DNA of 47,162 nt, from the IMG/VR virus record IMGVR_UViG_3300009431_000028, positions 1 to 47,162 of that record; one strand, 5' to 3'. This DNA comes from a virus. This document shows, piece after piece, positions 1 through 47,162 of this stretch (its first letter is position 1; the number at the start of each line of letters is the position of its first letter). A program made the translations under genes and the position numbers. The notes beneath the pieces are model-generated. The model made no database searches. It worked only from the letters and a program-made list of their open reading frames with translations, and was not told the DNA's origin.

Positions 1-112
1 AATTAGCATGTAACGCTACTACAACTACCTCAGGTGCCGAGGATATTGATGTAACCCTAAAACAACAGGTTAACGGCACCTTAACAACCTTCCTCACAGC
101 CGATGCTGATGG
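1..112. repeat. Terminal direct repeat, left copy
   Basis: These 112 bases are identical to bases 47051-47162. The repeat lies inside a coding sequence that reads through it in the same frame at both ends. It is therefore best explained as the overlap of a circular or circularly permuted assembly, not as a natural chromosome end. Removing one copy leaves a genome of 47,050 bp. Confidence 0.95.
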
Positions 113-1439
113 GGACATAGCACTAGGTGCCTCAGGACAGGCGACCAAGGGCCTCCTCATGGGTGACAACACCCTTATGGTAGGTTCAGGCTGCCTCTAC
201 TCCACGATAGGCGCAGCTATGACAGCTGCTTCAGCTGGTGACACGATCCTCGTAATGCCAGGTACCTACACTGAAACAGTTACCTTCGGTGCTAGCAACA
301 TCCAGGTTGTAGGCCTTGGTAGCTATCATAACGTAATCATTCAGCAAGCCAACGCCAACGTCATTGACGCCAATACGCGGGATGGCTGTGAGGTAACGAA
401 TTGTACCATTAAGGTAACAGCAGCTACCACCGCTATTAACACTGTACAGGTATCTACTGGCTATCTCCACCTCCTCGACTGCGAAGTCATGATGACCTCC
501 TCCCAGGCCCTCGTACAAGCCTCTCAGCCAGCCGTAGGCGCATGTTCTGGTACTGGTAAGCTTATATTGGAACGCTGTGAGCTTAAATATGCTCACACAG
601 GCGTATGTGGCGGCACAGCCATTAAATCAGCTGTAACAGTCGGTACCGGTGGTGAGGTTGAACTCCACTACTGTGACGACTGTACCATCGTTAACACCGG
701 TACAGCCCTCACCTCCTCAGTCTGTGCAGACCTCAGTACAACTGGTATCGCTAGGGTCCATGACTGTGACTGGACCATCTCAGACCCCAACTGTACAATC
801 CTTGCAGGTCTTGGCTACATCGGTGGAACAGGCACTGCCCACGAGTTTTTCCGTAATGAGGTGGCTGTCACAGCTACAGCTAACGCAGGTTACGGCCTAT
901 ACGCAGCAGATGCAGCCTCAACAACCAGGTCCTTCTTTAACCACATTAAGGTTGAGGACACAGGTGGCACCTCTTACACATTCTTTGTTGGTGCTTCAGC
1001 TACCGTTATCTCTCACTTTGATGATCTTGTCTCAGATGACGGTCTTTCAGGAACCGGTACCTTTACCCAGGTCTCCTCTGAATCAGATGGTGACTTAGAG
1101 GTAACAGGCCTTATAACCAACCTCACAGGGATTGACCTTGAAGGACGCCTGGAGGTTCCCCGCACAGCTATTACAGCCAGTGCAAATAGCGCAGCAACCT
1201 CTCTGTATTTTGGATGTGACTCTGTCGCAGCTGATACCATCACCTTCCAGTCCACTGACATCGCAATGGCAGGACGTATCTTTATCGTAAAGGATGAAGG
1301 CGGCAGTGCCTCTACAAATAATATAACTCTTGCTACTCAAGGAGCTGAGACAATCGATGGTGATGCTTCAGTAAAGATTGTGTCTGACTACGGCTGTCTG
1401 TGGCTGATATCTGACGGCTCAAATCTTTTTGTTATCTAA
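1..1439 (+). CDS. Tail fibre/spike protein, beta-helix type (C-terminal part; gene starts at 46939)
   Basis: The reading frame is open from base 3 and continues the gene that starts at 46939, giving a 516-residue protein when the ends are joined. After about 90 residues there is a segment typical of right-handed parallel beta-helix proteins (GDTILVMPGTYTE near residues 117-129 of the joined protein), followed by short Gly/Thr/Val-rich turns. Such folds are common in phage fibres and spikes that bind or cut surface polysaccharide. The last 80 residues (AGRIFIVKDEGG, then LWLISDG) form a module that recurs in the protein at 7489-8013. The gene lies in the late + strand operon, with the next gene 9 bases downstream. 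The fibre role is inferred from fold-like sequence and context; no enzymatic residues could be assigned. Confidence 0.85.
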   Translation, partial: LACNATTTTSGAEDIDVTLKQQVNGTLTTFLTADADGDIALGASGQATKGLLMGDNTLMVGSGCLYSTIGAAMTAASAGDTILVMPGTYTETVTFGASNIQVVGLGSYHNVIIQQANANVIDANTRDGCEVTNCTIKVTAATTAINTVQVSTGYLHLLDCEVMMTSSQALVQASQPAVGACSGTGKLILERCELKYAHTGVCGGTAIKSAVTVGTGGEVELHYCDDCTIVNTGTALTSSVCADLSTTGIARVHDCDWTISDPNCTILAGLGYIGGTGTAHEFFRNEVAVTATANAGYGLYAADAASTTRSFFNHIKVEDTGGTSYTFFVGASATVISHFDDLVSDDGLSGTGTFTQVSSESDGDLEVTGLITNLTGIDLEGRLEVPRTAITASANSAATSLYFGCDSVAADTITFQSTDIAMAGRIFIVKDEGGSASTNNITLATQGAETIDGDASVKIVSDYGCLWLISDGSNLFVI

Positions 1440-1448
1440 AGGTGCCCA

Positions 1449-1802
1449 ATGACCTACTTGTTTACAAACGATAAAGCATATGGTGAAACAATATCATTCG
1501 AGCAGACCACGATCTCCTCTTCTGGCGGAACAGCTACAATCGATTGGCGTTTAGGCAACAAAGCAGCTCATACCCTATCAGAAAATGTCACATACACCTT
1601 CACAGCCCCAGACGGATCCTGTAACCTTGTCCTAAAGGTAGTCCAAGACTCCTCAGACCGCACAATCACATGGCCCGCAGCAGTCAAATGGCCAGGTGGT
1701 ACAGCACCCACTCTAACCTCAGGCTCTGGTAAAATAGACGTAATAACCTTCTATTACGATGGTACAAACTACTACGGTACCTTCAGTCAGGACTTCTCAT
1801 GA
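1449..1802 (+). CDS. Small virion/fibre-associated protein
   Basis: A 117-residue protein rich in Thr, Ser and aromatic residues. Its second half (NVTYTFTAPDGSCN, then VITFYYDGTNYYG near the end) looks like a beta-sandwich of the type attached to phage fibres, and loosely resembles the C-terminal modules of the neighbouring fibre proteins. The start follows a GGTGCC stretch nine bases after the fibre stop. Its last four bases overlap the start of the next gene (ATGA), which suggests coupled translation. The structural role is inferred from position in the late operon. Confidence 0.75.
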   Translation: MTYLFTNDKAYGETISFEQTTISSSGGTATIDWRLGNKAAHTLSENVTYTFTAPDGSCNLVLKVVQDSSDRTITWPAAVKWPGGTAPTLTSGSGKIDVITFYYDGTNYYGTFSQDFS

Positions 1803-2164
1803 GCTTAGTAAACCTAAGAGATAACCCAGACCTAGAAGCACTAGAAGAGGAGTCAATAACTCTCCCAGAAGGCTACCGTCTTATAGACCCATTGGACCCC
1901 GACCTACCCCCAGATGATGCAGCCCAATGTCCCCGCATAATAGGCCCATTACCCCGTTCCTTACCAAAGCTAGATGATAGATACATGCACACAGCAACCC
2001 ATGAACTCTACAGACCAATAAAAGAAGCCCTACCAAAAGAAACCTTCTGTGACTTCCACACCTGGCAACCAATAGCAAAACACGACACCAAAATAGGAAC
2101 AATAATAATCGAAGAATGCAAAATATGCGGCGAAGCCCGCTGCACAACCAAAAGGCTTAAATAA
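1799..2164 (+). CDS. Hypothetical late protein with C-terminal CXXC pair
   Basis: A 121-residue acidic, proline-rich protein of unknown function. The C-terminal third contains CDFH, then CKICGEARC, which could bind a metal ion. It starts inside the stop of the preceding gene (ATGA) and its TAA overlaps the ATG of the next gene (TAATG), so it is tightly coupled within the fibre cluster. I recognise no family. Confidence 0.75.
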   Translation: MSLVNLRDNPDLEALEEESITLPEGYRLIDPLDPDLPPDDAAQCPRIIGPLPRSLPKLDDRYMHTATHELYRPIKEALPKETFCDFHTWQPIAKHDTKIGTIIIEECKICGEARCTTKRLK

Positions 2165-2859
2165 TGGCATCCCCAGTAGTAGAAGGTACAACAAGCGGCA
2201 GCTCTGACGGAGGAGTATCCAACACCGACCATACGATAACTCTCCCAGGCTCCATTGCAGCAGGAGAACTAATAATAGCCTTCATGGTACAATTCAACCA
2301 AACATCCCCAGCTCCAGACTGGTCAGGAACAGGCTTCACAACCCTCGTAAACGCAATAGGCTTTTCTCCAAACACAGTCTCAATCGGCTACAAAAAAGCA
2401 ACAGGAGGAGAATCCTCAATCGTAATAACAACCTCAGGAACCGAACGCTCAGAATACATCGCCTACCGTATATCAGGAATAGCAGACCCAGACACCTATC
2501 CACCTGAAATCTCAGCTAAAGCCAGTGCCTACAGCGACTATCCCAACTCGGCCTCCCTAACAATGTCCTACGGATCCGGAGATTACCTCTGGCTCAGTAT
2601 GTTCGGTGCGTGGGGTCCAGTAGAAACCCCACCCTTCACCTCTCAACCATCCGGCTATTCTGGCGGCATTGAACTAGATAACTACTTAGGAGCAGGCTCA
2701 GTACAAAAAGCAACCTCAGGAACCGACACCGAAGACCCCGGCCAATGGGAGGTACAAACAGCCCCACGCTGGGCAGCCTACACCGTAGGAATCCCCTCTT
2801 CAGACTTCGAAGCAGGCGGAGCTACAGTAGACGCCATCTTCCACGGAACAAATCAATAG
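2164..2859 (+). CDS. Putative virion beta-sandwich protein
   Basis: A 231-residue Gly/Ser/Thr-rich protein. The stretch ITLPGSIAAGELIIAF near residues 26-41 is typical of jelly-roll-like domains found in phage and environmental fibre proteins. It is translationally coupled to the upstream gene through TAATG. No catalytic motif is visible. The call as a structural or fibre-associated protein rests on composition and on its place among fibre genes. Confidence 0.7.
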   Translation: MASPVVEGTTSGSSDGGVSNTDHTITLPGSIAAGELIIAFMVQFNQTSPAPDWSGTGFTTLVNAIGFSPNTVSIGYKKATGGESSIVITTSGTERSEYIAYRISGIADPDTYPPEISAKASAYSDYPNSASLTMSYGSGDYLWLSMFGAWGPVETPPFTSQPSGYSGGIELDNYLGAGSVQKATSGTDTEDPGQWEVQTAPRWAAYTVGIPSSDFEAGGATVDAIFHGTNQ

Positions 2860-2903
2860 TGTACCTATAAACGGTTCGCTAAACACTACGAAAGGACAAT
2901 CAA

Positions 2904-3860
2904 ATGTCAGTATTACGTAAAGGAAAGATCCACGCATCACTACCAGGAACAGATGACATTAAACTGGCCTGTGTAGGCAAGACCCTAATTGAAATGCCCC
3001 ACTCAAGCAATGGTACCCAGGTACTCCTAGATATAACGAGATCCACTGCCATTAACACAGAATTTGACTTCGATGCCAACTATCAAAACATGACTCTCGG
3101 TATCACAGATGCAGCCTGGGCCAACGAAATGCCCTGGTTCATCTACCTAATCAATGGCACTAACGCTTCAGCAGGCGTTCAGCCAATGATCTCTCGTAAC
3201 CCCTGTATGGCTATAACCCCAGCAGAAGGCTACTTTCATTATTCAGACGCCGCTGCCGATACAGATGACGAATTATCAGTGGTTGTTCCCTACGCTGATG
3301 GTACCGACTACTCAGGTAAACCCTGCGTCCTCATTGGAGCCTGTACAGCAACATATGATGGCACAGAATGGACCCCAGACCTCTCCACTGCTTTTGATGG
3401 TGGATGTACTGAAGACGCTCTTAGAGCAGCCTTTTCTACTGAGTATACTATGCCAACAGGACAGAATGGTGCCTCAGCAAGTACGTATTTAATGGCTAAT
3501 GGAGGTACAGCACCTGTATTCTCCGCCAATACCTATAGATATAAAATTAATAGGAATGGCGAATGCTTCATAATGATTTATTTAAATGCTGATGGAGGTA
3601 CAGACGGAGCAGGTGCAGTTCAAGCGCAACTTGTGTTCCCATACGCATCTGCTGTACAGAACTATGGTCAGATTTTTGGACGGTGTAGCTCTGCTACTGG
3701 AGGCTATCACATAATGACTGCACTACATGCAGCATCTGTCGGCTCCTATGCACTACTCTATGAGTTGGATAACAGTGTTGCAACCGTACTCAACGGAGAT
3801 TTTACTAACGGCGGCCGTACTTTGTACCTCAACGGGCCTTATCAAGCGTTTAATAGCTAA
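2904..3860 (+). CDS. Putative tail fibre / receptor-binding protein
   Basis: A 318-residue protein preceded by an AGGA ribosome site. The N-terminus (MSVLRKGKIHASLPGTDDIK) could be an attachment segment. The rest is a mixed beta-rich sequence with many aromatic and Gly residues, and no coiled coil or enzyme motif that I can recognise. Its position between other fibre genes and the head-tail adaptor suggests an appendage component. Receptor binding is an inference only. Confidence 0.65.
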   Translation: MSVLRKGKIHASLPGTDDIKLACVGKTLIEMPHSSNGTQVLLDITRSTAINTEFDFDANYQNMTLGITDAAWANEMPWFIYLINGTNASAGVQPMISRNPCMAITPAEGYFHYSDAAADTDDELSVVVPYADGTDYSGKPCVLIGACTATYDGTEWTPDLSTAFDGGCTEDALRAAFSTEYTMPTGQNGASASTYLMANGGTAPVFSANTYRYKINRNGECFIMIYLNADGGTDGAGAVQAQLVFPYASAVQNYGQIFGRCSSATGGYHIMTALHAASVGSYALLYELDNSVATVLNGDFTNGGRTLYLNGPYQAFNS

Positions 3861-4223
3861 ATGACTACATATATAGAAAAACTACTACATCTAATCTACC
3901 CCAAGGGTAACTGGGGCAAGGAAGCAGGTTCCAAACAGGAACGTACTGACTGGGGCCGTCTCTGGGTACACTTATTTATCGGGTGCACCCTACCCCTTAT
4001 CTGGCTACCGATCGTCCAACACAGCCCAATTCTGGGACTCTCAGGGGCATTCCTGACAGCCCTTCTCGCTCCAGCCTACAGGGAACTAATCCACGATAAA
4101 CACCCTATTAAAGACCTATGGATAGACACCCCAGAAGGAATAGACTGTAGATCAGACATTCTTAGCTGCTGGATAGGCTCAATACCACCCCTCCTAGTAG
4201 CTTTAATCATAGCAATACTATAA
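3861..4223 (+). CDS. Membrane protein, two to three transmembrane segments
   Basis: A 120-residue protein that begins directly after the preceding stop (TAAATG). Hydrophobic segments lie near residues 35-50, 58-70 and 103-120, separated by a polar loop with RELIHDKHPIKD and a Cys-containing stretch. Similar small membrane proteins with a conserved R-E/D-K-H loop occur near tail genes in other phages, but the function is unknown. A holin role is possible but not supported by position, because the lysis cassette lies 10 kb downstream. Confidence 0.65.
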   Translation: MTTYIEKLLHLIYPKGNWGKEAGSKQERTDWGRLWVHLFIGCTLPLIWLPIVQHSPILGLSGAFLTALLAPAYRELIHDKHPIKDLWIDTPEGIDCRSDILSCWIGSIPPLLVALIIAIL

Positions 4224-4237
4224 GAAAGGCCTAGCTC

Positions 4238-5179
4238 ATGACCCGCTGGACACTGGATACCATGAAAAACGAGGTAGAGGATAGGCTAAAAGCTGAATCC
4301 CTATCAGATGCACAGATATACAGATGGCTAAATGACGCCCAAGACCGTCTCTTCAGAGAGATAGACTTCGACCACAAGAACCGTCCTATATCCTTCGCTA
4401 CAGTAGCCTCTACCCGTGAATACTACGTTAAATGTGCCTATAGACGCATTAAAAGCGTAGTAGACCAAACAGACAATAACGTCCTCGAAGAGGTATCTGT
4501 CAAAGACATTGAACTATGGGACCCAGACCAAGATGACTCAGGATCTCCCCTCAGATACGCAGTAGAAGGCTTATATGAAGTCAAAGCCCAACCAAGCTCT
4601 GCCTCTAAAATAACAGTTGTATCCTCCTCAGCATCCGACACATCTGAAACAGTAAGACTTGTAGGCGAAGACGCCAGTGGCAACCTCATACAGGAACAGG
4701 TAACCCTCAACGGCACTACCAACGTAACCTCTAGTAATACTTACACTAAACTAAACAGGGTACGTAAGTCAGCAAATACAGTAGGCTTCATAACCATCTC
4801 AGCTGGATCTACCACCCTAGCCATTATAGACATGCACGATGTACGTAGCCAATACGTCCGTCTCATCATGGACCCAACACCAGATGGTGCCAACACAATC
4901 AACCTCTACGCCCTACACCTCCCCTGGCCCATGGAATACGTCGAAGACGTCCCAGACCTACCAGAGGAATGGTGGAGCTTACTACTTGAAATGGCCATTG
5001 AATACGGCCACAGATGGCTATATGAGTTCGAAGCAGCAGAAGCCATAGCTGTCCGCAACGAACGAGAAATCGCAAAACTTAAAGCCCAACAGGGCAACAG
5101 CCGTAACCAGAAAAGGAGACGAAGAGCACGCAACCTAAAAGCAGGTGTCAAAACAGCTTATCCATGGGAAATAGGATAA
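4238..5179 (+). CDS. Head-tail adaptor/connector protein
   Basis: A 313-residue protein with an N-terminal helical start (DAQIYRWLNDAQDRLFREID) typical of phage head-tail connector proteins that bind under the portal. Residues of about 112-195 are a Ser/Thr-rich beta segment (SKITVVSSSASDTSE, then SGNLIQEQVTL) that looks like an inserted Ig-like domain. The C-terminus is a helix ending in a strongly basic patch (NQKRRRRAR). The large tail protein follows four bases later, as expected for podovirus connector/tail-tube pairs. The assignment is by sequence character and order. Confidence 0.75.
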   Translation: MTRWTLDTMKNEVEDRLKAESLSDAQIYRWLNDAQDRLFREIDFDHKNRPISFATVASTREYYVKCAYRRIKSVVDQTDNNVLEEVSVKDIELWDPDQDDSGSPLRYAVEGLYEVKAQPSSASKITVVSSSASDTSETVRLVGEDASGNLIQEQVTLNGTTNVTSSNTYTKLNRVRKSANTVGFITISAGSTTLAIIDMHDVRSQYVRLIMDPTPDGANTINLYALHLPWPMEYVEDVPDLPEEWWSLLLEMAIEYGHRWLYEFEAAEAIAVRNEREIAKLKAQQGNSRNQKRRRRARNLKAGVKTAYPWEIG

Positions 5180-5182
5180 ACA

Positions 5183-7258
5183 ATGGGTCAAAACGAAGCT
5201 AAAATCAAATCTATCACATTAGATGACTTCTCAGGCGGTCTCAACTCCAACGAGCTATCCAGCCAACTCAAGGATAACGAGTTCACAGACTGCCAGAACG
5301 TCATATACTACAACGGCTCCCTACAACAGGTACCTGGATTCATTAGACATTCTGCTCAAATAGGCGGCTCTGGTAGCACTACCCGTATCCTAGGCATCCA
5401 TGACTTCAAGAAACGTGACAGCACTCAGCATCTAATCGCCTGTGCTGGTAACAGCATCTACACCTTCAACGCTAGCACCAATAAATGGGTAGAAGTCTGG
5501 GACTCAGCAGGATCTCCTCTATCTACTACTGCCTTACACAGCATCGTAACTGTCAATAACAAGGCAATAGGTACCAATGGTACATCAATGCCTTGGGTTG
5601 TCTATGACACAGACAGTGACGGCGATATAACTGATGAAACAGGTGTATTCATGGACTCCTTCGCAGATGGCTGGTCTGCTACTAGCCTTTGTAAGTATCT
5701 ATGCACCTTTAATGATCGTCTAGTAGCTCTTAACGTCACTATAGCTGGAACTACCCTCCCTACCTCCCTCCTCTATTCAGACAGGGATTCTCCTACAGGA
5801 TGGGATGAAACAGAACAACGCCTTAACTTTGATACAGACGATGGCCAAGAAATAACAGGTGGCAGACAACTAGGTGAAAAACTCCTAGTCTTCAAACAGA
5901 ACTCCATCGGCTACGTAACTGGCTACGGTGACTATACCTTCCAAACAGTCCGTGACTGGAAAAAGGGTGTAGGCTGCGTATCAGGCTATACAGTACAAAC
6001 AGGCTATTTCCAAGTAGAAGGCGTACTACGTGAAGTAGTCATCTTCCTCTCCCACGAAGGCTACAAAGCCATTGACGAAGGTGGTAACGTATACGCTCTC
6101 CCAATGCCCGGTCAGGGTGAAGAATACAAATGCTTCGAACACTTTGATGGCTTAGCCTCAGGTAGCCTTAACACAGCAGTAGGCTGCTTCTACCGCAAAC
6201 GTAACTGGTATTTTGGCTTCTACCGCTCCTCCTCAGGCTCCTACAACGACTGGGGCTCAATCTATGACTACAACACAAATAGCCTCTGGCCTATTAAAGA
6301 CATCAATGCTAATTGCTGTGCCCTCGTCTACAATTCCACAGCAGGTGAATATGAGATGTACATAGGCACTACAGACGGTGTCATCCTACGCATGTCCGAA
6401 TCCACTAAAGGTGTAGAAGATGGTACTGAACTAGTAACTACAGGCAGCTTTGAAGGCATCGCAGATGGCACAGCCCCACCCACAGGTTACACAGCCTACG
6501 GCTCTACCACCACCTGTGAAGCAGACGACAACGACACCATTACTCCCTACCAAGGCTCTATCCAAGCTAAGGTTGTAACAGACGCAGTCAACGAAGGTAT
6601 CTATCAAGATATAACTACTACAGTAGGTAAACGCTACCGTGTATATGCCTACGGCTACGCTTCAGCAGGAGAAGTACAAATAGCCAAAGAAGACACAGAC
6701 GCCTCAAACGAGGTAACAGGCTCCTCAGCAAGCTCGAAAGCATGGGGCCAAATGACAGTCACCTTCACTGCAACAGCAACAACATCCCGCATTACCCTTA
6801 AATCAGACACAACAGCCGCTTCTACCTTCTACGTAGACGACATCTCAGCCCGCTGCATTGAAGTAGACGCCTACGCCATATCCAAATACTTTGACTTCGA
6901 TGACGAAGGCGAAATGAAGTTCCTCCGCGAACTCGTATCCTTCGTCTCAGCCACAGATACCGGCGGTCTAACCCTAACAATCGACTACGATAAAGGCGCT
7001 GACTCCACTAACACCTCAGACACTATTGACCTTACCTCAGGCCAAATCAACTGGTCCAGCGAAATCGACTGGTCTGTTGCCATAGATTGGGACAGCTACG
7101 AAGAAGTAGACGACTCCCATACAGCAGATGGCCTAACCCAAGCAGCCTTTAGAACACTAAGATTTAAAATAGAAAACAACAACGGCTCCTCAGACTTCCA
7201 ATTCAACCGCATAATAGTAGCCGTTAAACCCCTAGGAAGACGTTGGTTCAGATACTAA
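5183..7258 (+). CDS. Tail tube/nozzle-like structural protein with carbohydrate-binding-like insertion
   Basis: A 691-residue protein starting LDDFSGGLNSNE, a beginning common in large podovirus tail proteins. Most of the sequence reads as repeated beta-strands with Trp/Tyr turns, like a beta-propeller tail nozzle. Residues of about 412-557 (TTGSFEGIADGTAPPTGY, later YRVYAYGYASAGE and FYVDDISARC) match the pattern of CBM4/9-like galactose-binding domains, suggesting a glycan-binding insertion on the tail. It is coupled to the next gene by TAATG. The nozzle role is inferred from order after the adaptor. Confidence 0.75.
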   Translation: MGQNEAKIKSITLDDFSGGLNSNELSSQLKDNEFTDCQNVIYYNGSLQQVPGFIRHSAQIGGSGSTTRILGIHDFKKRDSTQHLIACAGNSIYTFNASTNKWVEVWDSAGSPLSTTALHSIVTVNNKAIGTNGTSMPWVVYDTDSDGDITDETGVFMDSFADGWSATSLCKYLCTFNDRLVALNVTIAGTTLPTSLLYSDRDSPTGWDETEQRLNFDTDDGQEITGGRQLGEKLLVFKQNSIGYVTGYGDYTFQTVRDWKKGVGCVSGYTVQTGYFQVEGVLREVVIFLSHEGYKAIDEGGNVYALPMPGQGEEYKCFEHFDGLASGSLNTAVGCFYRKRNWYFGFYRSSSGSYNDWGSIYDYNTNSLWPIKDINANCCALVYNSTAGEYEMYIGTTDGVILRMSESTKGVEDGTELVTTGSFEGIADGTAPPTGYTAYGSTTTCEADDNDTITPYQGSIQAKVVTDAVNEGIYQDITTTVGKRYRVYAYGYASAGEVQIAKEDTDASNEVTGSSASSKAWGQMTVTFTATATTSRITLKSDTTAASTFYVDDISARCIEVDAYAISKYFDFDDEGEMKFLRELVSFVSATDTGGLTLTIDYDKGADSTNTSDTIDLTSGQINWSSEIDWSVAIDWDSYEEVDDSHTADGLTQAAFRTLRFKIENNNGSSDFQFNRIIVAVKPLGRRWFRY

Positions 7259-7476
7259 TGCTACCCCCTAAAGCACCCCCAAAAGACTACGATAACCCAG
7301 AACTAGACGCCTGGCGCGTATCAGTCTGGCAATACTTACTCCAAAACCCCTCTAACACAGTCCCTACCACAGCTACCTCTAACGGCAGCAAAGGCGAATG
7401 GGCTTTTAATACAACTCATCTATACGTATGTGTAGCAGAAAACACCTGGCGCAGAGTAGCACTATCCGCCTGGTAA
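7258..7476 (+). CDS. Small tail-associated protein
   Basis: A 72-residue protein. I place the start at the ATG overlapping the preceding stop (TAATG) rather than an upstream ATG inside that gene. The sequence begins MLPPKAPPKDYDNPELDAWR and ends with HLYVCVAENTWRRVALSAW, an aromatic beta ending frequent in phage fibre tips. The role is unknown, but the coupling argues for a tail component. Confidence 0.7.
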   Translation: MLPPKAPPKDYDNPELDAWRVSVWQYLLQNPSNTVPTTATSNGSKGEWAFNTTHLYVCVAENTWRRVALSAW

Positions 7477-7488
7477 CAAGGAGCTAAC

Positions 7489-8013
7489 ATGGCTGTTTCT
7501 AGACTTCACACAAGAACTGGTACCCAATCATCCCCAGGAACCAAGATCGACGCTGATATAGACAACACCAATGACTATATCAATACCCACGAGGCAGACC
7601 AATCAGCTGTCCACGGCGTCTCCGGTGACCTCGTAGGTACCTCAGATTCCCAAACCCTATCAAATAAAACCCTATCAGCCTGTACCGTATCAGCAGCTAT
7701 GAAGCAAATGGCCCTTAACAGGGAAGAGGTAACAACTACAGCTACAATTGCAGCTAACACGGTAATAACGAGTATTACCACCATTGCATCTAGCTACACT
7801 ATTACTATCCCTACAGCTCAGATTACAGGTCAAGCGGGTCGTATATTCATCTTTAAGGATGAAGCCGGAACCTGCGGAAACGCTTACAATATAACCATTG
7901 TAGGAGCAGATGGCGAACTAATCGACGGCCAGGCCTCCTATGTAATGTGCTCTAACTACGAATCAGTTATGTTTTACTCGGATGGAGCTGCTCTCTGGAC
8001 CCTACCTAACTAA
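7489..8013 (+). CDS. Fibre/virion protein sharing the C-terminal module of the long fibre
   Basis: A 174-residue protein with a good ribosome site (AAGGAGC). The N-terminus (TGTQSSPGTKIDADIDNTND) resembles fibre attachment segments. The C-terminal 80 residues (AGRIFIFKDEAGTCGN, then ELIDGQAS and FYSDGAALW) closely follow the order of the C-terminal module of the protein ending at 1439. Sharing of this module suggests two appendage proteins with a common cap or trimerisation domain. The function is inferred. Confidence 0.75.
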   Translation: MAVSRLHTRTGTQSSPGTKIDADIDNTNDYINTHEADQSAVHGVSGDLVGTSDSQTLSNKTLSACTVSAAMKQMALNREEVTTTATIAANTVITSITTIASSYTITIPTAQITGQAGRIFIFKDEAGTCGNAYNITIVGADGELIDGQASYVMCSNYESVMFYSDGAALWTLPN

Positions 8014-8021
8014 GGAGCCAA

Positions 8022-8504
8022 ATGCTACGATACCAGTATTCTACAGAATGCGATGTAAACACTCTATGGAAGCTCTACATAGACCCCAATTACGCCACTT
8101 ATTTCAGGCATTACCCCCCATTCCTTAACCAACCCCAGTTTCGTTCAATACAGACCAAATACGGCAGCCTCATGGCTATATATGAAGCTACTACCAAAGT
8201 AGGCTGGGTAAACATAAACAGACAACTAAACACAGGTATCTCAGACGTCTCTATAATCCTCTTTAACCATAAACAGAAACAAGGCTACGGCCTAGAAATA
8301 ATGCAAGACATCGCTAAGTACCTATTCGACGGAGACACCAAAAAGATCGTATGCCTAACAGTAGAAGACGACACCCGTACCAATGACATACTTAAACAGG
8401 GTGGTTTTACCAAAGAATGCGTAATACCAGAATCCTGTAAATATAACGATAAATACCATAATGAAATAAGATGGTCTCTAAAGAAGGAGAACTACAATGC
8501 TTAG
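8022..8504 (+). CDS. GNAT-family acetyltransferase-like protein
   Basis: A 160-residue protein with the pattern of GCN5-related N-acetyltransferases: a strand with GWVNINRQ, a central strand DVSIILFN, then a helix preceded by KQGYGLEIMQD where acetyl-CoA binds in the family, and the late segment TNDILKQGGFTKE. Known members transfer acetyl groups to amines of proteins, antibiotics or sugars. The substrate here is not predictable. Its place between a fibre gene and the internal virion protein genes is unusual and could indicate a virion or host-takeover modification. Confidence 0.7.
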   Translation: MLRYQYSTECDVNTLWKLYIDPNYATYFRHYPPFLNQPQFRSIQTKYGSLMAIYEATTKVGWVNINRQLNTGISDVSIILFNHKQKQGYGLEIMQDIAKYLFDGDTKKIVCLTVEDDTRTNDILKQGGFTKECVIPESCKYNDKYHNEIRWSLKKENYNA

Positions 8505-9384
8505 TGGACGCGGACCAATAATGAACATAATGAGCGCAATCGACCCAGAACTAGGTCAAGCAATGGGCGTACTTGCAGCTCCAGCTATGATGGCTGCTTC
8601 AGCTGGAATGGCAGGAGGCATGGGTGCAGGCGCTGTACCAGGCGTAGACGCCGCAGCAATGCCCTCAGTAACCCCTGATATCCCAGGAGCCGTTACTCCT
8701 CCCATGGACATGGCAATGGCCCCAGTACCCTCAGTCCCCAGTCCTACCATGCCTACCCCAGAACCTAGCGTATTAGACTCCCTTGGACAATCCGCAGTAC
8801 AAGGCATGGATCAATACTCTAATCTATTCTCAGGCGACACTGGACTACCTACAGCTCAAGCCTCACAGGTACCCCCTCTAACCACAGATCAACCACACAC
8901 CCCAGCCCCCACACCAGGTGGCATCAACCCAGTCAAAGGCGCTCCTTCCTTCCAAGGCACCCCTAAACCAGAACAACTCGGTGCAGGTATGCAAGATACT
9001 ACTTCATCAGCCAACATAAGCGCACCTCCTTCTCCAGCTAAAGCAGCAGACAGCGATCCTGTAACTAAATACATGGATCAATACGGCAAACATCAAATGA
9101 AACTCATGAAAATGCAAATGGGCATGAAAGCTGGTGGAGCAGCCCTCAAAGGCCTCGGAGCCCTAGCAGGCGGGGACGACAAGAAAGGCCGTCAAGCCTC
9201 CTTCGAAGGAAAACGCAAGCGCAGAAACCAAGCATCAGCCCTTCAAGCCAGAGGTCGTAGACAGCTCCTCAGAGGCACCCAATCCAGAACGCAAAGCCAA
9301 GTATATGAAGGCGGTACCACCAGACAAACAGGTGCAGGCGGCCAAGGCCCCATCGTAACAGGTACCGGTAGGAGGAAAGTATAA
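8497..9384 (+). CDS. Probable internal virion protein, Met/Pro/Ala-rich
   Basis: A 295-residue low-complexity protein. The first 60 residues are Met/Ala/Gly-rich, the middle is Pro/Thr/Ser-rich, and the C-terminus is Lys/Arg/Gln-rich (GKRKRRNQASALQARGRRQL). The start overlaps the acetyltransferase gene by eight bases and has a GGAG site. Together with the next three genes it forms the block where podoviruses encode DNA-ejection proteins. I assign that role by position and composition, not by homology. Confidence 0.65.
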   Translation: MLSGRGPIMNIMSAIDPELGQAMGVLAAPAMMAASAGMAGGMGAGAVPGVDAAAMPSVTPDIPGAVTPPMDMAMAPVPSVPSPTMPTPEPSVLDSLGQSAVQGMDQYSNLFSGDTGLPTAQASQVPPLTTDQPHTPAPTPGGINPVKGAPSFQGTPKPEQLGAGMQDTTSSANISAPPSPAKAADSDPVTKYMDQYGKHQMKLMKMQMGMKAGGAALKGLGALAGGDDKKGRQASFEGKRKRRNQASALQARGRRQLLRGTQSRTQSQVYEGGTTRQTGAGGQGPIVTGTGRRKV

Positions 9385-10382
9385 TGGTAATCAAAAAACT
9401 ATACGACAACATGGGTGTTGACCAAGGACAAAAACCCCGCCCAGGCGGCCTCCAAAACAACCCATTTGGCTTCAGCGGTTCAAGTAGCAGCATACCAGGC
9501 CAATTCACTATGCCTGAGGATTTCAGCATGGGGCAGTTCAACCAGCCCCTCAGTATCCCTGATATCTCTGTCCCAGACATCAAACTCCCCAGCATGCAGG
9601 GCGTCTCAAGTGCTCTTGACAAACAGTTCGGTTCAGCCCGCGAAGCCTTAAACATCGACCTCGCCCGTCAAGCAGAACCAGCCAGGGAACAACGCTACGA
9701 ATCCCTCTCAGAACGTGGCCTTACAGACTCAGGCCTCGGTGATCGTATAAACAGGTTAGGCGAAAGGGACTTACAACAGACCCAACGACAAGCCTTCCTA
9801 GAACTACAATCCAACAGAATGGCAGCAGAAGCAGATCTCCTACGCCAACGCAACCAACAGCAGTTTGATGCAGCCATACAGTCAGGTAACTGGCAACAGG
9901 CAGCTGACATCGAAAACCGCAATAACGCCATTTCAGTGCGTCAATTAGGCATAGATACAGCTAACCTCGTCAACAATATAAGAGGCACAGACGCTGAAAT
10001 ATGGCTACGTCAAGACCAGCAACGCCTTGAACAAATAAGGGTAGACCAAGAAGCCCAAGGCCTATCAGTAGATAGAGCACAACTATGGATAGCAGACTTC
10101 CAAAACCGCCTAGCAGCCTGCGGCGATGAAAACCAGCAATCCGGTGACGGCTACCAGCTCTGCCGTAAACAAGCCCAAAACGACATCCTTGAAGCCTACG
10201 GCGACATATTCGAAGACGCAGGCATCAACCCTCCATTCCAATACGATGAAACAGTAGAATCAGATGACCGTAGACTCTACGATGCTCCAGGTGACGACAG
10301 ACCAAGAAGCATACACGATGCAGGCCCACAACTAAGCCCAGGTGGAGCAGACCTAAGATTCATCCCAGGTGGTAACAGATAA
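9384..10382 (+). CDS. Probable internal virion protein with long helical region
   Basis: A 332-residue protein. After a Gly/Pro/Ser-rich N-terminus, residues of about 75-230 are Gln/Arg/Ala/Glu-rich and predicted helical or coiled coil (REQRYESLSERGLTDSGLG is a recurring type of motif in phage ejection proteins). The C-terminus is Asp/Pro-rich. It overlaps the upstream stop by one base (TAATG). A structural or ejection role is inferred from its place before the 882-residue protein. Confidence 0.7.
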   Translation: MVIKKLYDNMGVDQGQKPRPGGLQNNPFGFSGSSSSIPGQFTMPEDFSMGQFNQPLSIPDISVPDIKLPSMQGVSSALDKQFGSAREALNIDLARQAEPAREQRYESLSERGLTDSGLGDRINRLGERDLQQTQRQAFLELQSNRMAAEADLLRQRNQQQFDAAIQSGNWQQAADIENRNNAISVRQLGIDTANLVNNIRGTDAEIWLRQDQQRLEQIRVDQEAQGLSVDRAQLWIADFQNRLAACGDENQQSGDGYQLCRKQAQNDILEAYGDIFEDAGINPPFQYDETVESDDRRLYDAPGDDRPRSIHDAGPQLSPGGADLRFIPGGNR

Positions 10383-10391
10383 GGAACTATT

Positions 10392-11009
10392 ATGGCCAGT
10401 GGTAAAAAAGCACTTAAAGCTCTATTAGAAGGTCTAGGAGACGCAGTATCTTCTACTGGTACTGACTACGTTAAATCTAAATCTAACTTAATGAACCAAT
10501 TAACCATGCTTAAAGTAGCTGATGTAATGCGTGCCTCCAGGGCTATGACTCCCTTTGAACGTGAAAGCCTAGATCTTCGCAAACAATCAGCGGGAAGAGG
10601 AGAGCTTCAAGATCTGCTACGGCAAGATAAGTTTGACTACCAAAAAGAACAGGACCTCCTGACTAGAGAAGATCAAGCTAAAACAACTAAAACACTAAGT
10701 GTAGACCCTAGAGCAATAGCTACAGATAAGCCAGGCTGGCAATGGGGACAGGATTACACTGACGCAGAGCTGTTACAGCAGATAGCAGATGCCTACCCAG
10801 AGCTATCAGAGTCACAGAGAAAGGCAGTACTAGCCACAGTTAAATCCTCGAAAAAGGACGCTCGTGCATTAAGCTTTCAGGTACCCAAGTACGGAGGCGT
10901 CGCTCAACCAGCCAGTAAACAACAAAAGTTCAAAGCAGGTGACATAAGAGAAAAGGACGGTATACGCTATAAACGTAGTTCTGATGGTAAATGGCGTCCA
11001 GTTGACTAA
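10392..11009 (+). CDS. Hypothetical virion protein (helical, basic)
   Basis: A 205-residue, Lys/Gln/Ala-rich, mostly helical protein that ends with the short motif IREKDGIRYKRSSDGKWRP, an ending often found in phage internal proteins. The ribosome site is AAGGAA nine bases before the ATG, and the stop overlaps the ATG of the next gene. No recognised domain. Probably part of the ejection-protein block. Confidence 0.7.
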   Translation: MASGKKALKALLEGLGDAVSSTGTDYVKSKSNLMNQLTMLKVADVMRASRAMTPFERESLDLRKQSAGRGELQDLLRQDKFDYQKEQDLLTREDQAKTTKTLSVDPRAIATDKPGWQWGQDYTDAELLQQIADAYPELSESQRKAVLATVKSSKKDARALSFQVPKYGGVAQPASKQQKFKAGDIREKDGIRYKRSSDGKWRPVD

Positions 11010-13657
11010 TGCCTAAAACACTTACTGACAATGACTTCTTAGCAACTCCTAAGGTCCTCTCCGACAATGACTTCCTAGAGGCCCCAGAAGCCCCTGTATT
11101 AAACGATCAGGACTTTATGAACCTCTCCCCCTCAGAGCCCCAAGAAATCCCCTCCTACGGCCTCTCAGACACTGTGAAGGCAGTTGGTGAAGGCATTGCA
11201 GGTACCTTCCCAGCAGCTGTAGCCCATCGTGCAATTAAGAACATATTACCGGTAGCTGAGTCAGAAGCCTCTAAAGCAATAAGAGGAGACGATTCCAGGT
11301 TTGTAGGACGTATGTGGGATGCCCTATGGAAGGGTGAAGACATCGGAGGAAGCGAATGGACCCAAGGCCTACTCGGAAAAGATCTTGATAAATCATTAAG
11401 GGAAGGCTCTAAATCCATACAAAGTAAATTTGGTCAACTAGTTAAAGACAACAAACCTATGGTTATAGCAGGTTTAGCTAACCCAATGACCATGCCTTAC
11501 GCTCTTACAGCATTAGTTAACCCAGATCTCATGAACCTAGCCGGTGAAGCAGGCGTAGCAGTACAGGATCCAGCTATCCTACTTGCAACAGGTAAAGGCA
11601 TGAAAGCCCTATCCAAGATGACTAAATCGGCTAAAGAGGTTAAAAGGGTACAGAAACTAGCAGATAACTCTTACTTCAATATGCTAGAGCAACAGGCTGC
11701 AAATCGCATTGCCCAAGCCGAAGCTAAGCAAAAAGTCTCTAGCTTAATGTCTAAAGTATTTGCTAAAGGCAAGAAAGCTCCAGTTGCAGCCCTCGATGAT
11801 GCTGCTATTGCAGGCTCTAAACTAGCAGAAGCCGAAGCTAAGGCAGGTGGAGCAGTAGAAGCAGAAGGCCGTTTATACACTAAATACCTAAAAGAAATGG
11901 GCTTTGAAGTAGCTAAACAAAAACCAGTAGCACGCTGGAAACGAACATTTGCAAATCCAACAGAATACTTCTCAGCACTAGATAAAGCCGGAGATACTGA
12001 AGGACTAGGTAACATACCTAGAATGATGTTTGTAAAAGATAATGCAGCTACAATCCAAACCAATATCTTTAAACAGTCAGCTAATAAGATAGTAAAGATG
12101 CTTAAGAAGGCCGGTATATCAGGCGAAGAAGCTCTTACACAGCTTAGAAACGGTACACTAGATCCTAAGATTACCCAGCATGTTAAAGCATTAGAAGAAG
12201 GCATGTGGCAGGTAGCTAAAACCCAGGGCCATAAGCTCCATAAGGCAGATAACTACTTCGCCACAATGAGACGTACCCTAGTACCTATTAAGCAACGCGG
12301 TAAAGTACCTAAGAGCCTTCGTAAGCTAGTATCTCCAAAACAAGCTAAAGAGGAAATATTACCAGGATTCGTACAAAGCAGAGCAGAAGAAGCTCCTCTA
12401 CCAGAAGACCTTTATGTTAAAGACCTAACCAAGCTAATCAGTAGACGTATAGGAGAACTACGTAACGGTGCTATCCTTACCCCAGATGTAACAGCAAACA
12501 TCAAGTATAATATGTCTATGCTTAAACTACGTGGACGCGAAAAGGATGCTACAGCATTATCTAAATACATAAGAGATACTACAGGATTAGGTAAAGAGCA
12601 GGATGCAGCCCTATTCCTCGATCAAGTAGTATCAGACACAGGTAAAGTAGATCTAAAGCTTATTGAAGAGGTATTAAGCAAGACCAGACCAGGTGTTACT
12701 AGACGTGTAATGCGATCCATTAATAAGGTCATGTACGGCTCCTGGATAGGAACTTCTTTCCCAGCTCACACTAAACAGCTAGCCCAGCCCTGGGTAGTGG
12801 CGGGTCCTGAGAACGGAATGAAGGTTATAGCTAAAGGCCAACGTATGGCCCTCAAAACCCCTAAGAAATATGCTAAGGTATGGGCCAGAGCTAAGAACGA
12901 GGTAGCTAACCCCACAGGCCTTAAACTAAGCGAGCTTGAAGAAGGCTCTGTTGCTAAGACACTAATCGAACGTGGTGTTGACAAATACACAGAAACCATG
13001 CTAAAACCCTTCTCTCACTTAGATCGCAGCATGAACCGTAAAACAGTGTTCTTAGGTGTATATGACGATATAATGACTAAAGGCTTACAACCCCACCATG
13101 TAGAGGGATTGTTACCTACACAAAAAGCCGCTATTACAGACGCTTTAAAGTTTAGTCCAGAGAGAGCAGCTTATACAGCAGCTATGATCCGTACCCTACG
13201 CTCTAACTACATGTACTCAATCTTTGATAAACCACAACTACTACGAGGAGCATTAGGAGAAGCAGTACCCCTTACTACATGGTCCCGTAATTCTGCTATG
13301 CGCTTTATCTCAGACTGGGAAGGCGGTAACTACACAACTCTAGCAAAACGCCTTGCATACCCAATTATACTAAATGAAATGATCGGAGCAGTAACCGGCT
13401 ACCACGTCCCCAATTTCCAACCAATTCAAGCAGCCACATCTCTACCACTAGAGGGACTACAGCCATACCCAGCTGCAACAACCCCAGCAAAACAGCTACT
13501 ACAAGGCAAGGGAGAAAAAGCATTGAAATCAGCAGGTTCATTAATCCCCTTCGAACCCCATGCCATACGAGCTGCAAAAGACGATGCTACATTAGGAACT
13601 ATTCTCGGCTACAAGAAAGGATCACTCCTACGTAGCCTACTTGAGGAGGATGAATGA
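11009..13657 (+). CDS. Large internal virion / DNA ejection protein
   Basis: At 882 residues it is the longest protein of the genome. It opens with three imperfect repeats (TDNDFLATP, SDNDFLEAP, NDQDFMNLS in residues 6-40), a tandem motif I associate with long podovirus internal proteins. The rest is Ala/Lys-rich and helical, with hydrophobic patches near residues 150-175 and 750-790. No transglycosylase motif is evident. Position after smaller helical proteins and before lysis genes fits the podovirus order. A tape-measure role is less likely, because no long-tail genes are present. Confidence 0.75.
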   Translation: MPKTLTDNDFLATPKVLSDNDFLEAPEAPVLNDQDFMNLSPSEPQEIPSYGLSDTVKAVGEGIAGTFPAAVAHRAIKNILPVAESEASKAIRGDDSRFVGRMWDALWKGEDIGGSEWTQGLLGKDLDKSLREGSKSIQSKFGQLVKDNKPMVIAGLANPMTMPYALTALVNPDLMNLAGEAGVAVQDPAILLATGKGMKALSKMTKSAKEVKRVQKLADNSYFNMLEQQAANRIAQAEAKQKVSSLMSKVFAKGKKAPVAALDDAAIAGSKLAEAEAKAGGAVEAEGRLYTKYLKEMGFEVAKQKPVARWKRTFANPTEYFSALDKAGDTEGLGNIPRMMFVKDNAATIQTNIFKQSANKIVKMLKKAGISGEEALTQLRNGTLDPKITQHVKALEEGMWQVAKTQGHKLHKADNYFATMRRTLVPIKQRGKVPKSLRKLVSPKQAKEEILPGFVQSRAEEAPLPEDLYVKDLTKLISRRIGELRNGAILTPDVTANIKYNMSMLKLRGREKDATALSKYIRDTTGLGKEQDAALFLDQVVSDTGKVDLKLIEEVLSKTRPGVTRRVMRSINKVMYGSWIGTSFPAHTKQLAQPWVVAGPENGMKVIAKGQRMALKTPKKYAKVWARAKNEVANPTGLKLSELEEGSVAKTLIERGVDKYTETMLKPFSHLDRSMNRKTVFLGVYDDIMTKGLQPHHVEGLLPTQKAAITDALKFSPERAAYTAAMIRTLRSNYMYSIFDKPQLLRGALGEAVPLTTWSRNSAMRFISDWEGGNYTTLAKRLAYPIILNEMIGAVTGYHVPNFQPIQAATSLPLEGLQPYPAATTPAKQLLQGKGEKALKSAGSLIPFEPHAIRAAKDDATLGTILGYKKGSLLRSLLEEDE

Positions 13658-13836
13658 GCTGTCCCAATGAATCATGGAGAGAATGTCCAATAGGCGATAT
13701 TGTTCGTGAAGACATCCATGAAATGAAGGAAGACATTAAAGACATTAAGAAAGCTATTATCCCACTAAAGATTAAGGTATATACAGGTGTAGGCCTTATA
13801 CTAATAATATTTGGATTACTCTCTAGGTTACTCTAA
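13654..13836 (+). CDS. XhlA-like membrane-associated lysis protein
   Basis: A 60-residue protein. Residues 14-35 form an amphipathic helix (REDIHEMKEDIKDIKKAI) and residues 42-60 a C-terminal transmembrane segment (TGVGLILIIFGLLSRLL). This is the layout of XhlA-type proteins that assist holins. The ATG overlaps the preceding stop (ATGA) with GGAGGAT just upstream, and the amidase gene starts at its own stop. The lysis role is inferred from architecture and neighbour. Confidence 0.7.
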   Translation: MSCPNESWRECPIGDIVREDIHEMKEDIKDIKKAIIPLKIKVYTGVGLILIIFGLLSRLL

Positions 13837-14333
13837 TGTCTATTAAACGTCCCATACAAGAGATCATATTACATTGTTCAGCTACCCGTCACGGGGTTAC
13901 AGCTAAACAGATTAAACGCTACCATGTCAATGACAGGGGCTGGGATGACTGTGGTTACCACTTTATAATCGACTCCAAGGGTACTATTAACCCAATGCGT
14001 AATATCAATCGTCGTGGAGCTCACTGTAAGGGACGTAATGATAAATCAGTAGGTATATGCTATGTTGGTGGTAGGGATAATAAGGGCAAGATGCACCGTA
14101 TCACTCCTAAACAACGTAAGGCCCTTGAAGACACTATTAATGGCTTATTCTTAGAACTAGGTAAGATTATACCAGTATATGGACATAATGACTATAATCC
14201 ACTGAAAGAATGTCCTTGCTTGGATGTTACTGAACTGAAGCTATGGGATTCTCAGGAGCTCAGAAATGCCCTACAATCAACGAATATGGGTAATGTGGAC
14301 CCTACCCCTTATATACCTAAGAACGTCCCATGA
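13836..14333 (+). CDS. N-acetylmuramoyl-L-alanine amidase (T7 lysozyme type endolysin)
   Basis: A 165-residue Amidase_2/PGRP-fold enzyme that cuts the bond between N-acetylmuramic acid and L-alanine in peptidoglycan. Expected zinc ligands are present: His13 (IILHCSAT), His117 (VYGHNDYN) and Cys126 (KECPCLDV). Tyr41 (CGYHF) and Lys124 sit at the catalytic positions known from T7 lysozyme. There is no signal peptide, so release would depend on a holin. It follows the XhlA-like gene with a one-base overlap. No RNA polymerase is encoded, so the second role of T7 lysozyme (RNAP inhibition) is not expected. Confidence 0.92.
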   Translation: MSIKRPIQEIILHCSATRHGVTAKQIKRYHVNDRGWDDCGYHFIIDSKGTINPMRNINRRGAHCKGRNDKSVGICYVGGRDNKGKMHRITPKQRKALEDTINGLFLELGKIIPVYGHNDYNPLKECPCLDVTELKLWDSQELRNALQSTNMGNVDPTPYIPKNVP

Positions 14334-14367
14334 CGGGCAAATATGAAGCTCTCAGAGGTATTTAAAC

Positions 14368-15069
14368 ATGAGTAAACTACAGGACTTCCTAAAAGGCATG
14401 TTTGGTGAAGAGCAAGGTAGCTCAATGGAAGATCTCTTCGCTCCTGTTATGCCAGGTATGCCAGGATGGGGTACACCAAATGCAGACATTACCCTATTCC
14501 CCGGTGCAGAAGCCATGCTTCCAGGACCTACATTACCATTCATTATGCAAGCCCTAAATGATCCTTATATATCCCCTGTTAAAGATCAAGGTGCTCAGAT
14601 TGCTAAAGGTGCAATGCCTCAGGTACCTAGTAGATCAGCTGATATAGGAACTGTAGCTAAGGTAGCTCCATCAGACATATATACCTATCTTAGACAAAAG
14701 GGTGTATCACATAACCATGCAGTAGGTATGTTACCTAACATACAAGCAGAATCAGGCTTTGATCCCCATATAAAGGAAAAGGGTGTTAAGGTAGGAGGAG
14801 TAGGACTATTCCAACATACAGGACCACGTAGAAGGGCCTTATATAAAGCTCATGGCGTAGATGACATCTCAAAGATACCTTGGCAATCACAAGTAGACTA
14901 CGCCCTAGCAGAGCCAGACACCAAGAGATACCTTAGTAAACAGTTCGCTAACCCAGCCCAGGCATCCCACGACTTCACAGTAAACTGGGAACGTCCAGCT
15001 AATAAGCATGCCAAGGCTAGACAGAGACTTAAATACCTTAAAACATTAGAAAAGCTGGTGATGAACTAA
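14368..15069 (+). CDS. Phage tail-lysozyme-type peptidoglycan hydrolase
   Basis: A 233-residue protein. Residues 1-100 are Pro/Met/Gly-rich without known domains. Residues of about 102-233 match the phage tail lysozyme pattern: a helix followed by MLPNIQAESGFDP with candidate catalytic Glu128, then GVGLFQHTGPRRRAL. Such domains cleave the glycan strand and are usually carried by virions. The gene sits between the amidase and a small membrane protein, so it could be a second endolysin or a virion-borne enzyme. The N-terminal extension may be the virion attachment part. Confidence 0.8.
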   Translation: MSKLQDFLKGMFGEEQGSSMEDLFAPVMPGMPGWGTPNADITLFPGAEAMLPGPTLPFIMQALNDPYISPVKDQGAQIAKGAMPQVPSRSADIGTVAKVAPSDIYTYLRQKGVSHNHAVGMLPNIQAESGFDPHIKEKGVKVGGVGLFQHTGPRRRALYKAHGVDDISKIPWQSQVDYALAEPDTKRYLSKQFANPAQASHDFTVNWERPANKHAKARQRLKYLKTLEKLVMN

Positions 15070-15305
15070 TGCTACTAGACCTAGGTACACCAAACAGAGC
15101 AGGAATAGAGTGGATAACAGTAGGTACTGGCCTTATTACAGGACTAGGACTACTATTCTATGCCCTTAAAACAGCTGTTAAATACCTTAATGAATGGATA
15201 AAAGAATCATCTCTTTTAGCCAATACAATAAAGGAACTATTCAAATATGGGCTCAAAAAAATGCCTACACTGCGCAAAGATTCTGACCTCAGAGAACTGG
15301 ACTAA
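15069..15305 (+). CDS. Holin-like small membrane protein
   Basis: A 78-residue protein with one clear transmembrane segment (residues of about 15-32, TVGTGLITGLGLLFYALKT) followed by a charged helical tail (KDSDLRELD). Its start overlaps the lysozyme stop by one base (TAATG). Size, single membrane span and location in the lysis cassette suggest a holin or pinholin. Its last 59 bases overlap the HNH gene in another frame. Confidence 0.65.
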   Translation: MLLDLGTPNRAGIEWITVGTGLITGLGLLFYALKTAVKYLNEWIKESSLLANTIKELFKYGLKKMPTLRKDSDLRELD

Positions 15306-15615
15306 ATCAGCTAAGAAGCCTTATTGCAGAGAATGCGTTCGTATAGTAAATAGGACGTACTATAAGAACCGTACATCTTCAGTAAAACGAAATAAGGTAA
15401 AAGCTATTGCATATAAAGGACGTAAATGCGCTGTATGTGGCCTTGTGGATGAGTGTAACGCGATATATGATTTCCATCACATCGATCCTACAACTAAAAT
15501 AGACTACCCCTGTCGAATGTTTCAGAGAAAATGGAGTCAAGCTACTGAGGATGAGTTAGATAAGTGCGTGTTAGTCTGCGCAAACTGCCACAGGAGGATT
15601 CATTATGGCGATTAG
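15247..15615 (+). CDS. HNH endonuclease (free-standing homing type) 1
   Basis: A 122-residue protein with an N-terminal CXXC...CXXC finger (CLHCAKIL, then CREC) and a C-terminal HNH core: CAVCG, YDFHHIDP with the catalytic His, then CANCHRRIH. The second half closely resembles the HNH protein at 15898-16290, so the two are paralogues. It overlaps the holin-like gene by 59 bases and the spanin gene by 11, as expected for an inserted mobile endonuclease gene. There is no intron around it. Confidence 0.88.
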   Translation: MGSKKCLHCAKILTSENWTKSAKKPYCRECVRIVNRTYYKNRTSSVKRNKVKAIAYKGRKCAVCGLVDECNAIYDFHHIDPTTKIDYPCRMFQRKWSQATEDELDKCVLVCANCHRRIHYGD

Positions 15616-15895
15616 CGCGATACTTGCAGGCCTGAGTCTAAAGAAGATCCTAGCTAACCGCTGGGTATTACTAGCTCTATCTTATATAATACTAGCTACT
15701 TCCATGTATATGGTAGGTCGTCTACATCAATGGAAGGTAGATGCAGTAAAGGATCTTAAAAAGACCAATGAATCCCTTATTGAACATATTGAAAAGAAAG
15801 ATGAAGTAAAGAGACACTATGAACGTAGGTTTAAAGATGAGTGTATACTATCAGGAAGAGTGTCTATGAATAGTAAGAAAGGCTGCAAGGAATAG
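15605..15895 (+). CDS. Rz-like inner-membrane spanin
   Basis: A 96-residue protein with a hydrophobic N-terminal segment (residues of about 19-38, WVLLALSYIILATSMYMVG) followed by a periplasmic charged helix (KDLKKTNESLIEHIEKKDEV) that could form a coiled coil, the layout of i-spanins. Spanins join inner and outer membranes during lysis of Gram-negative hosts. AGGAGG lies 9 bases before the start. I see no embedded Rz1-like lipoprotein, so the outer-membrane partner is unidentified. Confidence 0.72.
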   Translation: MAISAILAGLSLKKILANRWVLLALSYIILATSMYMVGRLHQWKVDAVKDLKKTNESLIEHIEKKDEVKRHYERRFKDECILSGRVSMNSKKGCKE

Positions 15896-15897
15896 CC

Positions 15898-16290
15898 ATG
15901 ATCTGCACTAAATGCAATCAACCAATGACAGAAGAGACCAGGGCGTTTTCGAGCCCCAGCGTACCCTTAAGCTACTGTAAACGCTGCTATCATAAGTACC
16001 AACTCAAGACTAACTTAAGAAGACGAAGAGCTAAAAAGGACAGAGCAATTGGCTACAAGGGCTTTAAATGCCTACACTGTGGACTACAAGATCCAGATCA
16101 CCCAGAGTTGTATGACTTTCATCACATAGACACCACTAAAAAACGAGCTACAATTCAAAGACTTATAACAAATAAGTGGGAGACGATTAGACAAGAGCTT
16201 GATAAGTGTGTGATGCTGTGCGCCAATTGCCACCGCAAAGAGCACGCGCTGCTTGCTTACTATAGAGGCATCGTCACAGACTGGACTTGA
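15898..16290 (+). CDS. HNH endonuclease (free-standing homing type) 2
   Basis: A 130-residue paralogue of the HNH protein at 15247-15615. Both have an N-terminal CXXC...CXXC finger, then a basic linker, KG(F/R)KC, CGL, YDFHHID, ELDKCV and CANCHR. The shared order and sequence suggest duplication or repeated insertion of one homing gene family. The TGA stop is also the first three bases of the 57-bp dispersed element copy at 16288. It is the last gene of the late + strand unit. Confidence 0.88.
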   Translation: MICTKCNQPMTEETRAFSSPSVPLSYCKRCYHKYQLKTNLRRRRAKKDRAIGYKGFKCLHCGLQDPDHPELYDFHHIDTTKKRATIQRLITNKWETIRQELDKCVMLCANCHRKEHALLAYYRGIVTDWT

Positions 16291-16344
16291 GAGCTCCATA
16301 CTTCGCCTCTACGGGACGATCATAGTCTCCCTAGGGGTAACCCC
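16288..16344 (+). repeat. 57-bp dispersed element, copy 1
   Basis: Begins TGAGAGCTCCATACTT and ends with AGGGGTAACCCC, with ACGATC at element positions 29-34. It aligns without gaps to the copies at 27650, 36640 and 37944. The final dyad AGGGGT-A-ACCCCT is a perfect palindrome around one base. This copy lies at the end of the convergent gene blocks and shares its first three bases with the stop of the upstream HNH gene. Confidence 0.85.
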
Positions 16345-16370
16345 TTACAAGTTAATATTGATACAGCAAA

Positions 16371-16392
16371 GGCCCCTTACGGGGCCCTTTTT
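16371..16392 (+). terminator. Rho-independent terminator of the late operon
   Basis: GGCCCC-TTAC-GGGGCC forms a 6-bp GC stem with a 4-base loop, followed by CTTTTT on the + strand. It lies between the last late gene and the last early gene, which converge here. On the - strand the hairpin is followed only by TTT, so termination of early transcripts would be weaker. Confidence 0.85.
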
Positions 16393-16428
16393 ATTGCTGC
16401 TGTCGCGATGCTCCTTTCGGAGGAGGAA

Positions 16429-16650
16429 CTAGTCAATATCATGAGCTGCATTACAAGTAGATAGACAATAGTCTGAGTAATACGTGTCATTTAGCTTTAA
16501 ACAGCTTTTGTAGCAAATGTCTCTTTCAACTATGTTTTGTCTACCTTCCCATCCAACATCTTCTCCAATTACAAACCCCACTATCCCATATAGTGCGGCT
16601 ACTGCGACAATACCTGGTACGATTAGCTTTTTAACTGTTGATTCCTTCAT
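16429..16650 (-). CDS. Small membrane-targeted protein with twin CX3C motif
   Basis: A 73-residue protein with an N-terminal hydrophobic segment (residues 9-29) and a polar C-terminus containing CYKSC, eleven residues, then CLSTC. This CX3C-X11-CX3C spacing is the signature of disulphide-linked helical hairpins such as CHCH and alpha-hairpinin peptides; some plant alpha-hairpinins inhibit trypsin. The gene has GGAGG before its start and lies 9 bases downstream of an exported trypsin-like protease gene. A role as partner or inhibitor of that protease is my inference only. Confidence 0.75.
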   Translation of the reverse strand: MKESTVKKLIVPGIVAVAALYGIVGFVIGEDVGWEGRQNIVERDICYKSCLKLNDTYYSDYCLSTCNAAHDID

Positions 16651-16659
16651 GGTTCCTCC

Positions 16660-17580
16660 TTAGTCTATTGGAATATACTCTTCACCTATTACCTTAGGTT
16701 TGGTTGAATATCCATTTTTATACGGCTCTATCTTGACATTATTACGTATAGCTGGGAACTTAATTTCTTCTAAGAACTCGGTAACTGAAGAAAGAGGAAT
16801 GTTAAAACCAATATTCCACATACCATATATACCTGCATAGATGACTCCATTGACTTCTCCATTCATATTGTATACAGGACTACCGCTATTTCCTGGATAT
16901 GTCATACAAGCTAGCTGTTCTGCCCATGACCCTAGTATCATAAGGCTCTCTTTAGTCTTAAACCCTACCTCAGTAAACCATGGTCTACCCATTGGATTAC
17001 CAATAACTACAATAGGTTGATGTATCTTAAGAGGCTCTGTAGCAATAGGAGACGTAAGCATAGGCCTATCAACCTGAATAATTGCTAAATCAGCCTTACC
17101 ACTAGTAGCAACTGTTTTCCCTGGTATAAGTCCCATATACTGGGGACTTTCTACTTCTGAGCCACATACAGTAGAGTTACCACCGATATGGTTATTGGTC
17201 AATATATAGGACATATGGTCATTAGAATAGACAACAGTACCTGTACCCCTAGCCCTTCTACCATTCTGACAATCACCACCATTAGGTACAAACCATATCC
17301 TAACCACTGAATCATGCATCCTTTGAAACACTCCAGGAGAGATATCAGTTATATCCTTACTTTTAGGACTAGGCAACGTATAACGCTTATTATTCAATAT
17401 AGCATATGTCTGTTGTAAGGCATTAAAAGTACGTATAACAGCCGTACCGGCCTTACCTACAACATCTATTGCCTTATCAGGTGTTGCTACATATACTACT
17501 AATACACACCCTAATAGACATCCTAATATTAGACTTGTACCTTCACTAAATATCTTTCTATACCACTTCTTTTTCCTCAT
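16660..17580 (-). CDS. Membrane-anchored trypsin-like serine protease
   Basis: A 306-residue protein with a basic N-terminus and a membrane segment at about residues 15-32, without an obvious cleavage site, so probably anchored with the enzyme outside the cytoplasm. After a 55-residue stalk, the chymotrypsin/DegP-like domain has a complete triad: His131 (LTNNHIGG), Asp164 (GKADLAIIQV) and Ser232 (PGNSGSPVYN). There is no PDZ domain. It overlaps the upstream gene by four bases and has AGGAGG. The substrate is unknown; envelope proteins of the host are plausible. Exported proteases of this type are rare in phages. Confidence 0.88.
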   Translation of the reverse strand: MRKKKWYRKIFSEGTSLILGCLLGCVLVVYVATPDKAIDVVGKAGTAVIRTFNALQQTYAILNNKRYTLPSPKSKDITDISPGVFQRMHDSVVRIWFVPNGGDCQNGRRARGTGTVVYSNDHMSYILTNNHIGGNSTVCGSEVESPQYMGLIPGKTVATSGKADLAIIQVDRPMLTSPIATEPLKIHQPIVVIGNPMGRPWFTEVGFKTKESLMILGSWAEQLACMTYPGNSGSPVYNMNGEVNGVIYAGIYGMWNIGFNIPLSSVTEFLEEIKFPAIRNNVKIEPYKNGYSTKPKVIGEEYIPID

Positions 17581-17840
17581 TTATCCTCCTTCCAGCATGG
17601 GTTAGTACTTAACTCATCTACATGTCTCTGTAAACAAAGCATATTATTAATAACCTTATCTAACTCTTCTCCACATACACAATCCTTAGTAATAGTAACA
17701 TCTTCCATAGGAGGATAATGTGGTTTAGGTACCTTCACGACCTTCACGCGGGCACAAGCAGGAGCAGTAACTACCAGTATTACTCCCAATAATAGCCATA
17801 ATATAGTATACCCAGTAAAGAATCCTTTATTATACTTCAT
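17577..17840 (-). CDS. Exported Cys-containing small protein
   Basis: An 87-residue protein with an N-terminal hydrophobic signal (residues 10-29) ending TAPACARV, which could be a signal peptidase I site; the lipobox fit is poor. The mature part has a Pro/Lys segment and Cys residues in CVCGEE, LCLQRH and NPCWK. It is coupled to the protease gene by ATGA. It may be an envelope partner of the protease, but no family is recognised. An outer-membrane spanin is an alternative I cannot support. Confidence 0.65.
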   Translation of the reverse strand: MKYNKGFFTGYTILWLLLGVILVVTAPACARVKVVKVPKPHYPPMEDVTITKDCVCGEELDKVINNMLCLQRHVDELSTNPCWKEDK

Positions 17841-18069
17841 AATCTATTTCCTTTCTATACTGACGTCTATTAATATAGGCCTTACACCAAGATATAGCAG
17901 CCTTCTCTGTCTTAAAGAACTTAGGCTTACAGAAGGTATGAGAACATACAATATAATTTTGATGTTCTTCATCTGGTAAAATCCAATGCTTAGCTGTATA
18001 AGGCTCAGAGATAGCAAATTGATACTTACCATTAAACTCATTCTTAGTTATTACTATCTTATACTTCAT
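17830..18069 (-). CDS. Hypothetical early protein
   Basis: A 79-residue protein rich in Lys, Tyr, Phe and His (for example EPYTAKHWILPDEEHQNY). It has no signal peptide. AAGGAGGAG stands before the ATG. Its end overlaps the next gene by 11 bases. The compact mix of strands and one helix (KAAISWCKAYINR) resembles small phage accessory proteins. The function is unknown. Confidence 0.7.
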   Translation of the reverse strand: MKYKIVITKNEFNGKYQFAISEPYTAKHWILPDEEHQNYIVCSHTFCKPKFFKTEKAAISWCKAYINRRQYRKEIDYEV

Positions 18070-18122
18070 ATTACTCCTCCTTAACTATGTAGCCATATAC
18101 TTAGAGGGTTTAGATCCGTCTT

Positions 18123-18797
18123 TCACTCACTAACCTTTCTAAACCCTATAACCCACACCCAGTCGTTACGATCCCATGCGTCGGGGCCGTAGATTGAGTT
18201 CCAGACTTTTATCCATTGCTCTTTGATGTTGTCTCTCACATAGGGCACTGTGTGCGAATAGCGGATGCCTTCGTTTTGCATGTCTTTTTTTGATATATCC
18301 TGCACCCTCTCTACTCGTATGTCGGTGATCTCAAGTACAGCAGGAGAAGCTGCACGGGGAAGGTTTTTCGCAGGAAACGAATTCCATTTAAAATCTTTTT
18401 CGTTAGGGCTTCCACCTGAATCAATAATTAGCTTTCCATCTTCATCAACATAAGCACACGTCTCTGTATCGTCCCACAGATAGTGTGCAGCTATTGGTCT
18501 TGCCCTTGTAAACGCAAATGCTTCTTTATCTTCACCTTCTAGATCTACCATCTTGAAAGGATGTTGCACCCAAAGCCGATCACCTACTTTTCCGTAGGGG
18601 CATTGAAAGTCGATGACATTTTCAAATGGATTATCTTGGTCGATATTCTGAAACGAGAACGTATTGGGACCGCTCCACCATCCAGTAGTATGCGTTTTGG
18701 GCGGCTGCGGCTTGATAATCCTCCGCGTCTTCATCTTGCGGCCATCAAGTATGGCTTTCACCATCTCTGCGTTGAATATGATGGGGCGTTCTTTCAT
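18123..18797 (-). CDS. ASCH-domain-like phage protein
   Basis: A 224-residue protein beginning MKERPIIFNAEMVKAILDGR. I use this ATG, which has GGAGG seven bases upstream, and not an ATG 66 bases earlier. The sequence follows a phage family with KTRRIIKPQ, CPYGKVGDRLWV, ITDIRVERVQDIS and a closing WVWVIGF, related to ASCH domains, which are thought to bind RNA or modified bases. The precise activity is unknown. It lies in the distal early operon between secreted proteins. Confidence 0.78.
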   Translation of the reverse strand: MKERPIIFNAEMVKAILDGRKMKTRRIIKPQPPKTHTTGWWSGPNTFSFQNIDQDNPFENVIDFQCPYGKVGDRLWVQHPFKMVDLEGEDKEAFAFTRARPIAAHYLWDDTETCAYVDEDGKLIIDSGGSPNEKDFKWNSFPAKNLPRAASPAVLEITDIRVERVQDISKKDMQNEGIRYSHTVPYVRDNIKEQWIKVWNSIYGPDAWDRNDWVWVIGFRKVSE

Positions 18798-18862
18798 TAC
18801 AGAACCTCCTATAAGGCCGTTAAATCCAAACGCTTGCGATATTGCAGATATTATTAAAGCCA

Positions 18863-19294
18863 TTACTCACCAACCTTTCGGCCTTTGAGTTTATCCCAAA
18901 TAATCTCTGCCGTTTTCGGTGTTATGTTTATTGAGTACATATGGGTTAGCCACTCATCGAATGTTATCGGCGGCTTGTCGTCGTGGTATTCTTTGGGTAC
19001 GCCCATAAAAGTTTTCCTAAAATCCTCTTTAGTTATAAGCGGCTCATCATCGGGGAGGGCGTTGAATATGGCTAACGTAGAACAATCTGGCTTAATCATA
19101 CATTGAAGCGTTTTGCACCATTGTTTAAACTGTTCCTTTTTCACTACATCCTCTGGTTCATGCGTCAGTAGTAATACTTGGTCAAATCTGCATCCTTTTA
19201 AACATTTACCCCAGCGGACAGTCCTAACCGTTAGGTCTGGTCCATACACTTTATTTGGCTGCAACGTCTCACTTACAATTAAAATATCATACAT
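18863..19294 (-). CDS. Hypothetical early protein
   Basis: A 143-residue protein starting MYDILIVSE at the ATG that follows GGAGG by four bases; an upstream ATG would give five more residues. The fold looks alpha/beta with a hydrophobic first strand (YDILIV) and a second strand (VLLLTH). The C-terminal part is helical (FDEWLTHMYSINITPKTAE). I recognise no family. Confidence 0.72.
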   Translation of the reverse strand: MYDILIVSETLQPNKVYGPDLTVRTVRWGKCLKGCRFDQVLLLTHEPEDVVKKEQFKQWCKTLQCMIKPDCSTLAIFNALPDDEPLITKEDFRKTFMGVPKEYHDDKPPITFDEWLTHMYSINITPKTAEIIWDKLKGRKVGE

Positions 19295-19305
19295 CGGGCC
19301 TCCAA

Positions 19306-19998
19306 TCAATCTAAGCTACTCGTATTAAACATAGCTACTCCCCCTACAGGAAAGATAGCATCTCCAAACCATTTAGATACAACACCTACTACACCGCCTT
19401 TACCATCTACTACAGGACTACCAGACATACCAGGCAATATAACCCCTGATACCCATGTCATTCTAAAGTTACGATCGCCTGGGTCAATACGCCACAGTTT
19501 AGAGTATTTAAGCTCATTACCTCTAAGTACGATATCATTACCTTTTATGGTAATAACTACCTGCTTCCAGTAGGGTTGTACTGCCCATAGATCCCTATCC
19601 AATATAACACCATCATTAGGGTCTTCTACCCACTCCTGATCTACTATCTCTAGCCTAGTCCTATGTCTATTAGCTGTACCAGGTACCCTACATATATCAG
19701 TACCATTAGGGTCCATATCACTACTCATAATATGAGATGAGGCATATTCGCTACCCTTATATATGTATCTAACAAAGGTTCTCTGGATAAAGGCGGGAGC
19801 ACAACAATGTCCAGCAGTCCATACCCTGGATACACCCTTCCTATCCTTAGCTACAAAACCGCTACAATAAGGCTCTCCCTCATTAATTAATAGCACTGTA
19901 TCCTTCATTACCCTCTTTACCTTACGAGGAGTACCCGCCCATACCATGGAAGGTAGTAATAAGGAAAGGAGAATCAAGTAGATTGTTAGACATTTCAT
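19306..19998 (-). CDS. Secreted trypsin-like serine protease
   Basis: A 230-residue protein with a typical signal peptide (residues 1-21, cleavage likely after VWA). The protease domain has a complete triad: His64 (WTAGHCC), Asp101 (NGTDICRV) and Ser192 (LPGMSGSPVVD). Cys45 and Cys65 lie where the His-loop disulphide of trypsins sits. Overall it is more like bacterial secreted trypsins than like the membrane-anchored protease at 16660-17580. It overlaps the start of its upstream neighbour's stop by four bases (ATGA). It likely acts in the periplasm or outside the cell; the target is unknown. Confidence 0.88.
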   Translation of the reverse strand: MKCLTIYLILLSLLLPSMVWAGTPRKVKRVMKDTVLLINEGEPYCSGFVAKDRKGVSRVWTAGHCCAPAFIQRTFVRYIYKGSEYASSHIMSSDMDPNGTDICRVPGTANRHRTRLEIVDQEWVEDPNDGVILDRDLWAVQPYWKQVVITIKGNDIVLRGNELKYSKLWRIDPGDRNFRMTWVSGVILPGMSGSPVVDGKGGVVGVVSKWFGDAIFPVGGVAMFNTSSLD

Positions 19999-20288
19999 TT
20001 AGAGTTCTCCCCCTTGTACTCCTTAGCCTCTTCTTTAACATTCTTCCAGTGCTCTGCCCAACGACAACCTAAACTACAAATATACTTAGTCTGGTCTGGA
20101 TGTTTCTCAAATAGACTATTTCGCCTATCCACTGCATAGCTGCATACGTTCTTACACCGTTGCACTGTCCACGCAACGTCATTGGTCGTTTCTGACATAG
20201 GCTCTAAAACTAATAATCCAGCCCATACCTGCCCACATATAAGCACTATTAACAGTACTATACACCATATAAATAATAGTCTATTCAT
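19995..20288 (-). CDS. Exported small protein with twin CX3C motif
   Basis: A 97-residue protein. I start it at the ATG giving MNRLLFIWCIVLLIVL, which follows GGAGG, rather than nine codons upstream. The signal ends QVWAG, nearly the same cleavage site as the neighbouring protease. The mature part has CKNVC, 21 residues, then CSLGC, the paired CX3C arrangement of helical hairpins. Its stop overlaps the protease start (ATGA). The adjacent pairing of protease and twin-CX3C protein occurs twice in this genome. Confidence 0.75.
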   Translation of the reverse strand: MNRLLFIWCIVLLIVLICGQVWAGLLVLEPMSETTNDVAWTVQRCKNVCSYAVDRRNSLFEKHPDQTKYICSLGCRWAEHWKNVKEEAKEYKGENSK

Positions 20289-20661
20289 TATCCTCCAATA
20301 GTTCAGGATTCTCATATATGTTACCTATTACCTCACATTCAAATTCAGGGGTATCAAGCCTACCTTCAATCCATTTATTGGGTTTCTGGTGCCCCATCAT
20401 AGCAAAACCCCCATTAAACCATTCTATAGTCACTTTAGTGTATTCCACGGCCACATCACAACCATTAATTAGATCCCCTTCATATATCTCTTTACCATTC
20501 TTATCTTTAAGACCAGTGTACTGCATAAGATCGCACTGTTTACCGATATCGCCTAATTGATGATCGTCTTCACAAAAAGCCCACCCATCTGCATATAGGC
20601 TAACATCAAAGAACATCTGCTTTTCTATCCTATCCCAGGCTCTAAACCTAATTACTCGCAT
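20281..20661 (-). CDS. YopX-family protein
   Basis: A 126-residue protein matching the YopX pattern of phage proteins: RFRAWDRIEKQMFFDV at the start, then LMQYTGLKDKNGKEIYEGD and a closing EVIGNIYENPELL. The function of the family is unknown. The ATG at 20661 has GGAGGA six bases upstream and overlaps the end of the lipoprotein gene. It lies between two exported proteins but has no signal itself. Confidence 0.88.
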   Translation of the reverse strand: MRVIRFRAWDRIEKQMFFDVSLYADGWAFCEDDHQLGDIGKQCDLMQYTGLKDKNGKEIYEGDLINGCDVAVEYTKVTIEWFNGGFAMMGHQKPNKWIEGRLDTPEFECEVIGNIYENPELLEDNE

Positions 20662-20933
20662 ACGCACTCCTCCTCACTACCTGTACCGGCAGTACCACTA
20701 AATTCATCCTCAGCAAAGAAGTCCTTATCAGCATCAGCAGTAGCCATAAAATCAGCACATACCATATACCCACACTGAGCCTCAGTAAACCCCGTCTCAT
20801 CCATACACTCCTGGATAAGCTCAGGCATCTTAAACTCCATAGTTACCAGCTTCTCCGGAACATTGATGCAAGCAGTCAGAAGTACCCCTGAGAGTCCTAC
20901 AATTGCCGTGTATTGAACGATCTTCCTTATCAT
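20652..20933 (-). CDS. Small lipoprotein
   Basis: A 93-residue protein with a signal peptide and lipobox LLTAC (Cys22), then an acidic domain with Cys residues in QECMDE, CGYMVC and a final CVCE. The first codons contain copy 5 of the dispersed element. The ribosome site is poor. It would be lipid-anchored in the envelope. Superinfection exclusion by small phage lipoproteins is known in other phages, but there is no direct evidence here. Confidence 0.75.
   Translation of the reverse strand: MIRKIVQYTAIVGLSGVLLTACINVPEKLVTMEFKMPELIQECMDETGFTEAQCGYMVCADFMATADADKDFFAEDEFSGTAGTGSEEECVCE
20889..20922 (+). repeat. 57-bp dispersed element, copy 5 (degenerate, inside a gene)
   Basis: The first 34 positions align without gaps to the copy at 36640, with shared TGAGA, TTGCC and TTGAACGATC, and a shared upstream CCCC. 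About three quarters of positions match. The palindromic end (AGGGGTAACCCC) is not conserved. On the - strand it codes for part of the lipoprotein signal peptide (IVQYTAIVGLSG). Confidence 0.65.
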
Positions 20934-20985
20934 GATACCTAGCCCTACCTTTCTGACTTATCTTCCCTGAATGGCTTTACTTTCA

Positions 20986-21171
20986 TTAAAGCTCCATCCT
21001 TATAACCCATGGTTTAACTAGATTATCTGCCGGTCTGTACTCACGCCACTCTTCCAGATGCATAAACATCGGGAGCCATCCCTCCCACATCTCTCTAGAT
21101 TCCACATCAATCTCTTTAAAGTGCTCATATACCTGTCCTGTAAGCCAATTAACCCTGGTCTTCTCTAACAT
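20986..21171 (-). CDS. Hypothetical early protein
   Basis: A 61-residue acidic, Trp-rich protein (REMWEGWLPMFMHLEEWREY). It is coupled to the MazG-like gene, which ends within its first codons. No known domain. It may be a small inhibitor-type early protein, which I cannot support further. Confidence 0.62.
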   Translation of the reverse strand: MLEKTRVNWLTGQVYEHFKEIDVESREMWEGWLPMFMHLEEWREYRPADNLVKPWVIRMEL

Positions 21172-21500
21172 ACCTTACCCCCATGTCTCCTACTCCTGGT
21201 CTTATTATAGGCCATCTTAACCGCTAATGCATCAGCTAATGGCACGTTATATGCACCACATAGATCAAATACCCTTATAAGTATATCAGCCATCTCTACA
21301 GCAAAGCCTTCTGGCTTCTTAGTTACATCATCATATTCAATAGTGGAGACAGAAGACCCCACCCTATACGCTTCTAAACATTCAGATACCTCAGAATGGA
21401 TAAGGGCCAAGCATTCTGGTATCTGTCTATCAGTATCCCACCACCCCTTATCTACTGCTGTAGCATGAGCCTTTTGACACATCTTATCAATAGTTTTCAT
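21165..21500 (-). CDS. MazG-like nucleotide pyrophosphohydrolase
   Basis: A 111-residue all-helical protein with the metal-binding pattern of MazG-type enzymes: IHSEVSECLEAYR in the first helix pair and FAVEMADILIRVFDL in the second, then KMAYNKTRSRRHGGK, which is typical of phage members. These enzymes hydrolyse nucleoside triphosphates to monophosphates plus pyrophosphate. In phages they are proposed to lower ppGpp or clean nucleotide pools. A GGAGGG site lies 4 bases upstream. Confidence 0.88.
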   Translation of the reverse strand: MKTIDKMCQKAHATAVDKGWWDTDRQIPECLALIHSEVSECLEAYRVGSSVSTIEYDDVTKKPEGFAVEMADILIRVFDLCGAYNVPLADALAVKMAYNKTRSRRHGGKVC

Positions 21501-21844
21501 GTACCCTCCGGTGCAATACCTTCCATTACCAGCTCATCCCATGTTTTACCCCAATACTTCTTAGCCATTTGCGACCTGTATATATTCATATGGGCTTCGC
21601 AGCAGAAGTGTAAAGGAATAAAGTTCTTAGTTTCTAGTTTACCCCATTCACCACAGAACTTACATGGTCCTGGTACAGGATCCTGGTTCTTGGCTAAACT
21701 ACGTACCTCAGCTGCATCTACCTCTAATTGGTATTTACCATCAGCCCTTTTATATATCCAACAGTTTATATCATTGTCGTGGAAATGAGACTCCCATTGA
21801 CAAAGATCTTCCCTATTATCCATAGGCTTACTAAAGACGTACAT
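21497..21844 (-). CDS. Hypothetical protein with putative zinc-binding Cys/His cluster
   Basis: A protein of 115 residues from MYVFSKPMDN, using the ATG with GGGAG upstream; an ATG at 21865 that overlaps the preceding stop would add seven residues. The first half is alpha/beta; the second has CKFCGEWG and HFCCEAH, a plausible zinc site. It overlaps the MazG-like gene by four bases. The function is unknown. Confidence 0.7.
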   Translation of the reverse strand: MYVFSKPMDNREDLCQWESHFHDNDINCWIYKRADGKYQLEVDAAEVRSLAKNQDPVPGPCKFCGEWGKLETKNFIPLHFCCEAHMNIYRSQMAKKYWGKTWDELVMEGIAPEGT

Positions 21845-21861
21845 TTCTATCTCCCTTGTTA

Positions 21862-22137
21862 TCATTTAACCATAATCCCATATCTAATGTTCTTCATCAG
21901 GTGTTTATCTTTATCGGGTACTACATGTACGGGTAAAGCTTTAAACATATACTCTAGAACAGGAGTAGCCTTGGAGGGATTATCTTTATCTCCAGCAAAG
22001 CGTACATTAACATCTAAAGCCTCTGCATATAGATTAAACTGCTCGCAGGACAGGGCTACAAACCTTGGATCTTCTCCATATAGTTCCTGATAATTATTGT
22101 ACTGGTTTATCAATCCTACGTAATCGAATTCCTTCAT
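21862..22137 (-). CDS. Hypothetical early protein
   Basis: A 91-residue protein starting MKEFDYVGLINQYNN, at the ATG that overlaps the stop of the small upstream gene (ATGA) with GGAGG eight bases before it. It is acidic and mostly helical, with no known motif. It is probably the first full gene served by the promoter at 22233-22261. Confidence 0.68.
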   Translation of the reverse strand: MKEFDYVGLINQYNNYQELYGEDPRFVALSCEQFNLYAEALDVNVRFAGDKDNPSKATPVLEYMFKALPVHVVPDKDKHLMKNIRYGIMVK

Positions 22138-22277
22138 ACTGTATACCTCCATTGTTTCCAAAGGTTTATGTGAAACTTAACAATAGCGTGAGCATGAGAC
22201 TCTGATTTAGCTAAAGCATAAGCACAGTTTAATATATACACTAAAGAGTGTGGTATGTCAACCCTTTTATTTTTCAT
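22134..22277 (-). CDS. Small 47-residue early protein
   Basis: This 47-codon frame starts at an ATG overlapping the RuvC stop (ATGA), has GGGAGG upstream, and ends with TGA overlapping the next ATG. Coupling at both ends makes it credible despite its size. The product (MKNKRVDIPHSL, then AYALAKSESHAHAIV and WKQWRY) is basic and His-containing. The function is unknown. A sigma-70 promoter lies inside it. Confidence 0.65.
   Translation of the reverse strand: MKNKRVDIPHSLVYILNCAYALAKSESHAHAIVKFHINLWKQWRYTV
22233..22261 (-). promoter_or_regulatory. Internal early sigma-70 promoter
   Basis: On the - strand TTGACA (22256-22261) is followed by 17 bases and TATATA (22233-22238). It lies within the 47-residue gene and would transcribe the MazG-like gene and the secreted-protein region downstream. 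Confidence 0.6.
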
Positions 22278-22759
22278 ATATCCCTCCCAGCAATAGCAAT
22301 TGAAATAGCGTCAGTCTCATCCCATCTCTTACCCTCTATTAGCTCATCCACAGCATTAGGATTATCTAGGGATGCCTGTACCATAGCTGCTATATCCTGT
22401 TTATCTGTCTTACCATGACCTGATATCTTCTTCTTAATTACTGATGGATTAAGTAGCTTAACTTCGGTTACCTCAGCTTCAGCGCATGCCAGCTGGATAA
22501 TGGCTAGCTTCATATCCATGGACTTGGCTGCCGTACGGTGTGGTATATATGGCTCTTCTAGGCACACCAGTTCAGGTTCATACATACGTAGCATAGCTAT
22601 AAAGTCCTGATAGTAAGAGTGTATACGCTTATACAATGGTGTCTTTACCTTCTTTACTGTAGAGGGAGGTAACTTAACTAGAAGGGTACCTAGTAGCTTA
22701 TTATCCTCTAAACAGGCAATAGCTGTAGTATTACCTGGATCTACTCCTACTATTCTCAT
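22274..22759 (-). CDS. ruvC: RuvC-like Holliday junction resolvase
   Basis: A 161-residue RNase H-fold nuclease. The acidic residues expected of RuvC are present: Asp7 (VGVDPGN), Glu68/Glu69 (VCLEEP) and Asp147/Asp150 (WDETDAISIAI), with a basic region (VIKKKISGHGKTDKQ). It would cut four-way DNA junctions arising during replication or recombination before packaging. It is four bases coupled to the zinc-ribbon gene and near recA. Endonuclease VII is encoded close by, giving two resolvases of different folds. Confidence 0.88.
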   Translation of the reverse strand: MRIVGVDPGNTTAIACLEDNKLLGTLLVKLPPSTVKKVKTPLYKRIHSYYQDFIAMLRMYEPELVCLEEPYIPHRTAAKSMDMKLAIIQLACAEAEVTEVKLLNPSVIKKKISGHGKTDKQDIAAMVQASLDNPNAVDELIEGKRWDETDAISIAIAGRDI

Positions 22760-22986
22760 GAGTTAAGGCCCCTTTCATTAAACCCTGGTACCAGGTCATC
22801 GCACTGTGGGCAGTGCCACATTCCCTCAACAATATAGGTAGGTTCTAAATCATCTATCAATGCCTTCTCTATCATATCTAGTAGATTGTCCATATCAGTA
22901 CAATATGCCTCAATTGGTTCGCAGGTAGCATCCTCTTCGAAGTACATCTCAGTTCCACAGTTATCACACTTCGGGGGTTGGATCAT
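22756..22986 (-). CDS. Zinc-ribbon protein
   Basis: A 76-residue acidic protein with CDNCGTEM near the start and CPQCDDL near the end, a four-Cys zinc ribbon interrupted by a helical stretch. It overlaps recA by 23 bases and ruvC by four. It is likely a DNA or protein adaptor in the recombination operon; no defined function. Confidence 0.72.
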   Translation of the reverse strand: MIQPPKCDNCGTEMYFEEDATCEPIEAYCTDMDNLLDMIEKALIDDLEPTYIVEGMWHCPQCDDLVPGFNERGLNS

Positions 22987-23956
22987 TCGCTACCTCCAGT
23001 ACCTTGGTTCGTATCTCATCTTGCATACCTTCGGTGTCTCTAACCCACTTAACTACAGCAGGCTTACCCTGTTGTTTATCTTCACCATAATAAAACCATC
23101 CACCCTTCTGCTCAATAACACCCTTCGCAATAGCTATATCCACTAAATCATGTAACTTATCAAACCCTACCCCCCACATAAGAGGCACTACTATCTCTTG
23201 CTTAGGAGGAGCTAGTTTATGCTTTATGACCCTAATTCTAGTCATTTGTCCCACAGGTTTAGATGCCTTGGTCAGGGTCTCTTTTCTCCTGATCTCCAGC
23301 CTAGTCGTAGCATAGAAACCCAAAGACTTACCCCCGCTAGTAGTCTCGGGAGGAGGGGCACCGGGCCTTGAAAATCCGCCAACCTTGATTCGAATCTGAT
23401 TGATAAAGATAACAAGACAATTGTTCCTATGACAGAGACCAGACAACATACGGCAAGCCTGCCCCATGAGTCTGGCTTGTAATCCGATATTCGCATCCCC
23501 TATCTCTCCTTCCATTTCTGCCCTAGGTACTAGAGCTGATACTGAATCAATAACAATAACACCGACCTCCCCTGTTTCTACTAATTTCCTAGTAATTTCA
23601 AGGCAGTGCTCTCCACATTCAGGTTGCGCTGTAACTAAGGTCTCGGTATCTACCCCTAATACAGCAGCATAAGAGGCATCTAAAGCATTTTCCATGTCCA
23701 TATAGGCACATACATGACCAGCCTTCTGTGCCTCACGGATTATCTCTAGGGTTAAGGTAGACTTACCACTGGCTTCAGGACCATACAGCTCTACTATACG
23801 TCCCAATGGTAAGCCACCTATCCCTAAGGCACTATCCAAAGAGAGCAGACCCGTTGATACTACCGGTACCTGCGGTATCTCAGACAGGGATTTCACTGTC
23901 CCAGTGCCGTACTGCTTATCAATAGCCTTAATAGCCGCAAGTAGCGTATCACTCAT
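22964..23956 (-). CDS. recA: RecA recombinase
   Basis: A 330-residue RecA-family ATPase. Walker A is GPEASGKST (residues 59-67) and Walker B is GVIVIDSVSALVP; the L2-type segment contains GAPPPETTSGGKSLGFYATTR in two parts around the conserved Gly-Gly-Lys. The length is slightly below that of bacterial RecA, with a short C-terminal domain. It catalyses strand exchange on single-stranded DNA and may also support replication fork repair. The ribosome site is AAAGGA. It overlaps the endonuclease VII gene by four bases. Confidence 0.95.
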   Translation of the reverse strand: MSDTLLAAIKAIDKQYGTGTVKSLSEIPQVPVVSTGLLSLDSALGIGGLPLGRIVELYGPEASGKSTLTLEIIREAQKAGHVCAYMDMENALDASYAAVLGVDTETLVTAQPECGEHCLEITRKLVETGEVGVIVIDSVSALVPRAEMEGEIGDANIGLQARLMGQACRMLSGLCHRNNCLVIFINQIRIKVGGFSRPGAPPPETTSGGKSLGFYATTRLEIRRKETLTKASKPVGQMTRIRVIKHKLAPPKQEIVVPLMWGVGFDKLHDLVDIAIAKGVIEQKGGWFYYGEDKQQGKPAVVKWVRDTEGMQDEIRTKVLEVANDPTPEV

Positions 23957-24477
23957 GTGTTATCCTTTCTATTACTTAGGTACTCAGCTGCTTTGGTCAA
24001 CAGGCTTGGATCATCCCTAAGACATCCTATGCCACGGTTGCACTGGCTACATAGAAGACCTCGTATTGCGTTAGTCTTGTGGCAATGATCCACAACCAGC
24101 GGATGCCCTTTTCGAGATTCTGGTTGTCCACAAATAGCGCATACACCTCCCTGATCGGTTACCATTGTCTCATAGTCTTCGAGGGTTAGATTATACCTTG
24201 TCTTTAACTGCCACTTGCGCAGCCATGCACGGCGTTTTTGGGGGTTATCTCTTCGATACTGGTTGGTTCGCGCATACACCATCTCCTTGTTTTTACGGTA
24301 GTATCGCTGACTTGCGGCACACCGCTTGGCCTTGTTTCTCTGGTAACGCGTATTCGCTACCTCCTTGGTACACTTCGGACACCGTCTGCATGGAGACTTG
24401 CCTCCGTATATCTGGAATTCCGTGCCACCGCATTTACGGCACTTATATGGTTTAGCCTTTAATAGCTCTTCACTCAA
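23953..24477 (-). CDS. Recombination endonuclease VII
   Basis: A 174-residue protein. The N-terminal half has a CRKCGG finger, CRRCPKC, and a basic stretch with repeated Tyr-Arg motifs. The C-terminal half matches endonuclease VII: YNLTLEDYETMV, CAICGQPE, VVDHCHKT and GLLCSQCNRGIG, with zinc-binding Cys and an HNH-like His. T4 gp49 of this family resolves branched DNA. Translation starts at TTG, which overlaps the preceding TGA (TTGA) with GGGAGG six bases upstream. Confidence 0.9.
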   Translation of the reverse strand: MSEELLKAKPYKCRKCGGTEFQIYGGKSPCRRCPKCTKEVANTRYQRNKAKRCAASQRYYRKNKEMVYARTNQYRRDNPQKRRAWLRKWQLKTRYNLTLEDYETMVTDQGGVCAICGQPESRKGHPLVVDHCHKTNAIRGLLCSQCNRGIGCLRDDPSLLTKAAEYLSNRKDNT

Positions 24478-24788
24478 CTTAGACCTCCCAACAGGGCTAA
24501 TGCCCCTAACGATGACATTGCATCTCCACCCCTACTCCCACCAAACTGTAAGGATGCAGCATAACCACCTGCCTTATTAACAACATCAAACAGCCTCATA
24601 ATCATATTAGGTTCCCAACCATTAGTAATAATATCCCATTTTATATACTCCTTAATCTTTAGATCTTCAGAACAGCATACCCCTTTACTACGAGCCTCTC
24701 CACTACCTGACATAGAAGCTAATGCTGCATAAAAGGCCTCAGCATCCATCTCTTCCTGCTCTTTTACATCCTTCTTATCATCAGTCAT
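24474..24788 (-). CDS. Hypothetical early protein
   Basis: A 104-residue protein with an acidic N-terminus (MTDDKKDVKEQEEMDAEAF) and a small-residue-rich C-terminus (GGSRGGDAMSSLGALALLGG). It contains one CC pair and the aromatic stretch EYIKWDIITNGWEP. It is coupled at both ends to neighbours. The acidic tail-like region could suggest a single-strand-binding role, but in such proteins the acidic part is usually C-terminal, so I leave the function open. Confidence 0.68.
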   Translation of the reverse strand: MTDDKKDVKEQEEMDAEAFYAALASMSGSGEARSKGVCCSEDLKIKEYIKWDIITNGWEPNMIMRLFDVVNKAGGYAASLQFGGSRGGDAMSSLGALALLGGLS

Positions 24789-25326
24789 CAGTACCCTCTT
24801 CCTTCTTACCCTCTAATAGAGCATCTATACTAGCCAACAGATCCTCACTACGCTTACTACTAACCTGAGGTATATCTATCTTCTGAGCCTTAGTACGCAT
24901 AAGTATCTTATCAATAGCAAAGATCATATGCTGCAAATTACCTGCATCAGCCTGCTCTTCTGCTAACTTCAAGTACTTCATAATATAATTATTTGCTTCA
25001 TCGCTACTGGCTAACACCTCTAGCTTATCTCCTTCATGCTTTTCTAATGTAGCAAGAAACTTAGCTAACCCATTAGCTGCACTCTGTCTATTCTGTACAG
25101 GTTGAGTAGTCAAATAAGCACCGATCATATCTCCACCATTAGCTTCAGTCTCCTTAACAATAGCCTGTAGCTTCTTAGCTCTTTTAATATCCTTAGGTTT
25201 AGCCTTCCTTTTAAGCTCTCTCTTACATACACGACACACATTCTGCTTACCATCAGGAGCATTCTTATCGTTATAGAACTTATCTAACTCCTTATTTTGG
25301 TCACAATGGCTACATTTCTTTTTCAT
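24781..25326 (-). CDS. Zinc-finger protein with helical C-terminus
   Basis: A 181-residue protein. The N-terminus has CSHCDQNKELDKFY and CRVCKRELKRKAK, a CXXC...CXXC finger with a basic tail as found in HNH endonucleases, but no HNH core follows. The remainder is helical and ends acidic. It could be a DNA-binding factor. It overlaps neighbours by four and eight bases. Confidence 0.7.
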   Translation of the reverse strand: MKKKCSHCDQNKELDKFYNDKNAPDGKQNVCRVCKRELKRKAKPKDIKRAKKLQAIVKETEANGGDMIGAYLTTQPVQNRQSAANGLAKFLATLEKHEGDKLEVLASSDEANNYIMKYLKLAEEQADAGNLQHMIFAIDKILMRTKAQKIDIPQVSSKRSEDLLASIDALLEGKKEEGTDD

Positions 25327-25517
25327 CTCTCTAGATCCTCCTTCTCTATCCTAAAGGCTTTCTTAGCCTGTGTACGTGTCTTAGCTCTCTCCATCATAGA
25401 CAGCTTTAGTGCTAGTCTATCTCCATCATATCTCTTATTAGCTAACTTAGTTAAATGTGCCTTATAGTCTTGTACTGTAGTAGGACTTACATGGGTACCT
25501 GATATACGTCTTCTCAT
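25323..25517 (-). CDS. Small basic early protein
   Basis: A 64-residue Lys/Arg-rich helical protein (MRRRISGTHVSPTTVQ, then MMERAKTRTQAKKAF). It resembles small nucleic-acid-binding proteins in charge only. It is coupled on both sides by ATGA-type overlaps, with AGGAG upstream. Confidence 0.65.
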   Translation of the reverse strand: MRRRISGTHVSPTTVQDYKAHLTKLANKRYDGDRLALKLSMMERAKTRTQAKKAFRIEKEDLER

Positions 25518-25741
25518 TGTAACTCCTCATTCTTAGTTATATAATCAGCTAACTTATTAAGAACACAATGGGCACAAGCAGTTATCTGTACAGGCTCATA
25601 TCCCTTATCTCCTCTATCTATGAGCTCTTCTAAACACACCCTATACAATATATCTCCTTCACTAACTATAAGATCCTCTGCTTCCATATGTTGTGTACAT
25701 CCCCTCATTTGGCATTCAATTACCTCTTTGGGATCTATCAC
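25514..25741 (-). CDS. Cys-containing hypothetical protein (GTG start)
   Basis: A 75-residue acidic protein with ECQMRGCTQH and ITACAHCVLN, a possible zinc site. Translation starts at GTG, which overlaps the polA stop (GTGA). The function is unknown. Confidence 0.66.
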   Translation of the reverse strand: MIDPKEVIECQMRGCTQHMEAEDLIVSEGDILYRVCLEELIDRGDKGYEPVQITACAHCVLNKLADYITKNEELQ

Positions 25742-27456
25742 GATTTACAGCTCCAATTTTCTCCTGTAGATATATCAATATCCAGGGGTACACTAAGCTT
25801 AGTTTTAAATTGATCTACCATATGTTTCCTAAGACAATTAGCTACTACGTCTTTATCCCCCCTTCTATGACTATATAATACCTCATCATGTACCAATAGC
25901 TTAAGGTTAGCTATACCCTTCAATGCCTTAGTTATCTGTAACTGTGTAAAACAATTAAGATCCGAAGCAGCATTTTGCACTAAATGGTTAAACGGTACAT
26001 GCATTGGTGTCTCTTCGTCAAACCATAGCTTTCTACCAAACAGCCCAGTAAGACTACCCTGTGCCTTAGCTTTAGCAGCTAATGAATATTTATACTGACT
26101 GAGGACTGGCAACTCTTCCCTGAAAGAGGCTGCATAGTCAGATGCTTCAGATTCCGTACAGCCAATGGTCTGAGCCAGCTTGGTAACGCCCATACCATAC
26201 AATGCATGTCCAAGTCCGATGACCTTTGCAACGTCTCTAACATCCGAGTGTAGCTCCTTAACGCTGTTAGGATGACAATCCAAGCCAAGAACCCTAGTAG
26301 CAATAAGACCATAATAATCTATCCCTTCCTTAACTGCTTTAATTAATACAGGATCTTGACTATAATGCGCAGCTATCCTCATCTCAATCTGTCCATAATC
26401 ACATACACTAAGTATTTCCCCTTCATCGGGAAGGAAGAGGCTTCTAAACTTATCACCCCACTCCTTATCCCGACGGGGAACTTGCTGGAGGTTAGGATCA
26501 CTGCCCGATAGGCGTCCCGTAGCTGTAACATGCTGGTTTAGGCAGAAATATAGCCTCTCTCCTACCATAAATTTAGGCCATGCTTCAAGGAACTGTAGTA
26601 GCTTAACACGCTTCCTATACCCTAAGAAGTCCTTAATAAAGGGATGTTGTCCTACTAGCTCTGTTAATGCCCTGGTATCTGTCGTAGGTTTACCATCTAT
26701 ATTCCTGGGGTCTAGTCCTATATCATGCAATAGAGCCAGCATCTGGATAGGAGAGTTAAAGTTAACGCCCTGGAACAGCTTCTTCTTAGCCTCTTGTGTC
26801 TCAGGTCTCTTCCACTTACCTAGATATGCAGTATACGTAGCTATCTCTGTGCCTTCTATAGCCTCTGCATAATCTCTACGCAGCATCTCCTCAGTATCCT
26901 TAATGCTATCATCTAGGTCCTGAGCCATCCCAGCTGCCTTCTCCTTATCAATCCTTATACCATCATATTCTATCTTTGTAAGCAGCCTATTAAACGGCAT
27001 GGCATACTTATAGTAATAATCTAGTAATCCCTCATGCTCTAGCCTAGCCCTTAGCTCTTCATACAATCTCTCGGTATTCTCTACATCTCTAAAACAATGC
27101 TCTTTAACCTTCTCAATAGATGGAGTCTCTTTACCCCATTTAATCTTCCAAGGCTCTTCCCCTAATACCTCCATAGACAGGTACTCTAACCCTCTTTCTT
27201 CAAATGGCAATAAGGAAGCCATTATCATAGTATCATCGTCAAGTCTTGCTCCTCTAACCTTATGTCTTGCGAACACTTTAAGGTCATACTTCCCTCCGTG
27301 ATACACTTGGTGCCAATTCTTAGGTATATACTTACTAGCAATATTATCAGTCCAATAGGCAGTATCATCCTTATACACTCCCATCCCTAATATATCAGCT
27401 TCAAACCACTTCTTTGAAGTAGTCTCTAAATCTATTGTATGAGTCTTCCTAGCCAC
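25738..27456 (-). CDS. polA: Family A DNA polymerase with 3'-5' exonuclease
   Basis: A 572-residue replicative polymerase without a 5'-3' exonuclease. Exonuclease motifs: TIDLETTS (residues 7-14), HGGKYDL (53-59) and CFRDVENTERLY (121-132). Polymerase motif A is VCDYGQIEMRIAAH (351-364). Motif B runs from Arg407 and Lys411 to GHALYG, with Leu415 at the place of E. coli Phe762. Motif C is LLVHDEVL (520-527). Replacement of Phe762 by Leu has been associated with slower, more temperate phages. The start is GTG. No helicase or primase gene accompanies it. Confidence 0.95.
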   Translation of the reverse strand: MARKTHTIDLETTSKKWFEADILGMGVYKDDTAYWTDNIASKYIPKNWHQVYHGGKYDLKVFARHKVRGARLDDDTMIMASLLPFEERGLEYLSMEVLGEEPWKIKWGKETPSIEKVKEHCFRDVENTERLYEELRARLEHEGLLDYYYKYAMPFNRLLTKIEYDGIRIDKEKAAGMAQDLDDSIKDTEEMLRRDYAEAIEGTEIATYTAYLGKWKRPETQEAKKKLFQGVNFNSPIQMLALLHDIGLDPRNIDGKPTTDTRALTELVGQHPFIKDFLGYRKRVKLLQFLEAWPKFMVGERLYFCLNQHVTATGRLSGSDPNLQQVPRRDKEWGDKFRSLFLPDEGEILSVCDYGQIEMRIAAHYSQDPVLIKAVKEGIDYYGLIATRVLGLDCHPNSVKELHSDVRDVAKVIGLGHALYGMGVTKLAQTIGCTESEASDYAASFREELPVLSQYKYSLAAKAKAQGSLTGLFGRKLWFDEETPMHVPFNHLVQNAASDLNCFTQLQITKALKGIANLKLLVHDEVLYSHRRGDKDVVANCLRKHMVDQFKTKLSVPLDIDISTGENWSCKS

Positions 27457-27639
27457 TTATAGTATCCTTATCATTGGATTAAAGTCCTCAGTATCAGCTA
27501 AATACTCACCATTCTCCCACCAATAGCACCCTAGTCCTAATATCGACGGTACAACATACCTCCACACAGCAGCTTCTACAAAACTAACCACCTCTATCGG
27601 CTCTATCCTATCGTCTAGTAACATTAAATAGCCCTTCAT
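27457..27639 (-). CDS. Hypothetical small early protein
   Basis: A 60-residue protein with hydrophobic and aromatic stretches (VSFVEAAVWRYVVPSILGLG, then YWWENGEYLAD). It starts 11 bases from element copy 2, after GAGG. It ends immediately before polA. The function is unknown, possibly membrane-associated. Confidence 0.62.
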   Translation of the reverse strand: MKGYLMLLDDRIEPIEVVSFVEAAVWRYVVPSILGLGCYWWENGEYLADTEDFNPMIRIL

Positions 27640-27649
27640 TAAATGCCTC

Positions 27650-27706
27650 TGAGAGCTCCGTATTGGCTCGTGGTTGAACGATCGTACCTATTTAAGGGGT
27701 AACCCC
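27650..27706 (+). repeat. 57-bp dispersed element, copy 2
   Basis: Begins TGAGAGCTCCGTATT, with TTGAACGATC at positions 25-34 and AGGGGTAACCCC at the end. The spacing between blocks is identical to copies 1, 3 and 4. It fills the gap between two - strand genes and extends 19 bases into the C-terminal codons of the S4-like gene at 27688. Confidence 0.85.
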
Positions 27707-27924
27707 CACCCTATTGCACGACTTCCACTGTCTGATACACCTATAATAGCTGTTTCTGGTAATGATTCCCACCGGTTATCTATCCAAATACGTACTGCGC
27801 CCTGTCTACATAATCTACGTACCTCACTTAAAGTAGCCTTGAGAGGTCCAGAGAGGGCTTCTATAAGACGTTGACCGTCTATCCACTCTATTTCCACGAA
27901 TCTGCGTTTACCTACCTTAATCAA
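27688..27924 (-). CDS. S4-like RNA-binding domain protein (TTG start)
   Basis: A 78-residue protein. Residues of about 28-48 (LKATLSEVRRLCRQGAVRIW) match the S4 pattern of two helices and a turn that binds structured RNA. Translation begins at TTG overlapping the preceding TGA (TTGA), with GGAGG four bases upstream. The last codons are formed by element copy 2. The RNA target is unknown; the candidate non-coding RNA at 34790-35068 is one possibility by inference. Confidence 0.7.
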   Translation of the reverse strand: MIKVGKRRFVEIEWIDGQRLIEALSGPLKATLSEVRRLCRQGAVRIWIDNRWESLPETAIIGVSDSGSRAIGWGLPLK

Positions 27925-28136
27925 GCTGCCTCCTCTACCATAAACACATCACCAGATACCAGTCTAGATACCGTCCAACCGTCGTATACACCATTCTCTA
28001 CCTGTACAGTAAGCTGTTTCATACCATCTTCAGTTAAAGCACCAATAGCCCTAGTACCATCATGTCTACGTACATGCCTTAGATCACCTGAGCTATCTGT
28101 AGATACCCATTTGTTCTCTTTATAATTATAGCTCAT
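27921..28136 (-). CDS. Hypothetical early protein
   Basis: A 71-residue protein, beta-rich with charged turns (NKWVSTDSSGDLRHVRRHDG). AAGGAGAAG stands before its ATG. Its stop overlaps the TTG start of the next gene. No known family. Confidence 0.68.
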   Translation of the reverse strand: MSYNYKENKWVSTDSSGDLRHVRRHDGTRAIGALTEDGMKQLTVQVENGVYDGWTVSRLVSGDVFMVEEAA

Positions 28137-28345
28137 TTCTTCTCCTTTTTACCCTTAAATGCATCACCATAGCCATCCTTAGCCCATCCTCCACCTTTTA
28201 ATACAAAAGAGGTCTGCGATATCACTAGCTTACATCCTCCACCACATTCCGGACATTTACCAGCACATTCCCTGTAACACATAGGCCTACTGTCCTCAAA
28301 CTGAGTACGACAGTCCTCACATTGATACGTGTAGACAGGGCTCAA
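28133..28345 (-). CDS. FmdB-type zinc ribbon protein (TTG start)
   Basis: A 70-residue protein. I start it at TTG 28345, which has GGGAGGA upstream and overlaps the preceding TGA, because it puts the family's usual first residues (PVYTYQCEDC) at the N-terminus. Cys pairs CEDC and CPECGG form the ribbon, followed by FVLKGGGWAKDGY, the usual FmdB ending. An ATG 39 bases upstream is the alternative. Another protein of this type is encoded beside the portal at 41910-42260. Confidence 0.78.
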   Translation of the reverse strand: MSPVYTYQCEDCRTQFEDSRPMCYRECAGKCPECGGGCKLVISQTSFVLKGGGWAKDGYGDAFKGKKEKK

Positions 28346-28755
28346 TGGTTCCTCCCTGGGGGACATGCTCCACCACACTGACATTTGTGCTCAGGTTCAT
28401 CATTGGGGTCTACAGTCTCCAAGCGTTCAGTCGGTGACATTTTGTCACCAGTTGACTCTTTAATTAACGCCAATCCCAGTAGTGCGTAGTTGATGATATC
28501 GATGATTCTTCCTTCAACTGGTTCTCCAGACTCCTGCTTCCCAGTCTTAACCAGCGTGTTAATAGAATCCACGTGTTTATTAAAATAGACAGCCCACACA
28601 GTAAGAGGAGAGACACCCAGATTATTGCCCCCACGCTTAAAATTAATAAGACGGTCAGTATCTCCCGCAGTATAGTCATGACCCTTCCCATCCATTACCT
28701 CCCTACATTTGGTAAATACAGTGTCTATTAATGCTACAAGTTCCTTTGATTTCAT
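28342..28755 (-). CDS. Nucleotide-modification-associated domain protein
   Basis: A 137-residue helical protein with KGHDYTAGDTDRLINFKR, VYFNKHVDSI and a later RIIDIINYALLGLALI. This order is typical of a phage family often annotated as nucleotide modification associated domain 1. Metal-binding His/Asp residues are plausible but untested. A Cys-rich tail (CQCGGACPPG) is unusual. The start overlaps the preceding stop (TAATG). Confidence 0.75.
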   Translation of the reverse strand: MKSKELVALIDTVFTKCREVMDGKGHDYTAGDTDRLINFKRGGNNLGVSPLTVWAVYFNKHVDSINTLVKTGKQESGEPVEGRIIDIINYALLGLALIKESTGDKMSPTERLETVDPNDEPEHKCQCGGACPPGRNH

Positions 28756-29225
28756 TAGCACTCCTTCTTTATATAATCAACACAATCATCAATATTAGGA
28801 AAGAACACATCAATACAACCTATTGTCCAACATGGTATATCCTTATAAGATACTCCTTTAATACACAATACAGGCATTCCAAGCATTCTAGCTATAGTCA
28901 TCTCTGATACTGTACCACTACTCATATTAACAGATTCATCATAATATACTACCATAATAGCTGAATTACTAATGGCTGTAAGATCGTGTTTTACAATATC
29001 TTTAAATAACCTAGATAGTACCTCTAAATTCCTGCCCTTATCCATATCTGAAAGCTCTTTCGGATCTACATCATGTTTCTCAAATATATGATGCTCTTCT
29101 AAACAAGGGTTAAATACCTTATAACCAATTTCTTCTAGCTTAGGTTGGATCATACGCCTCCACGTACGACCATTATCCATACGCTTTTCCATACCTCCTG
29201 CCAAGTATATTTGCTTTTTAGACAT
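28755..29225 (-). CDS. Nucleoside 2-deoxyribosyltransferase-like protein
   Basis: A 156-residue protein starting MSKKQIYLAGGM. The YLAGGM strand-turn, NGRTWRRMI, HDLTAISNSAIMVVYYD and SGTVSEMTIARMLG follow the pattern of the nucleoside deoxyribosyltransferase family, whose catalytic Glu is that of SGTVSEM. These enzymes exchange bases on deoxynucleosides or hydrolyse nucleotides. With the neighbouring modification-domain gene it suggests nucleotide salvage or base modification. Confidence 0.8.
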   Translation of the reverse strand: MSKKQIYLAGGMEKRMDNGRTWRRMIQPKLEEIGYKVFNPCLEEHHIFEKHDVDPKELSDMDKGRNLEVLSRLFKDIVKHDLTAISNSAIMVVYYDESVNMSSGTVSEMTIARMLGMPVLCIKGVSYKDIPCWTIGCIDVFFPNIDDCVDYIKKEC

Positions 29226-29412
29226 TAAATCCACACTCCCTAAAGTACTTTCGGGTTTCTTGTACCATATTCTTTAAGCCATCTATATACCTTTGCCAGA
29301 TATAGTCAGCAAACCACCCTTCAGGCCTTTTAGCAGCCTCGTCTAGCTCCGCTTGAGTAATGGTAATTGAGGAGCTAATTGCTTTATACGGATATATCTG
29401 TTTCTTAGTCAT
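29218..29412 (-). CDS. Hypothetical early protein
   Basis: A 64-residue protein (ITITQAELDEAAKRPEGWFA, then KNMVQETRKYFRECGF) that is mostly helical. It overlaps the next gene by eight bases. AGGAG lies 11 bases before the start, a long spacing. No known domain. Confidence 0.65.
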   Translation of the reverse strand: MTKKQIYPYKAISSSITITQAELDEAAKRPEGWFADYIWQRYIDGLKNMVQETRKYFRECGFNV

Positions 29413-29458
29413 ATGCGTAAAGACTCCTATTTAACCGCGGTATTCGTCGTTACAGCTA

Positions 29459-29812
29459 TTAGCTTCTTCCCTCGTACGTCTTCCTATATTCCTTGGCCTT
29501 GTCCCTTGCCCACTGGTTGTACTTCTTTGGATTGGCATGGATTTCTTTGTGATGACAGTTATTAGCCCTTGAATCGCAAGATAGGTCGCATAAAGGAATG
29601 GTAGTAAGATCACTATACTTCCTACTATGGATACCATCACCTGCATGATGTGCCGCCACTGTACCATAATACCTACCTTCCTTATACTTATCTTGCCATG
29701 TACTTGTTCTACTTAATACCCATTTATAAGGTGCTGGAGGCTTCCAACCACATAAGGCACATGGTTGCTGCTTAATCCATGTAATATAGTCTTCATCCTT
29801 AATCTTGGTCAT
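29459..29812 (-). CDS. HNH-type nuclease, DUF968-like
   Basis: A 117-residue protein (ATG 29812 overlapping the preceding TGA; an ATG four codons upstream is also possible). It has CALCGWKPP, VAAHHAGD, SRKYSDLTTIPLC and NNCHHKEIH, the order of an HNH-type zinc nuclease as in the DUF968/Rap-like recombination nucleases of phages. It is likely to act on recombination intermediates. A competing frame at 29431-29667 has no domain. Confidence 0.75.
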   Translation of the reverse strand: MTKIKDEDYITWIKQQPCALCGWKPPAPYKWVLSRTSTWQDKYKEGRYYGTVAAHHAGDGIHSRKYSDLTTIPLCDLSCDSRANNCHHKEIHANPKKYNQWARDKAKEYRKTYEGRS

Positions 29813-30060
29813 ATCACTATCCATCTGTGCCTACAGTTTTTACATCTTCCAGTCATCCCTACAACTGCAACAGGATCTGGTATTATATCGTAGGGGGTAA
29901 ATGATGCAGCTACGCTGCGCATAAACATATGATACTTTAGATAACTATGATTTACACCCTTATCCACAGTTCCGCACCTAGGGCAGGTTCGAGCCAACTG
30001 TGCCCTAGTACCCTGACAGATTCGTCTTCCCTCTTGTATTTTCCACTCAGTCTTGGTCAA
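29809..30060 (-). CDS. Zinc-ribbon protein (TTG start)
   Basis: An 83-residue protein with CPRCGTVD and CKNCRHRW near its ends, likely a zinc ribbon. The start is TTG with GAGGAG seven bases upstream; it overlaps the end of the 46-residue gene by 14 bases. The function is unknown. Confidence 0.66.
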   Translation of the reverse strand: MTKTEWKIQEGRRICQGTRAQLARTCPRCGTVDKGVNHSYLKYHMFMRSVAASFTPYDIIPDPVAVVGMTGRCKNCRHRWIVI

Positions 30061-30187
30061 AGTTAAGCTCCTCTACCCTAGGAAATTCAAAGTCTTGTGC
30101 AATACAATCACTACACACCTCATTATCAAAGTCATCATCTAATCTAAGTGCTCTACCACACTCCTTACATTTAACTACTGGGCTCAT
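30047..30187 (-). CDS. Small zinc-ribbon-like protein (46 residues)
   Basis: This short gene codes for VKCKECGRALRLDDDF and VCSDCIAQ, a complete CXXC...CXXC pair, then an acidic tail. It starts four bases inside the end of the Zn peptidase gene (ATGA type) and overlaps the following gene by 14 bases. Conserved Cys pairs and coupling support it in spite of its size. Confidence 0.68.
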   Translation of the reverse strand: MSPVVKCKECGRALRLDDDFDNEVCSDCIAQDFEFPRVEELNFDQD

Positions 30188-30513
30188 TTGCTCCTCACTT
30201 TAATCTGTTGTAGTACATGACCAAATGCTGCTCCAAAGGCTTCACATACATCCTCTTCTGCCTTATCGTTCTCTATTAACAACCCCATCCCACTATACCT
30301 TATTACGATATGCACAATTTCATGCCCCAGTGCTGCTAGCTTCTGTTTATAGGTTAGTTCTTGGTTTACAGCTATAATATGGGTACGAAAGTCTACGGTA
30401 GCCGCTGCATATACCCCATCTACATCTAAATCACTACCAGAGGGGGATACCTCTTTAACCTTCCAGTCAAACCCATACAGCTGAAACTTCTTTATAGATA
30501 GTTTATTTCCCAT
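30184..30513 (-). CDS. Zinc metallopeptidase-like protein (HEXXH)
   Basis: A 109-residue protein starting MGNKLSIKKF at the ATG with GGAAGG four bases upstream. The helix ALGHEIVHIVI carries HEXXH, and a later Glu in KAEEDVCEAFG could be the third ligand, as in ImmA/IrrE- or SprT-like minimal proteases. Family members act on repressors or DNA-protein crosslinks. The substrate is unknown. Confidence 0.72.
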   Translation of the reverse strand: MGNKLSIKKFQLYGFDWKVKEVSPSGSDLDVDGVYAAATVDFRTHIIAVNQELTYKQKLAALGHEIVHIVIRYSGMGLLIENDKAEEDVCEAFGAAFGHVLQQIKVRSK

Positions 30514-31279
30514 ATATCCTTCCATTATAACTAAACTTACCGTTAACAATATCCATTACATGAGCATTAAAGAACCCATCTCTCCTTACTTCAAGAACCA
30601 GAAACCCATGGCTCCAGTTCGTAGGCTTGTTGTGTAAGAAATCCTTATTGAGCCTACACATACACGGGACCGATATTGCACTGTGAAAATTGTCCAATGA
30701 AGGTGAGGAGAAGCGCTGGGCATCATGTACATGCCCGTATATAAGGTTCTTATGCCCATTGTCAATATGTTTCTTAGCATGATGTACTCCTGCATACCAC
30801 CCATGTATTATGTTAGCCTTACCTATCTGATAGGGCTTATTAAAGGGGATGATCTTATAGCCTCTTTTCTTTAATCTAAGGCCTGTCTCAAGGTCAATCA
30901 ATCCTTCCATTGCAGGGAAATTATCTAGGTACTGCTCTACCCATTCTTCATGGTTACCGAGGAGGAATATCTTCTTGCATCCTTTGGGCAATACCTTCTC
31001 GACCCTGTCAAGGATCTCATTGCAAGCTTGATACTCTTTTCCTAGTCGTTTCCCTTCTACTTTTCTCTTCTTATTCTGTATCCAATGAGACACTGATTCA
31101 AACTCACCTAGATCACCCCCAATAATAAGCTCATGTGGCTTATAATCCTTAATAAATTCAAGGGCAGCCCGTAAGGCAGCTTCTTCATGTAGGGGGGCAT
31201 GGAGGTCAAAGAGTCCAACCACCTTACGGACTGGATGTTTAGCTTTCTTGCTCTTGTCTTTACCCTTGAATATCCTCAT
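30503..31279 (-). CDS. Metallophosphoesterase
   Basis: A 258-residue calcineurin-fold enzyme. Metal-binding motifs are in order: DLHAP (Asp25, His27), GGDLGE (Asp56), LGNHEEW (Asn109, His110), IIHGWY (His159) and YGHVHDAQ (His183, His185). The family hydrolyses phosphomono- or diesters, including nucleic acids (Mre11/SbcD). The length lacks an extra domain, so either a phosphatase or a nuclease is possible. It lies between the peptidase and a small helical protein in the early operon. Confidence 0.88.
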   Translation of the reverse strand: MRIFKGKDKSKKAKHPVRKVVGLFDLHAPLHEEAALRAALEFIKDYKPHELIIGGDLGEFESVSHWIQNKKRKVEGKRLGKEYQACNEILDRVEKVLPKGCKKIFLLGNHEEWVEQYLDNFPAMEGLIDLETGLRLKKRGYKIIPFNKPYQIGKANIIHGWYAGVHHAKKHIDNGHKNLIYGHVHDAQRFSSPSLDNFHSAISVPCMCRLNKDFLHNKPTNWSHGFLVLEVRRDGFFNAHVMDIVNGKFSYNGRIYGK

Positions 31280-31280
31280 A

Positions 31281-31448
31281 CTATACCAATCCTAGCAATA
31301 GTTTAAGCCTACGTTCTAGCTCTACCCTAACAGCTTCTTCCTGCTCTAGCTTAGGCTTCTTCTGAAACTCAGGCGATCCAGCTGCTTCAGCTATTAAAGC
31401 CTCACAGATACGCTTCCATGTCTTATCTATCATTGCTGGTACGTTCAT
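31281..31448 (-). CDS. Small helical early protein (55 residues)
   Basis: A 55-codon gene with GGGGGAAG upstream and an ATG overlapping the preceding stop (ATGA). The product (MNVPAMIDKTWKRIC, then EQEEAVRVELERRLKLLLG) is a charged helix that may form a coiled coil. It fills the gap before the metallophosphoesterase. Confidence 0.65.
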   Translation of the reverse strand: MNVPAMIDKTWKRICEALIAEAAGSPEFQKKPKLEQEEAVRVELERRLKLLLGLV

Positions 31449-31810
31449 TCTTCCCCCAATTCAATCGTATTAGTCTCTGCCTTACCCTCTTTAGGAGTAA
31501 ACTGTTCAAATACTGTATCTCTTTTAATAAACAAACCACCTGCTTTTAGCTGCCCCATCTTCAAAGTAGCTCCACATGTCACACATTTAATCTCATTAAA
31601 ATCATAGCCTTTTGTGTTTCTATGCGTAGGTACCAAATTCTTACCATTACATACACCACATTCTTTAGGTGCTTTAGCAAATACTTCAAATGCTCCTGCT
31701 GCTCTACACACTAGCTCCGCTGTGCTAAGCTTATCTGTGGATGTAACATCGGCAGTTACCTGAATTACGTTATCTCCTACTGTTACTGGGAATGTTGCTG
31801 TAGTTGTCAT
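31445..31810 (-). CDS. Zinc-ribbon protein of the recombination operon
   Basis: A 121-residue protein from MTTTATFPVTVGDN, at the ATG with AGGAG five bases upstream. The N-terminal half is beta-rich; the middle has CGVCNGKN and the later CVTCGATLKMGQLK, a zinc ribbon followed by GGLFIKRDT. The tail is acidic. It stands next to the RecB-like nuclease, so a single-strand-binding or recombination-mediator role is plausible but unproven. Confidence 0.7.
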   Translation of the reverse strand: MTTTATFPVTVGDNVIQVTADVTSTDKLSTAELVCRAAGAFEVFAKAPKECGVCNGKNLVPTHRNTKGYDFNEIKCVTCGATLKMGQLKAGGLFIKRDTVFEQFTPKEGKAETNTIELGEE

Positions 31811-31820
31811 ACTGTCTCCT

Positions 31821-32594
31821 TTAGTTATCGTTAAATACCTTCTCCTTAGGCCATTTATACACCTTCTTATAATCAACAGGATCCCTTATCCCGTATCGTA
31901 ATAGTGTTGTATGATGGAATGCCTTCCATGCGTTGAATAGGTGAATAAATGAATTATAACAGCCATCTATACTCTCCTTTGCTTCGATAATTCTACCCTT
32001 AGGGTTAAACTTCCCATTCTTAAGATCACAATGAACCACTCGTACAGCTTCCACGTCAACCCCAAATAGCTTCTTAGCCATCCTAGCATAAACGCACAGC
32101 TGCCAACTCGCTTTAACGTCATATTTCCACCCACTTCCTGTCTTATAATCCCATAACTCTATACGATCATTACACTTTACTACCTTATCCGCAGTACCAG
32201 CTATACCTAACTCAGGATCTAACATAGCCTGCTCTAGTGATATAATCTCTATATCCTGCTCAGATTCCCACTTATTCTGTTGTCTAAGCATATCAGCCAT
32301 ATCATTAGTACCCTTCTTACCCTGTTTCCTACCTCTATCATAATCCTCTTTAAGCTTATGGTACTCAGTACCCTTCTTAGCTGCTGTATTAGCTATCTGC
32401 TGGGATTGAAACCCCTTACTCATTAAAAACTCTTTAAACCCCTTAGAACAAGGCCATCCAAGTACTGTAGTTACAGAGACACACGGATGATCAAGACCAG
32501 GCTCCATATACCACCGCCAATCGGTCTTCTTCTCCGTCCAACGCTTACCGCCATTGGGTAGCTCATCATACTCTGTAACCCAGTCATTAACCAT
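31821..32594 (-). CDS. PD-(D/E)XK nuclease, Cas4/RecB-like
   Basis: A 257-residue protein starting MVNDWVTEYDEL. The nuclease core includes a conserved His in EYHKLKED, GIAGTADKVV with the first Asp, ELWDYKTG with the D-X-K pair, and ASWQLCVYARM with the Gln/Tyr of the family. Such enzymes resect DNA ends or degrade host DNA. It stands with RecA, RuvC and endonuclease VII in the same unit. There is no CRISPR array, so a Cas role is not implied. Confidence 0.85.
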   Translation of the reverse strand: MVNDWVTEYDELPNGGKRWTEKKTDWRWYMEPGLDHPCVSVTTVLGWPCSKGFKEFLMSKGFQSQQIANTAAKKGTEYHKLKEDYDRGRKQGKKGTNDMADMLRQQNKWESEQDIEIISLEQAMLDPELGIAGTADKVVKCNDRIELWDYKTGSGWKYDVKASWQLCVYARMAKKLFGVDVEAVRVVHCDLKNGKFNPKGRIIEAKESIDGCYNSFIHLFNAWKAFHHTTLLRYGIRDPVDYKKVYKWPKEKVFNDN

Positions 32595-32793
32595 GTTTAA
32601 CAAGCCTTTCTAGGATATCTAAATAACCTGCTACACAGGACCAAGCCTCAGGATCATCATTCTTGCAGTCTGTCCAAGAGTTACCTAGCCAGTGTACAAC
32701 ATCAGCAACCTCGGCAGCCCATGCTGCCTTCTCAGCAAAGTTCCTAAAATCATATAGCTTAGTAGTCTGATATCTTTTACCCTTCTTACCCAT
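32587..32793 (-). CDS. Hypothetical early protein
   Basis: A 68-residue protein, basic at the N-terminus (MGKKGKRYQTTKLYD), then helical and Trp-rich (WAAEVADVVHWLGNSW). It overlaps the nuclease gene by eight bases. No known family. Confidence 0.65.
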   Translation of the reverse strand: MGKKGKRYQTTKLYDFRNFAEKAAWAAEVADVVHWLGNSWTDCKNDDPEAWSCVAGYLDILERLVKHG

Positions 32794-32805
32794 TAAGTAA
32801 CCCCT

Positions 32806-33030
32806 TCATATATTCTCCCTTTGCCTACGCTGCCAGAACAAAAACTGTGTAGCTCCTCTAATAAGCTCTGAAAGGTAATTAGTATCCTCAACCCGCATGT
32901 ACTTACCCTCTGTACGGGGAGTCATTGATATGGAACTTGTATTAATACCAACCTGTATATGCCCTCCCTTAGCTACAGAAGTATCGTTAGCGAAATCCTC
33001 AATAAGTTGGCACATTTCCGCATCTGTCAT
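32806..33030 (-). CDS. Hypothetical early protein
   Basis: A 74-residue protein (MTDAEMCQLIEDFAND at the start, QFLFWQRRQRENI at the end). It has GGGAGG upstream and its ATG overlaps the stop of the 37-residue membrane protein. The function is unknown. Confidence 0.66.
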   Translation of the reverse strand: MTDAEMCQLIEDFANDTSVAKGGHIQVGINTSSISMTPRTEGKYMRVEDTNYLSELIRGATQFLFWQRRQRENI

Positions 33031-33140
33031 TTTGCCTCCCCTATAGTTACATAGCCCTTAGCTACGCCAGCCACCATAAGAAATGTTCCAAATATAAACC
33101 CTACAACTCCTCCAATTACAAAACCAGCTAAGAAACTCAT
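33027..33140 (-). CDS. Small membrane protein (37 residues)
   Basis: A single hydrophobic segment with Gly repeats (GFVIGGVVGFIFGTFLMV) spans most of the product. GGAG stands before the ATG. Both ends overlap neighbours by four bases (ATGA), which supports expression. The Gly-zipper-like pattern suggests membrane packing; the role is unknown. Confidence 0.65.
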   Translation of the reverse strand: MSFLAGFVIGGVVGFIFGTFLMVAGVAKGYVTIGEAK

Positions 33141-33445
33141 ATTGTCTCCTTCCAACCCCATTGAAACTCTATCCATTTAGCTGCCAACCTACAGTTCTTC
33201 TTATTCTTCTGTTTAAATGCCATAAGCTCTTTTCTAGCCTCTGAAGTATCATAGAGATAATCAGTTACCCACTTCTGAAAGTCCTTAGCTTCTGCTATAG
33301 TCCACGATCTTTTACTATACCACACAGGATCTTTAGTAAACTCATTAATAAGCTTAAGAGAGGGCCTTTTAAACCCTACTCTACGAAACTGCTCCTTCAT
33401 AATATGAATAAAGTGCTTATGCTCTTTATAATTAAGACTACTCAC
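33137..33445 (-). CDS. Hypothetical early protein (GTG start)
   Basis: A 102-residue Lys/Trp-rich helical protein (KEHKHFIHIMKEQFRR, later KNCRLAAKWIEFQWGW). The start is GTG with GGAGG three bases upstream. It is coupled to the 37-residue membrane protein. No known family. Confidence 0.68.
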   Translation of the reverse strand: MSSLNYKEHKHFIHIMKEQFRRVGFKRPSLKLINEFTKDPVWYSKRSWTIAEAKDFQKWVTDYLYDTSEARKELMAFKQKNKKNCRLAAKWIEFQWGWKETI

Positions 33446-33466
33446 TCTACCTCCTTTGATATAGGA

Positions 33467-33676
33467 TCAGTCATCTGAATACCTATCCTCCGGTAGTTCT
33501 TCCAATATGATCTGTAACAGCTTCTTCCACCCTCTAGCCCTCTTATGCCTCACAGTAAAGGTCTTCCCCATCCCCTTCACCTCATACTCACAAGTATTCT
33601 CATCGATATAACCCTTATTCCAAGCAGTAATATACTCAATAGTAGTATTATTAACAGCAATATGAAATCCTATCAT
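33467..33676 (-). CDS. Hypothetical early protein
   Basis: A 69-residue protein with a beta-rich first half (GFHIAVNNTTIEYITAWN) and a basic middle (RHKRARGWKKLL). GGAG lies upstream. The function is unknown. Confidence 0.65.
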   Translation of the reverse strand: MIGFHIAVNNTTIEYITAWNKGYIDENTCEYEVKGMGKTFTVRHKRARGWKKLLQIILEELPEDRYSDD

Positions 33677-33689
33677 CCTTTAACTCCTC

Positions 33690-33938
33690 TTAGTTATCTT
33701 CCACATCCCATCTCATGTAAGGCATTACATCAGCCTCTTTAAAGTCTATAGCCTCATAAACAGCATCAAATATCTCTACAGGCAGCCTTAAACATGCCTC
33801 ATATACAACACCTCCATAATGCTTCTTACCTTCCTCAGACTGATCTATGACTTCTACCCTCATTTGCCTCCACTGCTCATATTCAGGGTTCATTATTCCT
33901 TCTTCTATACAATTAAAGAAATATCTCTTATTACTCAT
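33690..33938 (-). CDS. Hypothetical early protein
   Basis: An 82-residue acidic, helical protein. Two starts are possible: MSNKRYFF (used here, overlapping the preceding stop) or MNPEYEQWRQMR 45 bases later, which has AAGGA before it. The rest (FDAVYEAIDFKEADVMPYM) shows no known motif. Confidence 0.62.
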   Translation of the reverse strand: MSNKRYFFNCIEEGIMNPEYEQWRQMRVEVIDQSEEGKKHYGGVVYEACLRLPVEIFDAVYEAIDFKEADVMPYMRWDVEDN

Positions 33939-34167
33939 CAAAACACCTCTCTAAGTTCCTTCTCATAAGAATCTTAGAATCACTAACGCCACATTCATAA
34001 CCACTATCAAACGTCTCATTCAACACCTCTTCCAGTAAAACCAATATCTTATACTGCTTTGTATGAGGCAGATACCTTATTAGCTCCATAGCTGGATGCT
34101 TCTGTAACTCTCTATACTCCTCCAACTCTAGTTTATCTAATTGACGCTTTGATAATTTCTTACTCAT
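33931..34167 (-). CDS. Hypothetical early protein
   Basis: A 78-residue helical protein starting MSKKLSKRQLDKLELEEYRE at the ATG with GGAG upstream. A longer frame upstream overlaps another gene and has no ribosome site, so I reject it. The C-terminus has ECGVSDSKILMRRN. The function is unknown. Confidence 0.66.
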   Translation of the reverse strand: MSKKLSKRQLDKLELEEYRELQKHPAMELIRYLPHTKQYKILVLLEEVLNETFDSGYECGVSDSKILMRRNLERCFDE

Positions 34168-34411
34168 TCTCTGACTCCTTGGGCTTGTCGTCGTGGTACA
34201 AATCAAACTCTTTACCGTTGACCGCAAGCAGTGGGTATCTCTCAGCGGCTTCGTTGGTTCTAATATACTCCTCAGCTTCCTGAATGGTTTGAAATGCCAA
34301 ATATGTATCACTTCCAGCTTGTCCCACTTTGTGTGGATGTACCCATACCCGAATCTCTGGGATTTCTTTGTTGCCTTCGGCTTCCTGAACTACGTCTTTT
34401 GTGTAAAGCAT
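34160..34411 (-). CDS. Hypothetical early protein
   Basis: An 83-residue acidic protein with two strands (EIRVWVHPH, DTYLAFQTIQ) and a helix (EAEEYIRTNEAAER). A GAGAG site precedes the ATG. It overlaps the next gene by eight bases. No known family. Confidence 0.66.
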   Translation of the reverse strand: MLYTKDVVQEAEGNKEIPEIRVWVHPHKVGQAGSDTYLAFQTIQEAEEYIRTNEAAERYPLLAVNGKEFDLYHDDKPKESENE

Positions 34412-34434
34412 ATCACTCTCCTTCAGTGTCCTAG

Positions 34435-34542
34435 TTAACCTCGTGGTCCATAACGACGAAACATTTTAGCAAGCCCTATCAACCCCATGCTGACAGTAAC
34501 AATTGCCCCTAGTACAACACCAACTATGATAAGTAGTACCAT
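34435..34542 (-). CDS. Small membrane protein (35 residues)
   Basis: A strongly hydrophobic peptide (LLIIVGVVLGAIVTVSMGL) followed by a basic tail (KMFRRYGPRG). GAGGAG stands four bases upstream of the ATG, and the start nearly abuts the upstream stop. Probably a single-span inner-membrane peptide with unknown function. Confidence 0.63.
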   Translation of the reverse strand: MVLLIIVGVVLGAIVTVSMGLIGLAKMFRRYGPRG

Positions 34543-34543
34543 A

Positions 34544-34777
34544 TTACTCCTCTACTTCATATGTAATAGTTAGTTTAGCTTTCTTAGGAGAATCATATAA
34601 CCCATTAGCATCAGTATCAGGAGCTTTAGAGAATATTTGGCCATACCCTACCCATACTTCATGACTATGAGGTTTAGGACTCTCGACTACACGGATGAGT
34701 GCATTAGCCCTCCCACTATCACTTTCTTGTACCACCACACCTCTTACCAATACCTTATCTCCTACTTTATATTTCAT
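34544..34777 (-). CDS. SH3-like small protein
   Basis: A 77-residue protein starting MKYKVGDKVLVRGVVV, typical of small beta-barrel (SH3-like) domains, followed by charged strands and an acidic end. AGGAGG lies upstream. It is the first gene after the candidate RNA segment and may be transcribed from the promoter at 35075-35102. The function is unknown. Confidence 0.68.
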   Translation of the reverse strand: MKYKVGDKVLVRGVVVQESDSGRANALIRVVESPKPHSHEVWVGYGQIFSKAPDTDANGLYDSPKKAKLTITYEVEE

Positions 34778-34789
34778 GAATCCTCCTAA

Positions 34790-35068
34790 GGTGGACTGGA
34801 TCTATTAAAGTGATGCTGAAGAGCAGCCTTTCTAACCATCCTGTAAGCAACTCTTCCGCTGTTGGCCCATCACTTATCGACCGCGCCGTCTTCGTCGCTA
34901 TTTTACGCTACTGCTTCCATTACGCCAGGGCTTTGCACTCTATCTGCCAGTTCAGTAAGAGGGTATGCTCCTATCCTTGCTCAGCTTCGCCTGACTCCTG
35001 AAAGATCATGACCCTCATTTTCAGCCTCTATTCGCCTTGGAGTTTGGATCTTCGAATCTCCTACCATC
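34790..35068 (-). ncRNA. Candidate structured non-coding RNA or long leader
   Basis: This stretch has no credible gene and is more GC-balanced than the surrounding genes. On the - strand it follows a near-consensus promoter. Its sequence can form AAGTGATG/CATCACTT (8 bp, outer), enclosing a GAAGAG-based hairpin (GAAGAGTTGC with GCTGCTCTTC, one mismatch and one wobble, 34815-34860). A separate GAGGGT/ACCCTC pairing encloses TCAG/CTGA. There is no tRNA, tmRNA or RNase P signature that I recognise. It could act in trans or regulate the downstream small genes. Confidence 0.5.
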
Positions 35069-35074
35069 TCTATA

Positions 35075-35102
35075 AGTATATACTATATTGAAGCCATGTC
35101 AA
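35075..35102 (-). promoter_or_regulatory. Strong early sigma-70 promoter
   Basis: On the - strand TTGACA (35097-35102) is followed by 16 bases and TATACT (35075-35080). The -35 lies in the last codons of the gene ending at 35083, and the start of transcription is expected near 35068. It has the same -35 and -10 hexamers as the late promoter at 38406. Confidence 0.75.
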
Positions 35103-35394
35103 GTAAAATATCACGCAATCCTGCCCTTAAATCATCAGCCCGTAACCCACTAATAACACACATCGCATCAAATCCAGTGTCCTCACCAAATATAAATCTC
35201 TTAGCATCAGCTTCCACCAATGGATCTGCATCTGTTACATCCTTCAAAGCTTGTCCAACTACTTGATAGTATAGCTCTCTAACCCCATCAGCTGTCACCT
35301 CATTAGGAATAGGATACTTCTTATCACCCCACGTAGCATATCTAAACTTACTTACTGTCCCCTTACTTGTCTCTTCCTTAGCTATCTTAGGCAT
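35083..35394 (-). CDS. Hypothetical early protein
   Basis: A 103-residue protein with a Lys/Thr-rich start, WGDKKYPIPNEV, and a helical C-terminus (DLRAGLRDILLDMASI). AGGAG upstream. It overlaps the sigma-like gene by eight bases. The function is unknown; its last codons carry the -35 element of the promoter for the candidate RNA. Confidence 0.68.
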   Translation of the reverse strand: MPKIAKEETSKGTVSKFRYATWGDKKYPIPNEVTADGVRELYYQVVGQALKDVTDADPLVEADAKRFIFGEDTGFDAMCVISGLRADDLRAGLRDILLDMASI

Positions 35395-35860
35395 TTAGTA
35401 TCTCCTTTGCACGCTTTCTAATTGGTCTCATCAACTGTTCAACACGCTGTCTACTTACACCCATTTCAATCGCTATATCGGTAAAAGAATAACCCTCTAA
35501 TCGTGCATGTATGATACTACCAGACCTCTTATTTAACTCCAATGCTCCAAGCAATTCCTTATAAATCAACTGCTTGTCAGGAGTATTATACTCCACAGCA
35601 ATTATCTTATCACTAGCCATAATCCTTCCCCACTGCTTAACAGACCTATATCGTCTATAATGCTCTAAAATCGCGTACCTAACATAAGGCTGTATAACCT
35701 TTATAAACTCCTCTTCTTTTAAATGAGGATATCTATTCCTAGCCTTACACACAGCCAAATATGCCTCTGCTTGAAGCTCTTCCCTATCAATAGCCCCTGC
35801 ACTAGGTGCATATTTCCTTAACCAATAATTAATAACCTTCTGTATCCTATTATCAAACAT
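35387..35860 (-). CDS. Sigma-70-family-like transcription factor
   Basis: A 157-residue protein. Residues of about 25-72 (DREELQAEAYLAVCKARNRY, then IQPYVRYAILEHYRRYRS) resemble sigma region 2. Residues 118-152 (ARLEGYSFTDIAIEMGVSRQ, RVEQLMRPIRKRAKEI) form a region-4-like helix-turn-helix. The size fits short ECF-like or phage sigma factors. It may redirect host RNA polymerase to phage promoters or act as a positive regulator. The start overlaps the preceding stop (TAATG). Confidence 0.78.
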   Translation of the reverse strand: MFDNRIQKVINYWLRKYAPSAGAIDREELQAEAYLAVCKARNRYPHLKEEEFIKVIQPYVRYAILEHYRRYRSVKQWGRIMASDKIIAVEYNTPDKQLIYKELLGALELNKRSGSIIHARLEGYSFTDIAIEMGVSRQRVEQLMRPIRKRAKEILNA

Positions 35861-36099
35861 TAGATCCAGGATACCTTTCTTGTCTCTTTGTCATATTCAC
35901 CCTCCTCCATCTTAAATGCTAGATTCCATGCCAATATAGCCTGATGCCCTATCTCACTAGACAACTTCTCCATCTCTTCTACCATAAACCTGCGTTCCTT
36001 AGGACTCATATCATTGAAATCATTCAACACCCGATTAGCATCACAAGCATCCTGAAACTTCATTACAGCTGCTCTAAACTTCCATATTGTCTCAGCCAT
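35860..36099 (-). CDS. Hypothetical early protein
   Basis: A 79-residue helical protein (MAETIWKFRAAVMKF, then MSPKERRFMVEEMEKLS). It is acidic with AGGAGG upstream. It overlaps its upstream neighbour by eight bases and its downstream neighbour by one. No known family. Confidence 0.68.
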   Translation of the reverse strand: MAETIWKFRAAVMKFQDACDANRVLNDFNDMSPKERRFMVEEMEKLSSEIGHQAILAWNLAFKMEEGEYDKETRKVSWI

Positions 36100-36232
36100 A
36101 TAACCTCCTAACTATAGGTTCAATAATAAGATCATAAATAGCAATAATAGCACATGGTACACCTATTCCTATTATTATACATAAATAAGACAATACAATC
36201 AATACAGCTATTGTATATAAGAACTCAATCAT
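36092..36232 (-). CDS. Small membrane protein (46 residues)
   Basis: An almost wholly hydrophobic product (FLYTIAVLIVLSYLCIIIGI, then VPCAIIAIYDLIIEP) with one or two membrane spans. AGGAG lies five bases before the ATG. Its stop overlaps the next gene by eight bases. Role unknown. Confidence 0.64.
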   Translation of the reverse strand: MIEFLYTIAVLIVLSYLCIIIGIGVPCAIIAIYDLIIEPIVRRLYG

Positions 36233-36240
36233 ACGCTCTC

Positions 36241-36384
36241 CTAGTTACATGAACAAAAGTCACCCACACAGCAACACACAACACACTCACCTCTTACACA
36301 TACCACCTGACAAGCCTGACTCTCGACCACTGCACCTAGTACAATCCCAGCGATAAACCCTAATATCATGGTATATTTAAGCAT
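36241..36384 (-). CDS. Exported Cys-rich miniprotein (47 residues)
   Basis: The product starts MLKYTMILGFIAGIVLG, a signal or anchor, and continues with eight Cys in 22 residues (CQVVC, ECVVCCCV, FCSCN). The start overlaps the preceding stop (TAATG) with GGAGG upstream. A disulphide-stabilised envelope or secreted peptide is likely; alternatively it binds metal. The short length leaves some doubt. Confidence 0.62.
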   Translation of the reverse strand: MLKYTMILGFIAGIVLGAVVESQACQVVCVRGECVVCCCVGDFCSCN

Positions 36385-36602
36385 TATACCTCCCTCCTTA
36401 TACACTCCTTACAGCACACGTACTTATCATTCTCATTATTAAACCGATGCAAGGCCAACTCTACCGTAGTACATTCACAGCAAAATATACTACCACATAT
36501 CTCACACTCCTCAAACATATCATCCTTAATAGTATTCTCACACTCCTTACATTTAAAACATTTCTCCAACTCAGCCGATAGCTTTTCACCTAGTAAGCTC
36601 AT
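36384..36602 (-). CDS. Multi-zinc-finger small protein
   Basis: A 72-residue protein with ten Cys in CXXC pairs (CFKCKEC, CEICGSIFCCEC, CCKEC) resembling a RING- or FYVE-like cross-brace. No signal peptide, so probably cytoplasmic and zinc-binding. GGAGG precedes the start. It lies directly downstream of element copy 3. Confidence 0.72.
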   Translation of the reverse strand: MSLLGEKLSAELEKCFKCKECENTIKDDMFEECEICGSIFCCECTTVELALHRFNNENDKYVCCKECIRREV

Positions 36603-36639
36603 TCTATACCTCCTTTAATAACCCTGCAATACATACCCC

Positions 36640-36696
36640 TGAGAAGCCCATACTTGCCCTACATTGAACGATCTCCCCTCTCCAAGGGGTAACCCT
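36640..36696 (+). repeat. 57-bp dispersed element, copy 3
   Basis: Begins TGAGAAGCCCATACTTGCC, with TTGAACGATC and AGGGGTAACCCT in the same spacing as copies 1, 2 and 4. It occupies the gap between the zinc-finger gene and a 36-residue membrane protein gene. Confidence 0.85.
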
Positions 36697-36805
36697 ACCC
36701 TCTAAACATTTTATAACATAGTACTTCACCAGGAGTAGTAGGTATCTTAGTGAAATCATACATTAAATACATAATTAGAATAAATATGGCCAATCCAATA
36801 GTCAT
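36695..36805 (-). CDS. Small membrane protein (36 residues)
   Basis: Hydrophobic N-terminus (MTIGLAIFILIMYLMYDF) and short polar tail (TPGEVLCYKMFRG). The ATG overlaps the preceding stop (ATGA) with GGAGAGG upstream. Its stop touches the end of element copy 3. Function unknown. Confidence 0.6.
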   Translation of the reverse strand: MTIGLAIFILIMYLMYDFTKIPTTPGEVLCYKMFRG

Positions 36806-37023
36806 ATCAACCTCTCCATTATCTCTTTATTAACAAGTATCTCACCAACATTATTATCCTCTTTATGCCCATCAGGATGAATAACCTCTCGCATATTAAC
36901 TACATACTCCTTACGAAGTCTATTAATACGCCTATCCAATGACTTCATACCCTTATGAGTATGCCTATACTCCATATGTTCCCTAAGATCCTCTAATTCT
37001 TTATTTATATCTCTTTCTACCAT
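36802..37023 (-). CDS. Hypothetical early protein
   Basis: A 73-residue charged helical protein (RDINKELEDLREHMEYRH, then LDRRINRLRKEYVV), perhaps a short coiled coil. It lies in the first early operon segment. No known family. Confidence 0.66.
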   Translation of the reverse strand: MVERDINKELEDLREHMEYRHTHKGMKSLDRRINRLRKEYVVNMREVIHPDGHKEDNNVGEILVNKEIMERLI

Positions 37024-37025
37024 GA

Positions 37026-37235
37026 CTAGATTCCCTTTCCATGATATACTGCGTTCATAAAGCGTTGACGGTCAAAGCATGGGTTGTCCTCTGAAAAGAT
37101 TGTTGATATTTCACACTCTAGTACATTCAACGCAATATGTTCGCCTAGCTGCTCCCCGCTACAACTGTCCAAAGGACGTACTTTAATACAGTTTCTCAGC
37201 ATCTTAGCAAACTTCTTATAGTCTTTACGTGTCAT
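37026..37235 (-). CDS. Hypothetical early protein
   Basis: A 69-residue protein, basic at the start (MTRKDYKKFAKMLRN) with four Cys spread along the chain. It overlaps the upstream gene by four bases. The function is unknown. Confidence 0.65.
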   Translation of the reverse strand: MTRKDYKKFAKMLRNCIKVRPLDSCSGEQLGEHIALNVLECEISTIFSEDNPCFDRQRFMNAVYHGKGI

Positions 37236-37486
37236 AACTCCCCCTTTGCTTTGGCTATTGCTTCACATATCTTTGCATAATACCTTTCCAAAATTCCTAC
37301 TTGTATTGTGTTATTGTATCTCGTTTCCTCACCGATTTGATTAGCCAAGAATATTTTAGCTAATTCACACGCTTCAAGTAAATCAGGTGCAGCGGCTATG
37401 AGGTGAGTATCATAGGGTTCAGTTTGTTGAGATTTCCATACACCTATGACCTCATCCTCGAATTCAACAGTGATCATATGGTTCAT
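37232..37486 (-). CDS. Hypothetical early protein common in phages
   Basis: An 84-residue protein with HLIAAAPDLLEACELAK and a final KICEAIAKAKGEL. The AAPDLLEA segment is widespread in small phage proteins of unknown function. It is preceded by a 150-base leader behind the promoter at 37629-37657. Confidence 0.75.
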   Translation of the reverse strand: MNHMITVEFEDEVIGVWKSQQTEPYDTHLIAAAPDLLEACELAKIFLANQIGEETRYNNTIQVGILERYYAKICEAIAKAKGEL

Positions 37487-37628
37487 AACAACCCCCTTAG
37501 TTGTTTAAGCCCAAAGCTTCCAAGGTATCTCTACTGATCCCCGCTAATGATCTTGGCATCAACTGAGTAATGAGTAGCTGTCTCATTCTCTTGCTTGGCT
37601 ATTTAATTATCAATTATCGTCTATCACT

Positions 37629-37657
37629 ATAGTACACTACTAATAGCTCCCTGTCAA
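37629..37657 (-). promoter_or_regulatory. Early sigma-70 promoter (main leftward)
   Basis: On the - strand TTGACA (37652-37657), 17 bases, TACTAT (37629-37634). It overlaps the 3' end of the gene at 37640-37837. The 140-base leader that follows contains GATAATTGATAATTA and no gene. Confidence 0.62.
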
Positions 37658-37837
37658 GAACTTTCTCCAAATATTATTCCCCTTTATTTCCTCATACTTA
37701 CGTGCCTCTTTATCAACCTTCTGTTTAAGCTCCAGATCTTCTAATGTATCATCAATAACCCACCATAACACCAGAGGCCTAATAACATCATCCCTCTCAC
37801 CCAGTATAACACCCTTATGTACCATTAGATTATTCAT
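37640..37837 (-). CDS. Hypothetical first early protein
   Basis: A 65-residue protein starting MNNLMVHKGVILGERDD. I use the ATG preceded by AGGAGG; a longer frame begins 48 bases upstream but would contain the promoter. The sequence has a hydrophobic strand (RPLVLWWVID) and a charged helix (LKQKVDKEARKYEEIK). It is the first gene of the leftward block. The function is unknown. Confidence 0.68.
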   Translation of the reverse strand: MNNLMVHKGVILGERDDVIRPLVLWWVIDDTLEDLELKQKVDKEARKYEEIKGNNIWRKFLTGSY

Positions 37838-37856
37838 ATCATCCTCCTGTATACAT

Positions 37857-37885
37857 ATAGTACCACATGATAGTATCATATGCAA
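37857..37885 (-). promoter_or_regulatory. Early promoter of the first leftward gene
   Basis: On the - strand TTGCAT (37880-37885), 17 bases, TACTAT (37857-37862), 20 bases before the ATG at 37837. It shares the -10 hexamer TACTAT with the promoter at 37629. Confidence 0.55.
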
Positions 37886-37943
37886 GCATTAAATACACCA
37901 TAGTATGTTCCATATTGGCACCAACTGATACTATTTATATTGA

Positions 37944-38000
37944 TCAGAGCTCCATATTTGCCCCAGGTTAAACGATCTCATGTCATATGGTACTTACCCC
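37944..38000 (+). repeat. 57-bp dispersed element, copy 4
   Basis: Begins TCAGAGCTCCATATTTGCC, with TTAAACGATC in place. The end reads GGTACTTACCCC, so the left half of the terminal palindrome is altered while ACCCC is kept. Spacing matches the other copies. It lies in the divergent control region. Confidence 0.8.
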
Positions 38001-38333
38001 TTACCTGTTTCATAGCACTTACTTATACAATTGATACTATCATCAACGATATCATAGTGTTGCGGTACAATCTGCCTTGCCTTTAACCCATTAATAGGCA
38101 CACTAACGCACACAATACTACTACCCCTACTGATACTACTAAGTATATGCACACATATACATGTAATATAATACATACTACTACATGCTGCTATGTTTGT
38201 CCTACTTATATGTCAAGCAACTACACCGCTCTACTCCTCAGATATTTAGTCCCACATACCCTACACCCCGGGGGTACGGCCCCCCATCCCCATTTTATAT
38301 CGATGAATGACCCATACTTCAATTTTAAATAAT

Positions 38334-38390
38334 ATACAGCAAGTCCCCTATATCAAAATAATATAATAAAACCATACAGTTAGTCCCCTA
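38334..38390 (+). repeat. Direct repeats upstream of the late promoter
   Basis: ATACAGCAAGTCCCCTA (38334-38350) recurs as ATACAGTTAGTCCCCTA (38374-38390), 15 of 17 identical, 40 bases apart (about four helical turns). A third, weaker site (ATTTAGTCCCACATA) lies near 38245-38259. Such phasing upstream of a promoter suggests a regulator binding site. Confidence 0.6.
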
Positions 38391-38400
38391 CCTCCCACAA

Positions 38401-38434
38401 TGGGGTTGACACACCCCACATTCTATGGTATACT
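38401..38434 (+). promoter_or_regulatory. Late promoter with overlapping inverted repeat
   Basis: TTGACA (38406-38411), 17 bases, TATACT (38429-38434). TGGGGT (38401-38406) and ACCCCA (38413-38418) form a perfect inverted repeat across the -35 hexamer, a probable operator. Transcription should start near 38441, about 28 bases before the terminase ATG. Confidence 0.78.
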
Positions 38435-38469
38435 TATAGTATAGGGTATCTCCCCACCCTATTCCCTCT

Positions 38470-39915
38470 ATGACAGACATCCCCCATTGGAGACAATACA
38501 GAGCCTGGTGCTACGCATTCATGAAACACCACATGAAAGCCAGCTTAGGCTCTTTACACACAGAGTGGTTCAAACTCATAGACCACCCAAGACTATGCTT
38601 CTCAGCCCCCCGTGGCTTCGCTAAAACAACCTTCTGGACAGTATTCTACGTGCTCTTCAAAGTACTAGCAGAAGGCCCCTGTAACGTCGTAATAGTCAGC
38701 TCCTCATCCGACATGGCAGAGAGCTCCCTACGAGACATCAAAATGGAGCTCGACTCAAACCCAGATATATACGCCCAATACGGAGATCAAACCAGCAAGA
38801 CATGGCGTAACGATCAGATCATCCTAAAAAACGGCTCCCACATCTGGGCTAAAGGCCAAGGCACTAAGATACGTGGTACCAGACCTCGCCCTGACCTCAT
38901 AATCATTGATGACATCGAAAACGATAAAAACGTCACCTCAGAAGACATACAACTAGATATCATCAAATGGTTCAAAAACGCCGTAGAACCCGCTCTTTTC
39001 AAAGAAGGCCAACTAATCATGCTAGGCACCCGCCTACACCCCATGTCCTTCCTTTCCCGCTTTATAGACAAAGACGTAAGCATACTATCAGATTACTTTG
39101 AATGGGAAATAAGAGAATACAGAGCTCGTAACGAAGAAGGCAAATCAGTCTGGAAAGAATGGTACTCAGACGAATGGCTAGACAATAAAGAAAAGTCAGA
39201 CCCATCCCGCTTCCAACAGGAATGGATGAACAACCCAATCCCTGACTCCGAAAGACCCTTTAAACCCGAATTTATCCAATACTACAAAGAACTCCCCAAA
39301 AACCTCTCTTACACCACTACAGTAGACCCAGCAGCCACTACAGGCAAACACAGCGACTACACAGCCATAGTAACAGTAGGAACAGACTCCAAAGGCACGA
39401 TGTACATAGCAGACGCCATAAGAGGCCGCTTCGAACCCGATGAAATAATAGAACAAATATTCCAACAATACCTCCGCTACGGTTCCCGTACCATAGCCAT
39501 TGAGGAAGTCGCCTTCTCCAACATGCTCCGCAAACAACTCGAAAAGGAAATGCTCAAACGACGCCTCCCCCTCAATGTTATACCCCTAAAGAAAGACAAC
39601 TCTTCTCTAGGGGTAAAGAAACGTCTAAGGATAGAAGGCCTGCAACCCCACATAAAAGCAGGCTGGCTCCTTTTCTCCAAAGCCCACAGAGAACTAGAAA
39701 CAGAACTCCTCTGTTACCCAGGCCGCCACGACGATCTGTTAGACGCCCTAGCCTACCAATTAGACGTAATATGCCCCGCTTCCAAAGGAAACCCCACCAA
39801 AGAATACTACAACAACGCCCCACCAAACTCCTACCTCCACTGGAAGATGTACACCAACAAAGAAAAATATAAACCCGGCTTACGTTCCAGACGCCGCAAG
39901 GTCTACCACAAATAA
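38470..39915 (+). CDS. terL: Terminase large subunit
   Basis: A 481-residue packaging motor. The ATPase part has an atypical Walker A (SAPRGFAKTT, residues 45-54) and Walker B DLIIIDDIE (142-150). The nuclease part has TVDPAATTGKHSDYTAI with Asp286, Glu345/346 in AIEEVAF, and RHDDLLDALAY with Asp421/425. It cuts concatemeric DNA and pumps it into the prohead through the portal. No Shine-Dalgarno sequence precedes the ATG. I recognise no small subunit gene nearby. Confidence 0.93.
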   Translation: MTDIPHWRQYRAWCYAFMKHHMKASLGSLHTEWFKLIDHPRLCFSAPRGFAKTTFWTVFYVLFKVLAEGPCNVVIVSSSSDMAESSLRDIKMELDSNPDIYAQYGDQTSKTWRNDQIILKNGSHIWAKGQGTKIRGTRPRPDLIIIDDIENDKNVTSEDIQLDIIKWFKNAVEPALFKEGQLIMLGTRLHPMSFLSRFIDKDVSILSDYFEWEIREYRARNEEGKSVWKEWYSDEWLDNKEKSDPSRFQQEWMNNPIPDSERPFKPEFIQYYKELPKNLSYTTTVDPAATTGKHSDYTAIVTVGTDSKGTMYIADAIRGRFEPDEIIEQIFQQYLRYGSRTIAIEEVAFSNMLRKQLEKEMLKRRLPLNVIPLKKDNSSLGVKKRLRIEGLQPHIKAGWLLFSKAHRELETELLCYPGRHDDLLDALAYQLDVICPASKGNPTKEYYNNAPPNSYLHWKMYTNKEKYKPGLRSRRRKVYHK

Positions 39916-39924
39916 CGAGGTTAT

Positions 39925-41910
39925 ATGCCTAAAGTACCAGCCGATAAAAAGAAAGAAATCTTTAAAAATATCCAGCTAGGCCTTGACTACCAAGACGTCA
40001 AAGACGCCCACGGTCCATGGCGTAAAACCACAGAACGCCTCCTAAGCTACCTAAGCGGCGACTACACCAAAGACAACTACGACTCCAAGTACATAGTCAA
40101 CAACATATACAACTTCGTAAACATCCTAATCCCCAATCTCTTCTACGAAATGCCCTACGTCCAAGTAGACCCCTCTAAACCAGAGTTCATCTACGAAAAA
40201 GAAGGCCAACCAGCCGAAGTCTACAACGGTTCCAAATGTGCCAAACTAATGGAATCCCTCCTCAATATAGAACTCAAACGACTAGACGTCGAAGAACAAA
40301 TCCGCCAATGCCTCCAAGACGCCCTCTTCGCAGGTTTCTCCATCATAAAAACAGGCTACTCTTCAGACTCCCAACCATCAGAAGACGACGACTACATCGA
40401 AGAATCAGGCTCCATCTACGCCCAACGCGTATCCTTCATGGACTTCCTCTTCGACCCCCTCTGCACAGACATCCCCAACGCAAGATGGGTAGCTCACAGA
40501 ATCGTAGTTCCCCTCGACGAAGTAAAGAACAACAATAATTACAAGAATACCAAAGACTTAGTAGGCCAAGACCTCGACGACTCAGACCCCAAGAAAAACA
40601 TGAAGAAAGACGCCAAAGACACCTCAGACTTCATCGTCCTCTATGAATACCACGATCTAGTAGAAAACATGATCTACACCGTAACTAAAGACAACGGTAA
40701 AAAGAAACGCATCCTCTGGGCCCGTGAAAACTCATCTCCAATAAAAGAACACTTCACAGCCCTCCGCTTCACCCGTAATCACGACAAATTCCGTGGTATC
40801 CCCATGGTAGCCATGATCGAGGATGAAGCACTAGCAGCCAACGAACTCTTCACCCTAATGATCCAACACTACCAGCGCTTCCCAGGAACCCTAGTATTCG
40901 AGCAAGGCGCAGTAGACGAAGACGAACTAGACGCCTTCGAAAACGGTGAACAAGGCGCTATCCTCATGGTCCAGCCAGGAACCCTACAGCAGGGCCGTTA
41001 TATACGTGAAGCTCCCCTAAAGATGGGCGGAGAATACTTCAACGGCATGGCTACAGTAAACGAATTAGCAGATAGGGTACTAGGTATCCCTGAGTTCCAA
41101 AGGGCAGACAAACAAACAGGCCGCCGCAAAACAGCCACAGAAGTCTCCCTCGAAGGCCAGGACGCCGGTATCCGCAGAGCCTACTTCCTCCACTTCGTCC
41201 GCAAATTCATCGTCCAAGTAGCCGAAAAGGTAGCATCCTTAATCCAAACCCACTACACCAAAAAAGACGCAGTATTCATCTCAGGCTCATTCAACGAATG
41301 GATCTTCCCCAAAAAAGGAGCAATCAAATCTGGTGAATACAACTACGACTTCGAAGTATCTTCCCTCACTCAAGTAGAACGCGGACAAGCCCAAGGCCTC
41401 ACCCAAATCCTCCAAATCGCAGGCCAAGCCCCAGAACTCTTCAAACCCATGCTAGCCAAACTAGACCCCGAAAAGATGATGCACATCCTAGCAAAAGGCA
41501 TGAACGTTCCTTGGTCCTCAATATCCAAAGACGAACCCCTCGTCCGCAGGGAACTATCCCCCTATGACGAAAACAACCTAGCCCTTGAAGGCGAACGCCT
41601 CCCAGACCCCAACCCAGGCGAAAACCACCTTGAAGAGCACATCCCAGTCCATAAAGCTATCCTCTTCCAACTAGACCCCAACGATCCAGCCTCCCAAAAG
41701 ATAATGGAAGAAATGTCCCGCCACATCGAAATGCACATGGCCATGGCTCAAATCGTCCAGAGTTGGCCAGGACAGCTCTTCTCCGAACAAGCAGGCCAAC
41801 CCCAGCCACAACCCCAACAACCCCCACAGCAAGCCCCCCAGGCAGCCTCAGAGCTACCTACAGAAGGCGAAGCAGCTGGAAATTTCCGGACTAGTGAGGA
41901 ACTCGTATAA
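39925..41910 (+). CDS. Portal protein
   Basis: A 661-residue protein directly after terL, the usual order. Features typical of podovirus portals are an early KYIVNNIYNFVNILIPNLF helix, FAGFSIIKTGY, a central DKFRGIPMVAMIEDE, and QTGRRKTATEVS followed by a long stem helix. The C-terminus is Gln/Pro-rich (QPQPQQPPQQAPQ). It forms the ring through which DNA is packaged and ejected. The stop overlaps the next ATG (TAATG). Confidence 0.88.
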   Translation: MPKVPADKKKEIFKNIQLGLDYQDVKDAHGPWRKTTERLLSYLSGDYTKDNYDSKYIVNNIYNFVNILIPNLFYEMPYVQVDPSKPEFIYEKEGQPAEVYNGSKCAKLMESLLNIELKRLDVEEQIRQCLQDALFAGFSIIKTGYSSDSQPSEDDDYIEESGSIYAQRVSFMDFLFDPLCTDIPNARWVAHRIVVPLDEVKNNNNYKNTKDLVGQDLDDSDPKKNMKKDAKDTSDFIVLYEYHDLVENMIYTVTKDNGKKKRILWARENSSPIKEHFTALRFTRNHDKFRGIPMVAMIEDEALAANELFTLMIQHYQRFPGTLVFEQGAVDEDELDAFENGEQGAILMVQPGTLQQGRYIREAPLKMGGEYFNGMATVNELADRVLGIPEFQRADKQTGRRKTATEVSLEGQDAGIRRAYFLHFVRKFIVQVAEKVASLIQTHYTKKDAVFISGSFNEWIFPKKGAIKSGEYNYDFEVSSLTQVERGQAQGLTQILQIAGQAPELFKPMLAKLDPEKMMHILAKGMNVPWSSISKDEPLVRRELSPYDENNLALEGERLPDPNPGENHLEEHIPVHKAILFQLDPNDPASQKIMEEMSRHIEMHMAMAQIVQSWPGQLFSEQAGQPQPQPQQPPQQAPQAASELPTEGEAAGNFRTSEELV

Positions 41911-42260
41911 TGGCCCTCTATGACGTCCAATGCTTCCACTGTGGAGCAGAAAAAGAAGAATACCGCCCAATGTCAGAATGTGACAAATGCACCCCCTGCA
42001 AATGCGGCGGCGAATTCCGTATCGTCATAAAGAAAGCCCCTCCAATAGGAGGCTCCTTAGATGGTGACTTCACCCCCCACTACGACCATCAAGCAGGCCG
42101 CCACTTCCAGCACGCAGACCAGAAACGCAACTGGCTAAAGGAAACAGGCAAAGTACAACTAGCAGGCAACTTCTCCCCTAAATCAGGAAGTAAAGATAGA
42201 TCACAAGTCAAAATGACAGCATCCCAAGCCCGGAATGGATTTAAACGCGGAGATCTCTAA
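41910..42260 (+). CDS. FmdB-type zinc ribbon protein near the portal
   Basis: A 116-residue protein beginning MALYDVQCFHCGAEKEEY, with CDKCTPCKCGG completing the ribbon and IVIKKAPPIGG as in FmdB proteins. The rest is His/Gln/Lys-rich. It is coupled to the portal gene. Related ribbons often sit beside phage head genes; their role is not known. Confidence 0.78.
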   Translation: MALYDVQCFHCGAEKEEYRPMSECDKCTPCKCGGEFRIVIKKAPPIGGSLDGDFTPHYDHQAGRHFQHADQKRNWLKETGKVQLAGNFSPKSGSKDRSQVKMTASQARNGFKRGDL

Positions 42261-42295
42261 CAGATTAAGCCGCATAACCAGAAAGGTTTAACTAT

Positions 42296-43201
42296 ATGTC
42301 AGAAGACCAGACGATGGAGCCAGCAGTCGAAGAAGGTAGCCAAGTATCGGAGCCCTCAGAAGACAGCCAGGTAGCCTCAGAGGTACCAGAATCAGCCCCC
42401 GCTGAAGGAGATTCTGTCGAAGCAGCCCCCCAGCAACCAGTAGATTGGTGGAACCCCGAAACATGGGGCGACACACCTCCCAAGGAAGTTGTAAACAACA
42501 TCCAAAAGGAGTACAATCTAACATCAACCCGTAAGGCAGAACTTGAAAAAGAAATAGCCCGCAAAGCAGACGAACAAAGACAGTGGGAAACATGGGCACA
42601 ACAAGTCATTGCCAACCCAGAAAGCTACAAGCAGTTACGTAGACAATACGGTTACAATGACGAAGTTACTCAAGCTCAATCAGAATCTCCCCCCAAGTTC
42701 AAACTAGACCTACACGAAAACGCCACTATTGACGACTTAGAACGTCAACTCGCTACTCACCTAGAGCAGAGAGACCAATATTGGGCCGCTCGTTACGACA
42801 GTGAACTTGCCAAAAGAGATAAACTGTACGAGGACAGAATAACTAGATCAGCCCAACCAGCAGCCCAAATGAAATGGGACGCAGCCCGAGAAGCAGTAAA
42901 AAACCGCTTCGGCAGCCACTACGCTTCAGTAGAAGAAGGTGTACTCACCCAAATCGTCAATGGCCCCTATAGAAACCTATACGGTACCATGGAAGACGAT
43001 AAACTCATTGAAAAGGTATTCAAAGCCGAATACACAGATCAATACACCGAATACATCCAATCCCAGAAGTCCCAGGAAGCCAAAAAGCGCAAAGCTACTT
43101 CAACTGCAAAGCCTTCTACCCCAAAGAAGACTTCTCCCAAACCTAAGCCAGGCCAAGGTGCAGACGCTGTAATTGCACGTCTCAAAGCAAACGGCTATTA
43201 A
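42296..43201 (+). CDS. Capsid scaffolding protein
   Basis: A 301-residue protein. The first 60 residues are acidic and low in complexity (MSEDQTMEPAVEEGSQVSEP), then a helical coiled coil (RKAELEKEIARKADEQRQWE) and later PESYKQLRRQYGYND, and a basic C-terminus (STAKPSTPKKTSPKPKPGQG). This composition and the place between portal and capsid are typical of scaffolds that organise the prohead. Assignment is by architecture and order. Confidence 0.82.
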   Translation: MSEDQTMEPAVEEGSQVSEPSEDSQVASEVPESAPAEGDSVEAAPQQPVDWWNPETWGDTPPKEVVNNIQKEYNLTSTRKAELEKEIARKADEQRQWETWAQQVIANPESYKQLRRQYGYNDEVTQAQSESPPKFKLDLHENATIDDLERQLATHLEQRDQYWAARYDSELAKRDKLYEDRITRSAQPAAQMKWDAAREAVKNRFGSHYASVEEGVLTQIVNGPYRNLYGTMEDDKLIEKVFKAEYTDQYTEYIQSQKSQEAKKRKATSTAKPSTPKKTSPKPKPGQGADAVIARLKANGY

Positions 43202-43224
43202 TTCTGCCTAATTAGGAGACAACT

Positions 43225-44190
43225 ATGTATCCAGGTGGAAGCACAGTAGCAGTCGATACCTCCTCAACCAGAAATTCTGATCGCCTAACGGCTTTCTTAT
43301 CAGAAATCATGAACGATGAGCCCATCGACAATAAGTTCGTTCTTCTCCCTACTCTTGACCATCTTCGCTCCAAAGCAAGAATCAAGAACGGTGGAAGACA
43401 AATCTGGACACCTATTGACAGTGGCGTAAACAGCACAGTTGGTTACTACAGCGATTACGATCCTTTTGACGTATCCGCGCAGTCAACCGCTCTCAGTGTT
43501 GCCTATCCCTACATCAACATCGGTGCTTCAGTGGTTATCTCGGAAGAAGAACTCCGTGAAACCGCAGGTTCAGACCATCAGGTCTACGACCTCATTAAAC
43601 ACAAGAAAAACAACTGCCTCATGTCAGTCCTCGACCAAGTCAATGCAGACCTCTTCGCAGCCTCCCAGGTTGCTGGTAAGGTCAACACCTTGGCAGTCCA
43701 GATTGACAGTTCCGGCCTCTGCGGTGACTTAAACGCATCGACTGACGCCGATTGGGCAGCTGTTGAAAACGCAGGTGGCGTCTTTACGGCCCAGGGCTAC
43801 GATGACATGGTTACCATGTACAACGACCTCAAAGCCAACAAATCCCGCCCATCAGCGATCATCACGACTCAAACGGTTCATGAACTGTATGAGCTGGAAC
43901 TCAACCCAGATGTACGTTATGGCAGCGCAAAAGAAGCTGGCAAACGTGGCGTTCTTGAGCTTTTCTTCAAAGACGTTCCCCTTCTGTGGGACGACGATTG
44001 TACGAGCGGTGTTATGTACTTCATCAATAACAACCATCTTTACATGTGCATTGATTCAGCTCAGAACTTCTCATTCGATCCGTTTGCGAAGCCCGTTAAC
44101 CAGAAGGCACAGGTTGCCTTGTTCTCTGCCCGCTTTAACGTTGTATGTGACAAGCGTAAGGCGCAGGGAAAAATCACCGGCATCAGCTGA
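43225..44190 (+). CDS. Major capsid protein
   Basis: A 321-residue protein with a strong AGGAG site, following the scaffold. STRNSDRLTAFLSEIMNDEP at the N-terminus, then ASVVISEEELRETAG and the long helix DQVNADLFAASQVAG fit an HK97-fold coat protein. The gene is less biased in composition than its neighbours, as seen for highly expressed genes. The fold is inferred from size, position and segment order. Confidence 0.85.
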   Translation: MYPGGSTVAVDTSSTRNSDRLTAFLSEIMNDEPIDNKFVLLPTLDHLRSKARIKNGGRQIWTPIDSGVNSTVGYYSDYDPFDVSAQSTALSVAYPYINIGASVVISEEELRETAGSDHQVYDLIKHKKNNCLMSVLDQVNADLFAASQVAGKVNTLAVQIDSSGLCGDLNASTDADWAAVENAGGVFTAQGYDDMVTMYNDLKANKSRPSAIITTQTVHELYELELNPDVRYGSAKEAGKRGVLELFFKDVPLLWDDDCTSGVMYFINNNHLYMCIDSAQNFSFDPFAKPVNQKAQVALFSARFNVVCDKRKAQGKITGIS

Positions 44191-44203
44191 GTAGGAGGAT
44201 ACT

Positions 44204-44635
44204 ATGCAATTTGGAATTGGTGGTATTGCCAACTCAAAAGGCTATGCAAACGAATACCTCAAAGTTGAAGATGGCGTAGGCATGACCGAGGGCAAGGTCT
44301 ATTGGATCGGCCCCGGCTTCGTTACCGAAGCTATCCCCAACGCTGAAATGGGCATTCCCTGTGTCGCAATCAAGACCTCCGCCTCTGGCGATATGGTCAT
44401 GGTAGGCGTCCGTGGTGTCTTCAGCATGTGGCTTAAAACAGGTACTCTCACCGCCGGTGACGCAGTCCGCGCAGATAACTCTGAGGGATTGGCAGTTACA
44501 ACCGGTGGAGCAGCCACAGATAACCCAGGCGACAGTGCAGCCGATGAAATCGGTGTCATCGTAACAGGTGGCAGCGGCGGCTCTAACGACAGTGAAGTCC
44601 TTCTTTATGGCTTCCCAGTCACCTCTATCGCCTAA
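44204..44635 (+). CDS. Capsid decoration protein 1 (DUF2190-like)
   Basis: A 143-residue Gly/Ala-rich beta protein (NSKGYANEYLKVEDG, then GPGFVTEAIPNAEMGIPC and DAVRADNSEGLAV). It resembles small phage decoration proteins with a beta-tulip-like fold that stabilise the capsid. It is a clear paralogue of the next gene. AGGAGG precedes the ATG. Confidence 0.8.
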   Translation: MQFGIGGIANSKGYANEYLKVEDGVGMTEGKVYWIGPGFVTEAIPNAEMGIPCVAIKTSASGDMVMVGVRGVFSMWLKTGTLTAGDAVRADNSEGLAVTTGGAATDNPGDSAADEIGVIVTGGSGGSNDSEVLLYGFPVTSIA

Positions 44636-44659
44636 TAACCCCAAAGAAAGGAATTAGTT

Positions 44660-45091
44660 ATGCAAGGTAAGATTGGTGGCTATCCTAATTCCAAAGGCGG
44701 CACAGCTGAATATCTCATGGTCCAAAGCCATGGAATGACAGCTGGTAAAGGCTACCTAGTAGGACCAGGCTTCATAACAGAAGCCATCCCAGACAGCGAA
44801 ATGGGCATTGTATGCGTAGCCCTCGATGACTCAGCTTCTGGCGATATCGTAGTAGTCCAGATTCGTGGCGCATGCTCCGCATGGCTCGACTCTACTGCTG
44901 CCCCTACGGTAGGCAACTCAGTAATGGCCGACAACTCTTTGGGATTGCTAAAAGACGGCGGCGGAGCCGCTACAAACAATCCCGGTTCAACCGGTGATGA
45001 TGAAGTAGGCTTCGTGCTTGAAGCAGGATCAGGTGGATCAGCAGACAGCGTAATCTTTCTGTACGGTCTCCCTGTAACTACAGTCAGTTAA
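44660..45091 (+). CDS. Capsid decoration protein 2 (paralogue)
   Basis: A 143-residue protein of the same length as its neighbour, with matching segments PNSKGGTAEYLMVQ, GPGFITEAIPDSEMGIVC and NSVMADNSLGLL, and the same end GLPVTTVS versus GFPVTSIA. The two arose by tandem duplication. They may form a mixed or alternating capsid decoration. AAAGGAA upstream. Confidence 0.8.
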   Translation: MQGKIGGYPNSKGGTAEYLMVQSHGMTAGKGYLVGPGFITEAIPDSEMGIVCVALDDSASGDIVVVQIRGACSAWLDSTAAPTVGNSVMADNSLGLLKDGGGAATNNPGSTGDDEVGFVLEAGSGGSADSVIFLYGLPVTTVS

Positions 45092-45103
45092 ACAGTGGAA
45101 CTT

Positions 45104-45144
45104 GGAGGGAGGGCTCCCAGCAATGGGGACCTCCTCCTCCCTCC
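45104..45144 (+). promoter_or_regulatory. Long GC-rich stem-loop in the late operon
   Basis: GGAGGGAGG (45104-45112) can pair with CCTCCCTCC (45136-45144), nine base pairs, closing a 23-base loop that itself contains CTCCC and GGGGA. No T-run follows, so it is not a standard terminator. It lies between the decoration genes and the next fibre gene and may set their relative expression or mRNA stability. Confidence 0.6.
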
Positions 45145-45169
45145 TTGGCCCTCACAAAGGAGTAACAAT

Positions 45170-46237
45170 ATGTTATCAGCAGGAAGAATTAAAAATGATG
45201 CTATCATCCCGCACTCAGACCATGCGGCAGGTGCTCAGTATTCACAGATACCTCTTGTAGCTACAGCTAGCTTAGTAGCAGCCGCAGCAGGTAACGAAGG
45301 TGGTATTGTCTACGACAGTACCTCCAACACACTAAAGTTCAGTGACGGCTCATCCTGGGCCAACGTTGCAGCTTCTGGTGTAACCCTTGACACGGCATTT
45401 GATGGTAGCAATACTATCGACTCCTGCTTAGTCACGGATAAACTCACAATCACAGGTGGCGGTGCTACCTTCACATTGTGGGACGACACCACAGATATCC
45501 AGATCGCATCAGACGCGGATATCGCAATCACAGCAACCGAGCTAAGACTCATCTCAGCAGACGTTGTTTGTGGCTCAGGCGCAGCCCACGCAGACGTAAT
45601 GTCCAGTGGTAACTACGACCTTATCCTCAAAACAGGTAACTCAACCACCGGTCAGATTTCAATCACCGATGGAGCCAATGGCGACATCCTGATTACCCCC
45701 AATGGCTCAGGCGAATTGAAACTCGGTAGTGGTTCAGCTTCTGCTAAACTGTCCTCCAGTGGCGCTCAGGACCTCGTTCTTGACACCAATGCAGGCACCA
45801 ATAGCGGTAGTATCACCATTACAGATGGCGCAAACGGCGACATCGACATCACTCCCAACGGAACCGGTGTTGTTGACATCTCTAACGCTATCCTTGTCCA
45901 CCCTGTCACCACTACGGCAGCAGGTACGGCAGCTCTCGCTCCTACGGATGAGACCCATATCCATCACATCTCTACAGACGGCGTAGACCCCTGTGCAGTG
46001 ACTCTCCCAGATGCATCAACGATGGTAGGTCAGCAGTTGGTCTTCTTCTTCGACACAGATGGTGGTCAAGATGTTGTGGTAAGCACCGCAGCAGGTGATG
46101 CTTACTACGCTTCAGGCGATATCGGCGACAACACAGCTACAATGGCAGATGCAGGTGATCTCCTTGTAATCATGGCTGTCGCAGGTAACAAATGGATCGT
46201 TATCGAACACAACGGCGTTACCCTCTCAACTGTCTAA
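45170..46237 (+). CDS. Fibre-like structural protein with internal repeats
   Basis: A 355-residue protein starting MLSAGRIKNDAIIPH at the ATG with AAAGGAG upstream; an upstream ATG is unlikely because it would run across the stem-loop. The middle has two repeats of ITDGANGDI(L/D)ITPNG(S/T)G about 43 residues apart, the repetitive beta pattern of head or tail fibres. The end (THIHHISTDG, later FFFDTDGGQDVVV and KWIVIEHNG) resembles the C-terminal modules of other fibre proteins here. Confidence 0.78.
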   Translation: MLSAGRIKNDAIIPHSDHAAGAQYSQIPLVATASLVAAAAGNEGGIVYDSTSNTLKFSDGSSWANVAASGVTLDTAFDGSNTIDSCLVTDKLTITGGGATFTLWDDTTDIQIASDADIAITATELRLISADVVCGSGAAHADVMSSGNYDLILKTGNSTTGQISITDGANGDILITPNGSGELKLGSGSASAKLSSSGAQDLVLDTNAGTNSGSITITDGANGDIDITPNGTGVVDISNAILVHPVTTTAAGTAALAPTDETHIHHISTDGVDPCAVTLPDASTMVGQQLVFFFDTDGGQDVVVSTAAGDAYYASGDIGDNTATMADAGDLLVIMAVAGNKWIVIEHNGVTLSTV

Positions 46238-46249
46238 TAAGGAGCCCTA

Positions 46250-46423
46250 ATGGATCTTAAAACCCTCTTGCAGGAAAAGGTGGATGCTCATAATCAGCTT
46301 AATAAGCAGATCAACGAAGCTAAGCAGGAACTCCTACGCCTACAAGGAGAGGCTAGAGCCATTCAAGCTCTTTTACAGGAAGAGGAAAAGCAAGAAGAAA
46401 AACCCGTGAAAGCGGTTAAATAA
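46250..46423 (+). CDS. Small coiled-coil late protein (57 residues)
   Basis: A short gene with AAGGAG seven bases upstream. The product (MDLKTLLQEKVDAHNQLNKQ, then EAKQELLRLQGEARAIQ) is a Gln/Glu/Leu-rich coiled coil with an acidic then basic tail. It probably has a virion assembly or oligomerisation role, inferred from position. Confidence 0.72.
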   Translation: MDLKTLLQEKVDAHNQLNKQINEAKQELLRLQGEARAIQALLQEEEKQEEKPVKAVK

Positions 46424-46432
46424 ATGGTGCGG

Positions 46433-46451
46433 GGCTCTCAGGGGCCCCTAT
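46433..46451 (+). terminator. Possible weak terminator or processing hairpin
   Basis: GGGGC, seven bases, GCCCC form a short stem downstream of the 57-residue gene, in the 108-base gap before the next gene. No clear T-run follows, so termination would be partial at most. Confidence 0.35.
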
Positions 46452-46531
46452 CCATGTATTTAATCCATAACCCGACCTCATGCTCTTTGTACCGCAGATT
46501 TAGCCACAGGCCATGAAAAGGAGAAACACTT

Positions 46532-46924
46532 ATGGCAACATTCAAATCCCGCAAGATTACCACTAACCTGGTAACAGTAGCAGCAGGTGCAGCCGCAGAT
46601 GCTACCACTTACTACTACGTCGACATGATGGGCTCCCGCAAGGCAGGCCTCCACCTCGAATGGACCGCAGGCGCAGGCGGCGGAACCATCACAGTAACCC
46701 TGGAAGGCTCTATGCAGGCAGCAGGCAACGCCGCAGCAGCAGCCTCCATTGCGTATGACGATATCACCAACGCTACCTTTGGGGTAGCCTCTTGGACCGA
46801 TGACTTCATCGCAGCAGACAACGATGAAAAGCTGGCCCTCTACTCTTGGGTCCGTGTCAAAGTCGTTGTAGCCAACAAAGACGCTTCAACAGCATACACC
46901 CTCGACTCTGTAAGGGTCGGCTAA
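46532..46924 (+). CDS. Small virion protein
   Basis: A 130-residue Ala/Gly/Thr-rich beta protein (VDMMGSRKAGLHLEWTAGAG, then TITVTLEGSMQ and YSWVRVKVVVANKD). The pattern, with a final DSVRVG, resembles small phage structural proteins near fibres. AAAGGAG upstream. The structural role is inferred. Confidence 0.75.
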   Translation: MATFKSRKITTNLVTVAAGAAADATTYYYVDMMGSRKAGLHLEWTAGAGGGTITVTLEGSMQAAGNAAAAASIAYDDITNATFGVASWTDDFIAADNDEKLALYSWVRVKVVVANKDASTAYTLDSVRVG

Positions 46925-46938
46925 CCTAGGAGAAAACA

Positions 46939-47162
46939 ATGACAGTTCACTACTCTAAAAAGAGTATCGTTGCAGATCTTGATATCATTGATGCCTCTCC
47001 CTCCCTAGACCTCAAAGACTCAGACTGCGCAGATGCAGATATCAATGCTCAATTAGCATGTAACGCTACTACAACTACCTCAGGTGCCGAGGATATTGAT
47101 GTAACCCTAAAACAACAGGTTAACGGCACCTTAACAACCTTCCTCACAGCCGATGCTGATGG
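46939..47162 (+). CDS. Tail fibre/spike protein, beta-helix type (N-terminal part; continues at 1)
   Basis: The first 74 codons of the 516-residue fibre gene, starting MTVHYSKKSIVADLDIIDAS after AGGAG. The frame stays open to the end of the window and continues in frame through the repeated segment to the stop at 1439. The N-terminal part is acidic (DLKDSDCADADINAQ) and may be the virion attachment domain. Confidence 0.88.
   Translation, partial: MTVHYSKKSIVADLDIIDASPSLDLKDSDCADADINAQLACNATTTTSGAEDIDVTLKQQVNGTLTTFLTADAD
47051..47162. repeat. Terminal direct repeat, right copy
   Basis: Identical to bases 1-112. See the left copy. Both copies read the same frame of the fibre gene. Confidence 0.95.

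Follow-up and report, generated by a model that had tools for sequence, protein, structure and literature searches.

Gene content and layout of the protease locus

The window, i.e. the whole stretch of 47,162 nucleotides taken from the record of an uncultured virus, carries an exact terminal direct repeat of 112 bases (1-112 = 47051-47162) and therefore very probably represents a complete phage genome. The minus strand, read from about 36.6 to 16.4 kb, encodes the early and replication functions (exonuclease, DNA polymerase, UvsX and a MazG-like pyrophosphatase), and the plus strand carries the terminase, portal, tail and lysis genes. The protease locus forms the extreme end of the minus-strand block and faces the lysis region, with a terminator-like hairpin (16371-16386) in between. 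Since the locus lies on the same strand as, and downstream of, the DNA polymerase, UvsX and MazG genes, early or middle expression is suggested, and its position at the end of the early/replication block favours action during infection. Consensus promoters were counted in the window below chance expectation and were thus uninformative.

The window was compared with two related phages from IMG/VR, both incomplete and referred to here as L002 (27.8-kb contig) and L042 (36.2-kb contig). The genes of the locus and its surroundings are as follows.

15605-15895, plus strand: i-spanin-like protein of the lysis region, with a transmembrane (TM) segment, helical, two C-terminal Cys; also kept in L042; no o-spanin candidate embedded in it
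16429-16650, minus strand: 73-aa protein with N-terminal TM segment and CX3C-X11-CX3C; no homologue found
16660-17580, minus strand: protease 1, membrane-anchored HtrA/MarP-like serine protease core lacking a PDZ domain; triad H131/D164/S232
17577-17840, minus strand: 87-aa putative lipoprotein and o-spanin candidate with non-canonical lipobox APAC; found on the downstream side of protease 2 in each of the three phages
17830-18069, minus strand: 79-aa protein between the modules, no assignment
18123-18863, minus strand: 246-aa phage protein (phrog_874); insertion relative to L002 and L042
18863-19309, minus strand: 148-aa protein, no assignment; insertion relative to L002 and L042
19306-19998, minus strand: protease 2, chymotrypsin-type with signal peptide; triad H64/D101/S192; kept in the two related phages
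19995-20288, minus strand: 97-aa exported protein with CX3C-X21-CX3C and a predicted helix-loop-helix; not beside protease 2 in L002 or L042
20652-20933, minus strand: 93-aa lipoprotein with six Cys and lipobox LTAC; belongs to the same exported block
21165-21500, minus strand: MazG-like pyrophosphatase, four genes from protease 2 here and its direct upstream neighbour in both relatives

Both proteases and both small twin-CX3C proteins named in the initial annotation lie on the minus strand as listed, with triads, Cys spacing, membrane anchor and signal peptide as it had described, and with good ribosome sites. That annotation had, however, left out the 87-aa putative lipoprotein and the three genes (79, 246 and 148 aa) which separate the lipoprotein gene from protease 2 in the window.

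The two genes at 18123-19309 exhibit a third-position GC of 0.43-0.44, as against 0.27-0.32 in the surrounding protease genes, a composition that would be consistent with separate acquisition. In the lysis region, HNH-like ORFs with Cys pairs of the zinc-binding type (15247-15615 and 15898-16290) lie on either side of the i-spanin-like gene; the L042 gene has no such ORFs around it.

Two dissimilar serine proteases

Inspection of the protease 1 sequence placed the triad His131/Asp164/Ser232 within the motifs NNH, ADLA and GNSGS, and a TM segment near residues 17-33. The protein matched Pfam Trypsin_2 (PF13365) with an E-value of 4e-14 and 54 bits, above the cut-off of 27.6. It resembles HtrA/DegP/DegS and MarP in its catalytic core (6e-10 to the DegP chain, 1e-13 to the MarP model), its intact triad and its N-terminal membrane anchor. 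On the other hand it is phage-encoded, it scores far under the NCBIfam equivalog cut-offs (51 versus 250 for MarP), and a Pfam scan gave no PDZ domain, only about 30 residues following the core where HtrA proper carries its C-terminal PDZ. No close homologue was found in IMG/VR or in phage records, nor anywhere in the L002 and L042 contigs, both of which lack part of the genome. The distant matches among phage records were of the Do/Deg type, several of them from records that seem to be bacterial.

Protease 2 has a signal peptide and the complete triad, His64/Asp101/Ser192, albeit its match to Trypsin_2 (E 4e-5, 24.7 bits) falls below the Pfam cut-off of 27.6. With the secreted chymotrypsin-type proteases (PF13365/PF00089) it shares the triad, the GMSGSP motif, a Cys that immediately follows the active-site His and another Cys 20 residues before it; it differs from them in the sub-threshold score and in a hydrophobic residue at the position of the S1 Asp of trypsin. 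The triad and Cys45, Cys65, Cys66 and Cys103 are invariant in the orthologues of L042 (61% identity) and L002 (43%). Outside these two uncultured phages no homologue was found, including in a search of bacterial genomes, and the phage records searched contained almost no comparable exported serine proteases. The AF2 model of protease 2 (mean pLDDT 34) was of too low confidence to show a double beta-barrel fold.

Duplication of one protease into two was considered and rejected, as the two sequences lack significant similarity outside PGxSGSP; the initial annotation had rightly judged a simple duplication unlikely. A known defence-system protease was also rejected, since the only matches, to RT-Protease_XI models, were weak and came through the protease core.

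The initial annotation had further pointed out that plant alpha-hairpinins with paired CX3C motifs can inhibit trypsin. These inhibitors use an Arg located between the Cys pairs (PMC7191063). Six positions ahead of the catalytic Ser, where trypsin has Asp, protease 1 has M226, protease 2 has V186 and the protease 2 orthologues have Ile or Leu, so that neither protease has the Asp at this position, with the proviso that loop lengths may differ. Judged from these residues, a preference for Arg/Lys, and with it a hairpinin-style inhibition through Arg, would be unlikely. The loop between the Cys pairs of the 73-aa protein, LKLNDTYYSDY, is also devoid of Arg, and the proposed inhibitory pairing is weakened accordingly; the corresponding loop of the 97-aa protein contains RR.

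Neighbours of protease 2 in related phages

Synteny with the window extends over a large part of L002, and L042 is the closer relative (78% identity for the MazG-like protein, 61% for protease 2). A search with the DNA polymerase of the window returned, besides the L002 contig, distant phages only. In L042 the order is MazG (1113-1472), protease 2 (ORF 1453-2259), lipoprotein (2252-2533), two short genes and a convergent lysis region. The L002 order is MazG, protease 2 (overlapping MazG by 7 bases), a 73-aa TM protein and the lipoprotein (6997-7320). The gene that accompanies protease 2 in all three phages, on its downstream side, is thus the putative lipoprotein (17577-17840 in the window).

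The 97-aa gene is absent from the orthologous place beside protease 2 in both relatives, albeit it may lie elsewhere since the contigs are incomplete, and neither protease 1 nor the 73-aa CX3C gene is found beside the lipoprotein gene in L002 or L042. Of the earlier picture of two protease-partner modules in the envelope, the exported proteases and twin-CX3C proteins remain, with the host envelope as their likely place of action, but the statement that each protease is paired does not hold for protease 2, which both relatives keep with its triad and without an adjacent small protein of this kind, a situation that the annotation itself had named as contrary to its model; the conserved adjacency is with the lipoprotein-like gene. 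The 79-, 246- and 148-aa genes, a YopX-like gene, the 93-aa lipoprotein gene and a 61-aa gene likewise lack counterparts at this place in L002 and L042, which marks the locus as a hot spot of gene gain.

The lipoprotein assignment is putative, the three phages having APAC, APGC and TPGC where the consensus lipobox reads [LVI][ASTVI][GAS]C. Like phage o-spanins of the Rz1 type, the protein is small, contains prolines and Cys, and has an i-spanin-like gene elsewhere in the genome (15605-15895), which is kept with its two Cys in the window and L042. A lipobox scan gave no o-spanin candidate within or adjoining that gene. Since 17577-17840 was the sole lipoprotein candidate with conservation, it is a candidate for the o-spanin. 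Unlike phage o-spanins, it is encoded on the early strand, has a non-canonical lipobox and matches no family.

The module could accordingly be linked to lysis, with the lipoprotein as o-spanin partner of the i-spanin-like protein and protease 2 helping to dismantle the outer envelope. Separated spanins and deviating lipoboxes are documented (PMC6139136), and a small L002 gene (6783-7004), which encodes a 73-aa TM/helical protein, shares 8 bases with the lipoprotein gene, an arrangement resembling a separated i-spanin/o-spanin pair. However, the Rz-like match of this protein (E 0.2), like the other spanin matches, was non-significant, the protein is short for an i-spanin, its gene has no counterpart in L042 or the window, and the lipoprotein gene lies away from the lysis genes. 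We regard the lysis reading as possible but doubtful.

L042 encodes a rhomboid intramembrane protease (3007-3672; PF01694, 36 bits, cut-off 22.6), which lies between the i-spanin-like gene, which it overlaps, and the convergent junction; no match to it was found in the window or in the L002 contig.

The twin-CX3C motif and the proposed envelope module

The 73-aa protein has Cys46/50/62/66 in the arrangement CX3C-X11-CX3C and its start is preceded by AAGGAGG; the 97-aa protein has Cys45/49/71/75 in the arrangement CX3C-X21-CX3C, two further Cys within the signal segment, and GGAGG upstream of its start at 20288. Composition-preserving shuffles reproduced a twin CX3C at a frequency of 0.001 for the 73-aa protein and 0.001-0.007 for the 97-aa protein (mature/full), and the pairing of Cys in both proteins is beyond chance. 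For any twin CX3C genome-wide, three were observed where 0.62 were expected, an expectation to which zinc-finger-like and Cys-rich proteins contribute most. An AF2 model of the 97-aa protein computed without alignment (mean pLDDT 74.6) has helices at residues 35-54 and 64-93 with one CX3C in each, and this prediction agrees with a hairpin. A fold search with the model gave no significant match.

The two small proteins exhibit no similarity to each other. No close homologue of the 73-aa protein was found in phage records, L002 or L042, and none of the 97-aa protein in IMG/VR, phage records, L002 or L042. A third twin CX3C occurs in the L002 orthologue of the lipoprotein (6997-7320), where an insert of 24 residues, absent from the orthologues of the window and L042, contains CX3C-X8-CX3C (CYNYC-X8-CTSLC). 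The motif thus occurs in two of the phages, in three distinct exported proteins encoded at this locus, and no instance of it was seen there in L042. This distribution is best explained by a recurrent or shuffled add-on and not by an obligate protease partner.

The tight gene coupling in the window, with a 4-base overlap between the 97-aa gene and protease 2 and a 9-base gap between protease 1 and the 73-aa gene, could be taken to mean that each twin-CX3C protein serves the protease next to it as a dedicated inhibitor, chaperone or activator. The non-random Cys spacing, the precedent of trypsin inhibition by some plant alpha-hairpinins and the similarly low third-position GC of the protease 1 and 73-aa genes (0.27 and 0.30) would fit such a role. 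However, an overlap of four bases also joins the lipoprotein gene to protease 1 and is therefore unspecific. The lack of a 97-aa gene next to protease 2 in L002 and L042, the S1 positions of the proteases, the Arg-free loop of the 73-aa protein and the dissimilarity of the two small proteins also speak against dedicated partners, which we consider improbable.

The early-block location and the variation of the accessory genes between the relatives would suit a role in superinfection exclusion, by analogy with T4 Spackle, in which the exported proteases and small disulphide proteins would block a second phage by cleaving receptors or by binding an incoming tail enzyme. Exclusion genes often vary between related phages. 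Spackle is an early, exported, helical and disulphide-bonded protein with a 97-aa precursor (PMC7677548), all features that the 97-aa phage protein shares or is predicted to share. On the other hand Spackle has one disulphide only, with Cys at other positions, and homology was rejected since the two sequences gave no alignment at E<=100. An exclusion role is conceivable, but we hold it only tentatively.

The reading that we prefer, with a probability of about 0.5 as a description of the locus, is an envelope module consisting of protease 2 and the small lipoprotein (17577-17840) at the end of the early block, together with lineage-specific accessories. Its function may be envelope takeover, lysis or exclusion, and we infer localisation, disulphides, substrates and roles of the module proteins along the following lines. 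Protease 2 would be secreted, probably held by disulphides around the active site, and may cleave envelope proteins of the host (or of an incoming phage). The lipoprotein would reside at a membrane, where it may localise protease 2 or act as o-spanin in lysis. Protease 1 and both twin-CX3C proteins would be lineage-specific additions to the same exported block, and the twin-CX3C parts would be disulphide-braced helical hairpins serving as small periplasmic binding modules, not as dedicated inhibitors of the adjacent proteases. Points that count against this reading are its basis of three phages, two of them represented by incomplete contigs, the non-canonical lipobox, and the three genes that lie between protease 2 and the lipoprotein gene in the window. 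A more specific version, in which the secreted chymotrypsin-type protease and the lipoprotein are the fixed core of an envelope-takeover locus and the hairpin is an interchangeable binding unit shuffled among stand-alone exported proteins and the lipoprotein itself, is speculative and rather unlikely.

Protease folds and the hairpin motif are already known. The phage proteins share the four-Cys CX3C-Xn-CX3C arrangement with plant alpha-hairpinins, including the helix-loop-helix predicted for the 97-aa protein, but they bear TM or signal segments, have longer helices and match no family profile, and the 73-aa protein lacks the Arg. Mitochondrial small Tim chaperones also have a twin CX3C, with which the spacing of 11 in the 73-aa protein may be compared; the phage proteins differ in their lack of a Pfam match and of a fold match (97-aa model), in being membrane-anchored and in their bacterial context. 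A limited search of the open-access literature found no description of the fixed pairing of secreted protease and lipoprotein in this phage lineage, nor of the wandering twin CX3C.

The lineage keeps one exported serine protease and a small lipoprotein across divergent genomes. If the module acts on the host envelope, it would give easy access to the ways in which phages remodel or seal the periplasm, and the presence of the twin CX3C in several proteins of the locus would illustrate how small disulphide modules move between phage genes. The envelope role and the movement of the motif are presented as leads, not as demonstrated functions.

At the start of the early block, an ORF of 54 residues (36241-36405) has a hydrophobic segment at its N-terminal end and contains eight Cys (CQVVCVRGECVVCCCVGDFCSCN); it is a candidate for a small Cys-rich exported protein.
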